Of a stretch of 62,594 nt of DNA, positions 1-62,594 are shown in pieces. The stretch lies in the NCBI GenBank assembly GCA_947459635.1, contig CANHEA010000005.1, forward strand, positions 1-62,594, read 5' to 3'. The position numbers were made by a program, and so were the translations under genes. How positions within the stretch are numbered: position 1 is the first letter of the stretch; every line of letters starts with the position of its first letter. The notes under the pieces were generated by a model. The model saw only the letters and a list, made by a program, of their open reading frames with translations. It searched no databases and was not told the origin of the DNA. Origin of the DNA: Flavobacteriaceae bacterium. Its GTDB lineage: Bacteria > Bacteroidota > Bacteroidia > Flavobacteriales > Flavobacteriaceae.

Positions 1-102
1 AGAAAAAGGGTTTGGATTGGATAGCAGTTCCGTTAAGGTAGAGCAATTCCCGTTGGTTTTGCACGCTCCTGAGAAAATCCATTTAGATCGTCTAAAATAA
101 AA

Positions 103-1293
103 TCAATTTTTGATGATCTTTCCTCTTGTTGTAAATCCATCTTCCGTGATAATTTCGTACCAGTAAATTCCAGAAGCGAGAAATGTTGTATCCATAAAAT
201 CTTGGTCGCTTTCTATTTTCATTGTACTAATAACTCGTGCTGCTGCGTCGTATATTTTGATCATATACGTTTTTTCACCTGTATTGCCTAAATACAAAAA
301 AGTTGAAAAAGGATTTGGATACAGCAATATGCTATTCTCTTTCAGATTGGTTACACTTTGAAGTGGCTCGCATTGCGAACAATTTTTCTGATAGGTAATC
401 CTCGAATCTGCATTTACCAATAAATTAAAATCAAAACCAGCAACACAGTCTGATTTCAATTGTGCTTCAAGCCATAAAGTAACGTATTGCTCTAAGACTA
501 AATGTTGCTGATCTCGAGTAATTGTTGGTTGCGGAATACATGTAGATTCACCAAAACTGCAAAGAAAATTACTATTGGCCATTTGGCAATGACTCGCACC
601 ATTTATAGCAACGTAAGTCTTACAGGCACTACCTAAAGAACTATACATGGCCAATTGATTTGTACTCGGCGGCGTTACACAATCGTTTTCTCCTGCTATA
701 ACTAATGCCGGAATTTGAATGCTATTAGCAGCATCAATCGCGGATGGACTTGTTTCAGCCGCCGCCAAAGTAACAATTGATTTGATGTTTGAATTAAACT
801 GTGGCGCTAAAAAAGCAGCTCCTCCTCCCATGCTGTGCCCCATAACGGCATTCATTAAATTTACTCTATTATAAAAAATGCTACTTTGGAGCATTCCCAA
901 ATTGAAAATCTGCGCAGATACAAAGGCCAAATCCTTTCCAAATTCGATATGTGATGGGGAAATTCCCCCTTCAGTTTTTGGAAAAGCCATAATATAGCCT
1001 TTAGGAACCATTGACTCCCAAATATTCTGATACGCATCCCAAGTCATGACGAAACCATGCCCAAACGTCAAAAACGGAAATGTCTGCATTGTCGAAATGG
1101 TAACTGGAACATTATCGCCGGCTACATCCGCTGGATAATAGATTTCGGTGGCAATACTCCTATTTCCACGCGACGAATCAATAAAATTAATTGTACTATG
1201 ACCAATTGCAAAGGGCTGGCACCACGATGATGTCATTGAAAACAGCAACAACAGTACAAGAGTAAAAACGTGATTCCCTATTTTTCCATTCAT
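103..1293 (-). CDS. Secreted alpha/beta hydrolase (dienelactone hydrolase/polyesterase-like) with T9SS C-terminal sorting domain
   Basis: Signal peptide; nucleophile elbow GHSMGGG; GENDCVTPP (Asp) and ASHCQM (His) complete a plausible triad; C-terminal YPNPF...GIYWYEI...GKIIKN type A sorting tail. Confidence 0.8.
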   Translation of the reverse strand: MNGKIGNHVFTLVLLLLFSMTSSWCQPFAIGHSTINFIDSSRGNRSIATEIYYPADVAGDNVPVTISTMQTFPFLTFGHGFVMTWDAYQNIWESMVPKGYIMAFPKTEGGISPSHIEFGKDLAFVSAQIFNLGMLQSSIFYNRVNLMNAVMGHSMGGGAAFLAPQFNSNIKSIVTLAAAETSPSAIDAANSIQIPALVIAGENDCVTPPSTNQLAMYSSLGSACKTYVAINGASHCQMANSNFLCSFGESTCIPQPTITRDQQHLVLEQYVTLWLEAQLKSDCVAGFDFNLLVNADSRITYQKNCSQCEPLQSVTNLKENSILLYPNPFSTFLYLGNTGEKTYMIKIYDAAARVISTMKIESDQDFMDTTFLASGIYWYEIITEDGFTTRGKIIKN

Positions 1294-1384
1294 GATAATG
1301 TATATTTATAGTAAATGTATAAAATCTTCTTTGCCAATATGAGTCAACATCAAATAATTGCATTTTTCATTCAGCATTTAGTGC

Positions 1385-1393
1385 TACCTTTGC
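1385..1393 (+). promoter_or_regulatory. Bacteroidota -7-like element TACCTTTGC upstream of the rRNA methyltransferase
   Basis: Match to TAnnTTTG(C) 17 nt before ATG 1410; no well-spaced -33 TTTG found. Confidence 0.4.
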
Positions 1394-1409
1394 GCCACAA
1401 TTAATTAAA

Positions 1410-2627
1410 ATGAGATTACACAGAAACTTAGTTTATACTACAATAGATTCTCTAAACGCTATTTTTAACGAAGGAGAATATGCAGATAAAGTAGTAGCAA
1501 GAGCTTTAAAAAAAGACAAACGTTGGGGAAGTTCTGACCGAAAATTCGTAGCAGAAACCATCTATGAAATCGTACGTTGGAAAAGGCTGTACGCCGAAAT
1601 AGCAGACGTAAAAGAACCCTACGACCGGGAGAATCTTTGGAGAATGTTCTCTGTTTGGGCAGTATTGCGAGGCTACCCAATTCCTGACTGGAAACAACTC
1701 GAAGGTACGCCAGAGCGGAAAATTAAAGGGCGTTTTGATGAACTGTCAAAAATTAGAACTTTCAAAGAATCTATTCCGGATTGGATGGATGATTTGGGCG
1801 TTAAAGAGCTGGGTGAAAAGGTGTGGTCGAAAGAAATTGCAGCGCAAAATCAACCGGCTAAAGTAATTCTAAGAGTCAACACACTTAAGACTACCAAAGA
1901 TAAATTAAGAGCAATCTTAATGGATCTAAATATCGAAACGGAATACCTAAAAGATCAACCAGACGCTTTAGTGCTGAAAGAACGCGCCAATGTTTTTCTT
2001 ACTGATGCTTTTAAAGAAGGAATGTTCGAAGTGCAAGATGCCAACTCCCAATTGGTTGCCCATTTCTTAGATGTAAAACCTGGTATGCGCGTCGTGGATG
2101 CTTGTGCTGGTGCTGGTGGGAAAACTTTGCACATTGCATCGATAATGGAAAATAAAGGACAATTGATTGCAATGGACTTATACGAAAGTAAACTAAAACA
2201 GCTCAAACTTAGAGCCAAAAGAAATAGTGCTTTCAACATCGAATATCGCATCATCGACTCGACTAAAGTGATCAAAAAGCTACACGAAAAAGCCGACAGA
2301 GTGCTGATTGATGCGCCATGCAGTGGCCTTGGAGTTTTAAAAAGAAACCCTGATGCCAAATGGAAATTACAACCAGAATTTATCGATAACATCAAGAAAG
2401 TCCAAACAGAAGTCCTAGAAAATTATTCTAAAATGGTGAAACCTGGTGGCAAATTGGTCTATGCAACCTGCTCCGTCTTGCCATCGGAGAACCAAGAACA
2501 AATAAAACACTTTTTGGAGGGCGATACCGGTAAAAACTTTACATTTGTTAAGGATTCTAAAATTCTAGCATCAGAATCTGGATTTGATGGTTTTTACATG
2601 GCGTTGCTAGAGCGAAAAATAAATTAA
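1410..2627 (+). CDS. RsmB/NOL1-NSUN-family rRNA (cytosine-C5) methyltransferase
   Basis: SAM motif VDACAGAGGKTLHIA, DAPCSGLGVLKRNPDAKWK and YATCSVLPSEN motifs. Confidence 0.85.
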   Translation: MRLHRNLVYTTIDSLNAIFNEGEYADKVVARALKKDKRWGSSDRKFVAETIYEIVRWKRLYAEIADVKEPYDRENLWRMFSVWAVLRGYPIPDWKQLEGTPERKIKGRFDELSKIRTFKESIPDWMDDLGVKELGEKVWSKEIAAQNQPAKVILRVNTLKTTKDKLRAILMDLNIETEYLKDQPDALVLKERANVFLTDAFKEGMFEVQDANSQLVAHFLDVKPGMRVVDACAGAGGKTLHIASIMENKGQLIAMDLYESKLKQLKLRAKRNSAFNIEYRIIDSTKVIKKLHEKADRVLIDAPCSGLGVLKRNPDAKWKLQPEFIDNIKKVQTEVLENYSKMVKPGGKLVYATCSVLPSENQEQIKHFLEGDTGKNFTFVKDSKILASESGFDGFYMALLERKIN

Positions 2628-2639
2628 CTAAATTTCTAT

Positions 2640-3725
2640 ATGAAAAAAAATCTAACAGTACTATTGTTTTGGGTAATTGCCAGTGGTTTTGCGCAAATTC
2701 CAGCGGGGTACTACAATACAGCTACAGGAACCGGTTTTGTACTAAAAACGCAGCTGTGGAATATTATTCGCGTTAGCACTGATCGCGGATATGCGGGTTT
2801 GTATACTACTTACCTAACTTCAGACAAAGACTTCTATTATGAAAATGATGGAACTATGTTAGATGTATATACCGAAAATCCAACGGGTCCAGAATGTGAG
2901 TTTACCTATGGAGTTGGTCAAGATGACGGAACACTTGGTAATAATGAATGCGAAAGATACAATCGGGAACACCTTATTCCGCAATCTGTTTTTAATGCCG
3001 AAACACCAATGTACTCAGATGCGCATTTCGTGCTGCCGGCGGATAAACATGTCAACGGACAAAGAGGCGATTTGCCCTTCGGAAAAGTAGGGTCTGCGAA
3101 TTGGACAGGAACGAATGGCACCAAAAGAGGTACCAACCTTAATTCTGGTTACTCGGCAGGCTATAGTGGAATTGTATTTGAGCCCATTGATGAATTCAAA
3201 GGCGATATTGCGCGTTGTCTGCTTTATTTCGCGACACGTTACGAAAATATCGTAGCTGGCTACACCTACGAAATGTTTGATGGAAGTAGCACGAATGTAT
3301 TCGCACAGCCATTCTTAAATATTTTATTGACGTGGAATGCTCTTGATCCAGTAAGTCCAAGAGAAATTGCCAGAAACAATGCCATAGGAACTACGGCAAG
3401 ACAAAAAAACAGAAATCCTTTTATTGATAACAATTCGTACGTAACAAGTATTTGGGGCGCACCACTTGGAGTTTCTTCATTTGAACTTCTTGATGCTACA
3501 CAAATTTTCCCAAATCCAACAAGTACAAATACTGTGACGATTTCGACTTCAATTCCGCTCGAAAATATTCAATTGATTAGTATCAACGGCCAAATAATCC
3601 GAGAGATCAAAAAACCAGAATTCCAAGAAAACAGTTATGTTTTGGATCAACTTACGCCTGGTTTTTATTTTGTGAAGATGGCTTCAGCTGATGCCTCGGT
3701 GGTGAAAAAAATAATTGTGAAATAA
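2640..3725 (+). CDS. Secreted endonuclease I family nuclease with T9SS sorting domain
   Basis: ERYNREHLIPQSVF and DAHFVLPADKHVNGQRGDLPFG (EndA/NucM-like) plus C-terminal IFPNPTS...KKIIVK. Confidence 0.85.
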   Translation: MKKNLTVLLFWVIASGFAQIPAGYYNTATGTGFVLKTQLWNIIRVSTDRGYAGLYTTYLTSDKDFYYENDGTMLDVYTENPTGPECEFTYGVGQDDGTLGNNECERYNREHLIPQSVFNAETPMYSDAHFVLPADKHVNGQRGDLPFGKVGSANWTGTNGTKRGTNLNSGYSAGYSGIVFEPIDEFKGDIARCLLYFATRYENIVAGYTYEMFDGSSTNVFAQPFLNILLTWNALDPVSPREIARNNAIGTTARQKNRNPFIDNNSYVTSIWGAPLGVSSFELLDATQIFPNPTSTNTVTISTSIPLENIQLISINGQIIREIKKPEFQENSYVLDQLTPGFYFVKMASADASVVKKIIVK

Positions 3726-3746
3726 CGAAATCTAAGAATTCATCAA

Positions 3747-3779
3747 AGTGCCCTCTGAAGAAGAAGGCACTTTTTTTTT
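3747..3779 (+). terminator. Rho-independent-type terminator after first endonuclease gene
   Basis: AGTGCC...GGCACT stem followed by T9. Confidence 0.75.
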
Positions 3780-3848
3780 GGATGAAACAAAAGTTAATTG
3801 TTGAGTAATTCCAAAAAAACAATCTAGATTTACACTTTAATTATAAAT

Positions 3849-4940
3849 ATGAAAAGAACTTACACCCTACTTTTATTATTCATTACAATTATTGGTTTTG
3901 GACAGGCGGGAAATCCTGCTTCGCCCTACTACGATGGTTTTGATTTTAGTCAAACAGGTTTTGCATTGCGCTATAGTCTTAGCGACAAAGTCATTTTAAC
4001 TCACACGAGACTATTAACCTACCAAGATGCAGAAGATGCCATAAAAATAATTGACCGTGATCCGCTTGACCAGAGCAATCAAACAGTATTGCTCGTATAT
4101 GGTTTTAGTGAAAATATATGTCCAGAAAATTCAATTGATTATCAAGACCACCGAAGACGAAATAGATTTGATGACGGAACAAGCTCCTGTCAATGGAATC
4201 GCGAACATACCTATCCCAAATCATTAGGAAATCCTGATTTAGGAACGGATGGTCCAGGGGCTGATGTGCATCATATCAGAGCCTCAGATGTAAGTAGAAA
4301 CGCAAACAGAGGGAATTCAAAATACGGACCGGGTGCGGGCGATTCTGGGTACAACGGTGCTTATTGGTATCCGGGTGACGAATGGAAAGGTGATGTCGCT
4401 CGAATGATGATGTATATGTACTTACGTTACGGAAACCAATGCTTACCAAAAAATGTGGCGGTTGGAAATTTGGTGAGTTCTGACATCAATATGGTAGACC
4501 TGCTATTGCAATGGAATGCAGAAGATCCGGTATCGGAATTTGAAGATATAAGAAACACGTATTTAGGCAATACCGATAATTTTTTCGCACAAGGAAATCG
4601 AAATCCTTTTATAGATAATCCATACTTAGCAACGCTAATTTGGGGTGGTGTACCCGCCGAAAACAGATGGCCAAATCTATCTACTAATGCAAGTTTTGAT
4701 TGGAGTAGTTCCATTTCTGTTTATCCAAATCCGACACAAAACCATCAAGTTAAAGTGTCTTCAAATGTTGCAATCAATACGATTCAATTGATTAACACCA
4801 GCGGACAAATCGTAAAAGAATTTAATTCATTCACGAGTTCTGATCATGAATTCACGCTAGATAATTTACCTAATGGCTTCTTCTTCGTCAAAATAAATTC
4901 AAACGAAGGCGATACAATTCGTAAGATAATCGTCAACTAA
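3849..4940 (+). CDS. Second secreted endonuclease I family nuclease with T9SS sorting domain
   Basis: QWNREHTYPKSLG, DVHHIRASDVSRNANRGNSKYG; C-terminal VYPNPTQ...RKIIVN; paralogous to preceding gene. Confidence 0.85.
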   Translation: MKRTYTLLLLFITIIGFGQAGNPASPYYDGFDFSQTGFALRYSLSDKVILTHTRLLTYQDAEDAIKIIDRDPLDQSNQTVLLVYGFSENICPENSIDYQDHRRRNRFDDGTSSCQWNREHTYPKSLGNPDLGTDGPGADVHHIRASDVSRNANRGNSKYGPGAGDSGYNGAYWYPGDEWKGDVARMMMYMYLRYGNQCLPKNVAVGNLVSSDINMVDLLLQWNAEDPVSEFEDIRNTYLGNTDNFFAQGNRNPFIDNPYLATLIWGGVPAENRWPNLSTNASFDWSSSISVYPNPTQNHQVKVSSNVAINTIQLINTSGQIVKEFNSFTSSDHEFTLDNLPNGFFFVKINSNEGDTIRKIIVN

Positions 4941-4960
4941 ATCTTTGAAATAAATTGCAT

Positions 4961-4994
4961 AAAAAAAAGCTCCAATATCATTGGAGCTTTTTTT
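4961..4994. terminator. Bidirectional terminator between convergent endonuclease and rho genes
   Basis: AAAAAAAAGCTCCAAT-atc-ATTGGAGCTTTTTTT perfect hairpin with A and T tracts. Confidence 0.85.
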
Positions 4995-5015
4995 ACATTA
5001 TTAATTATCAATTGA

Positions 5016-6779
5016 CTAGTCATTCATCGAAATCAAAAACTCTTCGTTATTTCTCGTTTTCTTAAAGCGATCATTAATAAAGTCCATTGCTTCCACTGGA
5101 TTCATATCCGACAAGTACTTGCGCATAATCCACATACGTTGTAAAGTCTTTTCATCTAATAATAAGTCGTCGCGACGTGTACTTGATGAAGTCAAATCTA
5201 TCGCAGGGAAAATACGTTTGTTGGCAATTTTACGATCCAACTGTAGTTCCATGTTTCCTGTTCCTTTGAATTCTTCAAAAATAACTTCATCCATTTTAGA
5301 ACCAGTTTCCGTTAAGGCTGTGGCGATAATACTCAATGAACCGCCATTTTCTACATTTCTTGCCGCTCCAAAGAATCGTTTTGGTTTTTGTAATGCATTG
5401 GCATCTACTCCACCGCTTAATACTTTACCTGAGGCGGGTTGCACGGTATTGTAAGCTCTCGCTAAACGGGTAATCGAATCTAACAATATCACGACATCGT
5501 GACCACATTCTACCAAACGTTTGGCTTTTTCTAAAACAATATTGGCAATCTTTACGTGTTCTTGTGGCTCTCTGTCAAAGGTAGAAGCGATTACTTCTCC
5601 ACGAACAGAGCGTTGCATATCAGTCACCTCTTCAGGACGTTCATCAATAAGCAAAACCAATAAATATACTTCAGGATGATTGGCAGCAATCGCATTTGCA
5701 ATGTCTTTTAGCAACATCGTCTTACCTGTTTTTGGTTGCGCTACAATCATCCCACGTTGACCTTTACCAATTGGTGAAAACAAATCGATAATACGTGTTG
5801 AAATAGAACTGCCTTTTTCGGCAATTCTAAATTTCTCAGTTGGAAATACAGGTGTTAAGTGTTCAAAAGAAACACGATCGCGCACTACTTGCGGATCATG
5901 ACCATTAATTTTGAGAACGCGCACTAAAGGAAAAAATTTCTCTCCTTCTTTTGGTGGACGCACGACTCCTTTTACGGTATCTCCGGTTTTTAAACCAAAC
6001 AAACGAATTTGCGATGTAGATAAGTAAATATCATCCGGAGAAGCCAAATAGTTATAATCTGAAGAACGCAAAAAACCATATCCATCTGGCATCATTTCTA
6101 AAACACCTTCACTTTCAATAATCCCGTCGAACTCAAAATCAGCATCTCTGAAATTGTTGTTCTTCTTGTTTTTAAAATTCGGGTTTTGATTTCCGTTTTG
6201 GTTTCCATTCCCATTTTGATTTCCGTTTTGATTCGGATTCTGGTTTGGATTCTGATTCGGATTCTGCTTGTGCTGTTGATTTGGATTAACTTTCTTCTCC
6301 TGAACCGGGATTTGACTTGCTTCAGCAGTTTTCTCGGTCGAATCGTTTTCTTCAGAACTTGTTGGTTCTGCTACAATAGACTTCTCTATTTTATTAGCGA
6401 CTTTCTTCTCGTAATCAGCTTTCTTAAACTTGACTACTTTCGGTTCCTTTTGCGCCGCGTTGGTCTGAGCAGATTGCGGTTCTTCGTTCACTACTGGTTC
6501 CGAAACTACTGGCGCTTCTTCGTCTGAAAAAAGGGTAGCAGATTTTGTAATTGCAGGTTTTTTATCCGCAGTAATACGTGTTCTTTTAGATTTCTCTTCA
6601 GAACTATTTTCTTTCGTTGGTTTAGTATTTTCCTTTGCTTCGCTTGCCAGTTGATTTTCGATAATCATCGCAATCAACGCTTCTTTTTTGACTCCGTTAA
6701 ACTTTATGGTTTTCGCTAATTTTGCAATATCTTGAAGCTCAGTCAGCTTCATTTCTTTTAATACAGAAATATCAAACAT
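5016..6779 (-). CDS. rho: Transcription termination factor Rho with N/Q-rich insert
   Basis: [101 protein letters not shown]. Confidence 0.97.
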
Positions 6780-6964
6780 GAATGTTATTTGAATTTAGAT
6801 TGATTTGGATTTTTCTAAAAAATTTGTAGTGTAATAATATGCGGTCAACAGGTCGTAAAATGAAGTACTTACGAATTAGTCATGCAATAATACGAATAAA
6901 AATTAATCATACAATAGTATTTGTAAAAAAGAAAATATATTTTTGTGACACAATAAAACAAAAA

Positions 6965-7378
6965 ATGATTCAAAGAATACAGACGGTTTATTTGGCTTTG
7001 GCCTTTGTCATTACAGGTGTTTTACCTTTTGTTTTCAAGTTGTGGACACTCAGTGACGGAAAAGCGGAAATGTTTATGAGCAGTCAATGCTACTCCGCAA
7101 TTTTTGGACTAAGTACATCATTGTCCTTATTGAGTATCCTATTTTATAAAAAAAGACAACATCAATTTGTTATTGGCAGATTGAATATCATATTAAATTT
7201 AATTTTATTAGGCTTATTTGTATATCGTTCACTAAACTTATCTGGAGAAGCAGTTGCTGTTTCTGAGAAGGGTATTGGGATGTTTCTACCAATTATTGCT
7301 ATCGTTTTTTTAGTGTTGGCTAACAAAGCCATCCAAAAGGATGAAGATCTCGTAAAATCAGTTGACCGATTGAGATAA
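6965..7378 (+). CDS. DUF4293 family membrane protein
   Basis: Conserved start MIQRIQTVYLALAFVITGVLPF; four TM segments; ORF track start at 6839 is too far upstream. Confidence 0.7.
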   Translation: MIQRIQTVYLALAFVITGVLPFVFKLWTLSDGKAEMFMSSQCYSAIFGLSTSLSLLSILFYKKRQHQFVIGRLNIILNLILLGLFVYRSLNLSGEAVAVSEKGIGMFLPIIAIVFLVLANKAIQKDEDLVKSVDRLR

Positions 7379-7408
7379 ACCTATAAACTTAGTTTATTTA
7401 GTGCGAAG

Positions 7409-7440
7409 AAAAACCTGGATTTACGTCCGGGTTTTTTTTG
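7409..7440 (+). terminator. Terminator after DUF4293 gene
   Basis: AACCTGGATTTACGTCCGGGTT hairpin followed by T8. Confidence 0.7.
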
Positions 7441-7443
7441 TCT

Positions 7444-7587
7444 TGGAGTTACTAAGTCTCTGAGCGCCTGAGTTTCTGAGACGATAATGTACATCACTAA
7501 ATTTTAGATTTCTTCTTCAAAACTAAATCTTCTCGCTACTTTAAAACGAACTTAGCAACTCAGGGACTCAGCAACTCAGCTACTTCT
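7444..7587. repeat. Imperfect inverted repeat built from CTGAG/ACTCAG units between convergent genes
   Basis: GGAGTTACTAAGTCTCTGAGCGCCTGAGTTTCTGAG versus the reverse complement of CTTAGCAACTCAGGGACTCAGCAACTCAGCTAC. Confidence 0.55.
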
Positions 7588-8074
7588 TCCCCAACTCCAC
7601 AATCTCCAAATCCTTTATCTGATCTCCATCAATCACAAAACGTAACATGGTTCGCACTTGGTGAAAACCGCTTTTCCCAGCAGCACCTGGATTCATATGC
7701 AATAATTGCAACTTCTTATCATAAATAACTTTCAAAATATGAGAGTGCCCACAGATAAAAAGTTTGGGTGGATTCTTTGTAATTTCTGCTCTAATTTCTT
7801 GATTGTATTTATCTGGATAACCGCCAATATGAGTTATCCAAACATCGACTCCTTCGCAGAAAAAACGATTGTGCAACGGAAACTCCATTCTGGCTTTGTC
7901 GTCATCAATATTGCCATAAACAGCGCGCAATGGCTTGTGTTTCTTGAGTGTATCTGTGACTTCTAAATTGCCTATGTCACCAGCATGCCAAACTTCATCG
8001 GCTTGATCAACATACTTTAAGATGACGTCATCTAGGTGACTGTGCGTGTCAGAGAGCAATAGGATTCTTTTCAT
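7580..8074 (-). CDS. YfcE/MJ0936-family metallophosphoesterase
   Basis: LLLSDTHSHLDD, WHAGDIG, VYGNIDD, THIGG, FICGHSHILKV, LHMNPGAAGKSG. Confidence 0.9.
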   Translation of the reverse strand: MKRILLLSDTHSHLDDVILKYVDQADEVWHAGDIGNLEVTDTLKKHKPLRAVYGNIDDDKARMEFPLHNRFFCEGVDVWITHIGGYPDKYNQEIRAEITKNPPKLFICGHSHILKVIYDKKLQLLHMNPGAAGKSGFHQVRTMLRFVIDGDQIKDLEIVELGKK

Positions 8075-8114
8075 TACTTTAGTTACTAACTACCTGAGAT
8101 GATGAGTTTTTTTT

Positions 8115-8177
8115 AAGGAGCTATTCCCGCTATCCGCAGTATCTCTACGAGGATACTTGCTCCTATCGGGGCTAGGG
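8115..8177 (-). ncRNA. flavo-1-like structured repeat element, copy A
   Basis: Minus strand CCCTAGCCCCGATAGGAGCAAGTATC-C-TCgtaGA-GATACTGCGGATAGCGGGAATAGCTCCT; same flanks and architecture as copies B-D. Confidence 0.65.
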
Positions 8178-8300
8178 TTCTTGGGTAAAAATAAACATTC
8201 TTATTACAAATCAAAAATTTGCATTTACAAGTCGATATGGCACAACGCAAATTAACATTTACTTACCATTCCCAATTTCAAAATCAATTCTATTAATAAG

Positions 8301-8309
8301 TATATTTGC
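8301..8309 (+). promoter_or_regulatory. TATATTTGC -7-like element upstream of truA
   Basis: TAnnTTTGC match in the intergenic region. Confidence 0.35.
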
Positions 8310-8323
8310 ACACGCAAACCAAC

Positions 8324-8370
8324 GATTTACGATTTACGATTTACGATTTACGATTTACGATTTACGATTT
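8324..8370. repeat. Heptanucleotide tandem repeat (GATTTAC) x 6.7
   Basis: 47 nt of perfect 7-nt periodicity. Confidence 0.97.
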
Positions 8371-8443
8371 GGAATTTGAGATTGTAAGTAATTCTAATAT
8401 CAACTCGCAACCGGCAACAACAACCATCAACAGACAACTCTTA

Positions 8444-9184
8444 ATGCGTTACTTCATTAAATTTTCATACAATGGCACAAACTACCACGGTTGGCAATCG
8501 CAACCCAATGTCGTAACGGTTCAAGAAACACTGACCAAAGCGATGGCTACGGTTTTGAATTGCCCGATAGAATTGATGGGAGCTGGAAGAACTGACACTG
8601 GTGTTCATGCCAAAACCATGTACGCACATTTCGATACAGCAACATCACTCGACACGACTAGTATGTTGCATAAATTGAACTCGTTTTTACCTAAAGATAT
8701 TGCAGTTCATGAAATAATAGCAGTAAATGAAGGAGCGCACGCTCGATTTGACGCCAAAAAAAGAACCTATGAATATCACATTCACACGCACAAGAATCCT
8801 TTTTTGACAGAATTGAGTTGGCAACACAACGCAAAACTTGATATAGATGCGATGAACGATGCAGCCAAACTACTTTTAAATCATACGGATTTTGAGTGTT
8901 TTTCGAAAGTGCATACCGACGTCAACACCTTTAATTGTACGATTACGCACGCAGCTTGGAAACAAGACCATAATTCTCTTATTTTTACCATATCTGCCGA
9001 TCGATTTTTGCGAAATATGGTTCGCGCGATTGTTGGCACATTGATTAATGTTGGTTTGCATAAAATTTCACTAGCAGAATTTCAAGCGATTCTAGATAGT
9101 AAAAACCGAAGTGAAGCTGGATTTTCGGTGCCGGCCCACGGATTATATTTGACCGAAATTGTCTATGATTACGTAAAACCCTAG
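8444..9184 (+). CDS. truA: tRNA pseudouridine(38-40) synthase TruA
   Basis: MRYFIKFSYNGTNYHGWQSQPNVVTVQ, GAGRTDTGVHA, RFLRNMVRAIVGTLINVG, AHGLYL; start placed at MRYF rather than 8306. Confidence 0.95.
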   Translation: MRYFIKFSYNGTNYHGWQSQPNVVTVQETLTKAMATVLNCPIELMGAGRTDTGVHAKTMYAHFDTATSLDTTSMLHKLNSFLPKDIAVHEIIAVNEGAHARFDAKKRTYEYHIHTHKNPFLTELSWQHNAKLDIDAMNDAAKLLLNHTDFECFSKVHTDVNTFNCTITHAAWKQDHNSLIFTISADRFLRNMVRAIVGTLINVGLHKISLAEFQAILDSKNRSEAGFSVPAHGLYLTEIVYDYVKP

Positions 9185-9260
9185 CCCTGATGGAAGCGGC
9201 ATCCTTTTGTTCTGGCGTTCAGAACAAAAGATATAGCGGACAGCAGGAATAGCTTCTGAA
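9179..9260 (+). ncRNA. flavo-1-like structured repeat element, copy B (overlaps truA stop codon)
   Basis: CCCTAGCCCTGATGGAAGCGGCATC-C-TTTTGTTCTGgcgttCAGAACAAAA-GATATAGCGGACAGCAGGAATAGCTTCT; near-identical to copy D. Confidence 0.7.
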
Positions 9261-9264
9261 ATAC

Positions 9265-11028
9265 ATGAAAGCAAAAGCATTTGATACGCTCGTTTTTAAA
9301 CGAATTCTAAAATACACCAAGCCTTATCAGTGGCGCTTCAACAGCGTTATCTTTTTCGCGATTTCACTATCGGTGTTCGCGGCGTTGCGTCCGTATTTGC
9401 TGAAACAAACGGTCGACGGCTATATCAAAACGCATGATGCGCACGGTTTGCTTTTCTATATTATACTGATGGGCATTGTCTTGTTGGCAGAGGTGTTTTC
9501 GCAATTTTACTTTGTACTTTGGGCGAATTGGTTGGGGCAAGATATTGTGAAAGACATTCGTGTGAAGCTTTTTCAACACATGTTGAGTTTTAAGATGAAA
9601 TACTACGACAACGCACCGGTAGGACAATTAGTGACACGATCGGTTTCGGATATTGAGCAAATCGCCAAGATTTTTAGTCAAGGATTGTTTATGATTTTGA
9701 GCGACTTGATGAAGATGTTTGTCGTGTTGATTTTTATGTTTTATATGAACTGGCGTCTGACGTGGATCGTGATTGTAGCCATGCCAATTTTGGTTTTCTT
9801 TACGAGAATCTTTCAGCGAAAAATGCAATTGGCGTTTGAGGATGTGCGTAATCAGGTGGCGAATATGAATACGTTTGTGCAGGAGCGCGTCACTGGAATG
9901 AAAATCGTGCAACTGTTTAATCGAGAAGATATAGAAGCCGAAAAATTTAGCGAAATCAATGACAAACACCGAAAAGCTTGGGTAAAAACGATTTTATACA
10001 ACTCCATCTTCTTCCCTATTGCGGATATTATTTCTTCATTGACGTTGGGATTTGTGGTTTTGTATGGTGGCATTAGTATATTGCACGGCGATCATTTTAC
10101 GACCTTTGGAGATTTGTTTTCGTATACGATGTTTATTGGAATGTTGTTCAATCCGTTGCGACAAATTGCGGATAAATTTAATGAGATGCAAATGGGTATG
10201 ATTGCCGCCAACCGCGTTTTTGATATTCTTGACACCCAAGATCAAATTCAGGACACGGGCACGATTGAGGCGCCGAAGTTTGAAGGGAAAATACAATTCA
10301 AGAACGTACACTTTAGTTATATTGAAGGGGAAGCCATTATTAAAGGCATCGATTTGGAGGTCAATGCAGGCGAAACCATTGCCATTGTTGGTGCTACTGG
10401 CGCAGGAAAATCGACCATTATTAACTTATTGAATCGATTTTATGAAATAGATGGAGGTACGATTTGCATCGACGGCAATTCAATCAAAGACTATAGTTTG
10501 AGTTCGATTCGAAAACAAATTGCCGTGGTTTTGCAAGACGTATTTTTGTTTGCGGACACCATCTTAAACAACATTACACTTCACAATACGGACATCAGTA
10601 GAGACGCTGTCATAACAGCAGCTAAGAAGATTGGCGTTCATGAGTTTATTATGAGTTTGCCAGAGAACTACGACTATAACGTCAAAGAACGCGGGGTCAT
10701 GTTGTCATCAGGGCAACGACAATTGATTGCGTTTTTGCGGGCTTATATGAGTGATCCTAGTATTTTAATTTTGGATGAAGCGACTTCATCTATCGATACG
10801 CATTCAGAAGAATTAATACAAAAAGCGACAGAGCGGATTACGGAAGGGCGAACTTCTATCGTGATTGCACACCGATTGGCAACTATTGTCAATGCCGACA
10901 AAATTGTGGTTATGGACAAAGGTTGGATTGTCGAGCAAGGTTCACATCTCGAATTGCTGGGAAGAGAAAATGGTTTTTATAAGAAATTATATGATTCTCA
11001 GTTTGTAGCAGAAGAATCGTTAGAATAA
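9265..11028 (+). CDS. ABC transporter ATP-binding/permease protein (MsbA-like exporter)
   Basis: TM domain plus GATGAGKST Walker A, LSSGQRQ signature, ILILDEATSSID Walker B, IAHRLAT. Confidence 0.95.
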   Translation: MKAKAFDTLVFKRILKYTKPYQWRFNSVIFFAISLSVFAALRPYLLKQTVDGYIKTHDAHGLLFYIILMGIVLLAEVFSQFYFVLWANWLGQDIVKDIRVKLFQHMLSFKMKYYDNAPVGQLVTRSVSDIEQIAKIFSQGLFMILSDLMKMFVVLIFMFYMNWRLTWIVIVAMPILVFFTRIFQRKMQLAFEDVRNQVANMNTFVQERVTGMKIVQLFNREDIEAEKFSEINDKHRKAWVKTILYNSIFFPIADIISSLTLGFVVLYGGISILHGDHFTTFGDLFSYTMFIGMLFNPLRQIADKFNEMQMGMIAANRVFDILDTQDQIQDTGTIEAPKFEGKIQFKNVHFSYIEGEAIIKGIDLEVNAGETIAIVGATGAGKSTIINLLNRFYEIDGGTICIDGNSIKDYSLSSIRKQIAVVLQDVFLFADTILNNITLHNTDISRDAVITAAKKIGVHEFIMSLPENYDYNVKERGVMLSSGQRQLIAFLRAYMSDPSILILDEATSSIDTHSEELIQKATERITEGRTSIVIAHRLATIVNADKIVVMDKGWIVEQGSHLELLGRENGFYKKLYDSQFVAEESLE

Positions 11029-11091
11029 TTTATTTTTCACATTAAAATAAAATAGAAGTTACTATATTGACACCCTATTTAAAAATTCGTA

Positions 11092-12066
11092 ATGGCATCT
11101 AAAATACGATTTCTACTACCACTTATTCTTATTTCATTTTTTACTTGTGCACAAATAAAAGATAGTTTAACAATCACGACACAGACGTTTAAAATTAATG
11201 ACTCCACTGAATACACCTATTCCAGACCCAGAATCATCGATTTGGTTCGTTATATTCCAAATGACTTAGTTGGTTTTGGAAAATTCACCATTCAGAAAGA
11301 AAACCTAAAATGGGATGCTCTGACAATTGGCTCTACATTAGCCATCATACCTTACGACCAAAAAATACTAGAAGATTCCGAAAAACTAGGTCATCGAATT
11401 GGTGGCTGGGATAAACTGTCGCGATACAAACGAGTTTTAGGGATTGAAATAGTTCCTACCAGTATTTCTTCTGGCGTCTACTATTTTGGGAATGGCAATA
11501 CAACCTTATTATTGAGTGGTTTTTTCTATGCGGTTGGAAAAATTGGAAAAGACGACTACCGTGCGTTGAACACTTCTAGTGAATTGATCGAAGTACTTTT
11601 AGCGGTAGGTGTTGCGACACAAACTGTAAAAAGAATTAGTGGAAGGGAAAGCCCTGTTGCTGCCACACAAGATGGTGGAGCTTGGCGTCCTTTTCCTAGT
11701 TTCAGCGCCTACGCGAGCGAAACGCCTAAACATGACGCTATGCCATCAGGTCACATCGCAACGTATGTCGCAACATTAACTGTTATCGCGACCAATTATC
11801 CTGAAATAAAATGGATTAAACCAGTGGGTTATACGCTAGGAGCTGCATTGGCTTTCAATATGGTGAGTGGGAAAGTTCACTGGGCTTCTGATTATCCACT
11901 TGGAATCTTTATTGGCTATGTCATTGGGAAAGAAGCGGCCAATAGACGCATAACTAAAAACGTTAAACCAAGTATTGAGATACCACATCAAACCAAATAC
12001 AAGACCAGTTACAACTACAATCGATTCAATAATACTAATCTTTTAGGAATGACCATTACGTTCTAA
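11092..12066 (+). CDS. PAP2-superfamily phosphatase
   Basis: KRISGRESP, AMPSGHIATYVA, HWASDYPLGIFIG acid-phosphatase motifs. Confidence 0.85.
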   Translation: MASKIRFLLPLILISFFTCAQIKDSLTITTQTFKINDSTEYTYSRPRIIDLVRYIPNDLVGFGKFTIQKENLKWDALTIGSTLAIIPYDQKILEDSEKLGHRIGGWDKLSRYKRVLGIEIVPTSISSGVYYFGNGNTTLLLSGFFYAVGKIGKDDYRALNTSSELIEVLLAVGVATQTVKRISGRESPVAATQDGGAWRPFPSFSAYASETPKHDAMPSGHIATYVATLTVIATNYPEIKWIKPVGYTLGAALAFNMVSGKVHWASDYPLGIFIGYVIGKEAANRRITKNVKPSIEIPHQTKYKTSYNYNRFNNTNLLGMTITF

Positions 12067-12157
12067 TACGCATCGTTGAATGTCAGTTGATAGTGCCAAC
12101 TTTTAAAAATAAATCCTTATTTTCGCACCATATTTAATTCACGTAAATACAAGTAAA

Positions 12158-13546
12158 ATGAAATACGATATTATAGTTTTAGGAAGTGGTCCAGGTGGTT
12201 ATGTTACTGCTATTCGTGCCTCACAATTGGGCTTTAAAGTAGCCGTAATTGAAAAAGAAAATTTAGGTGGCGTATGCTTGAATTGGGGTTGTATTCCAAC
12301 AAAAGCGTTACTAAAATCGGCTCAAGTATTTGATTACCTCAAGCATGCTTCTGATTACGGATTGACTATTTCTTCCTTCGACAAAGATTTTAATGCAGTA
12401 GTGGCTAGAAGCCGTGGCGTCGCTGATGGAATGAGTAAAGGAGTTCAATTCTTGATGAAGAAAAACAAAATCGATGTCATTGAAGGATTTGGTAAACTAA
12501 AACCAGGTAAAAAAGTAGACGTGACTGCAGCCGATGGAAAAGTTACTGAATATAGCGCGGACCATATAATCATTGCAACAGGTGCTCGTTCAAGAGAATT
12601 ACCAAATTTACCTCAAGATGGTAAAAAAGTAATTGGCTACCGTCAGGCGATGACATTGCCGTCGCAACCAAAATCAATGATTATTGTTGGTTCAGGAGCA
12701 ATTGGTGTTGAGTTCGCTCATTTTTATAATGCTATGGGAACTGATGTTACGATTGTAGAATTTATGCCAAACATTGTTCCTGTTGAAGATGAAGACATTT
12801 CAAAACAAATGGAACGCTCGATGAAGAAAGCAGGTGTAAAAATCATGACGTCTTCTTCGGTAGAAAAAATAGACACTTCAGGTTCAGGTGTAAAAGCCAC
12901 CGTTAAAACTGCAAAAGGAGAAGAAACGCTAGAAGCAGAAATATTGCTTTCGGCAGTTGGAATCAAAACCAATATCGAAAATATCGGATTGGAAGAATGT
13001 GGAATTGCTGTTGATAAAGACAAAATTTTGGTGAATGCCTACAATCAAACCAATATTCCAGGATATTACGCCATTGGCGATGTTACTCCAGGTCAAGCCT
13101 TAGCGCATGTTGCATCTGCGGAAGGAATTAATTGTGTAGAAAAAATTGCTGGAATGCATGTTCACCCTATTGATTACGGAAATGTACCTGGTTGCACCTA
13201 TGCTACACCAGAAATCGCTTCTGTTGGATTGACAGAAAAACAAGCTCGCGAAAAAGGTTACGACTTAAAAATTGGAAAATTCCCATTTACCGCTTCAGGA
13301 AAAGCAAAAGCTGCTGGAACACCTGATGGTTTTGTGAAAGTAATCTTTGATGCTAAATACGGCGAATGGTTGGGTTGTCATATGATTGGTGCTGGCGTGA
13401 CTGATATGATTGCTGAAGCAGTGGTAGCGCGTAAATTAGAGACAACTGGCCATGATATTTTGAAAGCAATTCACCCACATCCAACCATGAGTGAAGCCGT
13501 GATGGAAGCAGTAGCAGACGCCTACGGTGAAGTAATCCATTTGTAG
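12158..13546 (+). CDS. lpdA: Dihydrolipoyl dehydrogenase
   Basis: GGVCLNWGCIPTKALL redox motif, GSGAIGVEFAHFYNAMGTDVTIVE, HPHPTMSEAVMEA. Confidence 0.95.
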   Translation: MKYDIIVLGSGPGGYVTAIRASQLGFKVAVIEKENLGGVCLNWGCIPTKALLKSAQVFDYLKHASDYGLTISSFDKDFNAVVARSRGVADGMSKGVQFLMKKNKIDVIEGFGKLKPGKKVDVTAADGKVTEYSADHIIIATGARSRELPNLPQDGKKVIGYRQAMTLPSQPKSMIIVGSGAIGVEFAHFYNAMGTDVTIVEFMPNIVPVEDEDISKQMERSMKKAGVKIMTSSSVEKIDTSGSGVKATVKTAKGEETLEAEILLSAVGIKTNIENIGLEECGIAVDKDKILVNAYNQTNIPGYYAIGDVTPGQALAHVASAEGINCVEKIAGMHVHPIDYGNVPGCTYATPEIASVGLTEKQAREKGYDLKIGKFPFTASGKAKAAGTPDGFVKVIFDAKYGEWLGCHMIGAGVTDMIAEAVVARKLETTGHDILKAIHPHPTMSEAVMEAVADAYGEVIHL

Positions 13547-13580
13547 ATTTACGACGTACGATTTAAGATTTATAATTCAT
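13546..13580. repeat. Degenerate heptanucleotide tract GATTTAC/GACGTAC/GATTTAA/GATTTAT/AATTCAT
   Basis: 7-nt periodic units starting at the last base of the lpdA stop codon. Confidence 0.6.
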
Positions 13581-13590
13581 AGTTTCTTAA

Positions 13591-13627
13591 GAAAATCCGT
13601 TTTGTGAAAGCAAGACGGATTTTTTGT
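13591..13627 (+). terminator. Terminator after lpdA
   Basis: AAAATCCGT...ACGGATTTTTT hairpin with T tract. Confidence 0.7.
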
Positions 13628-13710
13628 TAATAATTAAAACAAGACTAAGTACTCTGAAAACCAATTATTTATAACTTTAGGGTATTAATTCTAACTAAAC
13701 CATTGTAATT

Positions 13711-14220
13711 ATGAAAAAAAGAATCTTATCTGTACTGTTGGTTGTAACCAGTTTGGCCTTGACAACTAGTTGTAAAAAAGAAGCCGAAGAGCCAAAAGAA
13801 GCAACCTTTGACCTTTCGGTTGCGAAGACCGAGATAGAAGCGCGAGAAAAAGTATTTGTGGAAGCGCTCAATTCAAAAGACTCCGTTGGCTTGGCAAATT
13901 GCTATACCACAGATGCGAAATTCATGCAGCCGAACGACAAAACTGTTGAAGGCAGAGCGAACATTCAAAAATTATTTGGCATGTGGATGAAAGGTCCTAT
14001 GATGCAAATCAAAATCAATACGGTTGAAGTGTGGGGAGACGAGAATGTACTTGCTTCCGAAAACAAATGGGAATTTTTAGACCAAACTGGTAAGACAGTC
14101 GATAGCGGAAAATCACTTGAAGTTTACAAGAAAGAAGATGGCGTATGGAAATTGCACCGCGATTGCTATAACTCTGATTTACCTCCAATGCCTCAAGCTC
14201 CCGCGGCACAGGGTAAATAG
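13711..14220 (+). CDS. SnoaL-like/DUF4440-type lipoprotein
   Basis: Lipobox LTTSC; EARVKVF-like helix, YTTDAKFMQPN, DVWKLHRD-like C-terminus. Confidence 0.7.
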   Translation: MKKRILSVLLVVTSLALTTSCKKEAEEPKEATFDLSVAKTEIEAREKVFVEALNSKDSVGLANCYTTDAKFMQPNDKTVEGRANIQKLFGMWMKGPMMQIKINTVEVWGDENVLASENKWEFLDQTGKTVDSGKSLEVYKKEDGVWKLHRDCYNSDLPPMPQAPAAQGK

Positions 14221-14237
14221 TACGATTTTCACTTTAT

Positions 14238-14279
14238 TAAAAATCCATTTTATCATTAGACAAGATGGATTTTTTTATT
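14238..14279 (+). terminator. Terminator after the DUF4440-type lipoprotein gene
   Basis: AAAAATCCAT...ATGGATTTTTTT hairpin. Confidence 0.65.
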
Positions 14280-14352
14280 AAAGAGTCAATTTATTTTGCC
14301 CAAAAAATTGTACATTTGAGTTGGATATCTTTCCAAATCAAAGATAATAACC

Positions 14353-15132
14353 ATGAATGGTCTCAACAAAATCATCGAATCCATCCAACTATTTTTGATT
14401 GAAATCGGTGAACTTTCCTATTTTACCATTCGCTTTTTTAAAGAAGCCATAAAACCTCCAATCGAATTTCGAGAATTTTTGCGTCAATGCTTTTACATTG
14501 GAAATCGTTCGTTGTTTCTTGTGGCAACCACCGGTTTTATTATCGGATTGGTTTTTACTTTGCAATCCCGCCCTACCCTAGAACAATTTGGTGCCGCTTC
14601 GTGGATTCCAGCCATGGTTAGCGTTTCGATTATCAGAGAAATTGGTCCAATCATTACCGCATTAATTTGCGCTGGTCGAATTGGTTCTGGAATTGGCGCA
14701 GAGCTTGGATCAATGCGTGTTACTGAGCAAATTGATGCGATGGAAGTTTCCGGAACAAATCCCTTTAAATACTTAGTGGTCACGCGCGTTCTTGCCACAA
14801 CCTTCATGTTGCCAATTTTGGTGTTTTTTGGAGATATTATCGCAATTTACGGCTCGTATATCATCGAAAACATCAAAGGAAACGTCTCGCTCTTACTCTA
14901 TTTTACACAAGTTTTCAATCATTTAGAATTTAGTGACGTCATTCCTTCTACGATTAAAACATTTTTCTTTGGATTTGCTATCGGAATGGTCGGTTGCTTT
15001 AAAGGATACAATTGCAAAAAAGGAACTGCTGGTGTCGGTCTTGCCGCCAATTCGGCTGTTGTATTCAGTTCAATGTTGCTTTTTATAATTGATTTTATTG
15101 CTGTTTTCATTTCAAATATTTTTTATAATTAA
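14353..15132 (+). CDS. MlaE-family ABC transporter permease
   Basis: REIGPIITALICAGRIGSGIGAELGSMRVTEQIDAMEV, GxxxKGYNCKKGTAGVG. Confidence 0.92.
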   Translation: MNGLNKIIESIQLFLIEIGELSYFTIRFFKEAIKPPIEFREFLRQCFYIGNRSLFLVATTGFIIGLVFTLQSRPTLEQFGAASWIPAMVSVSIIREIGPIITALICAGRIGSGIGAELGSMRVTEQIDAMEVSGTNPFKYLVVTRVLATTFMLPILVFFGDIIAIYGSYIIENIKGNVSLLLYFTQVFNHLEFSDVIPSTIKTFFFGFAIGMVGCFKGYNCKKGTAGVGLAANSAVVFSSMLLFIIDFIAVFISNIFYN

Positions 15133-15134
15133 TC

Positions 15135-15881
15135 ATGTTTAATTCGAATTCAAAGCCAATTATCGCCATCTCTAACTTGAAAAAAAGTTATGGGAACAAT
15201 CATGTGCTGGATGGTTTCAACATGAAATTATATGAAGGAGAAAATTTGGTGATCATGGGAAAATCAGGTTCAGGCAAATCGGTCATGATCAAATGTTTGG
15301 TGGGCCTTGAAGAACCAGACAGTGGAACTATCGAAGTAATGGGTAAGGTAATTGGAGCATTAGAACGGGATGAGCTGGACGAGTTAAGAACAGAAATCGG
15401 GTTTCTTTTCCAAGGAAGCGCGCTCTATGACTCAATGTCTGTTAGAGAAAATTTGGAGTTCCCGCTGAGAAGACACACAAAGAAATTCGGTATCATCGAA
15501 GATACCACACCGATGGTAATGGAAGCTCTTGAAAATGTTGGCCTAGCACATACTGTAGATTTGATGCCGAGTGAACTTTCAGGCGGAATGAAACGGCGAA
15601 TTGCACTTGCCCGAACGTTAATATTACAACCAAAAATCATCTTATATGACGAGCCAACGACTGGTTTAGATCCGATTACATCTAAAGAAATCATACTCTT
15701 GATGATGAGCATCCAAAAGAAATACAATACTTCCTCGATTATTATTACACATGACGTTGATTGCGCTCGCGTGATCTCGAATCGGATGATTCTTTTGGTG
15801 GATGGTATTAATTATGTGGAAGGCACATTCGAGGAATTAGCAGCGTCAAATGATCCAAAAATACAAGCATTCTTTAAATAA
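15135..15881 (+). CDS. MlaF-type ABC transporter ATP-binding protein
   Basis: GKSGSGKSVMIKC, LSGGMKRRIALARTL, LYDEPTTGLDPI; adjacent to MlaE and MCE genes. Confidence 0.92.
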   Translation: MFNSNSKPIIAISNLKKSYGNNHVLDGFNMKLYEGENLVIMGKSGSGKSVMIKCLVGLEEPDSGTIEVMGKVIGALERDELDELRTEIGFLFQGSALYDSMSVRENLEFPLRRHTKKFGIIEDTTPMVMEALENVGLAHTVDLMPSELSGGMKRRIALARTLILQPKIILYDEPTTGLDPITSKEIILLMMSIQKKYNTSSIIITHDVDCARVISNRMILLVDGINYVEGTFEELAASNDPKIQAFFK

Positions 15882-15887
15882 AAGGAA

Positions 15888-16856
15888 ATGGAAAAAACAA
15901 CTTCACAAAAAATACGACTCGGTTTATTTGTCATTATTGGCCTCATTATCTTTATTCTTGCCATCTATTTTATTGGAAACAAACAGCAAATGTTTGGCAA
16001 AACAGAACATTTGAAAGCGGTTTTTACAAACGTAAATGGACTCCAATTGGGAAATAATGTACGCTATTCAGGGCTGAATGTTGGAACTGTTCAAGGTATT
16101 GAGATGATTAATGATACGACAATCACAGTTGATATGACCATCGACAAAACGATTTTTAGACAAATCAAGAAAAATGCAATTGCAACCATCGGCTCTGATG
16201 GCTTGGTAGGAAGTATGATTATTAATATCATTCCTGGATCGGGAATTGCGGCTGTCGTAGAACCAAACGATGTGATAAAATCTTTCAATCGAATTAGGAC
16301 TGACGATATGTTGAATACACTCAATACGACTAATGAAAACGCCGCCTTGTTAACCGCCGATCTATTAAAAATTACGCAGGAAATTACACAAGGAAAAGGT
16401 ACAGTCGGACTGCTCATTAACGACACCGTCATGGCAAACGACTTAAAGAAAACCATGCGTTATCTTAAAGAAACAAGTAAAGGCACGTCTGAATCAGTAT
16501 TCAAACTAAATCAATTGATTACGACGCTCAGCAAAAAAGACAATGTAATTGGAGTACTGAGTGACACTATGGTTGCCAATAAAATAAAATCGATAACCAT
16601 CAATTTAGAACAGTCTAGTCGTGACATCAACAAAGTCGTTGAAAATTTGAATACCACGATTATTAATATGAAAGACGGCAAAGGCGCCATCAATTACTTA
16701 TCGAATGACCCTAAATTGGTAAAAAAAATCGACTCTACGATGACCAATATCAATCAAGCAAGTTTCCGATTGAATGAGAATTTAGAAGCGTTAAAACACA
16801 ATTTTTTCTTTAAAGGCTATTTCAAAAAGCAAGAGAAAGCAAAGCAAAAAAAATAA
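15888..16856 (+). CDS. MCE (MlaD) family protein
   Basis: N-terminal TM, FTNVNGLQLGNNVRYSGLNVGTVQGI; gene order E-F-D. Confidence 0.9.
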   Translation: MEKTTSQKIRLGLFVIIGLIIFILAIYFIGNKQQMFGKTEHLKAVFTNVNGLQLGNNVRYSGLNVGTVQGIEMINDTTITVDMTIDKTIFRQIKKNAIATIGSDGLVGSMIINIIPGSGIAAVVEPNDVIKSFNRIRTDDMLNTLNTTNENAALLTADLLKITQEITQGKGTVGLLINDTVMANDLKKTMRYLKETSKGTSESVFKLNQLITTLSKKDNVIGVLSDTMVANKIKSITINLEQSSRDINKVVENLNTTIINMKDGKGAINYLSNDPKLVKKIDSTMTNINQASFRLNENLEALKHNFFFKGYFKKQEKAKQKK

Positions 16857-16858
16857 AC

Positions 16859-17983
16859 TTAGAGTTCCTTTAAGGTTGAGATTAAGTAATCAATATCTTC
16901 TTGAGAATTGTGTTGACTCAACGAAATTCGCAAAGATGGCTTTGCTAAATCTGCTCCACGAAGCACTTCAGCCAAAACGTGCGATGGCTTTGGGCTCCCG
17001 GACTGACAGGCGCTACCTCGGGAAACGGCAATTCCTTTCATATCCAAATGAAATAAAATCATTGCGGTCTTATCTTCCGAAAACGGTAACAGCACGTTAA
17101 TGATATTGTAAAAACCTTCCGGATGACCATTAATTTTAAAACCGGGAAAAAAGGATTGTAGTTGCGAAACCAAATAGTTTTTCAAGTCACTAATATAAGT
17201 TTGATTACCGGTTAAGTTCGTGTATGAAATTTCCAAAGCTTTGGCCATACCAGCAATATTATGAATCGATTCTGTACCAGGTCGAATTCCTTTTTCCTGC
17301 TCACCACCAAATAATAGTGGCGAAACTGCGATGCCTTTTCGAACAAATGCAAATCCAACTCCTTTCGGACCGTGAAATTTATGTGCACTAGCGACCAAAA
17401 AATCGATTGGAAGCTGCTGCAAATCGAATGAGGCTTTCCCGATGGATTGAACCGTATCCGAATGAAAATACGCTTGATGTTGTTTACAAATACGTCCAAT
17501 CAAATCTAAATCTAAAACAGTTCCGATTTCGTTATTTACGTGCATCAAGGATACTAAGGTTCTATTATCATCTGAAAGTAAAGTCACCAAATGCGTCACA
17601 TCTATTTCTCCATTGGGTAAAATAGCAACATAGTCAACAGCAATGGAAAACTCCTTTTGCAGCGCATCCAATACATGCAAGACCGCGTGATGTTCGATTT
17701 TGCTAGAAATAATTCGCTCTACTTTTAAAGTAGATACCGCATTTCGCAAAATCCAATTGTTTGCCTCTGTGCCGCCACTAGTAAAAATAATTTCTTGCGC
17801 GGTAGCATTGAGTAACTTCGCAATTGACTTTCGTGAAAATTCAAGTACACTTTTTGCTTGACGACCAAAACTATGCGACGAAGATGGATTTCCAAAATCT
17901 TCCTGCATCACTTTCGTCATCTCTTGAATTACTTCTGGATAAATAGATGTTGTTGCGGCGTTGTCTAGATATACTTTTTTCAT
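16859..17983 (-). CDS. Cysteine desulfurase (NifS/IscS family)
   Basis: YLDNAATTSIYPEV, SAHKFHGPKGVGF (PLP Lys), RGSACQSGSPKPSHVL. Confidence 0.93.
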   Translation of the reverse strand: MKKVYLDNAATTSIYPEVIQEMTKVMQEDFGNPSSSHSFGRQAKSVLEFSRKSIAKLLNATAQEIIFTSGGTEANNWILRNAVSTLKVERIISSKIEHHAVLHVLDALQKEFSIAVDYVAILPNGEIDVTHLVTLLSDDNRTLVSLMHVNNEIGTVLDLDLIGRICKQHQAYFHSDTVQSIGKASFDLQQLPIDFLVASAHKFHGPKGVGFAFVRKGIAVSPLLFGGEQEKGIRPGTESIHNIAGMAKALEISYTNLTGNQTYISDLKNYLVSQLQSFFPGFKINGHPEGFYNIINVLLPFSEDKTAMILFHLDMKGIAVSRGSACQSGSPKPSHVLAEVLRGADLAKPSLRISLSQHNSQEDIDYLISTLKEL

Positions 17984-18076
17984 GGGTCAAATGTAATAAT
18001 TTTGGATTTCTAATCGACGTTGATTTGATTGCCGATTGTCAATTAAAATCCTATTTTTGTCAAAAATACTTTGAAC

Positions 18077-19051
18077 ATGAAAAATATTCTCGGGCTGCTT
18101 TTCCTTTTACTTTTGTTAAACGGATGTGACGATGGCGATTTGACCGTTGAAAATATTGATTTCGCTTCAGTAACTACAAATAGTTGCGGTGAAACGATCT
18201 ATAAACTAAATGGTAACGAGGCAATGTATATCAAAATACCTTATTATCGCAACGCGTTTCCTAACGAATTAACGTCCGCCGACGCACCTATTGTAATTCC
18301 CATAGGTGGTGATGTTAGTGTGACTTATCGTGCTTATGACGGCGCTCCTTCAGCAGCAAATATTTGTGCAACACCTGGACCAATCTCTCCGATAGCCACT
18401 CAAGAATGGACAGCATCTTCTGGAAATATTGAAATTAGCTCAATTGCGGTGTATTCAACTAACGAAACAACGGGCGCAACTACTATTTCAAGATATGCCC
18501 ATAATATCGTTTTTAAGAATATTGTATTTCAAAAACCAAGTGGCACCCAAATATACGAGTCGTTTACCTTTGGAGAATACAGTACTACAGCCACGACACT
18601 TCCATTCAACTTTAATCCGGATGATCTCAAATTGTGCTCGAATAATGTCCTTTATAATTCAAGAATCAATGGTATTGAAGGGATTACTATCGAGAATTTT
18701 GATAGCAATTTATTATCGACAAGTAACTTGGGAGTAGCAAAAAAAGGCCTGATTTCATCAACGACGAACAAATTAGTTTACCGACTGTTCACTGCTGCAT
18801 TGACAAACAATTCAAGTAACGACGACTATTATTGCGCCGCAGTTACTCCAGATTATCCTCCTATCAACGAACTTTGGATTGCGCAAGATGGTGTCGCAGA
18901 TGTGAGCGGAATCATAGAAGTAACGACAACAACCAACGGAACAGGTTTCTTGCACACCATCTTCTTAAAGGCGGTAACTTTTCAAAAAGGAAACAGCACC
19001 TTCTATTATGGCAATTCTATTCTATTAGGAAATTTACTGACAACAAACTAG
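18077..19051 (+). CDS. Hypothetical lipoprotein
   Basis: MKNILGLLFLLLLLNGC lipobox; no recognised domain. Confidence 0.65.
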   Translation: MKNILGLLFLLLLLNGCDDGDLTVENIDFASVTTNSCGETIYKLNGNEAMYIKIPYYRNAFPNELTSADAPIVIPIGGDVSVTYRAYDGAPSAANICATPGPISPIATQEWTASSGNIEISSIAVYSTNETTGATTISRYAHNIVFKNIVFQKPSGTQIYESFTFGEYSTTATTLPFNFNPDDLKLCSNNVLYNSRINGIEGITIENFDSNLLSTSNLGVAKKGLISSTTNKLVYRLFTAALTNNSSNDDYYCAAVTPDYPPINELWIAQDGVADVSGIIEVTTTTNGTGFLHTIFLKAVTFQKGNSTFYYGNSILLGNLLTTN

Positions 19052-19056
19052 AAATA

Positions 19057-19605
19057 CTATTTAGTTTGTCGGATAAAAACTTCGGTAGCTCCAAGTCCGT
19101 ATTTTTGGTAATTGGCATCGCGAAACGAAATTGATTCGTAGCGTCCTAATAGGAAATCCAGTTCGGCTTTTAGAATTCCTTCGCCAACGCCATGAATAAA
19201 AACAATTTTCGGAATGCGATTTCTAATCGCAAATTCGATATGTCTTTTTGCCGTTTCTGATTGCAAATTTAAGATCTCATAATTGTTCATTCCGCGAAAG
19301 TTTTTTGTCAATTTTTCGATGTGCAAATCAAATTCTGGCGGTGGAATTTCACCTTTAATTTTCTTTTCTTTGACAAAACTCCGTGGTTTTTCGATGGCTT
19401 TTTCTTGTTTAATTTTTTCTGAATTAAAACTTCCTATATTCTTACTTAAACCACTGGTTTTAAAATTTTTAATTAATTGATTGACAAAATATGTCATCGT
19501 AAAACCGTCGTCAGATTCAATGGTTATTTCATTATTATTCACGGCAATTACAACGCCGTCGATGGCATCATCCAACACTGAAACTTCATCTCCTATCTTA
19601 AACAT
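19057..19605 (-). CDS. Smr-domain protein with N-terminal DUF2027-like region
   Basis: FDLHIEKLTKNFRGM...VFIHGVGEGILKAEL Smr motifs; start at MFKIGDEV. Confidence 0.8.
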   Translation of the reverse strand: MFKIGDEVSVLDDAIDGVVIAVNNNEITIESDDGFTMTYFVNQLIKNFKTSGLSKNIGSFNSEKIKQEKAIEKPRSFVKEKKIKGEIPPPEFDLHIEKLTKNFRGMNNYEILNLQSETAKRHIEFAIRNRIPKIVFIHGVGEGILKAELDFLLGRYESISFRDANYQKYGLGATEVFIRQTK

Positions 19606-19780
19606 TTTCCTCTTCGTTATCTTGATTTTTACTTGGAGTTTTGGCACTTAATTTCATCATGCCAAACATAAAAATTACAATAGCAATAATGATAATAAAG
19701 ACATTTTTATCTGCTTTACTTTGCTCGTAAAAAGCGATGCAAATAGCAACAATCATAATTGGAATGATCAACTTTTTCAT
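19598..19780 (-). CDS. Small membrane protein
   Basis: 60 aa, two TM helices, overlaps the Smr gene start by 8 nt. Confidence 0.5.
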   Translation of the reverse strand: MKKLIIPIMIVAICIAFYEQSKADKNVFIIIIAIVIFMFGMMKLSAKTPSKNQDNEEENV

Positions 19781-19886
19781 CGTGGTATTGATTTAATTTC
19801 GACCAAAAGTAACTAACTTTAAAGTAACATTCTTCAAATTTTGCAATCATTTTTTTTGTAAAATTGTACTACTAAACAATACTATT

Positions 19887-20171
19887 TTGGATATAGAAAA
19901 ATATATGATTCCCTGCTTGAACAAAAAACTCTTTGGAATAGAGTGTTTGGGTTGTGGAACGCAACGCGCAATCATTCTTATTTTGAAAGGAGATTTCACT
20001 GCTGCCTTTTTTCAGTTTCCTGCAATTTACACCACACTGTTGTTTTTTGGAATTGTCGGACTACATTTTGTGGACAAGAGTAGAAACTACCACAAACTCA
20101 TGGTAAGCTTGGCTATCATTAACGCAATCATTATGATTGTTTCCTATATTTACAAAATGACTCACTCTTAA
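19887..20171 (+). CDS. DUF2752 family membrane protein
   Basis: GIECLGCGTQRAIILILKGDFTAAF; start is TTG 19887 or ATG 19905. Confidence 0.7.
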   Translation: MDIEKYMIPCLNKKLFGIECLGCGTQRAIILILKGDFTAAFFQFPAIYTTLLFFGIVGLHFVDKSRNYHKLMVSLAIINAIIMIVSYIYKMTHS

Positions 20172-20181
20172 ACTATTATTT

Positions 20182-20520
20182 ATGGAAAAACAAAAACTAC
20201 CCAATGCCACCGCCGTCCTCGTTTTAGGAATCTTATCAATTTTAACTTGCTGCTGTTGGGGTGTCATTGGATTAATCTTAGGCATTGTTGCCTTAGTATT
20301 AGCCAAAAAAGATTTGGCGTTGTATGTAGCAAATCCTGAACAGTATGAGGGTTATTCCAATATTAATACCGGACGAGTATTGGCTATTATCGGCATCGTT
20401 CTCAGTTCGATATATTTAGTCGCAAACGTTTATATGTACGTAGTATTGGGTGAAGAAGGCATCAAGGACTTCCAACAAAACCTCATCGAAAAAATCAAAC
20501 ACCAACAAGAAATGGAATAA
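20182..20520 (+). CDS. CCC-motif membrane protein (DUF4190-like)
   Basis: LGILSILTCCCWGVIGLILGIVALVLAKKDLALY. Confidence 0.75.
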   Translation: MEKQKLPNATAVLVLGILSILTCCCWGVIGLILGIVALVLAKKDLALYVANPEQYEGYSNINTGRVLAIIGIVLSSIYLVANVYMYVVLGEEGIKDFQQNLIEKIKHQQEME

Positions 20521-20550
20521 AAAAAACCTCCAATATGGAGGTTTTTCTTT
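20518..20550. terminator. Bidirectional terminator between CCC-motif gene and rocD
   Basis: AAAAAACCTCCAtatTGGAGGTTTTTCTTTT. Confidence 0.8.
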
Positions 20551-21830
20551 TATTTTTCAAACTGTTTCAACGTCTTAATGATAATAGAAACGCAATCCAG
20601 TAACTGTTCTTCATTCATAACCAACGGTGGGGCAAAGCGAATAATATTACCGTGTGTTGGTTTCGCTAACAATCCATTGTCACGTAGTGCCATACAAATA
20701 TTCCAAGCAGTCTCGCTTTCTTCGGTATCGTTAATCACCACTGCGTTCAATAGACCACGACCTCTAACCAAGGTAGCGATGTTACTCGTTTTGATATACT
20801 CATCTAATTTAGATCGGAATAATTTCCCTAAATTTCTAGCATTTTGTGCCAAATTTTCATCAACAACTACTTCTAGAGCCGCTACAGCTACAGCGGCAGC
20901 AACTGGATTCCCACCAAAAGTAGAACCATGTTGACCAGGTTTAATCACATTCATAATAGCATCATTTGCCAAAACTGCTGAAACTGGATAGGCACCGCCA
21001 GACAAGGCTTTTCCTAATATCAAAATATCAGGTGTAGCATAGGTAGCTTGTTTCTCGCAATGATTTTCACACGTACAATTTCCGCATACTGCCAATAAAG
21101 AACCTGTTCTAGCGATTCCTGTTTGAATTTCATCAGCAATAAACAAAACATTGTATTGATTGCACAATTCCTTTGCGCGCATCATATAGTCATCAGCTGG
21201 CGTATAAACACCTGCTTCCCCTTGAATTGGCTCCACAAGAAAACCCGCTACATTTGGATTGTTTTTTAATACTTCTTCTAAGGCTTCAATCGAATCATAC
21301 GGAATTTTGATAAATCCGTCCGTGTACGGCCCAAAATTCTTACGCGCATTTTCATCATTAGAAAAAGAAATTATCGTCGTTGTTCTTCCGTGAAAATTCC
21401 CTTCACAAACCACAATTTGCGCTTGATGTTCAGCGATACCTTTTACTTCATACGACCATTTTCTACAAAGTTTCAACGCAGTTTCCACCGCTTCAGCACC
21501 AGTATTCATTGGCAAGACTTTATCAAAACCAAAATATTTTGTCAGATATTCTTCGTACGGTCCTAATTGATCATTATAAAAAGCTCTTGACGTGAGCGTT
21601 AATGTTTGTGCTTGTCGCATCATCGCATTGACAATCTTCGGATGACAATGACCTTGATTTACAGCTGAATAAGCTGATAAAAAATCATAGTACTTCTTTC
21701 CTTCCACATCCCAAACATATACACCTTCTCCTCTACTTAAAACAACGGGCAATGGGTGATAATTGTGCGCACCGTATTTGTTCTCAAGATCAATAATTGT
21801 TTTCGAACTCATTTTTTCTAAAACTGACAT
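20550..21830 (-). CDS. rocD: Ornithine--oxo-acid transaminase with Cys-rich insertion
   Basis: [60 protein letters not shown]; insertion [13 protein letters not shown]. Confidence 0.93.
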
Positions 21831-21952
21831 TGTATTGTTTTTTTAAATAATGTATAATAATTCCTTCTTGTGGAGAGAAATCACCCAATTTTGGTCAAAA
21901 ATAATGAATATTCTTCAATAATACGGAAAACGGTAGAAATCTTAAAGTACTA

Positions 21953-23212
21953 TTAGGTCGTAAATTTTAAGTAAAGTAAAACTGCCGCTGCCATACTCAT
22001 TATAATCAAAGCTAAAAAACCAAGAATATTAGCACCTCTACTATTCGTATATTCCCCCATAACCACTTTATTATTCGAAACGTGCAAGATAATGGCAATT
22101 AATACTGGAGCGGTAATTCCGTATAAAATTGCGGTATAAATCAATGCCTTTATCGGTGAAATTCCGATGTAATTTAACGACAATCCCAAAACCAAAGAAA
22201 TCGCAATCACGATATAAAACGCTTTGGCTTCATGAAACTTCTTATCTAGTCCTTGCTCCCATCCGAAAGTCTCGGTGATGATGTACGAAAGTGAACCGCT
22301 TAAAACTGGTATCGCCAATAATCCAGTTCCAATCACGCCAATGGCGAAAAGCAAATACGCCAAATTTCCAGCTAATGGTTTTAATGCCTGCGCCGCTTGT
22401 TCAACGGTATCAATCTGACGAACGCCGCCTTGATACAGCACCGTTCCCGTTGTCAAAATAATAAAAAACATTACCAAACCTGAAAACGACATCCCAAAAT
22501 CGACATCTTGTTTCATTTCGTTAATGATTTTCTTATTGACCATCAGATGTTTCTTTTTGTGCTTCATTTCCTCCACCTCCATCGACGCTTGCCAGAAAAA
22601 CAAATACGGAGAAATCGTCGTTCCTAAAATACCCACTAGAATTCCCATAAATTCTTTATCAAAATGGATGGTAGGAACAAAAGTCGATTTTAGAATTAAC
22701 AACCAATCTTGATGATACAAAAACGGAACAATCAAATACACCAATAAAACAACACACAAGTATTTCAAAATCGCCGCAATTCGTTGATAAGGAAGGTAAA
22801 TGATTAATATCAACAAAATGACGGTAAAAACAACACTAAAATAGGTCGCCTCAATCTTAGGAAAAAGCAAATTACCCACCGCTCCCATTCCAGCGATATC
22901 AGCGCCAATATTCATGACAATGGCGGGAAAACTAAACAACAACATCAAGTACAAAACAGGTTTCGGATAATTTTTCTTCAAAGTTCCCGTCAATCCTTGC
23001 TCTGTAACTAAGCCAATTCGAGCACACATTTGCTGGATACTGGCCATCAACGGAAAAGCAATCAACGCCGTCCAAAGTGTCGATAGTCCAAAGCCAGCTC
23101 CAGCTTGCGAATAAGTAGCGATACCAGACGGATCGTCGTCGCTAGCGCCGGTTATCAATCCAGGACCTAAAAGTTTCCAGAAACGTTTTAATTTGCTTTT
23201 TATATTCATCAT
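21953..23212 (-). CDS. NRAMP-family (divergent) divalent metal transporter
   Basis: LLGPGLITGASDDDPSGIATYSQAGAGFG; about 11 TM helices. Confidence 0.8.
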   Translation of the reverse strand: MMNIKSKLKRFWKLLGPGLITGASDDDPSGIATYSQAGAGFGLSTLWTALIAFPLMASIQQMCARIGLVTEQGLTGTLKKNYPKPVLYLMLLFSFPAIVMNIGADIAGMGAVGNLLFPKIEATYFSVVFTVILLILIIYLPYQRIAAILKYLCVVLLVYLIVPFLYHQDWLLILKSTFVPTIHFDKEFMGILVGILGTTISPYLFFWQASMEVEEMKHKKKHLMVNKKIINEMKQDVDFGMSFSGLVMFFIILTTGTVLYQGGVRQIDTVEQAAQALKPLAGNLAYLLFAIGVIGTGLLAIPVLSGSLSYIITETFGWEQGLDKKFHEAKAFYIVIAISLVLGLSLNYIGISPIKALIYTAILYGITAPVLIAIILHVSNNKVVMGEYTNSRGANILGFLALIIMSMAAAVLLYLKFTT

Positions 23213-23249
23213 AAAATAACCTTTTAATAATCGTTTCTGACAACCTGCT

Positions 23250-24584
23250 CTATTTTGCCATTCTATTCTCTAAAATTTTCTTGAACGAACGACCGCGGAT
23301 TTCATCTAATGTCAATCCAGTTGCCAGTACTTCTTCCTCGGTAATGGCGCCGCTATTCAAGGCACGAAGGAAATAATTCAAAAGTCCTTGTCCAGTTGCC
23401 GCGTCATCAAACACATCTCCAATCAAAGTAGCTCTCGCCGCTTTATCTACAAAGGTTTTCAAGCGATCTACGGCATCATCATAACTTTCTAAGAAGAACG
23501 CATACACCGCAGCATATCGCATCGGAAACTGCGCTGGATTCAAATCCCAACCCTGATAATACCCATTCCACAACGAATGACGAATATGATCGTAACCTTT
23601 CTTCCAAGCTCTGTGCACTACTTGACGGTTTTCTTCTTCTTGTGCTGGCGTCAAATCACCGCGATGTGGACCGATAGGCATCGTATTCGTTGCGCCATCA
23701 CTCAACCAAATGCCAGTATGTGCCAAAGCTACCTTAGTCATATGATGTGCAAAATCGCAAACCGGATGATCCATTTCTTGGTATTTCGCCGTAATGCTGC
23801 AACTTGCTGTATAATCGTAGGTTCCGAAATGCATCGCAATGCAACGTCCTTGCGCCGCTTTGATGAATCGATACAAAGGATTCGTCCCGTTAATATCCAT
23901 AATCGCTTGCGTAGTTTCGACCATCATTTCCATTTTCAAAACGCCTTTTTCTAAACCCAATTCTTCTTCTAAAATGGTAAAGAAATTAGCCAAGGTTTCT
24001 GGTTGCTCCGGAATGGTCACTTTCGGCAACATCACCACAAAATTTTCTGGTAATTTCCCGCCTGTTTCTTTCACTAAAGTGCTGACGAAAATATCTAAAG
24101 TACGCAAACCGCGTTCTTTCATTTCTTCTGTAAACGGTTTGATGCGGATGCCGATAAATGGCGACAGTGTTTTTTCTTGCATGCCTTTAGCCACTTCAAT
24201 GGCTGTTGAAACCGCAGTCGCGTCTTCTTCCTCGTTGCTTCGGTTGCCATAACCATCTTCAAAATCAATTCTAAAATCTTCAATCGCTTCCGATTTCAAT
24301 TTAGCAACGACCTTATCGTAAATGCGTTTGCTAAAATCGTTACCGCCCGTCAATCCGAAAGCTTTTCCAAAAACTTCATGATTCGGAGCATAGGTTTCTA
24401 GAATTTCCAAAGCACGATGTCCTAAGGCAATCGGCGCATCCGACTTGAATAGATTCGCGCCACCATACAACGTATGCACAGGTTGCCGATCGCTTCTATC
24501 GCCTGGATATATTTCATTAAAAGTACTATTGGCTTGACGCAAGCTTTGAAATAATTGTTCTTTTTTATTGGAAGGAATGGTCAT
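23250..24584 (-). CDS. DUF6986 / HpcH-HpaI-like aldolase-fold protein
   Basis: TLYGGANLFKSD, DFEDGYGNR, MMVETTQAIMD, MHFGTYDYTAS; located in the purine catabolism block. Confidence 0.65.
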   Translation of the reverse strand: MTIPSNKKEQLFQSLRQANSTFNEIYPGDRSDRQPVHTLYGGANLFKSDAPIALGHRALEILETYAPNHEVFGKAFGLTGGNDFSKRIYDKVVAKLKSEAIEDFRIDFEDGYGNRSNEEEDATAVSTAIEVAKGMQEKTLSPFIGIRIKPFTEEMKERGLRTLDIFVSTLVKETGGKLPENFVVMLPKVTIPEQPETLANFFTILEEELGLEKGVLKMEMMVETTQAIMDINGTNPLYRFIKAAQGRCIAMHFGTYDYTASCSITAKYQEMDHPVCDFAHHMTKVALAHTGIWLSDGATNTMPIGPHRGDLTPAQEEENRQVVHRAWKKGYDHIRHSLWNGYYQGWDLNPAQFPMRYAAVYAFFLESYDDAVDRLKTFVDKAARATLIGDVFDDAATGQGLLNYFLRALNSGAITEEEVLATGLTLDEIRGRSFKKILENRMAK

Positions 24585-24587
24585 TTT

Positions 24588-24622
24588 AATTACGAATTAA
24601 AAATTATGAATTACGAATTATT
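24588..24622. repeat. Degenerate heptanucleotide tract (AATTACG-type) x5
   Basis: AATTACG/AATTAAA/AATTATG/AATTACG/AATTATT, 3 nt upstream of the minus-strand start codon at 24584. Confidence 0.75.
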
Positions 24623-24629
24623 ATATGTT

Positions 24630-24747
24630 TTAGGAGCTAATCCCGCTCTCCGCTGCAATCTTTTTTGCTTTTTTGTCACCCCGAGCGCAGTCGAGGGGCT
24701 TTTTCTTAAAAGCAAAAAAGGATTTCCGCTGCTATCGGGGCTAGGGC
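24630..24747 (-). ncRNA. flavo-1-like structured repeat element, copy C, with a nested GC-rich repeat in the apical loop
   Basis: Minus strand CCCTAGCCCCGATAGCAGCGGAAATC-C-TTTTTTGCTTTT...AAAAGCAAAAAA-GATTGCAGCGGAGAGCGGGATTAGCTCCTAA. Confidence 0.7.
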
Positions 24748-24826
24748 ATCCGATTTTGTCTGAAAGCTATTGCATAAAAAGAAATTTGAATCTTTAAAAT
24801 GACACATCCTTTCTTCTTAGTTATTT

Positions 24827-24882
24827 CTCCTGTTTCTAGTCTCTTGTTTCTATCTTCTTGTCTCTATTTTCTTGACTCTCTT
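24827..24882. repeat. 14-nt (2 x 7) periodic tract, four units
   Basis: CTCCTGTTTCTAGT/CTCTTGTTTCTATC/TTCTTGTCTCTATT/TTCTTGACTCTCTT. Confidence 0.6.
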
Positions 24883-24883
24883 C

Positions 24884-25738
24884 TCAACTTCCTCTGTACG
24901 TGCTATACCCAAAAGGATTCACCAACAACGGCACATGATAATGCGCCTCATCGAAAGTATTAAAAATAATCTCCACTGCCGGATAAAAAGTCTTTAGATT
25001 TTGCTTTCTAAAATAGGCTCCAGTATCAAAAACCATTTTATATGTGGCTGGTTTTAGTATTCGTTCTTGTGGCAACAAATCTGGAATTCTACCATCAGCA
25101 TTGGTAATACCTTGTGCAATGGTTTGCCAAGTTCCGTTTTTCAGCGCTTGCATACGAATCGAAATGTCTTTGCCAGGCAATCCAATTGCGGTATCCAAAA
25201 CGTGAGTGGTAATTTGACTGACTTTCAGAAAATCAAAATTCGCTGCAGTCAACAACTTCTTAAATCGAATAATCGAAATCTTTTGTTGCTCACCCATCGC
25301 AATATGAAGTTCTTCTTCTACCGTATTTTGCAATCGATCTAACAACAATTGCAACATTTCAGCCGCCGATTTTCCAGTAGCACAAACAATAAATATAAAA
25401 CCAAATTTACTTTCATAATCCGCATTCGCTTTTGCCAGTGCCTGAATAGTTTCTGCTGTTGCTACGGCTACGCCCGCTTGTTCTTTGCCAGCAAATTTCT
25501 CCGTCAAACTTTTGACATCTCCAATTTTAGGATGATGGGTAAAGGATTCTCTCCAATCGGCTTCATGGCATTGCTCATACCAAACTGCTGAACTCAAATC
25601 CACCAACTGCTTTTCAGAGGAAAAAGGAAAATGTTGCATCATTTTCGAAACCCATTGCGTCGAACCGCAGCAATCCATCAAATGTTTTGCAGCCACTTCT
25701 TTTTCCAAAGCATTATATTCCGCTAAAGTCATAGTCAA
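24884..25738 (-). CDS. Bifunctional OHCU decarboxylase / 5-hydroxyisourate hydrolase (UraD-UraH fusion)
   Basis: N-terminal OHCU decarboxylase (FTHHPKIGDVKSL, LQNTVEEELHIAMGEQQKISIIR) fused to transthyretin-like HIUase (THVLDTAIGLPGKD...YHVPLLVNPFGYSTYRGS). Confidence 0.92.
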   Translation of the reverse strand: MTMTLAEYNALEKEVAAKHLMDCCGSTQWVSKMMQHFPFSSEKQLVDLSSAVWYEQCHEADWRESFTHHPKIGDVKSLTEKFAGKEQAGVAVATAETIQALAKANADYESKFGFIFIVCATGKSAAEMLQLLLDRLQNTVEEELHIAMGEQQKISIIRFKKLLTAANFDFLKVSQITTHVLDTAIGLPGKDISIRMQALKNGTWQTIAQGITNADGRIPDLLPQERILKPATYKMVFDTGAYFRKQNLKTFYPAVEIIFNTFDEAHYHVPLLVNPFGYSTYRGS

Positions 25739-25741
25739 ATA

Positions 25742-27160
25742 TTATTTAGTGCTCGCACCTTGTTCAATCCAACATCGAAGCGTGTTGCGTTCTTCTTCCG
25801 TGATATTGGTTTTATTATTTTGAGGCATCGTCTTCGTAATGACAACGCGTTGCATAATCAAATCTTTCTTCGCGACGATGCCTTCTGGTGTATCGTACAT
25901 AACGCCGTTAGGTGCTACTTTATAAACATCATCGGTCGGATTTGCCGAATGACATTGCACACATCGCTTTTGAATAATTTCATTCACTTCCGAAAAAGAA
26001 ATTTCTTTTTTGCATTCATACGGATTGGTACTCGGAGCTGAAATAAAACTTGCAGCCAAAAGTATCACCACAGAAACAGGCAAAATCCACACATTCAAAT
26101 CCTTTTTCTCTTTCAAATTTAAATAGTGCTTTACGCCTGCCGCTCCCAAAGAAATGACGCCCAAAATCAACCAAGGATATTCATATCCAAAGGTAGACGG
26201 AAAGTGGTTGCTCACCATCACAAACAAAACCGGAAGCGTAAAATAATTGTTGTGCAACGATCGCGCTAAAGCTTTTTTTCCCAAACTCGGATCTAATGGA
26301 ATGCCCAATTTGGCACAACGCACCATTTCCTTTTGACCTGGAATAATAACGAAGAAAACATTCGCCACCATAATGCCGCCAATCATCGCTCCAAAGTGGA
26401 TGTAAGCCGCACGAGCACTAAATACATGGCAATAAAACCAAGCAAAAGCAATCAGAAAAGCAAAGCCTATGAGAGCAAACAGCAATTGATTTTTAATCAA
26501 TCGAGATTTGCACATCGTATCGTAAATAATCCACGCGACAGCAAATGAACTCACCCCAATCAAAATACCTTGCGTAATGGAAATATCCAAGACGTTTTTG
26601 TCAATTAATAAAGCAGAAGCGTTGAAATAATACACCACAAACAGCAAACAAAATCCTGAAAGCCAAGTAAAATACGCTTCGTATTTGAACCAATGCAAGT
26701 GCTTTGGAATGGTCTTCGGTGCGACTTTGTATTTCTCTAGATAGTAAAATCCACCGCCGTGCACTGCCCAGAGATTGCCCGCCAATTCATCGCGAACATC
26801 TTCCGTTCTATTCAACGCGTTTTCGAGGAATACAAAATAGAATGACGCGCCAATCCATGCAATTCCAAACGTAATGTGCATCAATCGTATGACAATATTC
26901 AGCCATTCCATCATGTGACTTTCCAAAGGTGTGCCTTGCACTAAAATGTAGGTATTCACCAGTATGCCGACAATCGCTAAGAGCATTCCGGTATACATAT
27001 AATTGAGACTACTCACTTCTATATCCTCGTTATTTGCCTCCGATGCTGCGGATTTGTTTTTCAAAAACTTCGGCATTTTGTACGACAAATAACCCAACAA
27101 AATCAGGATGCTGAAATAGACGACGTATAGAACGATGAGTATAAATAAGTTGATCTTCAC
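25742..27160 (-). CDS. puuD: PuuD-type membrane urate hydroxylase/oxidase with C-terminal cytochrome c domain
   Basis: Multi-TM protein (ITFGIAWIGASFYFVFLEN, LWAVHGGGFYYLEKY) with C-terminal RCVQCHSANPTDD haem site; sits between uraDH and alc. Confidence 0.88.
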   Translation of the reverse strand: MKINLFILIVLYVVYFSILILLGYLSYKMPKFLKNKSAASEANNEDIEVSSLNYMYTGMLLAIVGILVNTYILVQGTPLESHMMEWLNIVIRLMHITFGIAWIGASFYFVFLENALNRTEDVRDELAGNLWAVHGGGFYYLEKYKVAPKTIPKHLHWFKYEAYFTWLSGFCLLFVVYYFNASALLIDKNVLDISITQGILIGVSSFAVAWIIYDTMCKSRLIKNQLLFALIGFAFLIAFAWFYCHVFSARAAYIHFGAMIGGIMVANVFFVIIPGQKEMVRCAKLGIPLDPSLGKKALARSLHNNYFTLPVLFVMVSNHFPSTFGYEYPWLILGVISLGAAGVKHYLNLKEKKDLNVWILPVSVVILLAASFISAPSTNPYECKKEISFSEVNEIIQKRCVQCHSANPTDDVYKVAPNGVMYDTPEGIVAKKDLIMQRVVITKTMPQNNKTNITEEERNTLRCWIEQGASTK

Positions 27161-28179
27161 TACTTGCTGATTTTACCAAATATTCGTAATCGACTCACGC
27201 CACCGTCAGGGAAAATATTCAATCTAATGTGCGTAATGGTTCCTAAAGCATTGACTTCTTGCTTATAGTGATGTTCGTGATCCGCACTCAATTTTTGCTG
27301 TGGTAACAACGTTTGCCAGTGTGTCGCATTGACGACATTATCGGTTTCCGAAACACAAGCTTCAATTGAACAACTGTCTGGATAATTGCCTTTGAAGTGA
27401 CACGTATCGACCAATATACTTTCTACCACGCCCGGATGTGCTAATTTAATAATCACCCAATCGCGGTTGTTCGGCGTTCTATTTCTTTTGGTTTCCCAGC
27501 CGTCTCCCATATTGGCGCCACGATTTGGCATGATGAGATTGCTCATCGCACTAAAAAACATATCGTTACAGGCAATGGCTTGACCGCCATTAATCGCTGC
27601 TGCTAAATCAAAAATATGATCGGTAGAAACCGCATCCCAATTTTTGAAAACTTCACCATACACACGGAAACGTGCTACACCGCCATCAGGGTAAATGTGC
27701 AAGCGAAGATGTGTGTATATTTCGTTGCTTTCACATTCGTAAAAATTCTGTGAGCCCGCATCCAAATGCGATTTAGGCAAGATTTCTTTCCATGCTAAAT
27801 TTTCCCAATCGGTTATTCCATCAGCATTAGAGATATTGATGGCTTCGATAGACGCATGTGGCGGATGATTGCCCAAAAAGAAATTCGTATCGATATCAAA
27901 TCCCGTGATTTTCCCAGAAGTAGCCAATTGAATGATTGCCCAATCGTGCCCTGGTGTTCGTTTTCGTCGGCTTTCCCAACCGTCCATCCATTTGCCACGG
28001 TCGGTGTATTTATCGGTGATGAAGATGCCTCGAGTTGGCGCAATTAAGTTCTCTTTCTCTGCGAAAAAATCATCTGTGGCGTACAAAACTTTTCCGCCCA
28101 ATCGCTCAGCAGCTAAGTCAGTCAATTGCGTAAATGCTGGTGATTCCTTGATGATTTCTTTTACTTTTTCAAAAGCCAT
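27160..28179 (-). CDS. alc: Allantoicase
   Basis: Two tandem allantoicase repeats (MDGWESRRKRTPGHDWAIIQLA / GDGWETKRNRTPNNRDWVIIKLAHPG; IYPDGGVARFRVYGE / IFPDGGVSRLRIFGK). Confidence 0.95.
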   Translation of the reverse strand: MAFEKVKEIIKESPAFTQLTDLAAERLGGKVLYATDDFFAEKENLIAPTRGIFITDKYTDRGKWMDGWESRRKRTPGHDWAIIQLATSGKITGFDIDTNFFLGNHPPHASIEAINISNADGITDWENLAWKEILPKSHLDAGSQNFYECESNEIYTHLRLHIYPDGGVARFRVYGEVFKNWDAVSTDHIFDLAAAINGGQAIACNDMFFSAMSNLIMPNRGANMGDGWETKRNRTPNNRDWVIIKLAHPGVVESILVDTCHFKGNYPDSCSIEACVSETDNVVNATHWQTLLPQQKLSADHEHHYKQEVNALGTITHIRLNIFPDGGVSRLRIFGKISK

Positions 28180-29486
28180 TGTCCTTTATTTTTATGGTGT
28201 AATGATTTGTTTTTATAAACGCTGTCGCCATGCACTATTGTTTCTACCACAACACCGCTGAGGGTTTGCGCAATATAGGGACTTATTTTATATCTGAATA
28301 AAATGTCGTCTTCCGTGACGGTTTGGGTTTGCTCTGGATTCCAAATGACGAAATCCGCATCATAATTTACAGCTAATGTTCCTTTTGATTTTGATTTCAG
28401 AAAAGCCGCCGGTTTTGACGTAAGTAACGGAATAAATTGTTCTAAAGTCATTGAATCTTTTAAAGCGGTCCACGAACCAGCTAATAAAAACTGAATTCCT
28501 GCGATGCCACCCCAGGCCTTTTTTAAATTCCCCGACTCCATTTCTTTGATGGCTGGTGGCGCGGGCGAATGATCGGTAGTGATAAAATCAAGAACTCCCG
28601 ATAGAAAAGCTTGCTTTAAATTGTCATTGTTGGCTTTTTCCCTAATCGGCGGCGCGCATTTATAAATGGTACTTCCATCTGGAATTTCCTCGGCATGGAA
28701 ATATAAGTACTGTGTACATGTTTCCGCCGTAATCGGCAATCCTTCTTTTTTCGCCGCTTCAATTTGAGCCAAAGCCTCGTCAGACGCCACATGTACAATA
28801 TGCACTGGACAATGATACTTACGACACATGCGAATCATCAAAGCGATTGCGTCATTCTCCCATTTTTTGGGACGACTCGCTAGATAATGCGAATAGCTTG
28901 TCGGATTATTTTCAAAGTCACAATCGATCTCAGCATCGTATAGCTCGCAATGGGCTAGTAATGGAATATTGTATTTCGCAATGATGGGCATCGCTTCGTC
29001 TAAATCTTGTTCAGTAACATTCGGAAATTCATCAATGCCGGAATGGGTCAAAAAACACTTCACGCCAACGACACCAGCTTGCATCATGGCTTCTAAATGT
29101 GAGGCATTACCGGGAATTAATCCAGCGTAAAAACCCACATTAACATGCATTTTCCCATCAGTAGAATCTAATTTTTCTTGCAATGCTGCCAACGTAGTCG
29201 TCACTGGACTTGCATTCAACGGCATGTCGATAATCGTTGTAGTTCCCCCAGCGGCGGCGGCTTGCGTGCCTGTGTCAAAACCTTCCCATTCGGTTCTTCC
29301 AGGTTCGTTGATATGCACATGAACATCAATTACGCCTGGCATAATGACCGAATTTGAGAAGTCTTCAACGTCGTTCGATTTTTCAAAATCAATAGCGGAG
29401 ATTACGCCATCTTGAAAAGAGATCGTCGCAGGTTGTAATTTGTGATCAACCCAAACTTTCTCGCTATATATTTTTCTGTGTTGCAA
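28161..29486 (-). CDS. allB: Allantoinase
   Basis: VIMPGVIDVHVHINEPGRTEWEGFDTGTQAAAAGGTTTIIDMPLN, FITTDHSPAPP. Confidence 0.95.
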   Translation of the reverse strand: MQHRKIYSEKVWVDHKLQPATISFQDGVISAIDFEKSNDVEDFSNSVIMPGVIDVHVHINEPGRTEWEGFDTGTQAAAAGGTTTIIDMPLNASPVTTTLAALQEKLDSTDGKMHVNVGFYAGLIPGNASHLEAMMQAGVVGVKCFLTHSGIDEFPNVTEQDLDEAMPIIAKYNIPLLAHCELYDAEIDCDFENNPTSYSHYLASRPKKWENDAIALMIRMCRKYHCPVHIVHVASDEALAQIEAAKKEGLPITAETCTQYLYFHAEEIPDGSTIYKCAPPIREKANNDNLKQAFLSGVLDFITTDHSPAPPAIKEMESGNLKKAWGGIAGIQFLLAGSWTALKDSMTLEQFIPLLTSKPAAFLKSKSKGTLAVNYDADFVIWNPEQTQTVTEDDILFRYKISPYIAQTLSGVVVETIVHGDSVYKNKSLHHKNKGQWLLKK

Positions 29487-29603
29487 GGTTTAATTTTTAG
29501 TACTATATCGGTTTCGTAAACCTTACAAATATAGCGTTAAATCAAAAAAACGCAAGTCTTGAACTATTATAATTGCAATTTATAGTTTACTGTGATTTAG
29601 AGA

Positions 29604-30611
29604 TTATCCACCAATCGCAATCATGCTTCTGTTTTGAGAAAACAATGCTGGATTTTGGAATTTCAAATCGTCATCCATTCCAGCACGAACGGCTTTTTTT
29701 GACAATATATTTTGTTGAATCAACGGCAAAATCGATTGTCCTGACCGTAACGTTTCTAGTAAAGAAGTCTCGGAATTAGAAAACAAGCAGTTTTTCAATT
29801 TACCGTCGGCAGTCAATCGAATGCGATTACAAGTACTGCAAAACGGATTGGTGACGGAACTTATAATCGCAAAACTGCCTATATGGGATTTGATTTTGTA
29901 ATTCTTGGCGGTGTCATTCGGCGCGTCATTTAAACGCTCAATTTCGTGGTGATTAAAGTTGATTTTGAGCATTTCCAAGATTTCTGAATAACTCACCAGC
30001 TTCGATTTATCCCACTGATTTCCATTGAAAGGCATAAATTCAATAAAGCGAATTTGGATGTTTTTATTTTTGGTTAAAGCAATAAAATCGACAATTTCAT
30101 TATCATTAAAACCTTTGATTAAAACGACATTCAATTTGACTTGAAAGCCTTCCTTCAACAATAATCCGATATTGTCAAAAACAGTTTCAAAATAACTTCG
30201 TCGCGTAATTTGATTGAATTTTTCCTTCACCAAACTATCAATGCTAATGTTGATTGTCTTGATTCCAGCCTCATGAAACGTCGCGATAAAATCTGGAACT
30301 AAAATTCCGTTGGTTGTCAAAGTCAAATGAACTCCCAATTTACCCAATCGCAAAATAATATCCTTTGCATCTTTCCGAACTAAAGGTTCACCGCCAGTTA
30401 AGCGGATTTTGTTCACACCTAAGTCGACAAACGTTTGTGCAATCATCAAAATTTCATCAGCAGTCATCAAATGCGCTTTGGGTGTCAAGGCAATGCCTTC
30501 TTCCGGCATACAATACGTGCATCGCAAATTGCAATGTTCCGTAATCGAAATCCGCAAATAATTGTGAAATCGACCGAAATCATCTTGCAATTCCTGCGAT
30601 TTATTGTCCAT
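29604..30611 (-). CDS. moaA: GTP 3',8-cyclase MoaA
   Basis: RISITEHCNLRCTYCMPEEG radical SAM motif, C-terminal NPFCSTCNRIRLTADGKLKNCLFS; start at MDNKSQ (30611) favoured over 30668. Confidence 0.93.
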   Translation of the reverse strand: MDNKSQELQDDFGRFHNYLRISITEHCNLRCTYCMPEEGIALTPKAHLMTADEILMIAQTFVDLGVNKIRLTGGEPLVRKDAKDIILRLGKLGVHLTLTTNGILVPDFIATFHEAGIKTINISIDSLVKEKFNQITRRSYFETVFDNIGLLLKEGFQVKLNVVLIKGFNDNEIVDFIALTKNKNIQIRFIEFMPFNGNQWDKSKLVSYSEILEMLKINFNHHEIERLNDAPNDTAKNYKIKSHIGSFAIISSVTNPFCSTCNRIRLTADGKLKNCLFSNSETSLLETLRSGQSILPLIQQNILSKKAVRAGMDDDLKFQNPALFSQNRSMIAIGG

Positions 30612-31515
30612 GGTTGTAGCCGTTGAGTAGTTTGAATACATGCAACACCGAAGGAAACACCGCATCAATAGATTCCCCAGCGCCAGAAGTTGAACCTGGC
30701 AATGCTAAAATCAACGTATCGCCTTTAAATCCAGCGACACTTCTCGACAACATCGCATACGGCGTGCGCTCTTGCCCGTAGGAACGAATCGCTTCTTCAA
30801 TTCCGGGAATTCTTCGGTCAAGCAAAGGAAGAATCGCTTCTGGAGTTAAATCTTTATGTGATAAACCCGTGCCGCCAGTGAGAATTACGACATCTATTTT
30901 TTGCTGGCAATAGTGGTGTATTTTTTCTTGAATACCTGCAACGCCATCTGGAATCACCAGATAATCCGCAATGGTCATTCCGAGTTTTTCTAATTTTGAA
31001 ACGATGATTTTTCCAGAGGAATCTTCTTTAGTCCCAGCAGCGACGCTATCCGAGCAAACGACGACGGCAATCGAAAGATTCAAATTTTGATAATCGGCAA
31101 AATCAGATTTACCGCCTTTTTTATGAAGTAATTTTATGGTCGCAATTTCGACGTTTTTATCGATTGGTTTCAACATATCATAGATGGTCAAAGCTACGAT
31201 GGACGCGCCATGCATGGCTTCAACCTCAACGCCCGTTTTATAAATCGTCTTCACCGTTACTTCTATTTGAATGGCATCTGATAAACATTCGAATTGAATT
31301 CCAGTAAACTCAATCGGAATTGGATGACAATCTGGAATGGCATTCGACGTATTTTTAACGGCAAACAATCCAGCGGTTCGGGCAACTTCTAAAACGTCAC
31401 CTTTAGGAACTGTTTTATTCAAAACCGCTTGTATCGTTTCTGGCGATCCAACGTTGACAATCGCTTGTGCCGTGGCGGTTCTTAGTGTACTTATTTTATG
31501 AGTGATATCGACCAT
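30601..31515 (-). CDS. moaCB: Bifunctional molybdopterin biosynthesis protein MoaC/MoaB
   Basis: MoaC domain (AARTAGLFAVKNTSNAIPDCHPI, GVEVEAMHGAS) fused to MoaB/MogA domain (VVVCSDSVAAGTKEDSSG, ILTGGTGLSHKDLTPEAI). Confidence 0.93.
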   Translation of the reverse strand: MVDITHKISTLRTATAQAIVNVGSPETIQAVLNKTVPKGDVLEVARTAGLFAVKNTSNAIPDCHPIPIEFTGIQFECLSDAIQIEVTVKTIYKTGVEVEAMHGASIVALTIYDMLKPIDKNVEIATIKLLHKKGGKSDFADYQNLNLSIAVVVCSDSVAAGTKEDSSGKIIVSKLEKLGMTIADYLVIPDGVAGIQEKIHHYCQQKIDVVILTGGTGLSHKDLTPEAILPLLDRRIPGIEEAIRSYGQERTPYAMLSRSVAGFKGDTLILALPGSTSGAGESIDAVFPSVLHVFKLLNGYNHGQ

Positions 31516-31962
31516 TTATGTGTTTTTTTTCCAGGTGTACGATGCGTCTTCGAAAATTTCCTTCCCGAAAATTGGTGCTTTTTCTTTTATGGCTTCGACT
31601 AAAAATTCTAAGGCTTCATAGGTCACTTTTCGTCGTGGCGCGGAAACGAATACAAACAAACAAATCTCGCCGGTTTTTACTTCTCCCAGACTGTGATAGA
31701 TATGCAAGCAAGATAATTCAAACTTCGAAAAAGCACTTTCGCGAATCTCGTAGAAACGCTGCTCCGCCATTTCCTCGTAGGCAGAATAGTCGATGGCGAC
31801 AACTTGCTTCCCTTCTATTTCGTCAGCGCGAACTTGTCCCAAAAAAATATTGTGCGCACCAATCGTAGTTTTACTTTGGTGTTTCGCAATCGATTCGCCA
31901 ATAAAATCGGACGAAATCGGACCTTGAATAAAAGACGATTTTTTGACTTTTTCTGTACTCAT
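31516..31962 (-). CDS. moaE: Molybdopterin synthase catalytic subunit MoaE
   Basis: GAHNIFLGQVRADEIEGKQVVAIDYSAYEEMAEQ...HSLGEVKTGEICLFVFVSAPRR. Confidence 0.93.
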   Translation of the reverse strand: MSTEKVKKSSFIQGPISSDFIGESIAKHQSKTTIGAHNIFLGQVRADEIEGKQVVAIDYSAYEEMAEQRFYEIRESAFSKFELSCLHIYHSLGEVKTGEICLFVFVSAPRRKVTYEALEFLVEAIKEKAPIFGKEIFEDASYTWKKNT

Positions 31963-31964
31963 TT

Positions 31965-33044
31965 TTAGGATTGGAATAGATTCGTTTGCTCTAAAGCTGC
32001 GATGCCACGATGCAAATGACTAACTCGATTATATCCCATTTTCAGGATGTAATTTGCTGCCAATTGACTTTTGTTTCCGTATTGACAAAGTAAAATTATT
32101 TTCTGGTTTTTATCTATACTTTCCAAGTATTTTTCCAATTGATCGATGGGAACTTTTTGAATGTTTGGTAGATTTAAATTTGGTTCTTCGAAATCATCCT
32201 GCAAATCGATGATGATATTTTCTTCGTTTTCGATGGCGGCAAGAAAATCACCGGCGTCAATCGCGTTTACTTCTTTATGCTGGGTTTGTTTTCGAAGCGC
32301 TAAGCCAATTTGGAGTCCATGTTGAATTTCAAGCGGATTCTTCTCAATGAAAATTATCTGCGATAACGCTTGCAATCCATCATACAACCATAACTTCCCA
32401 CTCAAAACTGCTCCAATTCCAAGAATAATTTTCAGCACTTCATTGGCTTGCATGACACCCAATAGATTTGGAATAACTCCTACAACTCCTGCGTCTTCAC
32501 AAGAAATACTTTCAAGATTGGCTTTTTCTGGAAACAGACAACGATACGTTGGTCCGTTTTGATAATTGAAAACCGACAACTGCCCTTCGAACTGGTGAAT
32601 CGACGCATAGACCATCGGCATTCCTTTGGCCAAAGCCACGTCATTGATTAGATATCTTGTTGGTAAATTATCCGTACAATCAACGATGATTTGAAATCCA
32701 TCGACTATTTCAAAAGCATTGTTGCTATTGAAATCGCTGGTGAACGGAATGACATTTGTGTTTGGATTCTGGTTAATGACACTCGCCGCCGCCGCCGAAG
32801 CTTTGCTTTTCCCGCAATCGGAATTACGATATAAAAATTGACGGTTCAAATTGGATTCTTCCACCAAATCTCCGTCAACAACACCAATAGTTCCAACGCC
32901 AGCTGCCGCCAAGTTCTGTAAAACTGGACATCCCAATCCGCCAGCGCCAACCACCAATACTTTCGCAGCGGTCAATTTTTGTTGACCTGTAATTCCAATT
33001 TCTGATAGTGCGATTTGACGTTGATAGCGATTCATAAAGTTCAT
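31965..33044 (-). CDS. HesA/MoeB/ThiF adenylyltransferase fused to rhodanese domain
   Basis: RYQRQIALSEIGITGQQKLTAAKVLVVGAGGLGCP; C-terminal rhodanese loop LLCQYGNKSQLAANYILKMGY. Confidence 0.9.
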   Translation of the reverse strand: MNFMNRYQRQIALSEIGITGQQKLTAAKVLVVGAGGLGCPVLQNLAAAGVGTIGVVDGDLVEESNLNRQFLYRNSDCGKSKASAAAASVINQNPNTNVIPFTSDFNSNNAFEIVDGFQIIVDCTDNLPTRYLINDVALAKGMPMVYASIHQFEGQLSVFNYQNGPTYRCLFPEKANLESISCEDAGVVGVIPNLLGVMQANEVLKIILGIGAVLSGKLWLYDGLQALSQIIFIEKNPLEIQHGLQIGLALRKQTQHKEVNAIDAGDFLAAIENEENIIIDLQDDFEEPNLNLPNIQKVPIDQLEKYLESIDKNQKIILLCQYGNKSQLAANYILKMGYNRVSHLHRGIAALEQTNLFQS

Positions 33045-33287
33045 TTAACCACCAGCAAATGGCGGTAGTAAGGCAATCTCGTCCAGATTATTAATCGAAA
33101 TATCTCCATGAATCAACGTTTGATTTACTGCAAAGGAATATGCAGCTGTTGTCAAATCAGGATAGGCTTTGTGCAATCTCGTTTGGAATTCCAACAAAGT
33201 TATCGAATTGCCTTCAAAGAAAATCACTTCGTCTTTCTTTTTGATAAGATCGGCCACTAAACCAAAATACTTCAGGTTGATTTGCAT
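33045..33287 (-). CDS. moaD: MoaD/ThiS family sulfur carrier (molybdopterin synthase small subunit)
   Basis: 80 aa ubiquitin-like protein ending ALLPPFAGG. Confidence 0.9.
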   Translation of the reverse strand: MQINLKYFGLVADLIKKKDEVIFFEGNSITLLEFQTRLHKAYPDLTTAAYSFAVNQTLIHGDISINNLDEIALLPPFAGG

Positions 33288-33288
33288 T

Positions 33289-34035
33289 TTAAGTGGAGTA
33301 AAGTTTTACAATTGCGATTCCCAATACCAAAGCTAAAATATTGCGCAAAGTAACGGTGTCGAATTTCTTGCTTCCATAATAACCGCCAAAAATGCCACCG
33401 ACAGCCACAATGGCAATGACTAAAAAGGATGAGATTGGTAATGATTCTCCTTTGCTTATAAATCCAAGAAGTCCCGCGATCGAATTGACCAAGATAAATA
33501 AAGCCGAAACTGCGGCAGTTTGTTTCATCGACGCCCAACCTAAAAGCAGCAAAACTGGGCTTAAGATAATGCCGCCACCAATTCCGATGAGTCCAGATAA
33601 GAATCCGATAAGCGCACCGATTAATAATGCCAGAGGAAAATTAATAGATTGCAACTCCTTTTTTTCTTTACCAAAAATGCCAAGTAGCCTTAAAACTGCA
33701 AAAATCAGGACTGTCGCCAAAATCACTTTATATAAATGCGTTTCAATGGTAAGCAATCCACCTAAAAAGGAAAAAGGAATCGACGTCAAAGCGAATGGAT
33801 AGAATAGTTTCCAATCGAATTGTTTTTCTCGAAAATAAAAGTAAAACGAAATTCCAGAAACGATGATATTCAACACCAAAGCAGTGGGTTTCATAAAGGT
33901 AATTGGAAAGGCAAAAAGACTCATCAAAGCTAAGTAACCGCTGGCGCCACCATGACCGACGCTGGCATACAAAAACGCTACAATGGGCAACAGCAAAAGC
34001 AATAATGGTGCGTGCAACAAATCGACTATTTCCAT
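33289..34035 (-). CDS. TSUP family transporter (TauE/SafE)
   Basis: Repeated VGHGGASGYLALM and GLIGIGGGIILSPVLLLLG motifs; 7-8 TM. Confidence 0.88.
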   Translation of the reverse strand: MEIVDLLHAPLLLLLLPIVAFLYASVGHGGASGYLALMSLFAFPITFMKPTALVLNIIVSGISFYFYFREKQFDWKLFYPFALTSIPFSFLGGLLTIETHLYKVILATVLIFAVLRLLGIFGKEKKELQSINFPLALLIGALIGFLSGLIGIGGGIILSPVLLLLGWASMKQTAAVSALFILVNSIAGLLGFISKGESLPISSFLVIAIVAVGGIFGGYYGSKKFDTVTLRNILALVLGIAIVKLYST

Positions 34036-34037
34036 AC

Positions 34038-34865
34038 TTATTCTTTCAACGGGTACATTTTTTTGAAAATATCGTTGATACTTTGATGCAAAATAGAAGC
34101 GTGATTTTCGTTGGCCATCTCCATAAAATCGAATTTTACTTTAGGATTTTTGGCATTTCTAAACGCAATACTCATGTCTTTTGCATCTTTAATCATCGTC
34201 ACATGTTCTTTCATACCGACAGCTACATAAACTTCCGCAGTCCTGTTTTTATTTTGTTCTAAAAGCGCTGGAGCATTTTTTAGTAGACTCTCATTGTCCC
34301 ACCATAAACTCGGACTAACAATCAAATAATGGGTAAACAGTTGCGGTTTCTTCAATAGAATTTCCGTAGCTAGAAGTCCACCAAGTGATTGTCCAATAAT
34401 AAATTTAGTTTCTGTTGTACTGTACTTTGATTGAATATAAGGCTGCAATTCGCTTTCAATAAAATTGATAAATTTTGCAGAACCGCCTGTAGTTGGAAAC
34501 TCTTTCTTTAGATCGGCGGCATCGGTCGGAAAGGTAAAATCTCTTTTGCGATCGACATTGGCGATACCCACAACGATAAAATCAGGCATTTGAAATTGCA
34601 TATTATAAAACTGCACCAAACCTACTATATGTAAGAAGTCTTCGTTGGCGGAACCATCAAGTAAATATAGTACTGGATAGGCTTTATCTTTGTTGTAAGT
34701 TGGTGGCAAATAGATATTCAAAGTTCTTCTTTCATTGAGGATCTTCGATTGAATCGTTTTGATTTCACCAATGTTAAAAACAGATTCGCTGACCGTTTTT
34801 ACCTGAGCAACTGCAACGTTTAGAAAGAGAAAAAATGCTGCTAAAAGTGTAATTTTTGATTTCAT
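34038..34865 (-). CDS. Putative esterase (Fes/IroE-like alpha/beta hydrolase)
   Basis: YPVLYLLDGSANEDFL, FIIGQSLGGLLATEILLKKPQLF, ENHASILH. Confidence 0.8.
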   Translation of the reverse strand: MKSKITLLAAFFLFLNVAVAQVKTVSESVFNIGEIKTIQSKILNERRTLNIYLPPTYNKDKAYPVLYLLDGSANEDFLHIVGLVQFYNMQFQMPDFIVVGIANVDRKRDFTFPTDAADLKKEFPTTGGSAKFINFIESELQPYIQSKYSTTETKFIIGQSLGGLLATEILLKKPQLFTHYLIVSPSLWWDNESLLKNAPALLEQNKNRTAEVYVAVGMKEHVTMIKDAKDMSIAFRNAKNPKVKFDFMEMANENHASILHQSINDIFKKMYPLKE

Positions 34866-34933
34866 AAATTTACTAATTGAAGGAAAACAAAGATATACAC
34901 TATTCTTTATGCTTTATAAATGAATTTGGAACT

Positions 34934-35686
34934 TTATTGTTTTGGGTTTGATTTCAACTTATGAACTTCGAAATACAAAAGGACTGTCATGACGAGAATC
35001 GAAATTACAGAGGCTTGCAGTGTACCTAAATCGAGTCCTCCTTTTGCAATTGGCTTGGTGAGAAAATCGCCGAAAGTGGCTCCAAATGGTCGCGTAAAAA
35101 CAAACGCCAGCCAAAACAAAAACACCTCGTTGATTTTGGTAAAATAGTGAAGAACAACAACCAACAGAATGATAGCGCTAGTTACCATCGCACCTTGCAA
35201 ATAACTAAATCCAACCACATCGCTCAAATAATCTCCAAAAGCGGTTCCCAGACTGTTTGAAAACAATACGGCAATCCAAAACAAAATTTCTTTGTTTGAT
35301 TCTGTAATCGTCGCGACTTCGATGCTTTTGTATTTTCGATGCCAAATGAATAAGGTAATTAACAATCCAGCGAACAAAATTACACTTCCTAAAGTGTAGC
35401 CCAAGTGCAGACTTCGATCAATAAAATCCGAGATTTCAGTTCCTAATGTAGTCGTTGCAATGATGACTAGCCAAAACGAAATCGGCTGGTATTTTTTGCT
35501 TCGGACTTGAAGCCAGACAAGAACTAAAAATAAAACAGCAGTTATGGCAATTCCAGTCAAGTAGCCCAAATCTAATGTCATCGAAATATAGTCGCCCAAA
35601 GTTTCACCCAAAGTAGTAGCGACTATTTTTAGAAGCCAAAATAGTAATGTTATTGCTGCGATTTTATTGACTTTTTGTAGATTCAT
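34934..35686 (-). CDS. COG4705/DUF347-like repeat membrane protein
   Basis: Four internal repeats: TTLGETLGDYIS, TTLGTEISDFID, SLGTAFGDYLSD, PFGATFGDFLTK. Confidence 0.7.
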   Translation of the reverse strand: MNLQKVNKIAAITLLFWLLKIVATTLGETLGDYISMTLDLGYLTGIAITAVLFLVLVWLQVRSKKYQPISFWLVIIATTTLGTEISDFIDRSLHLGYTLGSVILFAGLLITLFIWHRKYKSIEVATITESNKEILFWIAVLFSNSLGTAFGDYLSDVVGFSYLQGAMVTSAIILLVVVLHYFTKINEVFLFWLAFVFTRPFGATFGDFLTKPIAKGGLDLGTLQASVISILVMTVLLYFEVHKLKSNPKQ

Positions 35687-35696
35687 TTATAAAATT

Positions 35697-36866
35697 TTAA
35701 AGCAAATAAACACCGACATGAGCGCCTTTACTTAATTGGTAATTACCCTCGGTCACAAAAACCAAAGCATTGGCCAAAGCAAACGAATCGAGCATGGAGG
35801 AATCTTGATGCGGTAATATAACAACCTCATCATCTACTAAAAGTGCTTTCAAAAACTGACTTCTCGAATTATTTACCTCGTAATCGTGCGCCAAAGGTTT
35901 CGAAATTGATGACATATACGAAGCGTTTTTTCCAGAAATTCGATTTAAAGTCGGAAGCACATACACATACAAACAAGTCAAACTTGCTGCTGGATTGCCA
36001 GGCAAAGCAAAGACCATCTTGTCCTTTAATCTACCGCAATATAATGGTTTTCCAGGCTTTTGATTGACTTTATAAAACAAGGTTTCTACTGCTAAACTTT
36101 CCAAGGCTTTGCCCACAAAATCATAATCGCCAACAGAAATTCCGCCAGAAACCAGGATAACGTCATTCTCTTCGATGGCTTGTTGAAGAACTGATTTTGT
36201 CGCTTCGAAAGTGTCTTCAACTTGATACGTTTTTAATTGATGATAATGTGCCGATTGCAAAGCGACTTTCAACATAATGGAATTACTATCATAGACTTTC
36301 CCTTTTGGCAAAGGCTGTCCCGCTTGAAGCAATTCGTTGCCGGTAATCACAATACCTACTTTAGGTTTCGCGTAAACTCTTACCGACGCAAATCCCAAAC
36401 CCGCTAGAAAACCGATTGAAGCAGGATTTAGAATTGAACCTTTTTCTAAAGCGACAGTTCCTCTTTCGATTTGAGAACCTAAAGCACGAACGTTGGTTTC
36501 GGGTTTGACCTTTTCTTGAAGGTGCAATTGCTGGTTAATTACGGTCACTTTTTCAATTTGAATCACAGCTTCTGCAGAATCTGGTACGGCAGCTCCAGTA
36601 AAAATTTTCATTGCTTGTCCAGATTGCAGTTGCCCATCGAAAAAATCACCTGCTTTGATCTCGCCGACAATGTCATAGGTTAATTCGTCGTGCAACGAAA
36701 GTGCAAATCCGTCCATATTGGCTTGTCGGACTGGCGGCATGGAAATCGGGGAAATCAAAGTTTCTGCTAGTATAAATGAATGAGCATCACGTAGAGAAAC
36801 TTCCACTTCTCTCATGGAAAAAGTAGTCTTATTTAGGATTGAAAAAGCGTCATCCACTGAAATCAT
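35697..36866 (-). CDS. moeA: Molybdopterin molybdenumtransferase MoeA
   Basis: MPPVRQANMDGFAL, GAAVPDSAEAVIQIE, VSGGISVGDYDFV, ALPGNPAASLTC. Confidence 0.95.
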   Translation of the reverse strand: MISVDDAFSILNKTTFSMREVEVSLRDAHSFILAETLISPISMPPVRQANMDGFALSLHDELTYDIVGEIKAGDFFDGQLQSGQAMKIFTGAAVPDSAEAVIQIEKVTVINQQLHLQEKVKPETNVRALGSQIERGTVALEKGSILNPASIGFLAGLGFASVRVYAKPKVGIVITGNELLQAGQPLPKGKVYDSNSIMLKVALQSAHYHQLKTYQVEDTFEATKSVLQQAIEENDVILVSGGISVGDYDFVGKALESLAVETLFYKVNQKPGKPLYCGRLKDKMVFALPGNPAASLTCLYVYVLPTLNRISGKNASYMSSISKPLAHDYEVNNSRSQFLKALLVDDEVVILPHQDSSMLDSFALANALVFVTEGNYQLSKGAHVGVYLL

Positions 36867-37780
36867 CGTAATTCTCTATTTTTAATTTGAATCAATTGTG
36901 CCGCCACGCTAATGGCAATTTCTGCGGCAGTTTCGCTTTTGATATCGAGACCAATTGGAGCATAAACTTGATTTAGTTGTTCTTGAGAAAATCCGTCGGC
37001 CAAGAGATTTTTATACAAGGTTTTCATCTTTTCTTGACTTCCCAACATGCCGATGAATTTATAATTTTTGCCCAACAAACGGCGAATAATAATGTCGTCG
37101 GTGCGATATCCAAAAGACATAATCACAACGTAAGTATTTTCAGTTTCAGGAATATGTTGATCTATGGTTTCAAATTCGACGATTTGTTTTGTCTGTACAA
37201 AGCAATTTGCCTCCATGGTATTGAGATTCTCGCGATGATCGAGCAAATGAAGTTCAAAATTCAATCGCGATAACACCTCACTCAACGCCAAACCGACGTG
37301 ACCACCTCCTATAATATATACTTGATTTGGTAGCGAAATGGGTTCGATAAATTCCCATTCGGTTGCATTAGTTGTAGCATTTAGATGAATGCCATTTTGT
37401 GAGTAAGAGATTTTTCCGTTTTCCGAATTTAGAATCAAGTCGATCCAAGTGAGACTTTCGGTATTCAAAGCATAAAAAGCAATCGTTTGTCGACCGGAGC
37501 AAATCATTCCCGATTGATCGGATGGCGCAAACTTATCGTGAATTTGGTGTTTGACAAAAGGCTTGAAGGTTGATTTTTCTAATAAACTTCGTGCATATTC
37601 GACCAACTTATGCTCCATGATGCCGCCGCCAATCGTACCGTGCATTTGGTTTTTTGAAACAAACATTTTGAAGCCTTTTCGACCTGGACTGCTGCCTTCG
37701 TTGGCTACAACCACCATCAAAATACCTTGCTGGTCGGTCTGAAGAAGTGCTTTTACTTTACTATAAAAATCAATTACCAT
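36863..37780 (-). CDS. XdhC/CoxI family molybdenum insertion protein
   Basis: VVANEGSSPGRKGFKM, GTIGGGIMEH, VYIIGGGHVGLALSEVL, YAPIGLDIKSETAAEIAISVAAQLI. Confidence 0.9.
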   Translation of the reverse strand: MVIDFYSKVKALLQTDQQGILMVVVANEGSSPGRKGFKMFVSKNQMHGTIGGGIMEHKLVEYARSLLEKSTFKPFVKHQIHDKFAPSDQSGMICSGRQTIAFYALNTESLTWIDLILNSENGKISYSQNGIHLNATTNATEWEFIEPISLPNQVYIIGGGHVGLALSEVLSRLNFELHLLDHRENLNTMEANCFVQTKQIVEFETIDQHIPETENTYVVIMSFGYRTDDIIIRRLLGKNYKFIGMLGSQEKMKTLYKNLLADGFSQEQLNQVYAPIGLDIKSETAAEIAISVAAQLIQIKNRELR

Positions 37781-37801
37781 AAGCTACAAATTAGAAGTAG
37801 T

Positions 37802-40051
37802 TTATGATTTTTTATACAAATCCATCAACACTTTTTCCGGAGTATACGGCGCATTGACAGCCAAATCTGCAGTTGGATTGAAAGCTTTTACCGCAGCGCG
37901 AATCGCAAAGTAAGCGCCCAAACCATACATTAATGGCGGTTCACCAACAGCTTTTGATTTCTTAATCGCCAATTCGTGACCTTCGGTTTCTAGATGTGTA
38001 ATGTGAATAGATTTTGGCACAGAATAAATATCCGGAACTTTATATGTCGAAAGCGCATTCGATACCAATCGACCTTGTTCGTTATAGACAATTTCTTCGA
38101 GTGTCATCCAACCAATGCCTTGCACCAAGCCGCCTTCAATTTGACCGTTATCAACGTCTTTATTCATACTTTCTCCGAAATCATGCACAATATTGACGCT
38201 GTCAAAATCGTAAGTTCCTTTCAAACAATCTACGGTCACTTCGACAATCGCAGTTCCATACACATGATACGCAAAAGGATGTCCTTTCTCTTTGGTTTTA
38301 TCGTAATGAATCGTTGGCGTCGCATAATGAGAATTCTCACTTAATGCGACACGAAGCGTAAATGCCTTCAAAATCAAATCGTTCCAAGTCATGTCGGTCG
38401 CCTTTGAATCGGCAAATACCTGTTCGTCTTTGATATGAATTTCAGAAGCGTTATGTTCGTTTTGAGCGACCGTTTTCAATCGACCCAACAAAGCGTTGCA
38501 AGCCATTTCTAGCGCTTTTCCATTTAAGTCAGCGCCAGCACTTGCCGCTGTTGGCGACGTATTGGCTACGCGCAAAGTATTCGTCGATTCGATGCGCACT
38601 TTCGATGGTGAAATGCCAAAGGTTTGCGTGACGATTTGAAGGAGTTTGGTGTTGACGCCTTGTCCCATTTCGACTGCGCCAGTGCTCACGACCACACTTC
38701 CGTCATGGTAAATATGAACCAACGCACGCGCATGATTCATCATCGTATTGGTAAAGGAAATCCCGAAGCAAATCGGTTGCACGGCCAATCCTTTTTTATA
38801 TCTTGAATTGTTGTTATTGAAATCCGCCACACGTAGTTTCTGCGCGGCGTAATCATATGTTTTCATGCTCGAATCCCAGCTGGCATGCGCATTCGTTTGT
38901 TGCAGGATTTGCCCATAGGACAATTCATTGCCATCAACTACCAAGTTGGCTTTTTGAATTTCTGCTGGACTAACACCCAACGATTCCGCTGCTTTGACAA
39001 TAGCTGCTTCGATGACAAATTTTCCTTGCGGTCCGCCAAATCCGCGAAACGCGGTGTTCGGTGGCAAATTGGTTTTACAACTGTACGCTTTGGCGATAAC
39101 ATTGGGAACATAATAGGCGTTGGTGGAGTGAAACAACGTTCGTTCCATCACGGCCGGAGACAAATCCGCTGCAGCGCCTGCATTTTGATAATGCGTTACT
39201 TCGTAGGCGAGTATTTTTAAATCTTTGGATAATCCAATTTTGAAATCTGAGGAATACGGATGGCGCTTTCCTGTCATGCGCATATCGTCCATGCGATGCA
39301 TTGCCATTTTTACTGGTTGATGCAAAAGTTGTGATGCCAAAGCGACCATCACTGCCCAAGGCGTCGCTTGATCTTCTTTTCCGCCGAAGCCACCACCTAA
39401 ACGCACGGTGTCAATTTCAACTTTATGCATCGGAATTCCGAGTACACGAGCGACCATTTTCTGAACCGCAGTTGGACCTTGCGTTGATGACGAAACGATA
39501 ATGCTGCCATCTTCTTTCGGGCGAGCGTAGGCGCCTTGCGTTTCTATGTATAAATGTTCTTGACCATTGACATCAGTGCGACCTTCGAAAATATGATTAC
39601 ATTTTGACCAGGCTTCGGTGGTATTTCCGAGTGTAAATGTTCTTGGTGGAATGATTAATTTGTTTTGTAGTTGTGCTTCACGAGCGTCAGTGATTACCGG
39701 CAATTCTTCATATTCTACATGAATCACTTTGGCCGCTTGTCGACAATGATGTTCGGAAGTTCCGATAATTAATGCGATGACTTGACCTCTAAAATGTACT
39801 TCTCCATCGGCGAATAATGGTTCATCTGGAATGATGCCTCCAATTTGATTTTCCCCTGGAATATCTTTCGCTGTTAGTATCGTTACAATTCCATTTCGCT
39901 GCAAAGCTTTGTGGAAATCGATGCTTTTAATTTTAGCATGAGCAACAGTCGCATCGAAAGGCAAAGCATACAAAGTACCTTTCATTTCTTGAATGTCGTC
40001 CAAATAAATGGACTTTCCTTTTACGTGATTATGGGCATCTATGTTTATCAT
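37802..40051 (-). CDS. xdhB: Xanthine dehydrogenase molybdopterin-binding subunit
   Basis: AFRGFGGPQGKFVIEAAI, LGGGFGGKEDQATPWA, VEMGQGVNTKLLQIV, ALGEPPL-like KAVGEPPLMYGL. Confidence 0.95.
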   Translation of the reverse strand: MINIDAHNHVKGKSIYLDDIQEMKGTLYALPFDATVAHAKIKSIDFHKALQRNGIVTILTAKDIPGENQIGGIIPDEPLFADGEVHFRGQVIALIIGTSEHHCRQAAKVIHVEYEELPVITDAREAQLQNKLIIPPRTFTLGNTTEAWSKCNHIFEGRTDVNGQEHLYIETQGAYARPKEDGSIIVSSSTQGPTAVQKMVARVLGIPMHKVEIDTVRLGGGFGGKEDQATPWAVMVALASQLLHQPVKMAMHRMDDMRMTGKRHPYSSDFKIGLSKDLKILAYEVTHYQNAGAAADLSPAVMERTLFHSTNAYYVPNVIAKAYSCKTNLPPNTAFRGFGGPQGKFVIEAAIVKAAESLGVSPAEIQKANLVVDGNELSYGQILQQTNAHASWDSSMKTYDYAAQKLRVADFNNNNSRYKKGLAVQPICFGISFTNTMMNHARALVHIYHDGSVVVSTGAVEMGQGVNTKLLQIVTQTFGISPSKVRIESTNTLRVANTSPTAASAGADLNGKALEMACNALLGRLKTVAQNEHNASEIHIKDEQVFADSKATDMTWNDLILKAFTLRVALSENSHYATPTIHYDKTKEKGHPFAYHVYGTAIVEVTVDCLKGTYDFDSVNIVHDFGESMNKDVDNGQIEGGLVQGIGWMTLEEIVYNEQGRLVSNALSTYKVPDIYSVPKSIHITHLETEGHELAIKKSKAVGEPPLMYGLGAYFAIRAAVKAFNPTADLAVNAPYTPEKVLMDLYKKS

Positions 40052-41448
40052 ATCAGGTCACTCATTTTGATGGATTCCGGAAATAAGGCGATGAAGTGAG
40101 CGAAAAACAACTGTCTCGCTAAAAGTCTTTTGTATTCCTTGGTTCCTCGTGCGTCGCTCATGGGAGACAATTCGGTTTGAAGAGTTTCCTCCGCGCGCAA
40201 GACTACTTTAGGTTCTATAGATTTATTAGTAAGGTATTCACTAGTTTGTGATAGGAATTTCGGAATCGGTCCAACGCCACCAATAGAACAATGTGCTTCT
40301 TGAATCACATCGCCATTCATAGTAATCGTGATGGCGGTATTAACGCTTGCGATGTCTAAATACTGGCGTTTGCAGACTTTTTCGAAATGAAACTGCGTTG
40401 ATTTGGACGGCAAGTCGAAGGCAATTTCAGTGATGATTTCGTCTTCGGTTTTATTCAAAACTTTATAACTCAAATAAAAATCTTTGAGCGGTAGCTTTCG
40501 CGATTCGTCGTTCTTGTTGGTCAAAGTCAATTGTGCATTCATTGCCAACAATATGATTGTAAAATCTCCAATTGGAGAACCGTTTGCTAAGTTTCCAGCG
40601 ATGGTTCCAATGTTTCGAATGGGCGTTGAAGACACTAATTTTAGGTAATTATACCAATTTGGAATGGCATTTAATAAGGTTTCATTTTCGATTAAATCTG
40701 TAACCGTAACCGCAGATTTTAAAGTGCATTTTGAACCTTCAAACGTAATTCCGTTAAGTTCAGACCGATCGAACAAATACGCCATATTCATGTCATGTAA
40801 GTCGTCGTGTTTTTGAACGTATAAATCTGTTCCGCCACCAATGGGTATTTGACCTTCAGTGCTGTATTGTATATTAAAACTTTGCAGTTTCTCTTCTACT
40901 TCTAAAAAATAATCTGGAATAAAATCGTGTTCTACCAACCAAGATAGCGGTTGATTAACATCTTTCCACTGTAACTCTTGCGTAAGTTTTGCAGCAGCGC
41001 GTTCTATCGATTTATAGCCTGTGCATCGACAAATATTTCCGTCGATAGCACTGATTGCACTTTCTAAAGTCGGCTGCGTTGTATTTAAGGCAAATCCGCA
41101 CATCGAGTTGACGAATCCCGGCGTGCAAAAACCACATTGCGTTCCCGAACAGTCTACCATCGCTTGTTGCGCTTGATTGAGTTTGTTCGGCAAATTGAGT
41201 CCTTCGACAGTGACCACATGTTTACCGTGAACGTTCGGTAATGGCGTCAAGCAGGAAGTTGCGCTTCGATAGTCTAACTTTCCGTTATTTATCGTGCCAA
41301 TCAAAACGGTACAGGCGCCACAATCGCCTTCGCGGCAACCTATTTTGGTACCACGCAAGTTTTCGTCGTATCGAATAAAATCGAGTAAAGTCGTTGTTGG
41401 CGCTTTATCGGTTTGTATTTTTCGATTATTTAATAGGAATTCAATCAT
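40048..41448 (-). CDS. xdhA: Xanthine dehydrogenase small (2Fe-2S/FAD) subunit
   Basis: GCREGDCGACTVLIG, CGFCTPGFVNSMCGF, GNICRCTGYKSI, FAD domain PIGGGTDLYV. Confidence 0.95.
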   Translation of the reverse strand: MIEFLLNNRKIQTDKAPTTTLLDFIRYDENLRGTKIGCREGDCGACTVLIGTINNGKLDYRSATSCLTPLPNVHGKHVVTVEGLNLPNKLNQAQQAMVDCSGTQCGFCTPGFVNSMCGFALNTTQPTLESAISAIDGNICRCTGYKSIERAAAKLTQELQWKDVNQPLSWLVEHDFIPDYFLEVEEKLQSFNIQYSTEGQIPIGGGTDLYVQKHDDLHDMNMAYLFDRSELNGITFEGSKCTLKSAVTVTDLIENETLLNAIPNWYNYLKLVSSTPIRNIGTIAGNLANGSPIGDFTIILLAMNAQLTLTNKNDESRKLPLKDFYLSYKVLNKTEDEIITEIAFDLPSKSTQFHFEKVCKRQYLDIASVNTAITITMNGDVIQEAHCSIGGVGPIPKFLSQTSEYLTNKSIEPKVVLRAEETLQTELSPMSDARGTKEYKRLLARQLFFAHFIALFPESIKMSDLI

Positions 41449-41461
41449 GAAAATCAGGGAA

Positions 41462-41944
41462 TCAATATTCTATTTTGTTGATGCTTTCTGTCCACAAACG
41501 GAAGGCTTCTAGTGCTTCTTCTCGCATCAACGGAATTGTTTCTAGTTTGCGGTTGGTGTATGGAATTTCCAATTCTTCGTAAATAAATTGATCATCGAAT
41601 TGAATATCCGCTGCATCTTTTTTGGTGTTGGCGAAATACATTCTATCAGGACGAGCCCAATAAATCGCACCTAAACACATCGGGCAAGGTTCGCAACTCG
41701 TATAAATTTCACAGCCATCCAATTGGAAACTTCCTAGTTCCTTGCAGGCATTTCGTATCGCCACAACCTCAGCATGGGCAGTTGGATCATTAGAAGAAGT
41801 TACTTGATTAGCACCGCGAGCGATGATTTTTCCGTCTTTTACAATGACAGCGCCGAAAGGGCCGCCTTTACCACTCGTTACATTTTCTATCGACAGGCGA
41901 ATGGCTTCCTGCATAAATTCATTCTTGTTTGTTGTAGCACACAT
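41462..41944 (-). CDS. guaD: Nucleoside/guanine deaminase
   Basis: HAEVVAIRNACKELGSFQLDGCEIYTSCEPCPMCLGAIYWAR zinc deaminase motifs; linked to xdhAB. Confidence 0.88.
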   Translation of the reverse strand: MCATTNKNEFMQEAIRLSIENVTSGKGGPFGAVIVKDGKIIARGANQVTSSNDPTAHAEVVAIRNACKELGSFQLDGCEIYTSCEPCPMCLGAIYWARPDRMYFANTKKDAADIQFDDQFIYEELEIPYTNRKLETIPLMREEALEAFRLWTESINKIEY

Positions 41945-41996
41945 GTGTTATATATTTTGGGTAAATATAGGGAAAAGTTAGAAATGTAACAGGTAA

Positions 41997-42027
41997 AGCT
42001 TCCCGCCTTGGAATGGTTGGAAGCCTG
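41997..42027 (-). terminator. Weak terminator-like hairpin downstream of the isoaspartyl peptidase gene
   Basis: GCTTCC...GGAAGC stem followed on the minus strand by TTTACC; no strong U tract. Confidence 0.3.
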
Positions 42028-42078
42028 ATATGATTTTGTAAAATGAAGTGAAATTATGCCTTCAAAAAGCGCACGATT

Positions 42079-43134
42079 TTAGTTTTTATAAATGTAGACT
42101 TCCATTTTTCCGTCTTTGTCTACCGCGCCGCGAAACATGCCGTTGGTACTAAATTCCATCGAAATGTTTCCTTTATGATCAACGGCTATTAGTCCACCAC
42201 GCCCTTTAATGTCTTCAATTTTCTTAATCACTCTTTTCGAAGCAGTTTTGAGTTTCAGTTTTTTGTATTCCATCAAAGCAGACACGTCGTAAGCTGCAAC
42301 TAGCTTGATGAAATCTTCGCCATGACCGGTACAAGACACGGCGCAGGTTTTATTGTTGGCATATGTTCCAGCTCCAATTATTGGTGAGTCACCAATGCGA
42401 TTATAGTCTTTGTTGACCGTTCCTCCGGTTGAAGTACCCGCCGCTAGATTCCCAAAACCATCGAGCACGACGCAACCCACGGTTCCGTATTTATCGGTTG
42501 AACTATTGAAAGGCTCGACCATACCACTTGAGTTGTCATGATCTAGTTTCGTCTTTTTAGAATCCTTTACTTTTAGGTATTCGTCCCAGCGTGCTTGCGT
42601 GAAAAAATAAGTAGTGTCAACAATTTCAATATCGTTTAGGGCTGCAAACTTTTCTGCTCCTTTGCCACTTAGAAATACAAATTTTGATTTTCTCATAATC
42701 GCTTTTGCGGCACTGATTGGATTTTTGATTGTCCGCACTGTGGCAACTGCGCCGGCATCTAGCGACTTTCCGTCCATGATAGCGGCGTCCATTTCGTTGG
42801 TCCCATCATGTGAAAAAACTGAGCCTTTTCCAGCATTAAATATCGGGGAATCTTCAAGAACTTTCACCACCGCTTCAACGACATCAACTGCTTCAGCACC
42901 TTGAGCTAGCATGCCGTAACCCTTTTGCAGCGCTTCCTTCATGGTGTTTAGGTACTCGGTCTCTTTTTCAGGGGTTAGGCCCTTTTTGAGCATATTCCCA
43001 GCTCCTCCGTGAATGGCAAGACAAAATTTAGAATTCATTTTTGGTGTAGTTTCGGTTGGTTTATTTTCTTGAGAAAACATTGCGTAGTAGTTAGTCCAAA
43101 CAACAAACACCACAAAATATCGAATCCATTTCAT
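42079..43134 (-). CDS. Isoaspartyl peptidase/L-asparaginase (Ntn hydrolase)
   Basis: LAIHGGAGNM, NAGKGSVFSHDGTNEMDAAIMDG, KYGTVGCVVLDGFGNLAAGTSTGG (catalytic TVG). Confidence 0.93.
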   Translation of the reverse strand: MKWIRYFVVFVVWTNYYAMFSQENKPTETTPKMNSKFCLAIHGGAGNMLKKGLTPEKETEYLNTMKEALQKGYGMLAQGAEAVDVVEAVVKVLEDSPIFNAGKGSVFSHDGTNEMDAAIMDGKSLDAGAVATVRTIKNPISAAKAIMRKSKFVFLSGKGAEKFAALNDIEIVDTTYFFTQARWDEYLKVKDSKKTKLDHDNSSGMVEPFNSSTDKYGTVGCVVLDGFGNLAAGTSTGGTVNKDYNRIGDSPIIGAGTYANNKTCAVSCTGHGEDFIKLVAAYDVSALMEYKKLKLKTASKRVIKKIEDIKGRGGLIAVDHKGNISMEFSTNGMFRGAVDKDGKMEVYIYKN

Positions 43135-43198
43135 ACCAAATTTATTATATCGTTACCGCTAGAAGAACAAAAATAAGCTTTCCAATCGATTCCTCTTG

Positions 43199-44869
43199 TT
43201 ATTTTTCATTCAATTGTATTTCTTGGTCATAAGACAAGCGGTGCTGTTTACTTCTGTCGATAATTACAACCGTATGATTCGCTTTATATTCTTTGATGAT
43301 GGTTATAATTTTCTCAACTAGAAGTTCATCTAAACCATCGAAAGGCTCGTCTAGTAATAGAATTTTTTTGTTTGTCAATAGTGCTCTCGCCAACATCAAT
43401 ATCTTCCGTTGACTGTACGAAATATTTTTTCCGTTTTCGAAAATTGCTGCGTCTAAAATACTTTCATCTTCGTGATCTTTGACATAGCCTAGTTGTTGTA
43501 ACATGGCAAAAGCAGGTGCTTTTTTTTCGTCTTTTCTACTATAGGATATGGCTTCGAAAACCGTCTTTCCAATTAAAGGCAATTCATCCGAAAGCATTGT
43601 GATTTTGCGGCGTAGAAGCTGTTTGTTATAATTGGCTACATTTACATTCCCTATTAAAATTTCTCCACCGGTAGGTTCGTACAATCCAGAAATTAATTTA
43701 AACAAAGTGCTTTTCCCGCTTTGATGTTGACCTGAAATTAACGTTAACGAATTGGATGGAATTTCAAATGATAAATCCTTGATGATGGCATCCTTTTCTG
43801 AAAAAGCAAAACTTACCTTATTGAAAACTATGCGGCCTGAGGTTATTTTTTTGTCCTCGGAATGGTGATTTTGTTCACTTTCAGCATTGAAAACCTTCAA
43901 TAATTTGGTAAAGGAAATATCTCCCGCTTGCCAAATAAAATTGACACTTAAGATTCTTTTCAGGACCGGAATCACATTGACCATCGTCATGATAAAAGTC
44001 AATAAATCGTGACCATGCATCTTATGATTATCATGCTTCATTCCGTACGCCACCCATAAAATAATAGCCAACATACTGTAGAGCATAAATGGCAAAAGTG
44101 CATAAATCAGTGCATACAATTTGTGGTATTGTCGGCCGTAGTTATATAAACTGGTAGAGCCTTTAACGTACTTTTCATTCTCGATGCTTTGTCGATTGAA
44201 TGCTTTGATCGTCAGCAGCGAATTCAGACGTGAAGACACAAACGACAAATTTGAAGACCTCTTATTTCTTCTTTTGCTTGTAAGAACTTTTAATTTCTGA
44301 TTGAGATATAAAATCGCAATAAAAATAATTGGGTACGAAGCCACGACAACGAAGGTCAGTTTCGCATTGAGATACGCCAGTAAAAGCACCGCCAAAACGA
44401 GGTGGATACAATCATTAAAAAAAGTAATGACTCCCTTTGTTAGATAATTTTGTATGGCAGATAAATCACCTGTATACCGCAATAAATATAAGCCAGTTTC
44501 CTTTTTTTGATGTATCGCTAATTTGACATTAAGCTGTCGGGCAAAAAGTCGCTCTCGGATGCTTTTGGAAATCAATTCGCCGCTGATTCCGAGATAATAT
44601 TTCATCAGAAAATCAAAGAGGAACTTGGCAAGCAATAGCATTCCAAAAACGATAAAGAATGAGGAAATGCCAGTCATATGACCAAACAACACATCAAACA
44701 TTTTCCCTCGTGCGGAATGTCTGTGCAATGCGATTTGGTAATATTTACCTAAAAAAACCGGAATTAAAATCGTAGAAACAATACTAAAAAAGCCAAATAT
44801 AAAGGCGGAAACAATTACTTTTCGGTTATCCTTTATAAATTCGACAAGTATTGTTTTTTTAGTTTGCAT
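43199..44869 (-). CDS. ABC half-transporter with degenerate NBD motifs
   Basis: 6-TM domain; Walker A GQHQSGKST, Walker B ILLLDEP, signature replaced by ISYSQRK, Q-loop and H-loop residues not conserved. Confidence 0.85.
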   Translation of the reverse strand: MQTKKTILVEFIKDNRKVIVSAFIFGFFSIVSTILIPVFLGKYYQIALHRHSARGKMFDVLFGHMTGISSFFIVFGMLLLAKFLFDFLMKYYLGISGELISKSIRERLFARQLNVKLAIHQKKETGLYLLRYTGDLSAIQNYLTKGVITFFNDCIHLVLAVLLLAYLNAKLTFVVVASYPIIFIAILYLNQKLKVLTSKRRNKRSSNLSFVSSRLNSLLTIKAFNRQSIENEKYVKGSTSLYNYGRQYHKLYALIYALLPFMLYSMLAIILWVAYGMKHDNHKMHGHDLLTFIMTMVNVIPVLKRILSVNFIWQAGDISFTKLLKVFNAESEQNHHSEDKKITSGRIVFNKVSFAFSEKDAIIKDLSFEIPSNSLTLISGQHQSGKSTLFKLISGLYEPTGGEILIGNVNVANYNKQLLRRKITMLSDELPLIGKTVFEAISYSRKDEKKAPAFAMLQQLGYVKDHEDESILDAAIFENGKNISYSQRKILMLARALLTNKKILLLDEPFDGLDELLVEKIITIIKEYKANHTVVIIDRSKQHRLSYDQEIQLNEK

Positions 44870-45890
44870 AGTTCTTTTCGAAACAATCTAGTGAGGCGCC
44901 CAACATTAATTCTTCGATGGTTAAAACGGGAATATCGGTTCTATCTTTTACTTCTTGAATCAGTAGCGGACTCATCGTAAATACGCCACTTAATGCTGCT
45001 GGTCTTGCGTCTAAATTAGATAAAAATTCGATGCCAAAAAACACACCCAAGCTATCTCCACATGAAAAAATTACATTATAAATAGTACTCATAAAAGACT
45101 TATCTCGCAGCAAAAATTCTGTTTCCCTTTGCAAGAGTCCATCGGCAATTTCCATTACGATATAATCTGGCTTTGATGGCGCTAGTTTATGAAGCAATGT
45201 TTGGTACAAATTTAACAATTCTTGCTTCTCACACATATAAGTTGATGGAAAACCTGCATCGGTAAAATCGACCGTAATATCTGCGCCACAATCGTATACC
45301 AGATCCATGTCTTTCGTGTAACAAGTTCCTGTGAGTTTGATAAACGCTACTTTCTTACCTGTCGTTTTTAAACCTCTAGCCAAATAGGCTGCTGTGGTTG
45401 TTTTTCCGCTATCCATTGACGAACCCAAAGATAGGATGACTTTGGCATTGTTGGGTACGGTAGCATTGAAAGTAACTTCTGGATTTACGTTGTGCACGGT
45501 ATTAATGACTTTACCGTTGGCAACTGCGTAACCAAGTAGTCTGACTTGTGTTGCTGGAATATGTTTGAATCGTTCGTGTTTAGATTTTAATATTCCGATA
45601 GCACCACCAGCTCCTAAAATATCGAGCAATTCCGTTGGTTGATCCGGTACGTAACCTTCAAATTGTTCCGTAGCATATCGATTTGCAAAGGCAGCCATGA
45701 TGATGTCGCCCTCGATAATCGTCATAATTCGTTTGGTTTCTGATTGAATGGTATAATGCTTTCCAAGGCTTAAGACTTCGAAAATAGCCACATCACCTTT
45801 CTTGGGTGTATAGGTGGAAACAATCGATTTATCGATTTCAAAATTTTTGACGTCTTTACAAATTATGGTTTTTTTGATTTTGCTTAGCAT
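44859..45890 (-). CDS. P-loop NTPase-fold protein (possibly DUF1611/MobB-like), translationally linked to the ABC gene
   Basis: Walker A GSSMDSGKTTTAAYLARGL; overlaps the next gene by 11 nt. Confidence 0.55.
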   Translation of the reverse strand: MLSKIKKTIICKDVKNFEIDKSIVSTYTPKKGDVAIFEVLSLGKHYTIQSETKRIMTIIEGDIIMAAFANRYATEQFEGYVPDQPTELLDILGAGGAIGILKSKHERFKHIPATQVRLLGYAVANGKVINTVHNVNPEVTFNATVPNNAKVILSLGSSMDSGKTTTAAYLARGLKTTGKKVAFIKLTGTCYTKDMDLVYDCGADITVDFTDAGFPSTYMCEKQELLNLYQTLLHKLAPSKPDYIVMEIADGLLQRETEFLLRDKSFMSTIYNVIFSCGDSLGVFFGIEFLSNLDARPAALSGVFTMSPLLIQEVKDRTDIPVLTIEELMLGASLDCFEKNYAN

Positions 45891-45932
45891 ACTATATCTT
45901 TTAAAATGAAGAGAATAATGAATCTTTAATTT

Positions 45933-48836
45933 TTAGTTGATTAGAATTTTTTGAAATCCTATTTTTTGGTTGCCTTCAAATACGGTCACAATGTATGTTC
46001 CTGTTTTGATGCCATGTAGATTTAACTCGGTTTGCAATTGCGACTGATTTTCGGAAACTACCACAGTTCTGCCTAACATATCAGTTAATACAATTTTCAC
46101 CTCAGCCAAATTGATATCAGTGGTTTTAGACAAATCGATGGTAATGAAGTTTTTCGCTGGGTTTGGATATACTCGGATAGCATTATTTGCAGCAGACACC
46201 TGGTTTACGCCCAATAATGCAGTGTCATACTTAACGGTGGTAAAATCGCCTTGTGTATTAATTCCAATACTACTGCCAGTAACATAAACAAAATTGTCCT
46301 TCAACATAATGGATTGCGGTAAATCCTCTCCATTATTTTCTCCGTTGTAAATTAGGGCGTTACTCCTATTTCCCAAAGGCGAGAACTTCACAATAGCATA
46401 GTCATAATTCGCAATGCCGTTGGTCATTCCAGTTAGATAGATATTGTTAGTCGCGTCTATCGCGATATCACCTGCCTGATCATCTGCATCTGCATTTCCG
46501 TTATATGTACTAACCCAAGATTGTGTTCCAGCAGCGTCATATTTTATCAAGCACATATCATTGTTGCTTGTTGATGTGGAATTATCTGTATCTACAGTTC
46601 CAGCAACTACTACATTTCCGGACGGATCCAATTTGATGCCGTCAGCAAAATCATTTCCAGCTGCTGTTCCGTCATAACGGCTTAACCATTGTTGTACTCC
46701 TGAAGCATTAATTTTGATGGTAACGATGTCGGTATTTGTAGCACTAGCATTATCGCTATTTCCTGTGATATAGATGTTCTCAGCGGCATCCATCTCCATA
46801 AAGAAGCCTTCGTCGTTGCCTCCGCTATTATAAATATTCGTCCATTGTTGCACACCAGAAGCATTATATTTTACTACGATATAATCATAATTAGCACCAT
46901 TTGATGTTCTTCCGCCAACATAAACGTTTCCGCTTGCTGCGACTTTGATAACTCTTCCTGTATCGATTAAATTTCCTGTTCCGTTAAATCGAGTTGCCCA
47001 CAATTGCAGTCCATTCGAATTGTATTTGATGGTCAAAATATCATCATTGGAAACCAAATTACTCGCATCTCTATCACTTCTACCAGTTACATATACGTTA
47101 TTACTTGCATCAATGGCGATTGCTAATGCTCTATCCGTTTCTGTGATGTAATCATAATTAGCCACCCAAACTTGTGTCCCCGCTTGATTGTATTTGGCGA
47201 TGGTAAAATCGCTTGAAGTTCCTTTATTGTGCGTATAACCCGCAACATAGATAAACCCTAAGTTATCGATAGCAACTGCTTGACCAGAATCTGAACTTCC
47301 TACCGATGTTCCGTTGATAGTTCTAACCCAGGCGGTATTGCCACTGATGTCGATTTTCTGTAAGGCTAGATTTTTGTCCGTACCGTATTCTACAACTGAA
47401 CCAGCAATAAATAAGTTCCCATTTCCATCCATCGCCATGGCGTTTGGTTTGTCAGTATTATCGCCCACTTCATTAAAAACATTGGTCCATTGCGAAACGC
47501 CAGACTCATTATACTTAATGCTAACTGCATTTTTTTGCGGAATAGTCTCACTGTAGCCAGTGACAATCACATTTCCAAAAGCATCCTCTGTGATACCTTT
47601 TGGCAAATCATTAGAAGTCGCTGTATTGCTGTACAATTGCGACCATTGTAAAGTTCCCGCAGTATTGTATCGTAAAGTCACATAATCATTAAGTACAGTT
47701 GCCGTCGCATCCGTATCCACAGCACCTGCAATGCTTACATTTCCTGCCGCGCTCACGTACATAGCAGATGGAATATCATTATTGAGTGCTGCTCCGCTAT
47801 ATGTTCTCACCCATTGTTGTACTCCAGTAGTATTGTATTTTATGGTGGTAATATCATAATTAATAGCTACGGCTCCAACATCACTTTGACCTGTTACATA
47901 TAAATTTCCGGTACTATCCATTCCTATATTGGTGGCGCGATTGTCTCCAATTCCATTGTCATAAACGGTCGCCCATTGTTGCACTCCAGTCCCATTATAA
48001 CAAACAGTAACATAGTCGTAGTCTACATTGTTACTTCTACCTGTTACATAGATATTTCCATTGGTTGGGTTGATTACTAAATCTGTTGCCCAATCGTTGC
48101 GAGTTCTATCATAACGAACTGACCAAAGTGGCGTTCCAGTAGCTGCGTTGTATTTTACAGTCAAATAATCATAATTGACTAAATTATCTGATCGACCGGT
48201 AACCACAGGATTTCCTGTTGGGTCTAATGCAATTTTTGAAGGACGATCGATGCCGTTTCCTGTACCATTAGTTCGTTGCACCCATTGTTGCACTCCAGCA
48301 CTGTTGTATTTTAGAATTACATAATCATCACTGACTGTAGTTGTGGAATCGGGATCACTTTGTCCAGCTACATATACATTACCACTATTGTCTACTACAA
48401 TACTATTCCCTTGTTCGTATTGGTCTGTCGTAAAACCATAGTTAGCGGTCCATTGTATCACTCCGTTTGGATCGTACTTAATCGTAACAATGTCGGTAGC
48501 AGAAGCCGTAAACTTAGCGTAACCCGTTACATAAATATTACCCGAAGCATCCATAGTTATCGCTAATGCAGCATCAACTCCGGAAGAAGGTGCGTTAAAA
48601 ACATTTCGCCAAACAGTATTGCCGTTGGCATCTAATTTTAGAAGTAATACATCTTGATTGTTACCTGTTAAAACCGTTGAACCAGCTAAATAGACATTCC
48701 TATCAGCATCGGTCATAACTGCTGTAAAACGGTCGCTATAATCACCTTGACCGTTGTACCTATTAACCCACTGCTGGGCAGTTGATGCGACGCTAAAAGT
48801 TATCAACGCATAAAGAAGTGTAATTTTTAATTTCAT
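45933..48836 (-). CDS. Large secreted SBBP-repeat beta-propeller protein with T9SS sorting domain
   Basis: Many repeats of YNxxGVQQWVxxYNGxGNxxDxxxxIxxDxxGNVYVTGxSD; C-terminal VYPNPAKNFITID...GFQKILIN; signal peptide. Confidence 0.9.
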   Translation of the reverse strand: MKLKITLLYALITFSVASTAQQWVNRYNGQGDYSDRFTAVMTDADRNVYLAGSTVLTGNNQDVLLLKLDANGNTVWRNVFNAPSSGVDAALAITMDASGNIYVTGYAKFTASATDIVTIKYDPNGVIQWTANYGFTTDQYEQGNSIVVDNSGNVYVAGQSDPDSTTTVSDDYVILKYNSAGVQQWVQRTNGTGNGIDRPSKIALDPTGNPVVTGRSDNLVNYDYLTVKYNAATGTPLWSVRYDRTRNDWATDLVINPTNGNIYVTGRSNNVDYDYVTVCYNGTGVQQWATVYDNGIGDNRATNIGMDSTGNLYVTGQSDVGAVAINYDITTIKYNTTGVQQWVRTYSGAALNNDIPSAMYVSAAGNVSIAGAVDTDATATVLNDYVTLRYNTAGTLQWSQLYSNTATSNDLPKGITEDAFGNVIVTGYSETIPQKNAVSIKYNESGVSQWTNVFNEVGDNTDKPNAMAMDGNGNLFIAGSVVEYGTDKNLALQKIDISGNTAWVRTINGTSVGSSDSGQAVAIDNLGFIYVAGYTHNKGTSSDFTIAKYNQAGTQVWVANYDYITETDRALAIAIDASNNVYVTGRSDRDASNLVSNDDILTIKYNSNGLQLWATRFNGTGNLIDTGRVIKVAASGNVYVGGRTSNGANYDYIVVKYNASGVQQWTNIYNSGGNDEGFFMEMDAAENIYITGNSDNASATNTDIVTIKINASGVQQWLSRYDGTAAGNDFADGIKLDPSGNVVVAGTVDTDNSTSTSNNDMCLIKYDAAGTQSWVSTYNGNADADDQAGDIAIDATNNIYLTGMTNGIANYDYAIVKFSPLGNRSNALIYNGENNGEDLPQSIMLKDNFVYVTGSSIGINTQGDFTTVKYDTALLGVNQVSAANNAIRVYPNPAKNFITIDLSKTTDINLAEVKIVLTDMLGRTVVVSENQSQLQTELNLHGIKTGTYIVTVFEGNQKIGFQKILIN

Positions 48837-49008
48837 AATGTTTTGTTTAGTTTGACTTTTTGCACTTTCCGATTAGGGAAAACATGTTTTGAATTGTTAT
48901 AACATTTAATTAACAATATTCCCTACCCAAGATTACAAACAAAAAAAAACGCGATGCTAACTTTTTACTAAGTTTGGCGTTCGTGTGAAAGAAATTAAAT
49001 TAAAATCA

Positions 49009-51477
49009 ATGAAGTATATTTTTACAATCGTTTGCAAAAACATAATAAAATTCGGCATTCTCCTTTATTTTCTCAGCCTTTCTACAATCGCATTTGCTCA
49101 AGACGCTCCCGCTTCATCAGCTGCCTCCATCATCGGACAAATTATCGATGACGCCACTGAAGTTCCTGTAGAAAACGTTATTATTAAATTGTCCGCTGTC
49201 AATGACTCAACCAAAGTGGCTAGTACAATCTCTGACGGCGAAGGAAAATTTCAGCTGAAAGCAAATGGGATAGGAAACTATAAATTAAAAGCTTATTTGA
49301 TTGGATTTGATGCTAAAAAAATCAACGTAAAAGTAAACGACGCTTCCACTGTCGACGTCGGGCAAATCAAAATAAAAAGTACCTCGATCAATTTAGACGA
49401 AGTAAAAATTGAAGGGAATTACAGATTGAAAATTGATGTCGATAAAAAAGTCTACAAAATCGATGCAAATGCGGCAGGAACCAACGGAACAGCCGGCGAT
49501 ATTTTGCAAAACATTCCATCGGTATTTGTCAATCAGAATGGGTCGGTGACACTTCGCGGTGGAAAAGTAAAAATCTATATCAACGGAAAACCAAGCGGAA
49601 TCTTGGGAATTAGTCGATCTCAAATCTTAGATTACATTCCCGCCAGTTTGATTGAAAGCATCGAAGTCATTAATGATCCTTCCGCCAAATACGACGCCGA
49701 TGGAAGTAGCGGTATCATCAATATTATCCTTAAAAATCAAAACAAACCGGGCATCAACGGAATGATTTCCTTGGGTGCTGGTACTTTAGATCGCTATAAT
49801 GGTTCGGCGAACTTGAGTTTCAATTATAAAAAGTTGAGTCTGTTTACCTCCTATGACGTCAAGAGCGTCAACATTACTACGTGGGAAACCAAAGATCGTA
49901 GAAGTGACTTTACCGACGGCGTGCGATACGTTAATCAAGACCGTAACTTTTACAGCAAAACCATCAATCAGAATTATAGATTTCGAGGGGAATATGCCTT
50001 CAATAAGAAAAGTGTGTTGGGCTTCTCCTTTTTAAATTCAAAGACTGTCGATACTGATTTGAACAATATTCTTTACGAACATTTTGATGAATTCTTAGCC
50101 TTGACGAAACTTTACAATCGAAAAATCAACGAAAAGGACCATGACAATTCGAACAATTTCACTTTAAATTACACCAAGAAATTTAAAAAATCGCAACAAT
50201 TTAGCGCAGACTTATTCTATTCTAAGGGAACCGAAAAAACAGTCGGCGATATCGATCAAAGGTATTTCAATCTAGATGCAACGCCGTCTTCCGAGCTTCC
50301 GGTAATTGCCAATACGTATAATAACAATTCAGAAACCAACCTCGTCGGTCAAGTCGATTATGAGCAGCCATTAGGCAAGAAAATCAAAATGGAAATGGGT
50401 TATAAAATCCGCTCGAAAAAAACTACGGCGTCCTATCAACTAGACAATTACTATCAGCCACTTGACATCTATATTACAGACACAGCAATCTCAAATGATT
50501 TTAAGTACGATTTGCTCGTTAATGCGGGATATGTTACCTATCGAAATAAAATTAATAGCTTCAGTTATAAGCTAGGCGCGCGGGTTGAACAAACCGATAT
50601 TCAGTTTAACGTTAGCAATAACGATGTCGACCAATCGATTCATTATACTGACTTCTTCCCTAGCGTTCACTTATTGCAAGAATTTAAGAACAACAACAAG
50701 TTGACCTTGCGCTACAGCAGAAGAATCGACCGACCTGCATTTCGGGAAATTAATCCGTTACAATTATTCAACGACCCGTTATTTCTAAACCAAGGAAATC
50801 CTACGTTACGACCTGAATACACGAATTCGTTCGATCTTACCCATACCAAATCGTGGAAACAGAGTTCATTAAGCGGAAGTTTGTATTACCGTCAAGCAAC
50901 GGGCACCATCCAAAGAATCATCGTGCTCGACGAAAATAATGTGACCACAACCAGTTATCAAAACTTGAAAAGTTCGAGCAATATTGGCGCTGAAGTCAAT
51001 GCTTATTTTCAATTGTACAAATGGTGGAAAATAAACTCTAGTTTAAATTATTATAAAAACACTAATGACGGAACCAATATTGGAAGTGAATTCAAATCGG
51101 AAGGCTACAGTTTTAATGGCAAAATGAACAACAATTTTACACCTTGGAAAAAGTCGATGTTTCAGATTTCGGCCAACTACCAGGCGCCAACCTATACTCC
51201 GTTGGTGAAGAACTTTGGGCAGTATTACGTAAATGCTGCGTTCCGACAAGATTTGTTTAATAAAAGACTGAGCATTTCAGTGCGTTGCACCGACATATTC
51301 TTGACGCAAAGAAGAGATTATGATTTTGATGGACCTAATTTTATGGTCAACAGCAGATCTACGAGAGAATCTAGAGTCGTCTATTTTGGTGTTACTTTTA
51401 GGTTGTTTGGAAAAAACAAAAAGGAAAATGAAGAGGAAAATGAAGAGGAAAATGATGACTCTGAGGAATCCAACTAA
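49009..51477 (+). CDS. TonB-dependent receptor / outer membrane beta-barrel family protein with acidic tail
   Basis: N-terminal carboxypeptidase-like regulatory domain (IIGQIIDDATEVPVENVIIKL), plug (GTAGDILQNIPSVFVNQNGSVTLRGGKVKIYINGKPSG), barrel; start 49009 (MKYIF) or 48985. Confidence 0.88.
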   Translation: MKYIFTIVCKNIIKFGILLYFLSLSTIAFAQDAPASSAASIIGQIIDDATEVPVENVIIKLSAVNDSTKVASTISDGEGKFQLKANGIGNYKLKAYLIGFDAKKINVKVNDASTVDVGQIKIKSTSINLDEVKIEGNYRLKIDVDKKVYKIDANAAGTNGTAGDILQNIPSVFVNQNGSVTLRGGKVKIYINGKPSGILGISRSQILDYIPASLIESIEVINDPSAKYDADGSSGIINIILKNQNKPGINGMISLGAGTLDRYNGSANLSFNYKKLSLFTSYDVKSVNITTWETKDRRSDFTDGVRYVNQDRNFYSKTINQNYRFRGEYAFNKKSVLGFSFLNSKTVDTDLNNILYEHFDEFLALTKLYNRKINEKDHDNSNNFTLNYTKKFKKSQQFSADLFYSKGTEKTVGDIDQRYFNLDATPSSELPVIANTYNNNSETNLVGQVDYEQPLGKKIKMEMGYKIRSKKTTASYQLDNYYQPLDIYITDTAISNDFKYDLLVNAGYVTYRNKINSFSYKLGARVEQTDIQFNVSNNDVDQSIHYTDFFPSVHLLQEFKNNNKLTLRYSRRIDRPAFREINPLQLFNDPLFLNQGNPTLRPEYTNSFDLTHTKSWKQSSLSGSLYYRQATGTIQRIIVLDENNVTTTSYQNLKSSSNIGAEVNAYFQLYKWWKINSSLNYYKNTNDGTNIGSEFKSEGYSFNGKMNNNFTPWKKSMFQISANYQAPTYTPLVKNFGQYYVNAAFRQDLFNKRLSISVRCTDIFLTQRRDYDFDGPNFMVNSRSTRESRVVYFGVTFRLFGKNKKENEEENEEENDDSEESN

Positions 51478-51584
51478 GGTTTTTTTTTCCTGAATAGAAA
51501 TTTTATTTCTTGTATTGCGATAATTTACAGAAGTAGTGGTTTCTTTGAGGAACGTAATTTATTCGTCAATGTATCTGTAAACAA

Positions 51585-52121
51585 ATGCTGCAACAACTTC
51601 AATATTTCAGGCAGGATCTTAGAAAACTGCTTGGAAAGCACAAAATTAGAATCCTCCACATTTGGTTAAGTCGCGGTTTTTGGGGAATTTTTCTCTACCG
51701 CTTCGAACGTAGCTTGTTCTTACTTATCGGCAAAAACTATAAAATTATACGGGTATTATTCATTCCGTTTTACAACCTCATCGGTGCATATTCCAATATT
51801 GACATCAATTATAATGCGGATATCAAAGGAGGATTATTGGTTTTGCATCCTTCTGTAGGTATTGTAATCTCTCGATTTTCAGTCATTGGCGAAAACCTAA
51901 CCCTGACAGGCGGCAACATCATTGGAGGAAAAGCAGGTTGTAGCTTTGGCGATATTAGGATTGGTGATAATTGCTCTTTAGGCGCCAATGCGGTCATCAT
52001 TGGGCCAATCACATTAGCGAACGGAATTACAATCGGAGCGTCGGCGTGTGTTATCAAGGATTGTACAACAGACCATACTACACTGTTGGGTGTTCCGGCT
52101 GCCGCATATTCTAAATTGTAA
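51585..52121 (+). CDS. Serine acetyltransferase-like left-handed beta-helix acyltransferase
   Basis: Hexapeptide-repeat-type GGLLVLHPSVGIVISRFSVIGENLTLTGGNIIGGK...GDNCSLGANAVIIGPI. Confidence 0.8.
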   Translation: MLQQLQYFRQDLRKLLGKHKIRILHIWLSRGFWGIFLYRFERSLFLLIGKNYKIIRVLFIPFYNLIGAYSNIDINYNADIKGGLLVLHPSVGIVISRFSVIGENLTLTGGNIIGGKAGCSFGDIRIGDNCSLGANAVIIGPITLANGITIGASACVIKDCTTDHTTLLGVPAAAYSKL

Positions 52122-52159
52122 ATCTCAATTTGACCAACAAAATTCTAACAAACTTTACC

Positions 52160-52168
52160 TACTTTTGC
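52160..52168 (+). promoter_or_regulatory. TACTTTTGC -7-like element 3 nt before the rlmD-type start codon
   Basis: TAnnTTTGC match directly upstream of ATG 52172. Confidence 0.4.
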
Positions 52169-52171
52169 GCC

Positions 52172-53587
52172 ATGGCAAAGAAAACCACTGACAAAATCAT
52201 ATTTGATCATATCAAAGTCTTGGATGCAGGCGCGAAAGGCGTTTCTGTGGCCAAAGCACCGGACGGCAAAGTTATTTTTATTCCGAATGTCGTTCCTGGC
52301 GACGTCGTTGATGTGCAAACTTTCAAAAAAAGAAAAGCGTATTATGAAGGCAAAGCGATTCGTTTTCATGAATTTTCTGAACACCGCATAGAGCCCATTT
52401 GCGAGCATTTTGGTGTTTGCGGTGGCTGTAAATGGCAGAACATGAAGTATTCGCAGCAGCTGTTTTACAAGCAAAATGAAGTCAAGAATCATTTGCAACG
52501 CATCGGAAAAGTCGAGCTACCGGAATTTGAACCGATTTTAGGTTCGGAAAAACAATTCTTCTACCGAAACAAAATGGAATTCGGATTCTCGAATGCGCGT
52601 TGGTTGACAGAAAAAGAAATTGAATCAACTGACGATTTAGGAAACCGAAATGCCTTAGGATTTCACATTCCTAAAATGTGGGACAAGATTCTCGATATTA
52701 CCAAATGTCATTTGCAAGAAGATCCGTCGAATGCCATTAGAAATGAAATTCGAGATTTTGCCAATGAGAAAAATTTGTCGTTTTTCAATCCAAGAAACCA
52801 CGAAGGTTTGTTGCGGACGTTGATGATTCGAACAGCATCTACTGGTGAAATTATGGTTTTGATTCAATTTTTTGAAGAAGATAAAGCCAGTCGTGAACTT
52901 TTATTGGATCACCTTTACGGTAAATTTCCTCAAATTACGTCGTTGCAATATGTCATTAACGGCAAACCTAACGATACAATTTATGATCAAAAGGTCCACC
53001 TTTACAAAGGTCGTGACTACATTCTAGAAGAAATGGAAGGTTTGCATTTTAGTATCAATGCCAAATCATTTTACCAAACCAATTCTGCGCAAGCGTATGA
53101 ATTATATAAAATCACTCGCGATTTTGCTGGCTTGACAGGAAATGAAACTGTATATGATTTGTATACCGGAACCGGAACCATTGCCCAATTCGTATCCAAA
53201 AAAGCGAAGAAAGTAATTGGTGTTGAAAGTGTACCTGAAGCCATTCTCGATGCCAAGGAAAATGCGAAACGCAACGAAATTACCAATTGTGAGTTTTTCG
53301 TGGGCGATATGAAAGTGGTCTTCAACGAGGCATTTATTGCGCAACATGGGCAACCAGATGTTATCATTACAGATCCTCCACGAGATGGCATGCACAAGGA
53401 TGTCATCGATCAAATATTGAAAATTGCACCAAAGAAAATCGTTTATGTAAGTTGCAACTCGGCAACCCAAGCCCGTGATTTGGCTTTAATGGATGAAAAA
53501 TACAAGGTAACACGCGTTCGCCCAGTTGATATGTTTCCGCAGACACATCATGTTGAAAATGTTGTACTTTTGGAACGTAGGAATTAG
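52172..53587 (+). CDS. rlmD: 23S rRNA (uracil-5-)-methyltransferase RumA/RlmD-type
   Basis: TRAM domain, CEHFGVCGGCKWQNMKYSQQL Fe-S motif, YDLYTGTGTIAQFV, ITDPPRDGMH, VYVSCNSATQARD. Confidence 0.92.
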   Translation: MAKKTTDKIIFDHIKVLDAGAKGVSVAKAPDGKVIFIPNVVPGDVVDVQTFKKRKAYYEGKAIRFHEFSEHRIEPICEHFGVCGGCKWQNMKYSQQLFYKQNEVKNHLQRIGKVELPEFEPILGSEKQFFYRNKMEFGFSNARWLTEKEIESTDDLGNRNALGFHIPKMWDKILDITKCHLQEDPSNAIRNEIRDFANEKNLSFFNPRNHEGLLRTLMIRTASTGEIMVLIQFFEEDKASRELLLDHLYGKFPQITSLQYVINGKPNDTIYDQKVHLYKGRDYILEEMEGLHFSINAKSFYQTNSAQAYELYKITRDFAGLTGNETVYDLYTGTGTIAQFVSKKAKKVIGVESVPEAILDAKENAKRNEITNCEFFVGDMKVVFNEAFIAQHGQPDVIITDPPRDGMHKDVIDQILKIAPKKIVYVSCNSATQARDLALMDEKYKVTRVRPVDMFPQTHHVENVVLLERRN

Positions 53588-53594
53588 AATAAAA

Positions 53595-53615
53595 AGAGAC
53601 AAGAATCAAGAATCA
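53595..53615. repeat. Heptanucleotide tract AGAGACA/AGAATCA/AGAATCA
   Basis: Three 7-nt units 8 nt before the DUF6452 start codon. Confidence 0.55.
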
Positions 53616-53623
53616 ACAGATTT

Positions 53624-54130
53624 ATGAAGAAAATAAGTTTACTCGTCCTTTTGATTGCAGCCATTTTTTCTGGTTGCGAAAAAGATGACATATGTGCTGA
53701 AACGACGGCAACTACGCCCAGATTGATTATTGATTTTTATGATTTTACCAATCCAACGTTGACCAAAAACGTCACTAACTTGGGTGTTATTGGAGAAGGT
53801 TTGGATACTTTCATTTTATTCAATGGCGTTAGTAAAGTTCAAATTCCACTCAACTTAACGCAAGACATATCCAAATACCAATTCATTTTAAACTACGGGA
53901 ATAGCAACGCCGCTTTCATTAACACCGACAATTTACAATTCGACTATACGAGAAATAATGTATTTGTATCTAGAGCCTGCGGGTATAAGACAATTTTTAC
54001 ATTAAGTGAAGCTAGTCCATTTACACAGACAGATGCAACAATTCCCGATGGTTTGTGGATGAAAAATATTACTGTTCTACAATCAAATATTAACAATGAA
54101 AATGAAACACACCTTAGCATTTCTTTTTAG
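53624..54130 (+). CDS. DUF6452 family lipoprotein
   Basis: Lipobox FSGC; EKDDICAETTATTPRLIIDFYD; located downstream of rlmD. Confidence 0.75.
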   Translation: MKKISLLVLLIAAIFSGCEKDDICAETTATTPRLIIDFYDFTNPTLTKNVTNLGVIGEGLDTFILFNGVSKVQIPLNLTQDISKYQFILNYGNSNAAFINTDNLQFDYTRNNVFVSRACGYKTIFTLSEASPFTQTDATIPDGLWMKNITVLQSNINNENETHLSISF

Positions 54131-54836
54131 TCTAATTGCGGTGTGTAGCGTTCTAGAGACGAAGGCACAGGACAAAAAGCCAGATAGTATACCGACAAAA
54201 ACGTATCGATATGGTGTTCGTGTTGGCGTCGATGTATCGAAGATTGCCCGCGCCTTTTACGAAAAAGATTATAAAGGCTTGGAATTGGTTGGTGATTATC
54301 GTTTGACTAAAAAATATTATATCGCTGGCGAGTTGGGAAATGAAGAAAAAACAGTGAATGATGAGCGACTTAATTTTACTACTAAAGGAACTTTTTTCAA
54401 AGTTGGTTTTGATTATAACTTATACGAGAACTGGCTCGACATGGAAAATATGGTGTATATCGGGGCACGTTACGGTGTGAGTTCGTTTAGCCAAACATTG
54501 AATTCCTATAAAGTCTATGATCGCTATCCTTACTTTGGATTTCCGCAAAATATAGAGTCTGGAGAAAAATTTACCGGATTGTCTGCACAGTGGATTGAAA
54601 TATTATTGGGTGTCAAAGCCAAAGTAATCAATAATTTTTACGTTGGTTTTAGTTTCCGTGTCAATAAACTGTTTACCAACAAACGACCAGATAACTTTGA
54701 TAATCTTTTTATTCCAGGTTTCAATAGGACTTACGACGGTACTTTTGGCGCTGGATTTAATTATACGGTTTCTTATTTTATCCCGATTTATAAAAAGAAA
54801 GCGGTGGTTCCGGTTGTTCCGGCTAAGAAGAAATAA
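54096..54836 (+). CDS. DUF6048 family protein
   Basis: Signal peptide; YGVRVGVDVSKIARAF...VGFDYNLYENWLDMENMVYIGARYG; overlaps DUF6452 gene by 35 nt. Confidence 0.75.
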   Translation: MKMKHTLAFLFSLIAVCSVLETKAQDKKPDSIPTKTYRYGVRVGVDVSKIARAFYEKDYKGLELVGDYRLTKKYYIAGELGNEEKTVNDERLNFTTKGTFFKVGFDYNLYENWLDMENMVYIGARYGVSSFSQTLNSYKVYDRYPYFGFPQNIESGEKFTGLSAQWIEILLGVKAKVINNFYVGFSFRVNKLFTNKRPDNFDNLFIPGFNRTYDGTFGAGFNYTVSYFIPIYKKKAVVPVVPAKKK

Positions 54837-54841
54837 AGTTG

Positions 54842-54926
54842 GAATTTGAAGATTTGAAAATTTGAAGATTTGAAAATGATTTTTGTTTCAATTTAGAACA
54901 TTTTCAAATTTCCTCATTTTCAAATT
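54842..54926. repeat. AT-rich octamer direct repeats forming a long inverted repeat/terminator between convergent genes
   Basis: GAATTTGAAGATTTGAAAATTTGAAGATTTGAAAATG ... CATTTTCAAATTTCCTCATTTTCAAATTA. Confidence 0.65.
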
Positions 54927-55161
54927 ACTTAATCACTTTCACGCCTTTCATAAAAATCCATTTCATAAACAACTTCTCCCCGTCTTTGGTTTTGACGGCT
55001 TGAAACTGTGGCGACAGTAAAGTTCCAACCACAAATGCTGTCAACGAAATCCAAATGCCCGTTAAGTTGGTGTATTTCCCAATAAGAAATCGAAAACCAA
55101 TAAATAAGATTCCGAAACAAAGTAATTGGAAAAGAAAAGATCTCAGTTGCAATTTTGTCAT
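54925..55161 (-). CDS. Small membrane protein of unknown function
   Basis: 78 aa with two predicted TM segments, downstream of the rlmL-like gene. Confidence 0.6.
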   Translation of the reverse strand: MTKLQLRSFLFQLLCFGILFIGFRFLIGKYTNLTGIWISLTAFVVGTLLSPQFQAVKTKDGEKLFMKWIFMKGVKVIK

Positions 55162-55177
55162 AATTGTAAATTTCTAA

Positions 55178-56347
55178 TTATTCATTATCAATAGAATTAA
55201 ACTTCGCTCGCTTGCTACCTTCGTACATTTCGTATTTCACCAAACGCGCTTCCAAACTTCCGTTGAACAATTTGATTTTACGAGAAGGTTTCAAACCTAC
55301 AAATTTCAAAGCTTCAAGATTGGCTGTGATAAACCATGCGTTGGTTCCAGGATAATTCTGTTTCAAAGTATCTCCGATTTCTCGGTAAAAACGTTCCATT
55401 TCAATATCTAAACGTTCACCATACGGTGGATTAAAAACCATATGCAACGGGCCTTTACTTTCTTTCTCGGTATCAAAAAAGTTTTTCTCCTGAATCGTGA
55501 TATATTCTTCTAAGTTCGCATTTTTAATATTGTCTTTCGCTTTCAAAACAGCACTTGGCGCTTTGTCATAACCTTTGATGGTGTAGTGAAATTCGCGGAC
55601 TTTCTTCAACAACGAATCCATAATTTGGTCGAACAAATCGTTGTCCCAGTCGTTCCACTTTTCAAAAGCAAATTCTTTTCGGTTGATGTTCGCGGGAATA
55701 TTGCACGCAATCATCGCTGCTTCTGCCAAAATGGTTCCGCTACCGCACATGGGATCTAAAAAATCGCCTTGACCTTCCCAACCGGAAAGTAATATCATAC
55801 CGGCGGCTAAGACCTCGTTGATCGGCGCAATATTCGTCGCCGTCTTATAACCACGTTGGTGCAAAGAAACACCCGACGTATCCAAAGCAACGGAAACCTG
55901 ATCTTTATCGATGTGAATATTGATGCGTAAATCCGGATAATCTTTGTCAACACTCGGACGCTGTCCAGTCTTATTTCTAAACTGATCGACAATCGCATCC
56001 TTACATTTTTGTGCCACAAACTGCGAATGTTTGAAATAATCTGAATGCACCGTCGTATCAATCACGAAGGTTTGATTCGAATTCATATACTCCGACCATT
56101 TGATTCCAGAAATGCCTTTATACAAAGCGATATCGGTGTTAGCCCGGAAATAATAAATGGGTTTCAAGATCTTCAAAGCCGTTCGCAAAGACAGATTTGC
56201 TTTGTACATAAAACCTTTGTCGCCTTTAAAACTCACCATTCGAACACCTTCCTCAACGTCTTGTGCGCCTAACATTCTCAGTTCTTTAGCGAGTATTTCT
56301 TCAAAACCAAAAAAGGTTTTGGCAATCATTTTAAAATTATTTTCCAT
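55178..56347 (-). CDS. THUMP-domain RlmL-like 23S rRNA (guanine-N2)-methyltransferase
   Basis: THUMP-type N-terminus; FLDPMCGSGTILAEAAMIACNIPANI, MVFNPPYGERL; start at MENNFKM. Confidence 0.9.
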   Translation of the reverse strand: MENNFKMIAKTFFGFEEILAKELRMLGAQDVEEGVRMVSFKGDKGFMYKANLSLRTALKILKPIYYFRANTDIALYKGISGIKWSEYMNSNQTFVIDTTVHSDYFKHSQFVAQKCKDAIVDQFRNKTGQRPSVDKDYPDLRINIHIDKDQVSVALDTSGVSLHQRGYKTATNIAPINEVLAAGMILLSGWEGQGDFLDPMCGSGTILAEAAMIACNIPANINRKEFAFEKWNDWDNDLFDQIMDSLLKKVREFHYTIKGYDKAPSAVLKAKDNIKNANLEEYITIQEKNFFDTEKESKGPLHMVFNPPYGERLDIEMERFYREIGDTLKQNYPGTNAWFITANLEALKFVGLKPSRKIKLFNGSLEARLVKYEMYEGSKRAKFNSIDNE

Positions 56348-56416
56348 TGCAAAATCAAGTATTCGGTGCAAAAATACACTAAATTTGCCCGTTCAGAATT
56401 CAATGCAATAGAATAA

Positions 56417-57160
56417 ATGTCAAATTCTCAAAAACCTGCATCAGAAAATTGGTTCGCCTCTTGGTTTGATTCGCCCTATTATCACATTTTATATAAAGAA
56501 CGCAATTACCGTGAAGCGCAAATCTTTATGGATAATCTCACTCAATATCTCAATTTACCTGAACACGCAAAAGTATTGGACTTAGCCTGTGGAAAAGGAC
56601 GTCACGCCATCTATCTCAATCAATTGGGTTTTGATGTTGTAGGCGTTGATCTCTCCGAAAACAGCATCGTCATTGCCAACAAAAATGCCAACGCAACGTT
56701 GCATTTTCAAGTGCATGACATGCGACATTCCTTCGACGAAAAATTCGACGCTATTTTCAACTTATTCACCAGCTTCGGCTATTTCGAAAACGACGCAGAC
56801 CATCTGAAAACACTAGTTGCCATCAAAGAAAGTCTCACCGAATATGGCTTTGGCGTCATCGACTTTATGAACGTAAATAACGTAGTAGCCAACCTAGTTC
56901 CCGAAGAAACCAAGACGGTAGACAATATCGATTTTCACATCAAACGCTATCATATTGACGGCTATATTTATAAAGAAATCGACTTTGAAGACCAAGGTCA
57001 AAAATTTCATTTTACCGAAAAAGTACGTGCTTTTACGCTACAAGATTTTCAAGATTTGATGACCGAAGCAGGCATTTATCTTTTAGACATTTTCGGTGAT
57101 TATAAACTCAAGAAATTCCACAAGACTGATAGCGAACGTCTCATCATGATATTCAAATAA
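56417..57160 (+). CDS. Class I SAM-dependent methyltransferase
   Basis: AKVLDLACGKGRHAIYLNQLGFDVVGVDLS. Confidence 0.88.
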   Translation: MSNSQKPASENWFASWFDSPYYHILYKERNYREAQIFMDNLTQYLNLPEHAKVLDLACGKGRHAIYLNQLGFDVVGVDLSENSIVIANKNANATLHFQVHDMRHSFDEKFDAIFNLFTSFGYFENDADHLKTLVAIKESLTEYGFGVIDFMNVNNVVANLVPEETKTVDNIDFHIKRYHIDGYIYKEIDFEDQGQKFHFTEKVRAFTLQDFQDLMTEAGIYLLDIFGDYKLKKFHKTDSERLIMIFK

Positions 57161-57828
57161 TGAACTATCTATTGCCCTTTTTATCGGTGCTTATGGGTTA
57201 CGGCGTGGCTTTGTTCCTCCAACCCAAAAACAAAAAAAACCTCAAATTGCTGTTGGCATTTAGCGGGTCGTTTTTGTTGTCGCTCACCGTGGTTCATTTG
57301 TTGCCGGAAATTTATGAAAGCCCTTCCCACAATATTGGCATTTATATCATGGTCGGTATTTTGTTCCAGATTATTTTAGAATTTTTCTCTAAAGGTGCGG
57401 AACACGGACATGTGCACGGGCATGAAACGATGGTTCAAATTCCGTGGTTGCTGTTTTTCAGTTTGTGCATTCACGCTTTCTTGGAAGGTTTTCCAGTGAA
57501 TCGTCACCACAGTTTGGCTTGGGGCATTAGCATTCACCATTTGCCGATTGCGGTGATTCTGACTACTTTTTTTATCAAAAGTCAACTCAACAAAACGGCA
57601 ATTTTGTTCTTTATGCTCGCCTTCGCCATCATGACGCCACTCGGAACTTTGGTCGCCAATGAAGTGGGATTCCTTCAAGAATACTACACCGAAATCACGG
57701 CGATTGTAATTGGAATTCTTTTCCATATTTCGTCGACGATTATTTTCGAAAGTAGCGAAGGGCACAAATTTAATATTGCTAAAGTCTCGATGATTGTTTT
57801 GGGAATTTTGTTGGCTTATTTTATTTAG
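57160..57828 (+). CDS. ZIP family metal transporter
   Basis: HAFLEGFPVN and HHLPIAVIL metal-binding TM motifs; His-rich loop EHGHVHGHE. Confidence 0.9.
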   Translation: MNYLLPFLSVLMGYGVALFLQPKNKKNLKLLLAFSGSFLLSLTVVHLLPEIYESPSHNIGIYIMVGILFQIILEFFSKGAEHGHVHGHETMVQIPWLLFFSLCIHAFLEGFPVNRHHSLAWGISIHHLPIAVILTTFFIKSQLNKTAILFFMLAFAIMTPLGTLVANEVGFLQEYYTEITAIVIGILFHISSTIIFESSEGHKFNIAKVSMIVLGILLAYFI

Positions 57829-57833
57829 TTGTT

Positions 57834-57925
57834 GGGCGTGACCACAAGGGTCGGGCACCTGAGGCGAATGCCGAACTGGCGAAGCAATACGCAGTACGCG
57901 GTACTTGCTCCTATCCCTCACGCAA
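57834..57925. repeat. Second type of structured intergenic repeat (GGGCGTGA...TCACGC)
   Basis: Closing stem GCGTGA/TCACGC; internal GCAA...TTGC and palindromic GTAC motifs; shares TACTTGCTCCTATC with copy A of the flavo-1-like family. Confidence 0.5.
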
Positions 57926-58015
57926 ATCTGTATTACATTTCAAATCAATTTTAAAATCAAAAATCTATGCACCTCCCCGACTTTGCGAGCAAAAAACACT
58001 ATTTTTGAAAGTCAA

Positions 58016-58051
58016 AAAATCACAAATCCAAAATCGCAAATCGTAAATCCC
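58016..58051. repeat. Degenerate heptanucleotide tract (minus strand GATTTAC/GATTTGC/GATTTTG/GATTTGT/GATTTTT)
   Basis: 7-nt periodic units ending 2-3 nt before the murQ start codon. Confidence 0.75.
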
Positions 58052-58053
58052 AC

Positions 58054-58869
58054 ATGTCCTTCATCAAAACCACCGAACAATCTTCCAAATACGAAGCCCT
58101 CGAGAAAATGTCGGTAGCTGACTTGCTCAGCAACATCAACCAAGAAGACCAAACCGTGCCGTTAGCAGTGGCGAAAGTACTGCCGCAAATCGAAAAATTG
58201 GTACAAGAAATTGTTACTAAAATGAAACTCGGTGGCCGTTTGTTTTATATCGGAGCTGGAACTTCAGGTCGACTCGGAATCGTCGATGCATCCGAATGTC
58301 CACCGACTTTTGGCGTGCCTTTCGATCTCGTCAACGGGATCATCGCTGGCGGTGACAAAGCCATCCGTCGTGCGGTAGAAAATGCTGAAGACAATACTAC
58401 GCAAGCGTGGCTCGATTTGCAAGAACATCAAATTAACAGCAATGATGTTGTCATCGGAATTGCAGCGTCAGGAACCACGCCTTACGTCATTAGTGGATTG
58501 GAAAAATGCAATGAAAATAATATCGTGACTGGTTGCATCACTTGCAATTTGGGAAGTCCATTATCGCAAACTGCGAAGTTCCCAATTGAAGTAGTCGTTG
58601 GCCCCGAATTCGTGACCGGAAGTTCCCGCATGAAAGCAGGAACCGCACAAAAACTTGTCCTCAATATGATATCTACAGCCACCATGATCCAACTCGGGAA
58701 AGTCAAAGGCAACAAAATGGTCGACATGCAACTCAGCAACGACAAACTCGTCGATCGCGGCGTAAAGATGATTATGGGTGAAATTGCTGTCTCGTATGAG
58801 GAAGCATCAGCGCTATTGCAACAACATGGCAGCGTTCGAAAAGCTGTTGATGCTTATAATTCAAATTAA
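58054..58869 (+). CDS. murQ: N-acetylmuramic acid 6-phosphate etherase
   Basis: RLFYIGAGTSGRLGIVDASECPPTFGV, SRMKAGTAQKLVLNMISTATMI. Confidence 0.95.
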   Translation: MSFIKTTEQSSKYEALEKMSVADLLSNINQEDQTVPLAVAKVLPQIEKLVQEIVTKMKLGGRLFYIGAGTSGRLGIVDASECPPTFGVPFDLVNGIIAGGDKAIRRAVENAEDNTTQAWLDLQEHQINSNDVVIGIAASGTTPYVISGLEKCNENNIVTGCITCNLGSPLSQTAKFPIEVVVGPEFVTGSSRMKAGTAQKLVLNMISTATMIQLGKVKGNKMVDMQLSNDKLVDRGVKMIMGEIAVSYEEASALLQQHGSVRKAVDAYNSN

Positions 58870-58870
58870 A

Positions 58871-59170
58871 ATGTACTTATTCTACGCCATCATTGCGCTA
58901 ATTCCGATTCTAGGATTCCTAAGCGGATTTATTTTGCGAAAATGGAGCAGATTTAAACAATACGTTCTAGTTAACACAATCGTCCTAATTCTTTACAGTT
59001 TTGTAATTCTATATTCAGGCATTCACTTTTTCGAGCAAGATCCGTGGGAACTAAAAAAAATATTTTTATTCCTGTACCTAATTGCTTTTCATGCGCTAGG
59101 AAGTTTTATTTTTGCATTGCTATATCACTATAAATTTGCCAAAAGATGGGAATCGACAGAACACAATTAA
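58871..59170 (+). CDS. Small membrane protein
   Basis: About 99 aa, three TM helices; start at MYLFYAII (58871) directly after murQ. Confidence 0.6.
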   Translation: MYLFYAIIALIPILGFLSGFILRKWSRFKQYVLVNTIVLILYSFVILYSGIHFFEQDPWELKKIFLFLYLIAFHALGSFIFALLYHYKFAKRWESTEHN

Positions 59171-59376
59171 ACAAAGGCATCGGCAAATTGGCTTGGGCGT
59201 TACCGTTGTTACTTACTGGACCAGCGCTTTTATACAACGCGTTTATCAACAAAGGAAATGTCTGGCATTATTTGGTGTTAGGAATTGGAATCGCGATTTG
59301 CTTGGGCGGCGTATATCTGATGTTTATGGGTATCAAAACCATCGTAGATTGTTTGTTTGATAGCAACGACGACTAA
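59146..59376 (+). CDS. DUF6095 family membrane protein
   Basis: DRTQLNKGIGKLAWALPLLLTGPALLYNAFINKGN; overlaps flanking genes. Confidence 0.75.
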   Translation: MGIDRTQLNKGIGKLAWALPLLLTGPALLYNAFINKGNVWHYLVLGIGIAICLGGVYLMFMGIKTIVDCLFDSNDD

Positions 59377-59948
59377 TGGAAGACTTGCTCCACATCAATA
59401 AAACCTTTGAAAAGGTAGTGGCGATTGGCACCTCGATTCAACATAAGGAATTTGAAGGTTGTACGTTTAAACAATGTGACTTCTCCAATAGTGATTTCTC
59501 GAACAACACTTTTTTAGATTGTGAATTTATCGATTGTAATTTGTCGATGTGGCAAATTGCTAATACGAGTTTGCAGTCTGTCTCTTTTAAAAACTGCAAA
59601 GTGTTAGGCATTCAATTTCAAGGTTGTACGGACTTCTTGTTTCAAGTCAATTTTGAAGATTGCATTCTCGACTATGCGTCATTTGCCAATAAAAAAATGC
59701 CGAAAACAAAGTTTATTTCCTGCTCCATGAAAGAAGTCAATTTTGTCAGCACCAATTTGACTCAAGCAGTGTTTGATCATTGCAATTTGGAAAATGCCAT
59801 TTTTAATGAAACCCAATTGGCGGGCGCTGATTTTACAACAGCTGTTCATTATAAGATCAATCCTGAGTTTAATCCGATGAAGAAAGCTAAGTTTTCAACC
59901 ATAGGAATCATGGGACTTTTAGAACAATACGACATCAAAATAGAATAA
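59376..59948 (+). CDS. Pentapeptide repeat protein (Qnr/McbG-like)
   Basis: A(C/D/N)(F/L)xx periodicity: CTFKQCDFSNSDFSNNTFLDCEFIDCNL...NLTQAVFDHCNLENAIFNETQLAGADF. Confidence 0.88.
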   Translation: MEDLLHINKTFEKVVAIGTSIQHKEFEGCTFKQCDFSNSDFSNNTFLDCEFIDCNLSMWQIANTSLQSVSFKNCKVLGIQFQGCTDFLFQVNFEDCILDYASFANKKMPKTKFISCSMKEVNFVSTNLTQAVFDHCNLENAIFNETQLAGADFTTAVHYKINPEFNPMKKAKFSTIGIMGLLEQYDIKIE

Positions 59949-59949
59949 C

Positions 59950-60528
59950 ATGGAAACAAGTGCTGCTTATATAGAAAGCGTTAAGAAGCAATTCCTCTAC
60001 TATAAAATGTTGGGAGAAAAAGCGATGCAACAACTCGAGCCTGAGCAATTGTTCTTTATGGCAAATGAAGACACGAATAGTATTGCCACGATTGTAAAGC
60101 ATTTGGCGGGCAATATGTTGTCGCGGTGGACGGATTTTATGACGACAGATGGCGAGAAAGAATGGCGTCAGCGCGATGCTGAATTTGAAAATGATTTGAC
60201 CACCAAAGCCGAAGTGATGCAACTTTGGGACAAAGGTTGGGATTGTTTTTTGTTTGCTTTGAATTCGATAGAACCAGAACACTTGGCACATATCATATAC
60301 ATTCGCAACGAAGGACATACGGTTATTGAGGCGATCAATCGGCAGTTGGCGCATTATCCGTATCACATTGGGCAAATCGTTTTTTCGGCGAAACAGTTGA
60401 AGCATAGTTCATGGGACAGTTTGTCGATTCCGAGAAACGCTTCGAGTAGTTACAACGCAGACAAATTTGCCAAAGACAAGAGCATTAAGAATTTTACGGA
60501 CGATGAATTAAATCGACTCAAACAATAA
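59950..60528 (+). CDS. DUF1572/DinB-superfamily protein
   Basis: HLAGNMLSRWTDFMTTDGEKEWRQRDAEF, HYPYHIGQIVFSAKQLK. Confidence 0.85.
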   Translation: METSAAYIESVKKQFLYYKMLGEKAMQQLEPEQLFFMANEDTNSIATIVKHLAGNMLSRWTDFMTTDGEKEWRQRDAEFENDLTTKAEVMQLWDKGWDCFLFALNSIEPEHLAHIIYIRNEGHTVIEAINRQLAHYPYHIGQIVFSAKQLKHSSWDSLSIPRNASSSYNADKFAKDKSIKNFTDDELNRLKQ

Positions 60529-60533
60529 TATTC

Positions 60534-60602
60534 TTTGCGCCTTTGCGCCTTTGCGAGAGAAGAAAAAATGGCTCGCCAAGCCGCAGAGCCACAAAGTTTA
60601 AC
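60534..60602. repeat. Tandem CCTTTGCG-type intergenic repeat plus small hairpin
   Basis: CTTTGCGCCTTTGCGCCTTTGCGAGAG followed by GGCTCgccaagccgcaGAGCC. Confidence 0.5.
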
Positions 60603-60607
60603 CGACA

Positions 60608-60692
60608 GCCCTAGCCCTGATGGTAACGGCATCCTTTTGTTCTGGCGTTCAGAACAAAAGATATAGTGAACAGCAGGAACAAGCTCCTAAAA
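60608..60692 (+). ncRNA. flavo-1-like structured repeat element, copy D
   Basis: CCCTAGCCCTGATGGTAACGGCATC-C-TTTTGTTCTGgcgttCAGAACAAAA-GATATAGTGAACAGCAGGAACAAGCTCCTAA. Confidence 0.7.
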
Positions 60693-60718
60693 ATGAACCT
60701 GAAATAAATTCAGTTTAA

Positions 60719-61093
60719 ATGAAAAAAATATTGATATTCCCTTTGCTTTTGATACTACTCTCGTGCTACGATGTGGCGCGTGATTGCAAAGATTTTAAAA
60801 CCGGAACCTACCAATCAGAAATTACGATTAATGGTGTCAAACATACTACCACTTCTATTAGAACTGATTCTTTGGTCATTGAAACGTATAAAGGCAAGAC
60901 CGACACGGCTTCGATTCGTTGGGTGAACGATTGCGAGTATATTTTGCGGAAAATACACCCAAAAAATATGGCGGAACAAAAAGCAATTTCGATACGAATT
61001 TTGACAACTTCGAAAAATTCCTATACTTTTGAATTCGGTGCCGTTGGTGGTGATGCCAAACAAAAAGGAACCGCTTTTCTAATTAATAATTAA
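60719..61093 (+). CDS. Hypothetical lipoprotein
   Basis: MKKILIFPLLLILLSC lipobox. Confidence 0.65.
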   Translation: MKKILIFPLLLILLSCYDVARDCKDFKTGTYQSEITINGVKHTTTSIRTDSLVIETYKGKTDTASIRWVNDCEYILRKIHPKNMAEQKAISIRILTTSKNSYTFEFGAVGGDAKQKGTAFLINN

Positions 61094-61143
61094 CAGTTAA
61101 TAATTAATAATTGAAGATTTACGATTTTTGATTTACGAATCTG
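61081..61143. repeat. Nine-unit degenerate heptanucleotide tract overlapping the lipoprotein stop codon
   Basis: AATTAAT/AATTAAC/AGTTAAT/AATTAAT/AATTGAA/GATTTAC/GATTTTT/GATTTAC/GAATCTG. Confidence 0.75.
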
Positions 61144-61176
61144 TAGTCGATAACCAACAACAAATAACTAATTACC

Positions 61177-61959
61177 ATGTCTGAAATTTTATCAAACCCG
61201 AATGCTTGGATTGCCTTATTTACATTGACATTTTTGGAAATTGTATTGGGCATCGACAACATCATTTTTATCTCGATTGCCACAGGCAAATTGCCAGTCG
61301 AACAACGCAAAAGAGCCACTAAAATCGGAATGTTCTTGGCGATGTTTATGCGGATCGCGCTGTTATTGGGGATTACGGTCTTGATCGCAATGAAAGAACC
61401 GTGGTTGAGTTTTCATTGGAGTTGGTTGAGCGCGGATATTTCTGGGCAGAGCTTGATTTTAATGCTTGGCGGACTGTTTTTGATTTATAAAAGCACCAAA
61501 GAAATACACGAGAAAGTGGACCAAAAAGGCGAAGAAGAAAAGGAAATGAAGACTTCGGCAGCCAAGTCCTTTGGTAGTGTGATTTTTCAAATTATTTTGA
61601 TTGATTTGGTGTTTTCATTCGATAGTATTTTGACTGCTGTTGGGATGACCAATGGTGTCGAAGGCGCGTTAATTATTATGATTGCAGCCGTTGTTATTTC
61701 TGTTTTGATTATGATGCAGTTTGCGGTACCAGTGGGGACTTTTGTCAATAAACATCCTTCAATTCAGATTTTAGGTTTGTCGTTTTTGATATTGATTGGC
61801 TTTATGTTAGTCACTGAAAGCGCGCATTTGGCGAATGCTTCTTTCTTCGGAAACCACGTTGATGTCGTGCCGAAAGGCTATTTATATTTTGCGATTTCCT
61901 TCTCTTTGTTGGTGGAAGTGTTGAATATGAAAATGTCGAAGAAGAATAAGAAAGAATAG
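61177..61959 (+). CDS. TerC family integral membrane protein
   Basis: LTFLEIVLGIDNIIFISI, IDLVFSFDSILTAVGMT, YFAISFSLLVEVLNM. Confidence 0.92.
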   Translation: MSEILSNPNAWIALFTLTFLEIVLGIDNIIFISIATGKLPVEQRKRATKIGMFLAMFMRIALLLGITVLIAMKEPWLSFHWSWLSADISGQSLILMLGGLFLIYKSTKEIHEKVDQKGEEEKEMKTSAAKSFGSVIFQIILIDLVFSFDSILTAVGMTNGVEGALIIMIAAVVISVLIMMQFAVPVGTFVNKHPSIQILGLSFLILIGFMLVTESAHLANASFFGNHVDVVPKGYLYFAISFSLLVEVLNMKMSKKNKKE

Positions 61960-62058
61960 TTTTAACCGCAAGGTTCGCTATGGTTTACGCAAAGGGCGCA
62001 AAGAAATCAATCTTTGCGCCCTTTGCGTTTTTTTTCTCTGCGAACTTTGCGGTTAAAA
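61960..62058. terminator. Long two-tier hairpin between convergent terC-like and topoisomerase genes
   Basis: Outer arms TTTTAACCGCAAGGTTCGC / GCGAACTTTGCGGTTAAAA; inner arms ACGCAAAGGGCGCAAAGA / TCTTTGCGCCCTTTGCGT followed by T8. Confidence 0.8.
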
Positions 62059-62594
62059 TAAAGTAATCTGTCCATCGTCGTCTAACTGAATATCTTCATC
62101 GTTAACTTCAACATCAGTTTCACCAGACACTTCTATTTCTTCTGGAACGATTTCTTCTGGCGCTTCGTAAGGCAATGGCTCCAACAAATTGACTTGCTTC
62201 AATTTATCTGTGGTAAGTTGATTTCCAAGCGCTTTAAATCCTTTGACGGCTATAAACGCTTCTAAATCGACAACTTGATTTTCTTTTTGCACGCCTTTGA
62301 CTTTGGTAAAAACCAATTCTGCCACTGGGCGATAATCCGTAGCGACAATTTCTAATTGTGAATTCGGATGTTCCGTAATAAAAACTTCTTCTTTGCCTTC
62401 GGATTCTACCAAGAAGCGCTTCACATAGTAACGCTCTTTTTCTCCATCGTAATAAATGGCTGAAATCGGTTTGTTGGGAATCCATTTTTCTAGAACGACC
62501 ATATCTTCGTCGAAATGCGTCGTGATTTCCGGAATGATGACTTTGAGTTTTCCGGTTTGTGAAATCACTAAAATCTTATCGCTTGGTCTGAACT
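62053..62594 (-). CDS. DNA gyrase/topoisomerase IV subunit A, C-terminal fragment (truncated by window edge)
   Basis: Frame stays open to the edge (FRPSDKILVISQTGKLKVIIPEITTHFDEDMVVLEKW); acidic tail ending DDDGQITLF. Confidence 0.75.
   Translation of the reverse strand, partial: FRPSDKILVISQTGKLKVIIPEITTHFDEDMVVLEKWIPNKPISAIYYDGEKERYYVKRFLVESEGKEEVFITEHPNSQLEIVATDYRPVAELVFTKVKGVQKENQVVDLEAFIAVKGFKALGNQLTTDKLKQVNLLEPLPYEAPEEIVPEEIEVSGETDVEVNDEDIQLDDDGQITLF

Follow-up and report, generated by a model that had tools for sequence, protein, structure and literature searches.

Flavo-1 is listed as one of the most abundant sRNA families of bacteria, and its function is not known (PMC9029176). The motif was scored as probably RNA and as not cis-regulatory (Weinberg et al, 2010; PMC2864571). 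In RNA-seq data from F. psychrophilum, Flavo-1 matches were sense or antisense without distinction and many lay outside transcribed regions, while some 5′ transcribed regions overlapped the element (PMC9723704). Among hairpin-associated transposases, TnpA-REP subclass 2.6 of Bacteroidetes is flanked by atypical structures (PMC6006769).

The window (the whole 62,594-nt stretch analysed here) comes from an assembly of 148 contigs and 2.68 Mb (G000). Four elements in it, copies A to D (Table 1), are Flavo-1 (RF01705), already a known family. Their identity, which a preliminary description had proposed, was settled by running cmscan against Rfam: copies B, C and D passed the gathering score of 42, and the shortened copy A fell below it, with E-values far beyond chance (7e-16, 1.5e-15, 3e-13 and 0.002 for B, D, C and A, respectively). 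With the family known, the interesting part is its reinterpretation. With modest confidence, we favour the view that Flavo-1 is a DNA-level hairpin repeat under structural constraint, subject to slow gain and loss and served by a putative trans-acting enzyme, and not a leader RNA.

Table 1. Flavo-1 copies and associated features, in window coordinates.
Feature	Position	Strand	Description	Basis
Copy A	8115..8177	-	Shortened Flavo-1, upstream of a calcineurin-like phosphoesterase gene (7580-8074, -)	cmscan, 34.0 bits, E=0.0021
Copy B	9179..9260	+	Full Flavo-1, with a truA-like gene on one side and an ABC transporter gene on the other	cmscan, 79.2 bits
TAG of copy B (TAGCCC)	9182..9184	+	Serves also as stop codon for the truA-like pseudouridine synthase gene	Translation and Pfam PF01416
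Copy C	24630..24747	-	Flavo-1 with a long apical loop	cmscan, 69.5 bits
REP-like hairpin GTCACCCCGAGCGCAGTCGAGGGGC	24675..24699	+	25 bp, within the loop of copy C	Sequence
Copy D	60608..60692	+	Full Flavo-1, main coordinates of the finding	cmscan, 78.1 bits

Direct reading found all four copies where they had been placed, with the basal pairs that had been claimed (CCCG/CGGG in A and C, CCTG/CAGG in B and D). Other details of the preliminary description needed amendment. The apical stems are paired, with a bulged C after ATC, but copy A has lost most of its stem; the stems do differ, but there are three and not four, B and D having one in common; and the flank AGCTCCT, thought to be common to all, reads AGCTTCT at the end of copy B. 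In the nearest relative found (G123), the site orthologous to that of copy A holds a full-length Flavo-1, and the copy B site is also filled in several Flavobacterium species. All four window copies point toward the start of a downstream gene. Two further observations were made in the window: ACGATTT tandem repeats (8319-8371) lie immediately upstream of the truA-like gene and are missing there in G123 (L061), and a Phe_leader match below threshold (20517-20619, minus strand; 32.9 bits, cut-off 55) has a terminator-like hairpin at its end.

At least 145 copies were identified in G000, a count that rests on the best 150 of 792 first-look candidates being scored, and at least 142 in G123. Matches occurred in 93/101 Flavobacterium genomes, with the remaining 8/101, namely G018, G020, G033, G081, G099, G107, G108 and G110, having none, and copies per genome ranged from 0 to many. 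Exact-pattern matches came mostly from records titled Flavobacterium, and some further families of the order also have matches. By predicted genes, the sampled copies were intergenic except where they overlapped ORFs that are small and doubtful. Spread by phages or plasmids was rejected: copy D had no match in the plasmid and phage records searched, and IMG/VR gave a single match (L195), in a 30-kb predicted viral contig that is possibly a prophage region. The pattern was also seen in contigs titled Sphingobacterium thalpophilum and in Bifidobacterium breve MAGs (L362, L367, L376, L377, L379), which are probably misassigned or contaminated bins. In addition, G000 (contig 3, at ~12.7 kb) and G123 (contig 8, at ~7.1 kb) carry an identical copy with flanks ~95% identical; as the two genomes are otherwise ~80% identical, this region reflects either recent transfer or shared binning contamination.

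Anatomy was read from 41 distinct copies of one subtype, drawn from a detailed sample of 1.57 Mb (0.77 Mb of G000 and 0.80 Mb of G123). The 5′ foot, TAGCC, is invariant and is preceded by C (0.68), T (0.17), A (0.13) or G (0.01), with a weak AACGnnTGCCC upstream of the TAG; the 3′ foot, GCT(C/T)C, mostly runs on into TAAAAA. The lower stem contains three fixed pairs (C-G, C-G and G-C) and four that covary: T-A in 23 copies, C-G in 12, A-T in 5 and T·G in 1 at the first; G-C in 23, A-T in 11, T-A in 4, C-G in 1 and two mismatches at the second; G-C in 27 and A-T in 14 at the third; and C-G in 31 and T-A in 10 at the fourth. It also contains four mismatches that are kept as mismatches (A·G in 40/41, G·A in 40/41, A·G in 40/41 and G·A in 41/41); at the first of them the one exception is G·A, with the bases exchanged. 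Two of these conserved mismatches flank a freely varying n/n position, giving a GnA/GnA arrangement, which forms sheared G·A pairs in both DNA and RNA. The lower stem is topped by ATC/GAT, then by the bulged C and an apical hairpin whose sequence varies.

Covariation was scored on 38 distinct rows in which the apical region was replaced by two bases. Paired cells made up 99.1% (91.2% after shuffling), cells changed on both sides numbered 55 (15.5 after shuffling), and the covariation score was 0.265, compared with 0.098 for shuffled rows and 0.00-0.07 with the partners slid; two-sided changes fell in four pairs of the model stem. An outer CUA/UAG pair seen in some folds was discarded as lacking covariation, because its 3′ T varies and its 5′ TA does not. 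Folded as DNA, the element strand of copies D and B forms the lower stem (for D, the model's stem with z = -3.5), and the opposite strand forms mainly the apical hairpin; folding copies B, C and A as RNA also recovers the model stem. That the pairing is strongly conserved and under selection is supported, as the preliminary description had argued from four copies, both by covariation across genomic copies and by a change in place at the orthologous truA site of G000 and G123, where one pair went from C-G to T-A on both sides.

Gene context was assigned to 65 sampled copies of the two genomes by a simple longest-ORF gene prediction: 27 were antisense to the genes on both sides, 19 were sense, 14 lay between divergent genes and 5 between convergent ones. 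A consistent sense orientation upstream of genes, as expected of a cis-regulatory leader, was thus not found in these 65 copies, and a leader RNA, which the four window copies facing gene starts had suggested, was rejected on this mixed orientation, with which the F. psychrophilum transcriptome conclusion (PMC9723704) is compatible. For the scored subtype, every orientation class showed canonical pairing of 0.98-1.00 and G-A retention of 0.95-1.00. The Flavobacterium -7 box TAnnTTTG did not recur at a fixed distance upstream of Flavo-1, so a promoter of its own was rejected, as was a role as terminator, considering the separate terminator-like hairpins beside several copies (L001, L009, L017). 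Copies in either orientation are often flush with the stop codon of the upstream gene (median 6 bp in the antisense class), which either a preference for such sites or tolerance there would explain.

Gain and loss were examined at two depths. Of the 11 sites that could be compared between G000 and G123 (genes ~80% identical), 10 were filled in both and the eleventh was a remnant in G123, so turnover is slow there, which fits a retained function too; the flanks of the filled sites are intergenic and poorly alignable. Among six species at ~84-87% identity, nine sites were read by sequence. Two (L273, L278) were filled in every species examined and seven (L266, L270, L271, L272, L274, L276, L279) were not: for instance, L274 was filled in G080 only, L279 was filled in G086 and G106 and empty in G111 and G072, and at L272 only the 3′ arm was left in G086. 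No transposition event with clean boundaries or a target duplication was seen, the flanks being too diverged even between species as close as ~86% identity; empty sites were found, with flanks too diverged for placing the Flavo-1 ends.

Stem swapping, also proposed earlier, proved real and was seen even at orthologous sites. At sites other than truA that G000 and G123 share, the two copies had entirely different apical hairpins and in some cases also entirely different covarying lower pairs, and L278 held three apical stems at one shared site. Such swapping could have come about by reinsertion, by gene conversion between copies or by nested hairpins taking the place of the original one. The 12-base core (TCGACTGCGCTC) of the REP-like hairpin in copy C occurred 19 times in the 1.57 Mb, and 13 of these occurrences lay inside Flavo-1 loops, all in one orientation; three of the 13 sit in copies that our arm-pattern scan, whose sensitivity is below that of Infernal, did not pick up, so that at least three REP-bearing copies escaped it. 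Longer forms were also noted. A variant of ~140 nt stands at the same site as ordinary copies (L339, L340; G106, G015), its apical core of ~60 nt (CTTGCCAGAAAACAGCGACCAACGGAAGCTCGTTTTATGG) being similar in two species, and G000, G123 and G010 also have matches of 130-145 nt. A ~45-bp sequence (TACTTCACT...AGTTCAGTGAA...) is inserted within Flavo-1 arms (L342, L344, L064): two species have it in the 5′ arm at one site, and a third has it in the 3′ arm at truA.

The prime suspect for a partner enzyme was RAYT, because of the atypical structures that flank subclass 2.6 (PMC6006769). RAYT was found in 59/101 Flavobacterium genomes and was not found in the Flavo-1-rich genomes G004, G006, G010 and G065. 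At the loci read, RAYT genes were flanked by hairpins other than Flavo-1, and RAYT was rejected as the partner on this presence pattern and these hairpins. The CCCGATAGCGCGGATTTGCAATCCGTGCC-type repeats beside RAYT genes (L198, L200, L201 and others) have a start that resembles the Flavo-1 arm CCCGATAGCAGCGGA, by common origin or chance. An autonomous, gene-carrying form (5′ arm, gene, 3′ arm) was not found in the sequence analysed, and the one isolated 5′ arm beside a Y1 gene (L098) has the look of a copy that an IS200-type insertion interrupted. A replication-strand bias, as expected of a lagging-strand mechanism, was weak: it was suggestive in the first two complete genomes and not significant in six more, a comparison in which origins were not located, and local GC skew gave p = 0.01-0.09, the effect vanishing at the strictest threshold.

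Other explanations have to account for the same data. As filed in Rfam, Flavo-1 would be a true structured RNA, transcribed and acting as RNA by binding protein, stabilising mRNA or regulating. The strong covariation with non-canonical G-A pairs (which RNA uses well), the RNA folds of B, C and A, the orientation of all four window copies and the F. psychrophilum 5′ transcribed regions that overlap Flavo-1 are in its favour. Against these stand the 27/65 copies that are antisense to both neighbours with their structure intact, the lack of an upstream promoter at a fixed distance, the many F. psychrophilum matches outside transcribed regions (PMC9723704) and the turnover of presence among related species. 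We consider this explanation unlikely, and an RNA reading appears weak from the sequence evidence; the non-coding RNA implied by the preliminary description is not supported, in view of the mixed gene orientation, the equal preservation of antisense copies, the lack of a recurring promoter and the shifts in presence between relatives.

The slow turnover between G000 and G123 could instead point to a domesticated chromosomal site, an old repeat kept as the target of a protein that organises the chromosome or processes DNA, or else as a 3′-end hairpin of mRNAs in both orientations, as proposed for E. coli REP/BIME. The 10/11 orthologous sites that are filled in both genomes though their flanks align poorly, the compensatory change in place at truA and the positions flush with stop codons in either orientation would suit such a site. 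Considering that 8/101 genomes of the genus have no match, that many sites are lost between species of ~85% identity and that ordinary-looking terminators stand separately beside several copies (L001, L009, L017), we think it unlikely as well. Covariation might also arise without selection. Template-switching correction of quasi-palindromes is an established mechanism, and it would keep the arms of an idle repeat complementary, giving covarying arms and swapped stems. The same correction should erase the G-A mismatches too, but each of four persists in 40 or 41 of the 41 copies, one of them with its bases exchanged (A-G to G-A); this retention of specific mismatches argues against it, and we give it very little credence.

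For Flavo-1 as a DNA hairpin repeat, we would suggest that selection sees the folded single strand of a high-copy intergenic repeat. The hairpin is strand-specific, with a fixed lower stem studded with G-A mismatches, an invariant TAG on its 5′ side, GCT(C/T)C on its 3′ side and an exchangeable apical hairpin. By analogy with TnpA-REP on REP hairpins, a putative enzyme may act in trans on this folded strand, spreading or renewing copies, and sites beside stop codons may be tolerated because little harm is done there. A more specific proposal, which we offer only tentatively, is that Flavo-1 is the folded ssDNA substrate of an undescribed trans-acting recombinase, with a fixed G-A-zipper lower stem, feet of TAG and GCTCC, and a modular upper stem that copies exchange with one another or that takes other REP hairpins in a fixed orientation. 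Should Flavo-1 be a DNA hairpin repeat, repeats are inflating the annotation and counts of sRNAs in Flavobacteriia, and efforts to find its function should shift from transcripts to an enzyme or other protein recognising the folded strand; concrete bait sequences for finding such a protein are offered by the G-A pattern together with the feet.

Compared with known systems, the match to Flavo-1 RNA (RF01705, PMC2864571) is one of sequence, structure and Bacteroidota distribution, with 3/4 window copies passing the curated cut-off; the differences are copy A, below it, copy C with its REP-like loop insert, and the filing as an sRNA gene, whereas the evidence here favours a DNA-level repeat. REPs and REPINs, which are moved by TnpA-REP (RAYT), are likewise high-copy intergenic imperfect hairpins, often just past stop codons, with a short fixed foot sequence, a bulged base and mixed gene orientation. 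Flavo-1 is longer, has the foot TAG(CC) instead of GTAG/CGTC tags, and lacks a consistent RAYT partner, the RAYT genes of Flavobacterium having other flanking hairpins. The structures flanking TnpA-REP subclass 2.6 (PMC6006769) share with it their occurrence in Bacteroidetes, an unusual secondary structure and copies elsewhere in the genome, but the subclass 2.6-like genes here have CCCGATAGCGCGGATTTGCAATCCGTGCC-type repeats at their flanks and not Flavo-1 arms. MITEs with TA duplication (Correia, ERIC) are similarly non-coding, dispersed and palindromic, with TA at or near both ends; Flavo-1, in contrast, has no terminal inverted repeats (its end logos are TAGCC... and ...GCT(C/T)CTAA), and its 3′ side often has TG instead of TA.
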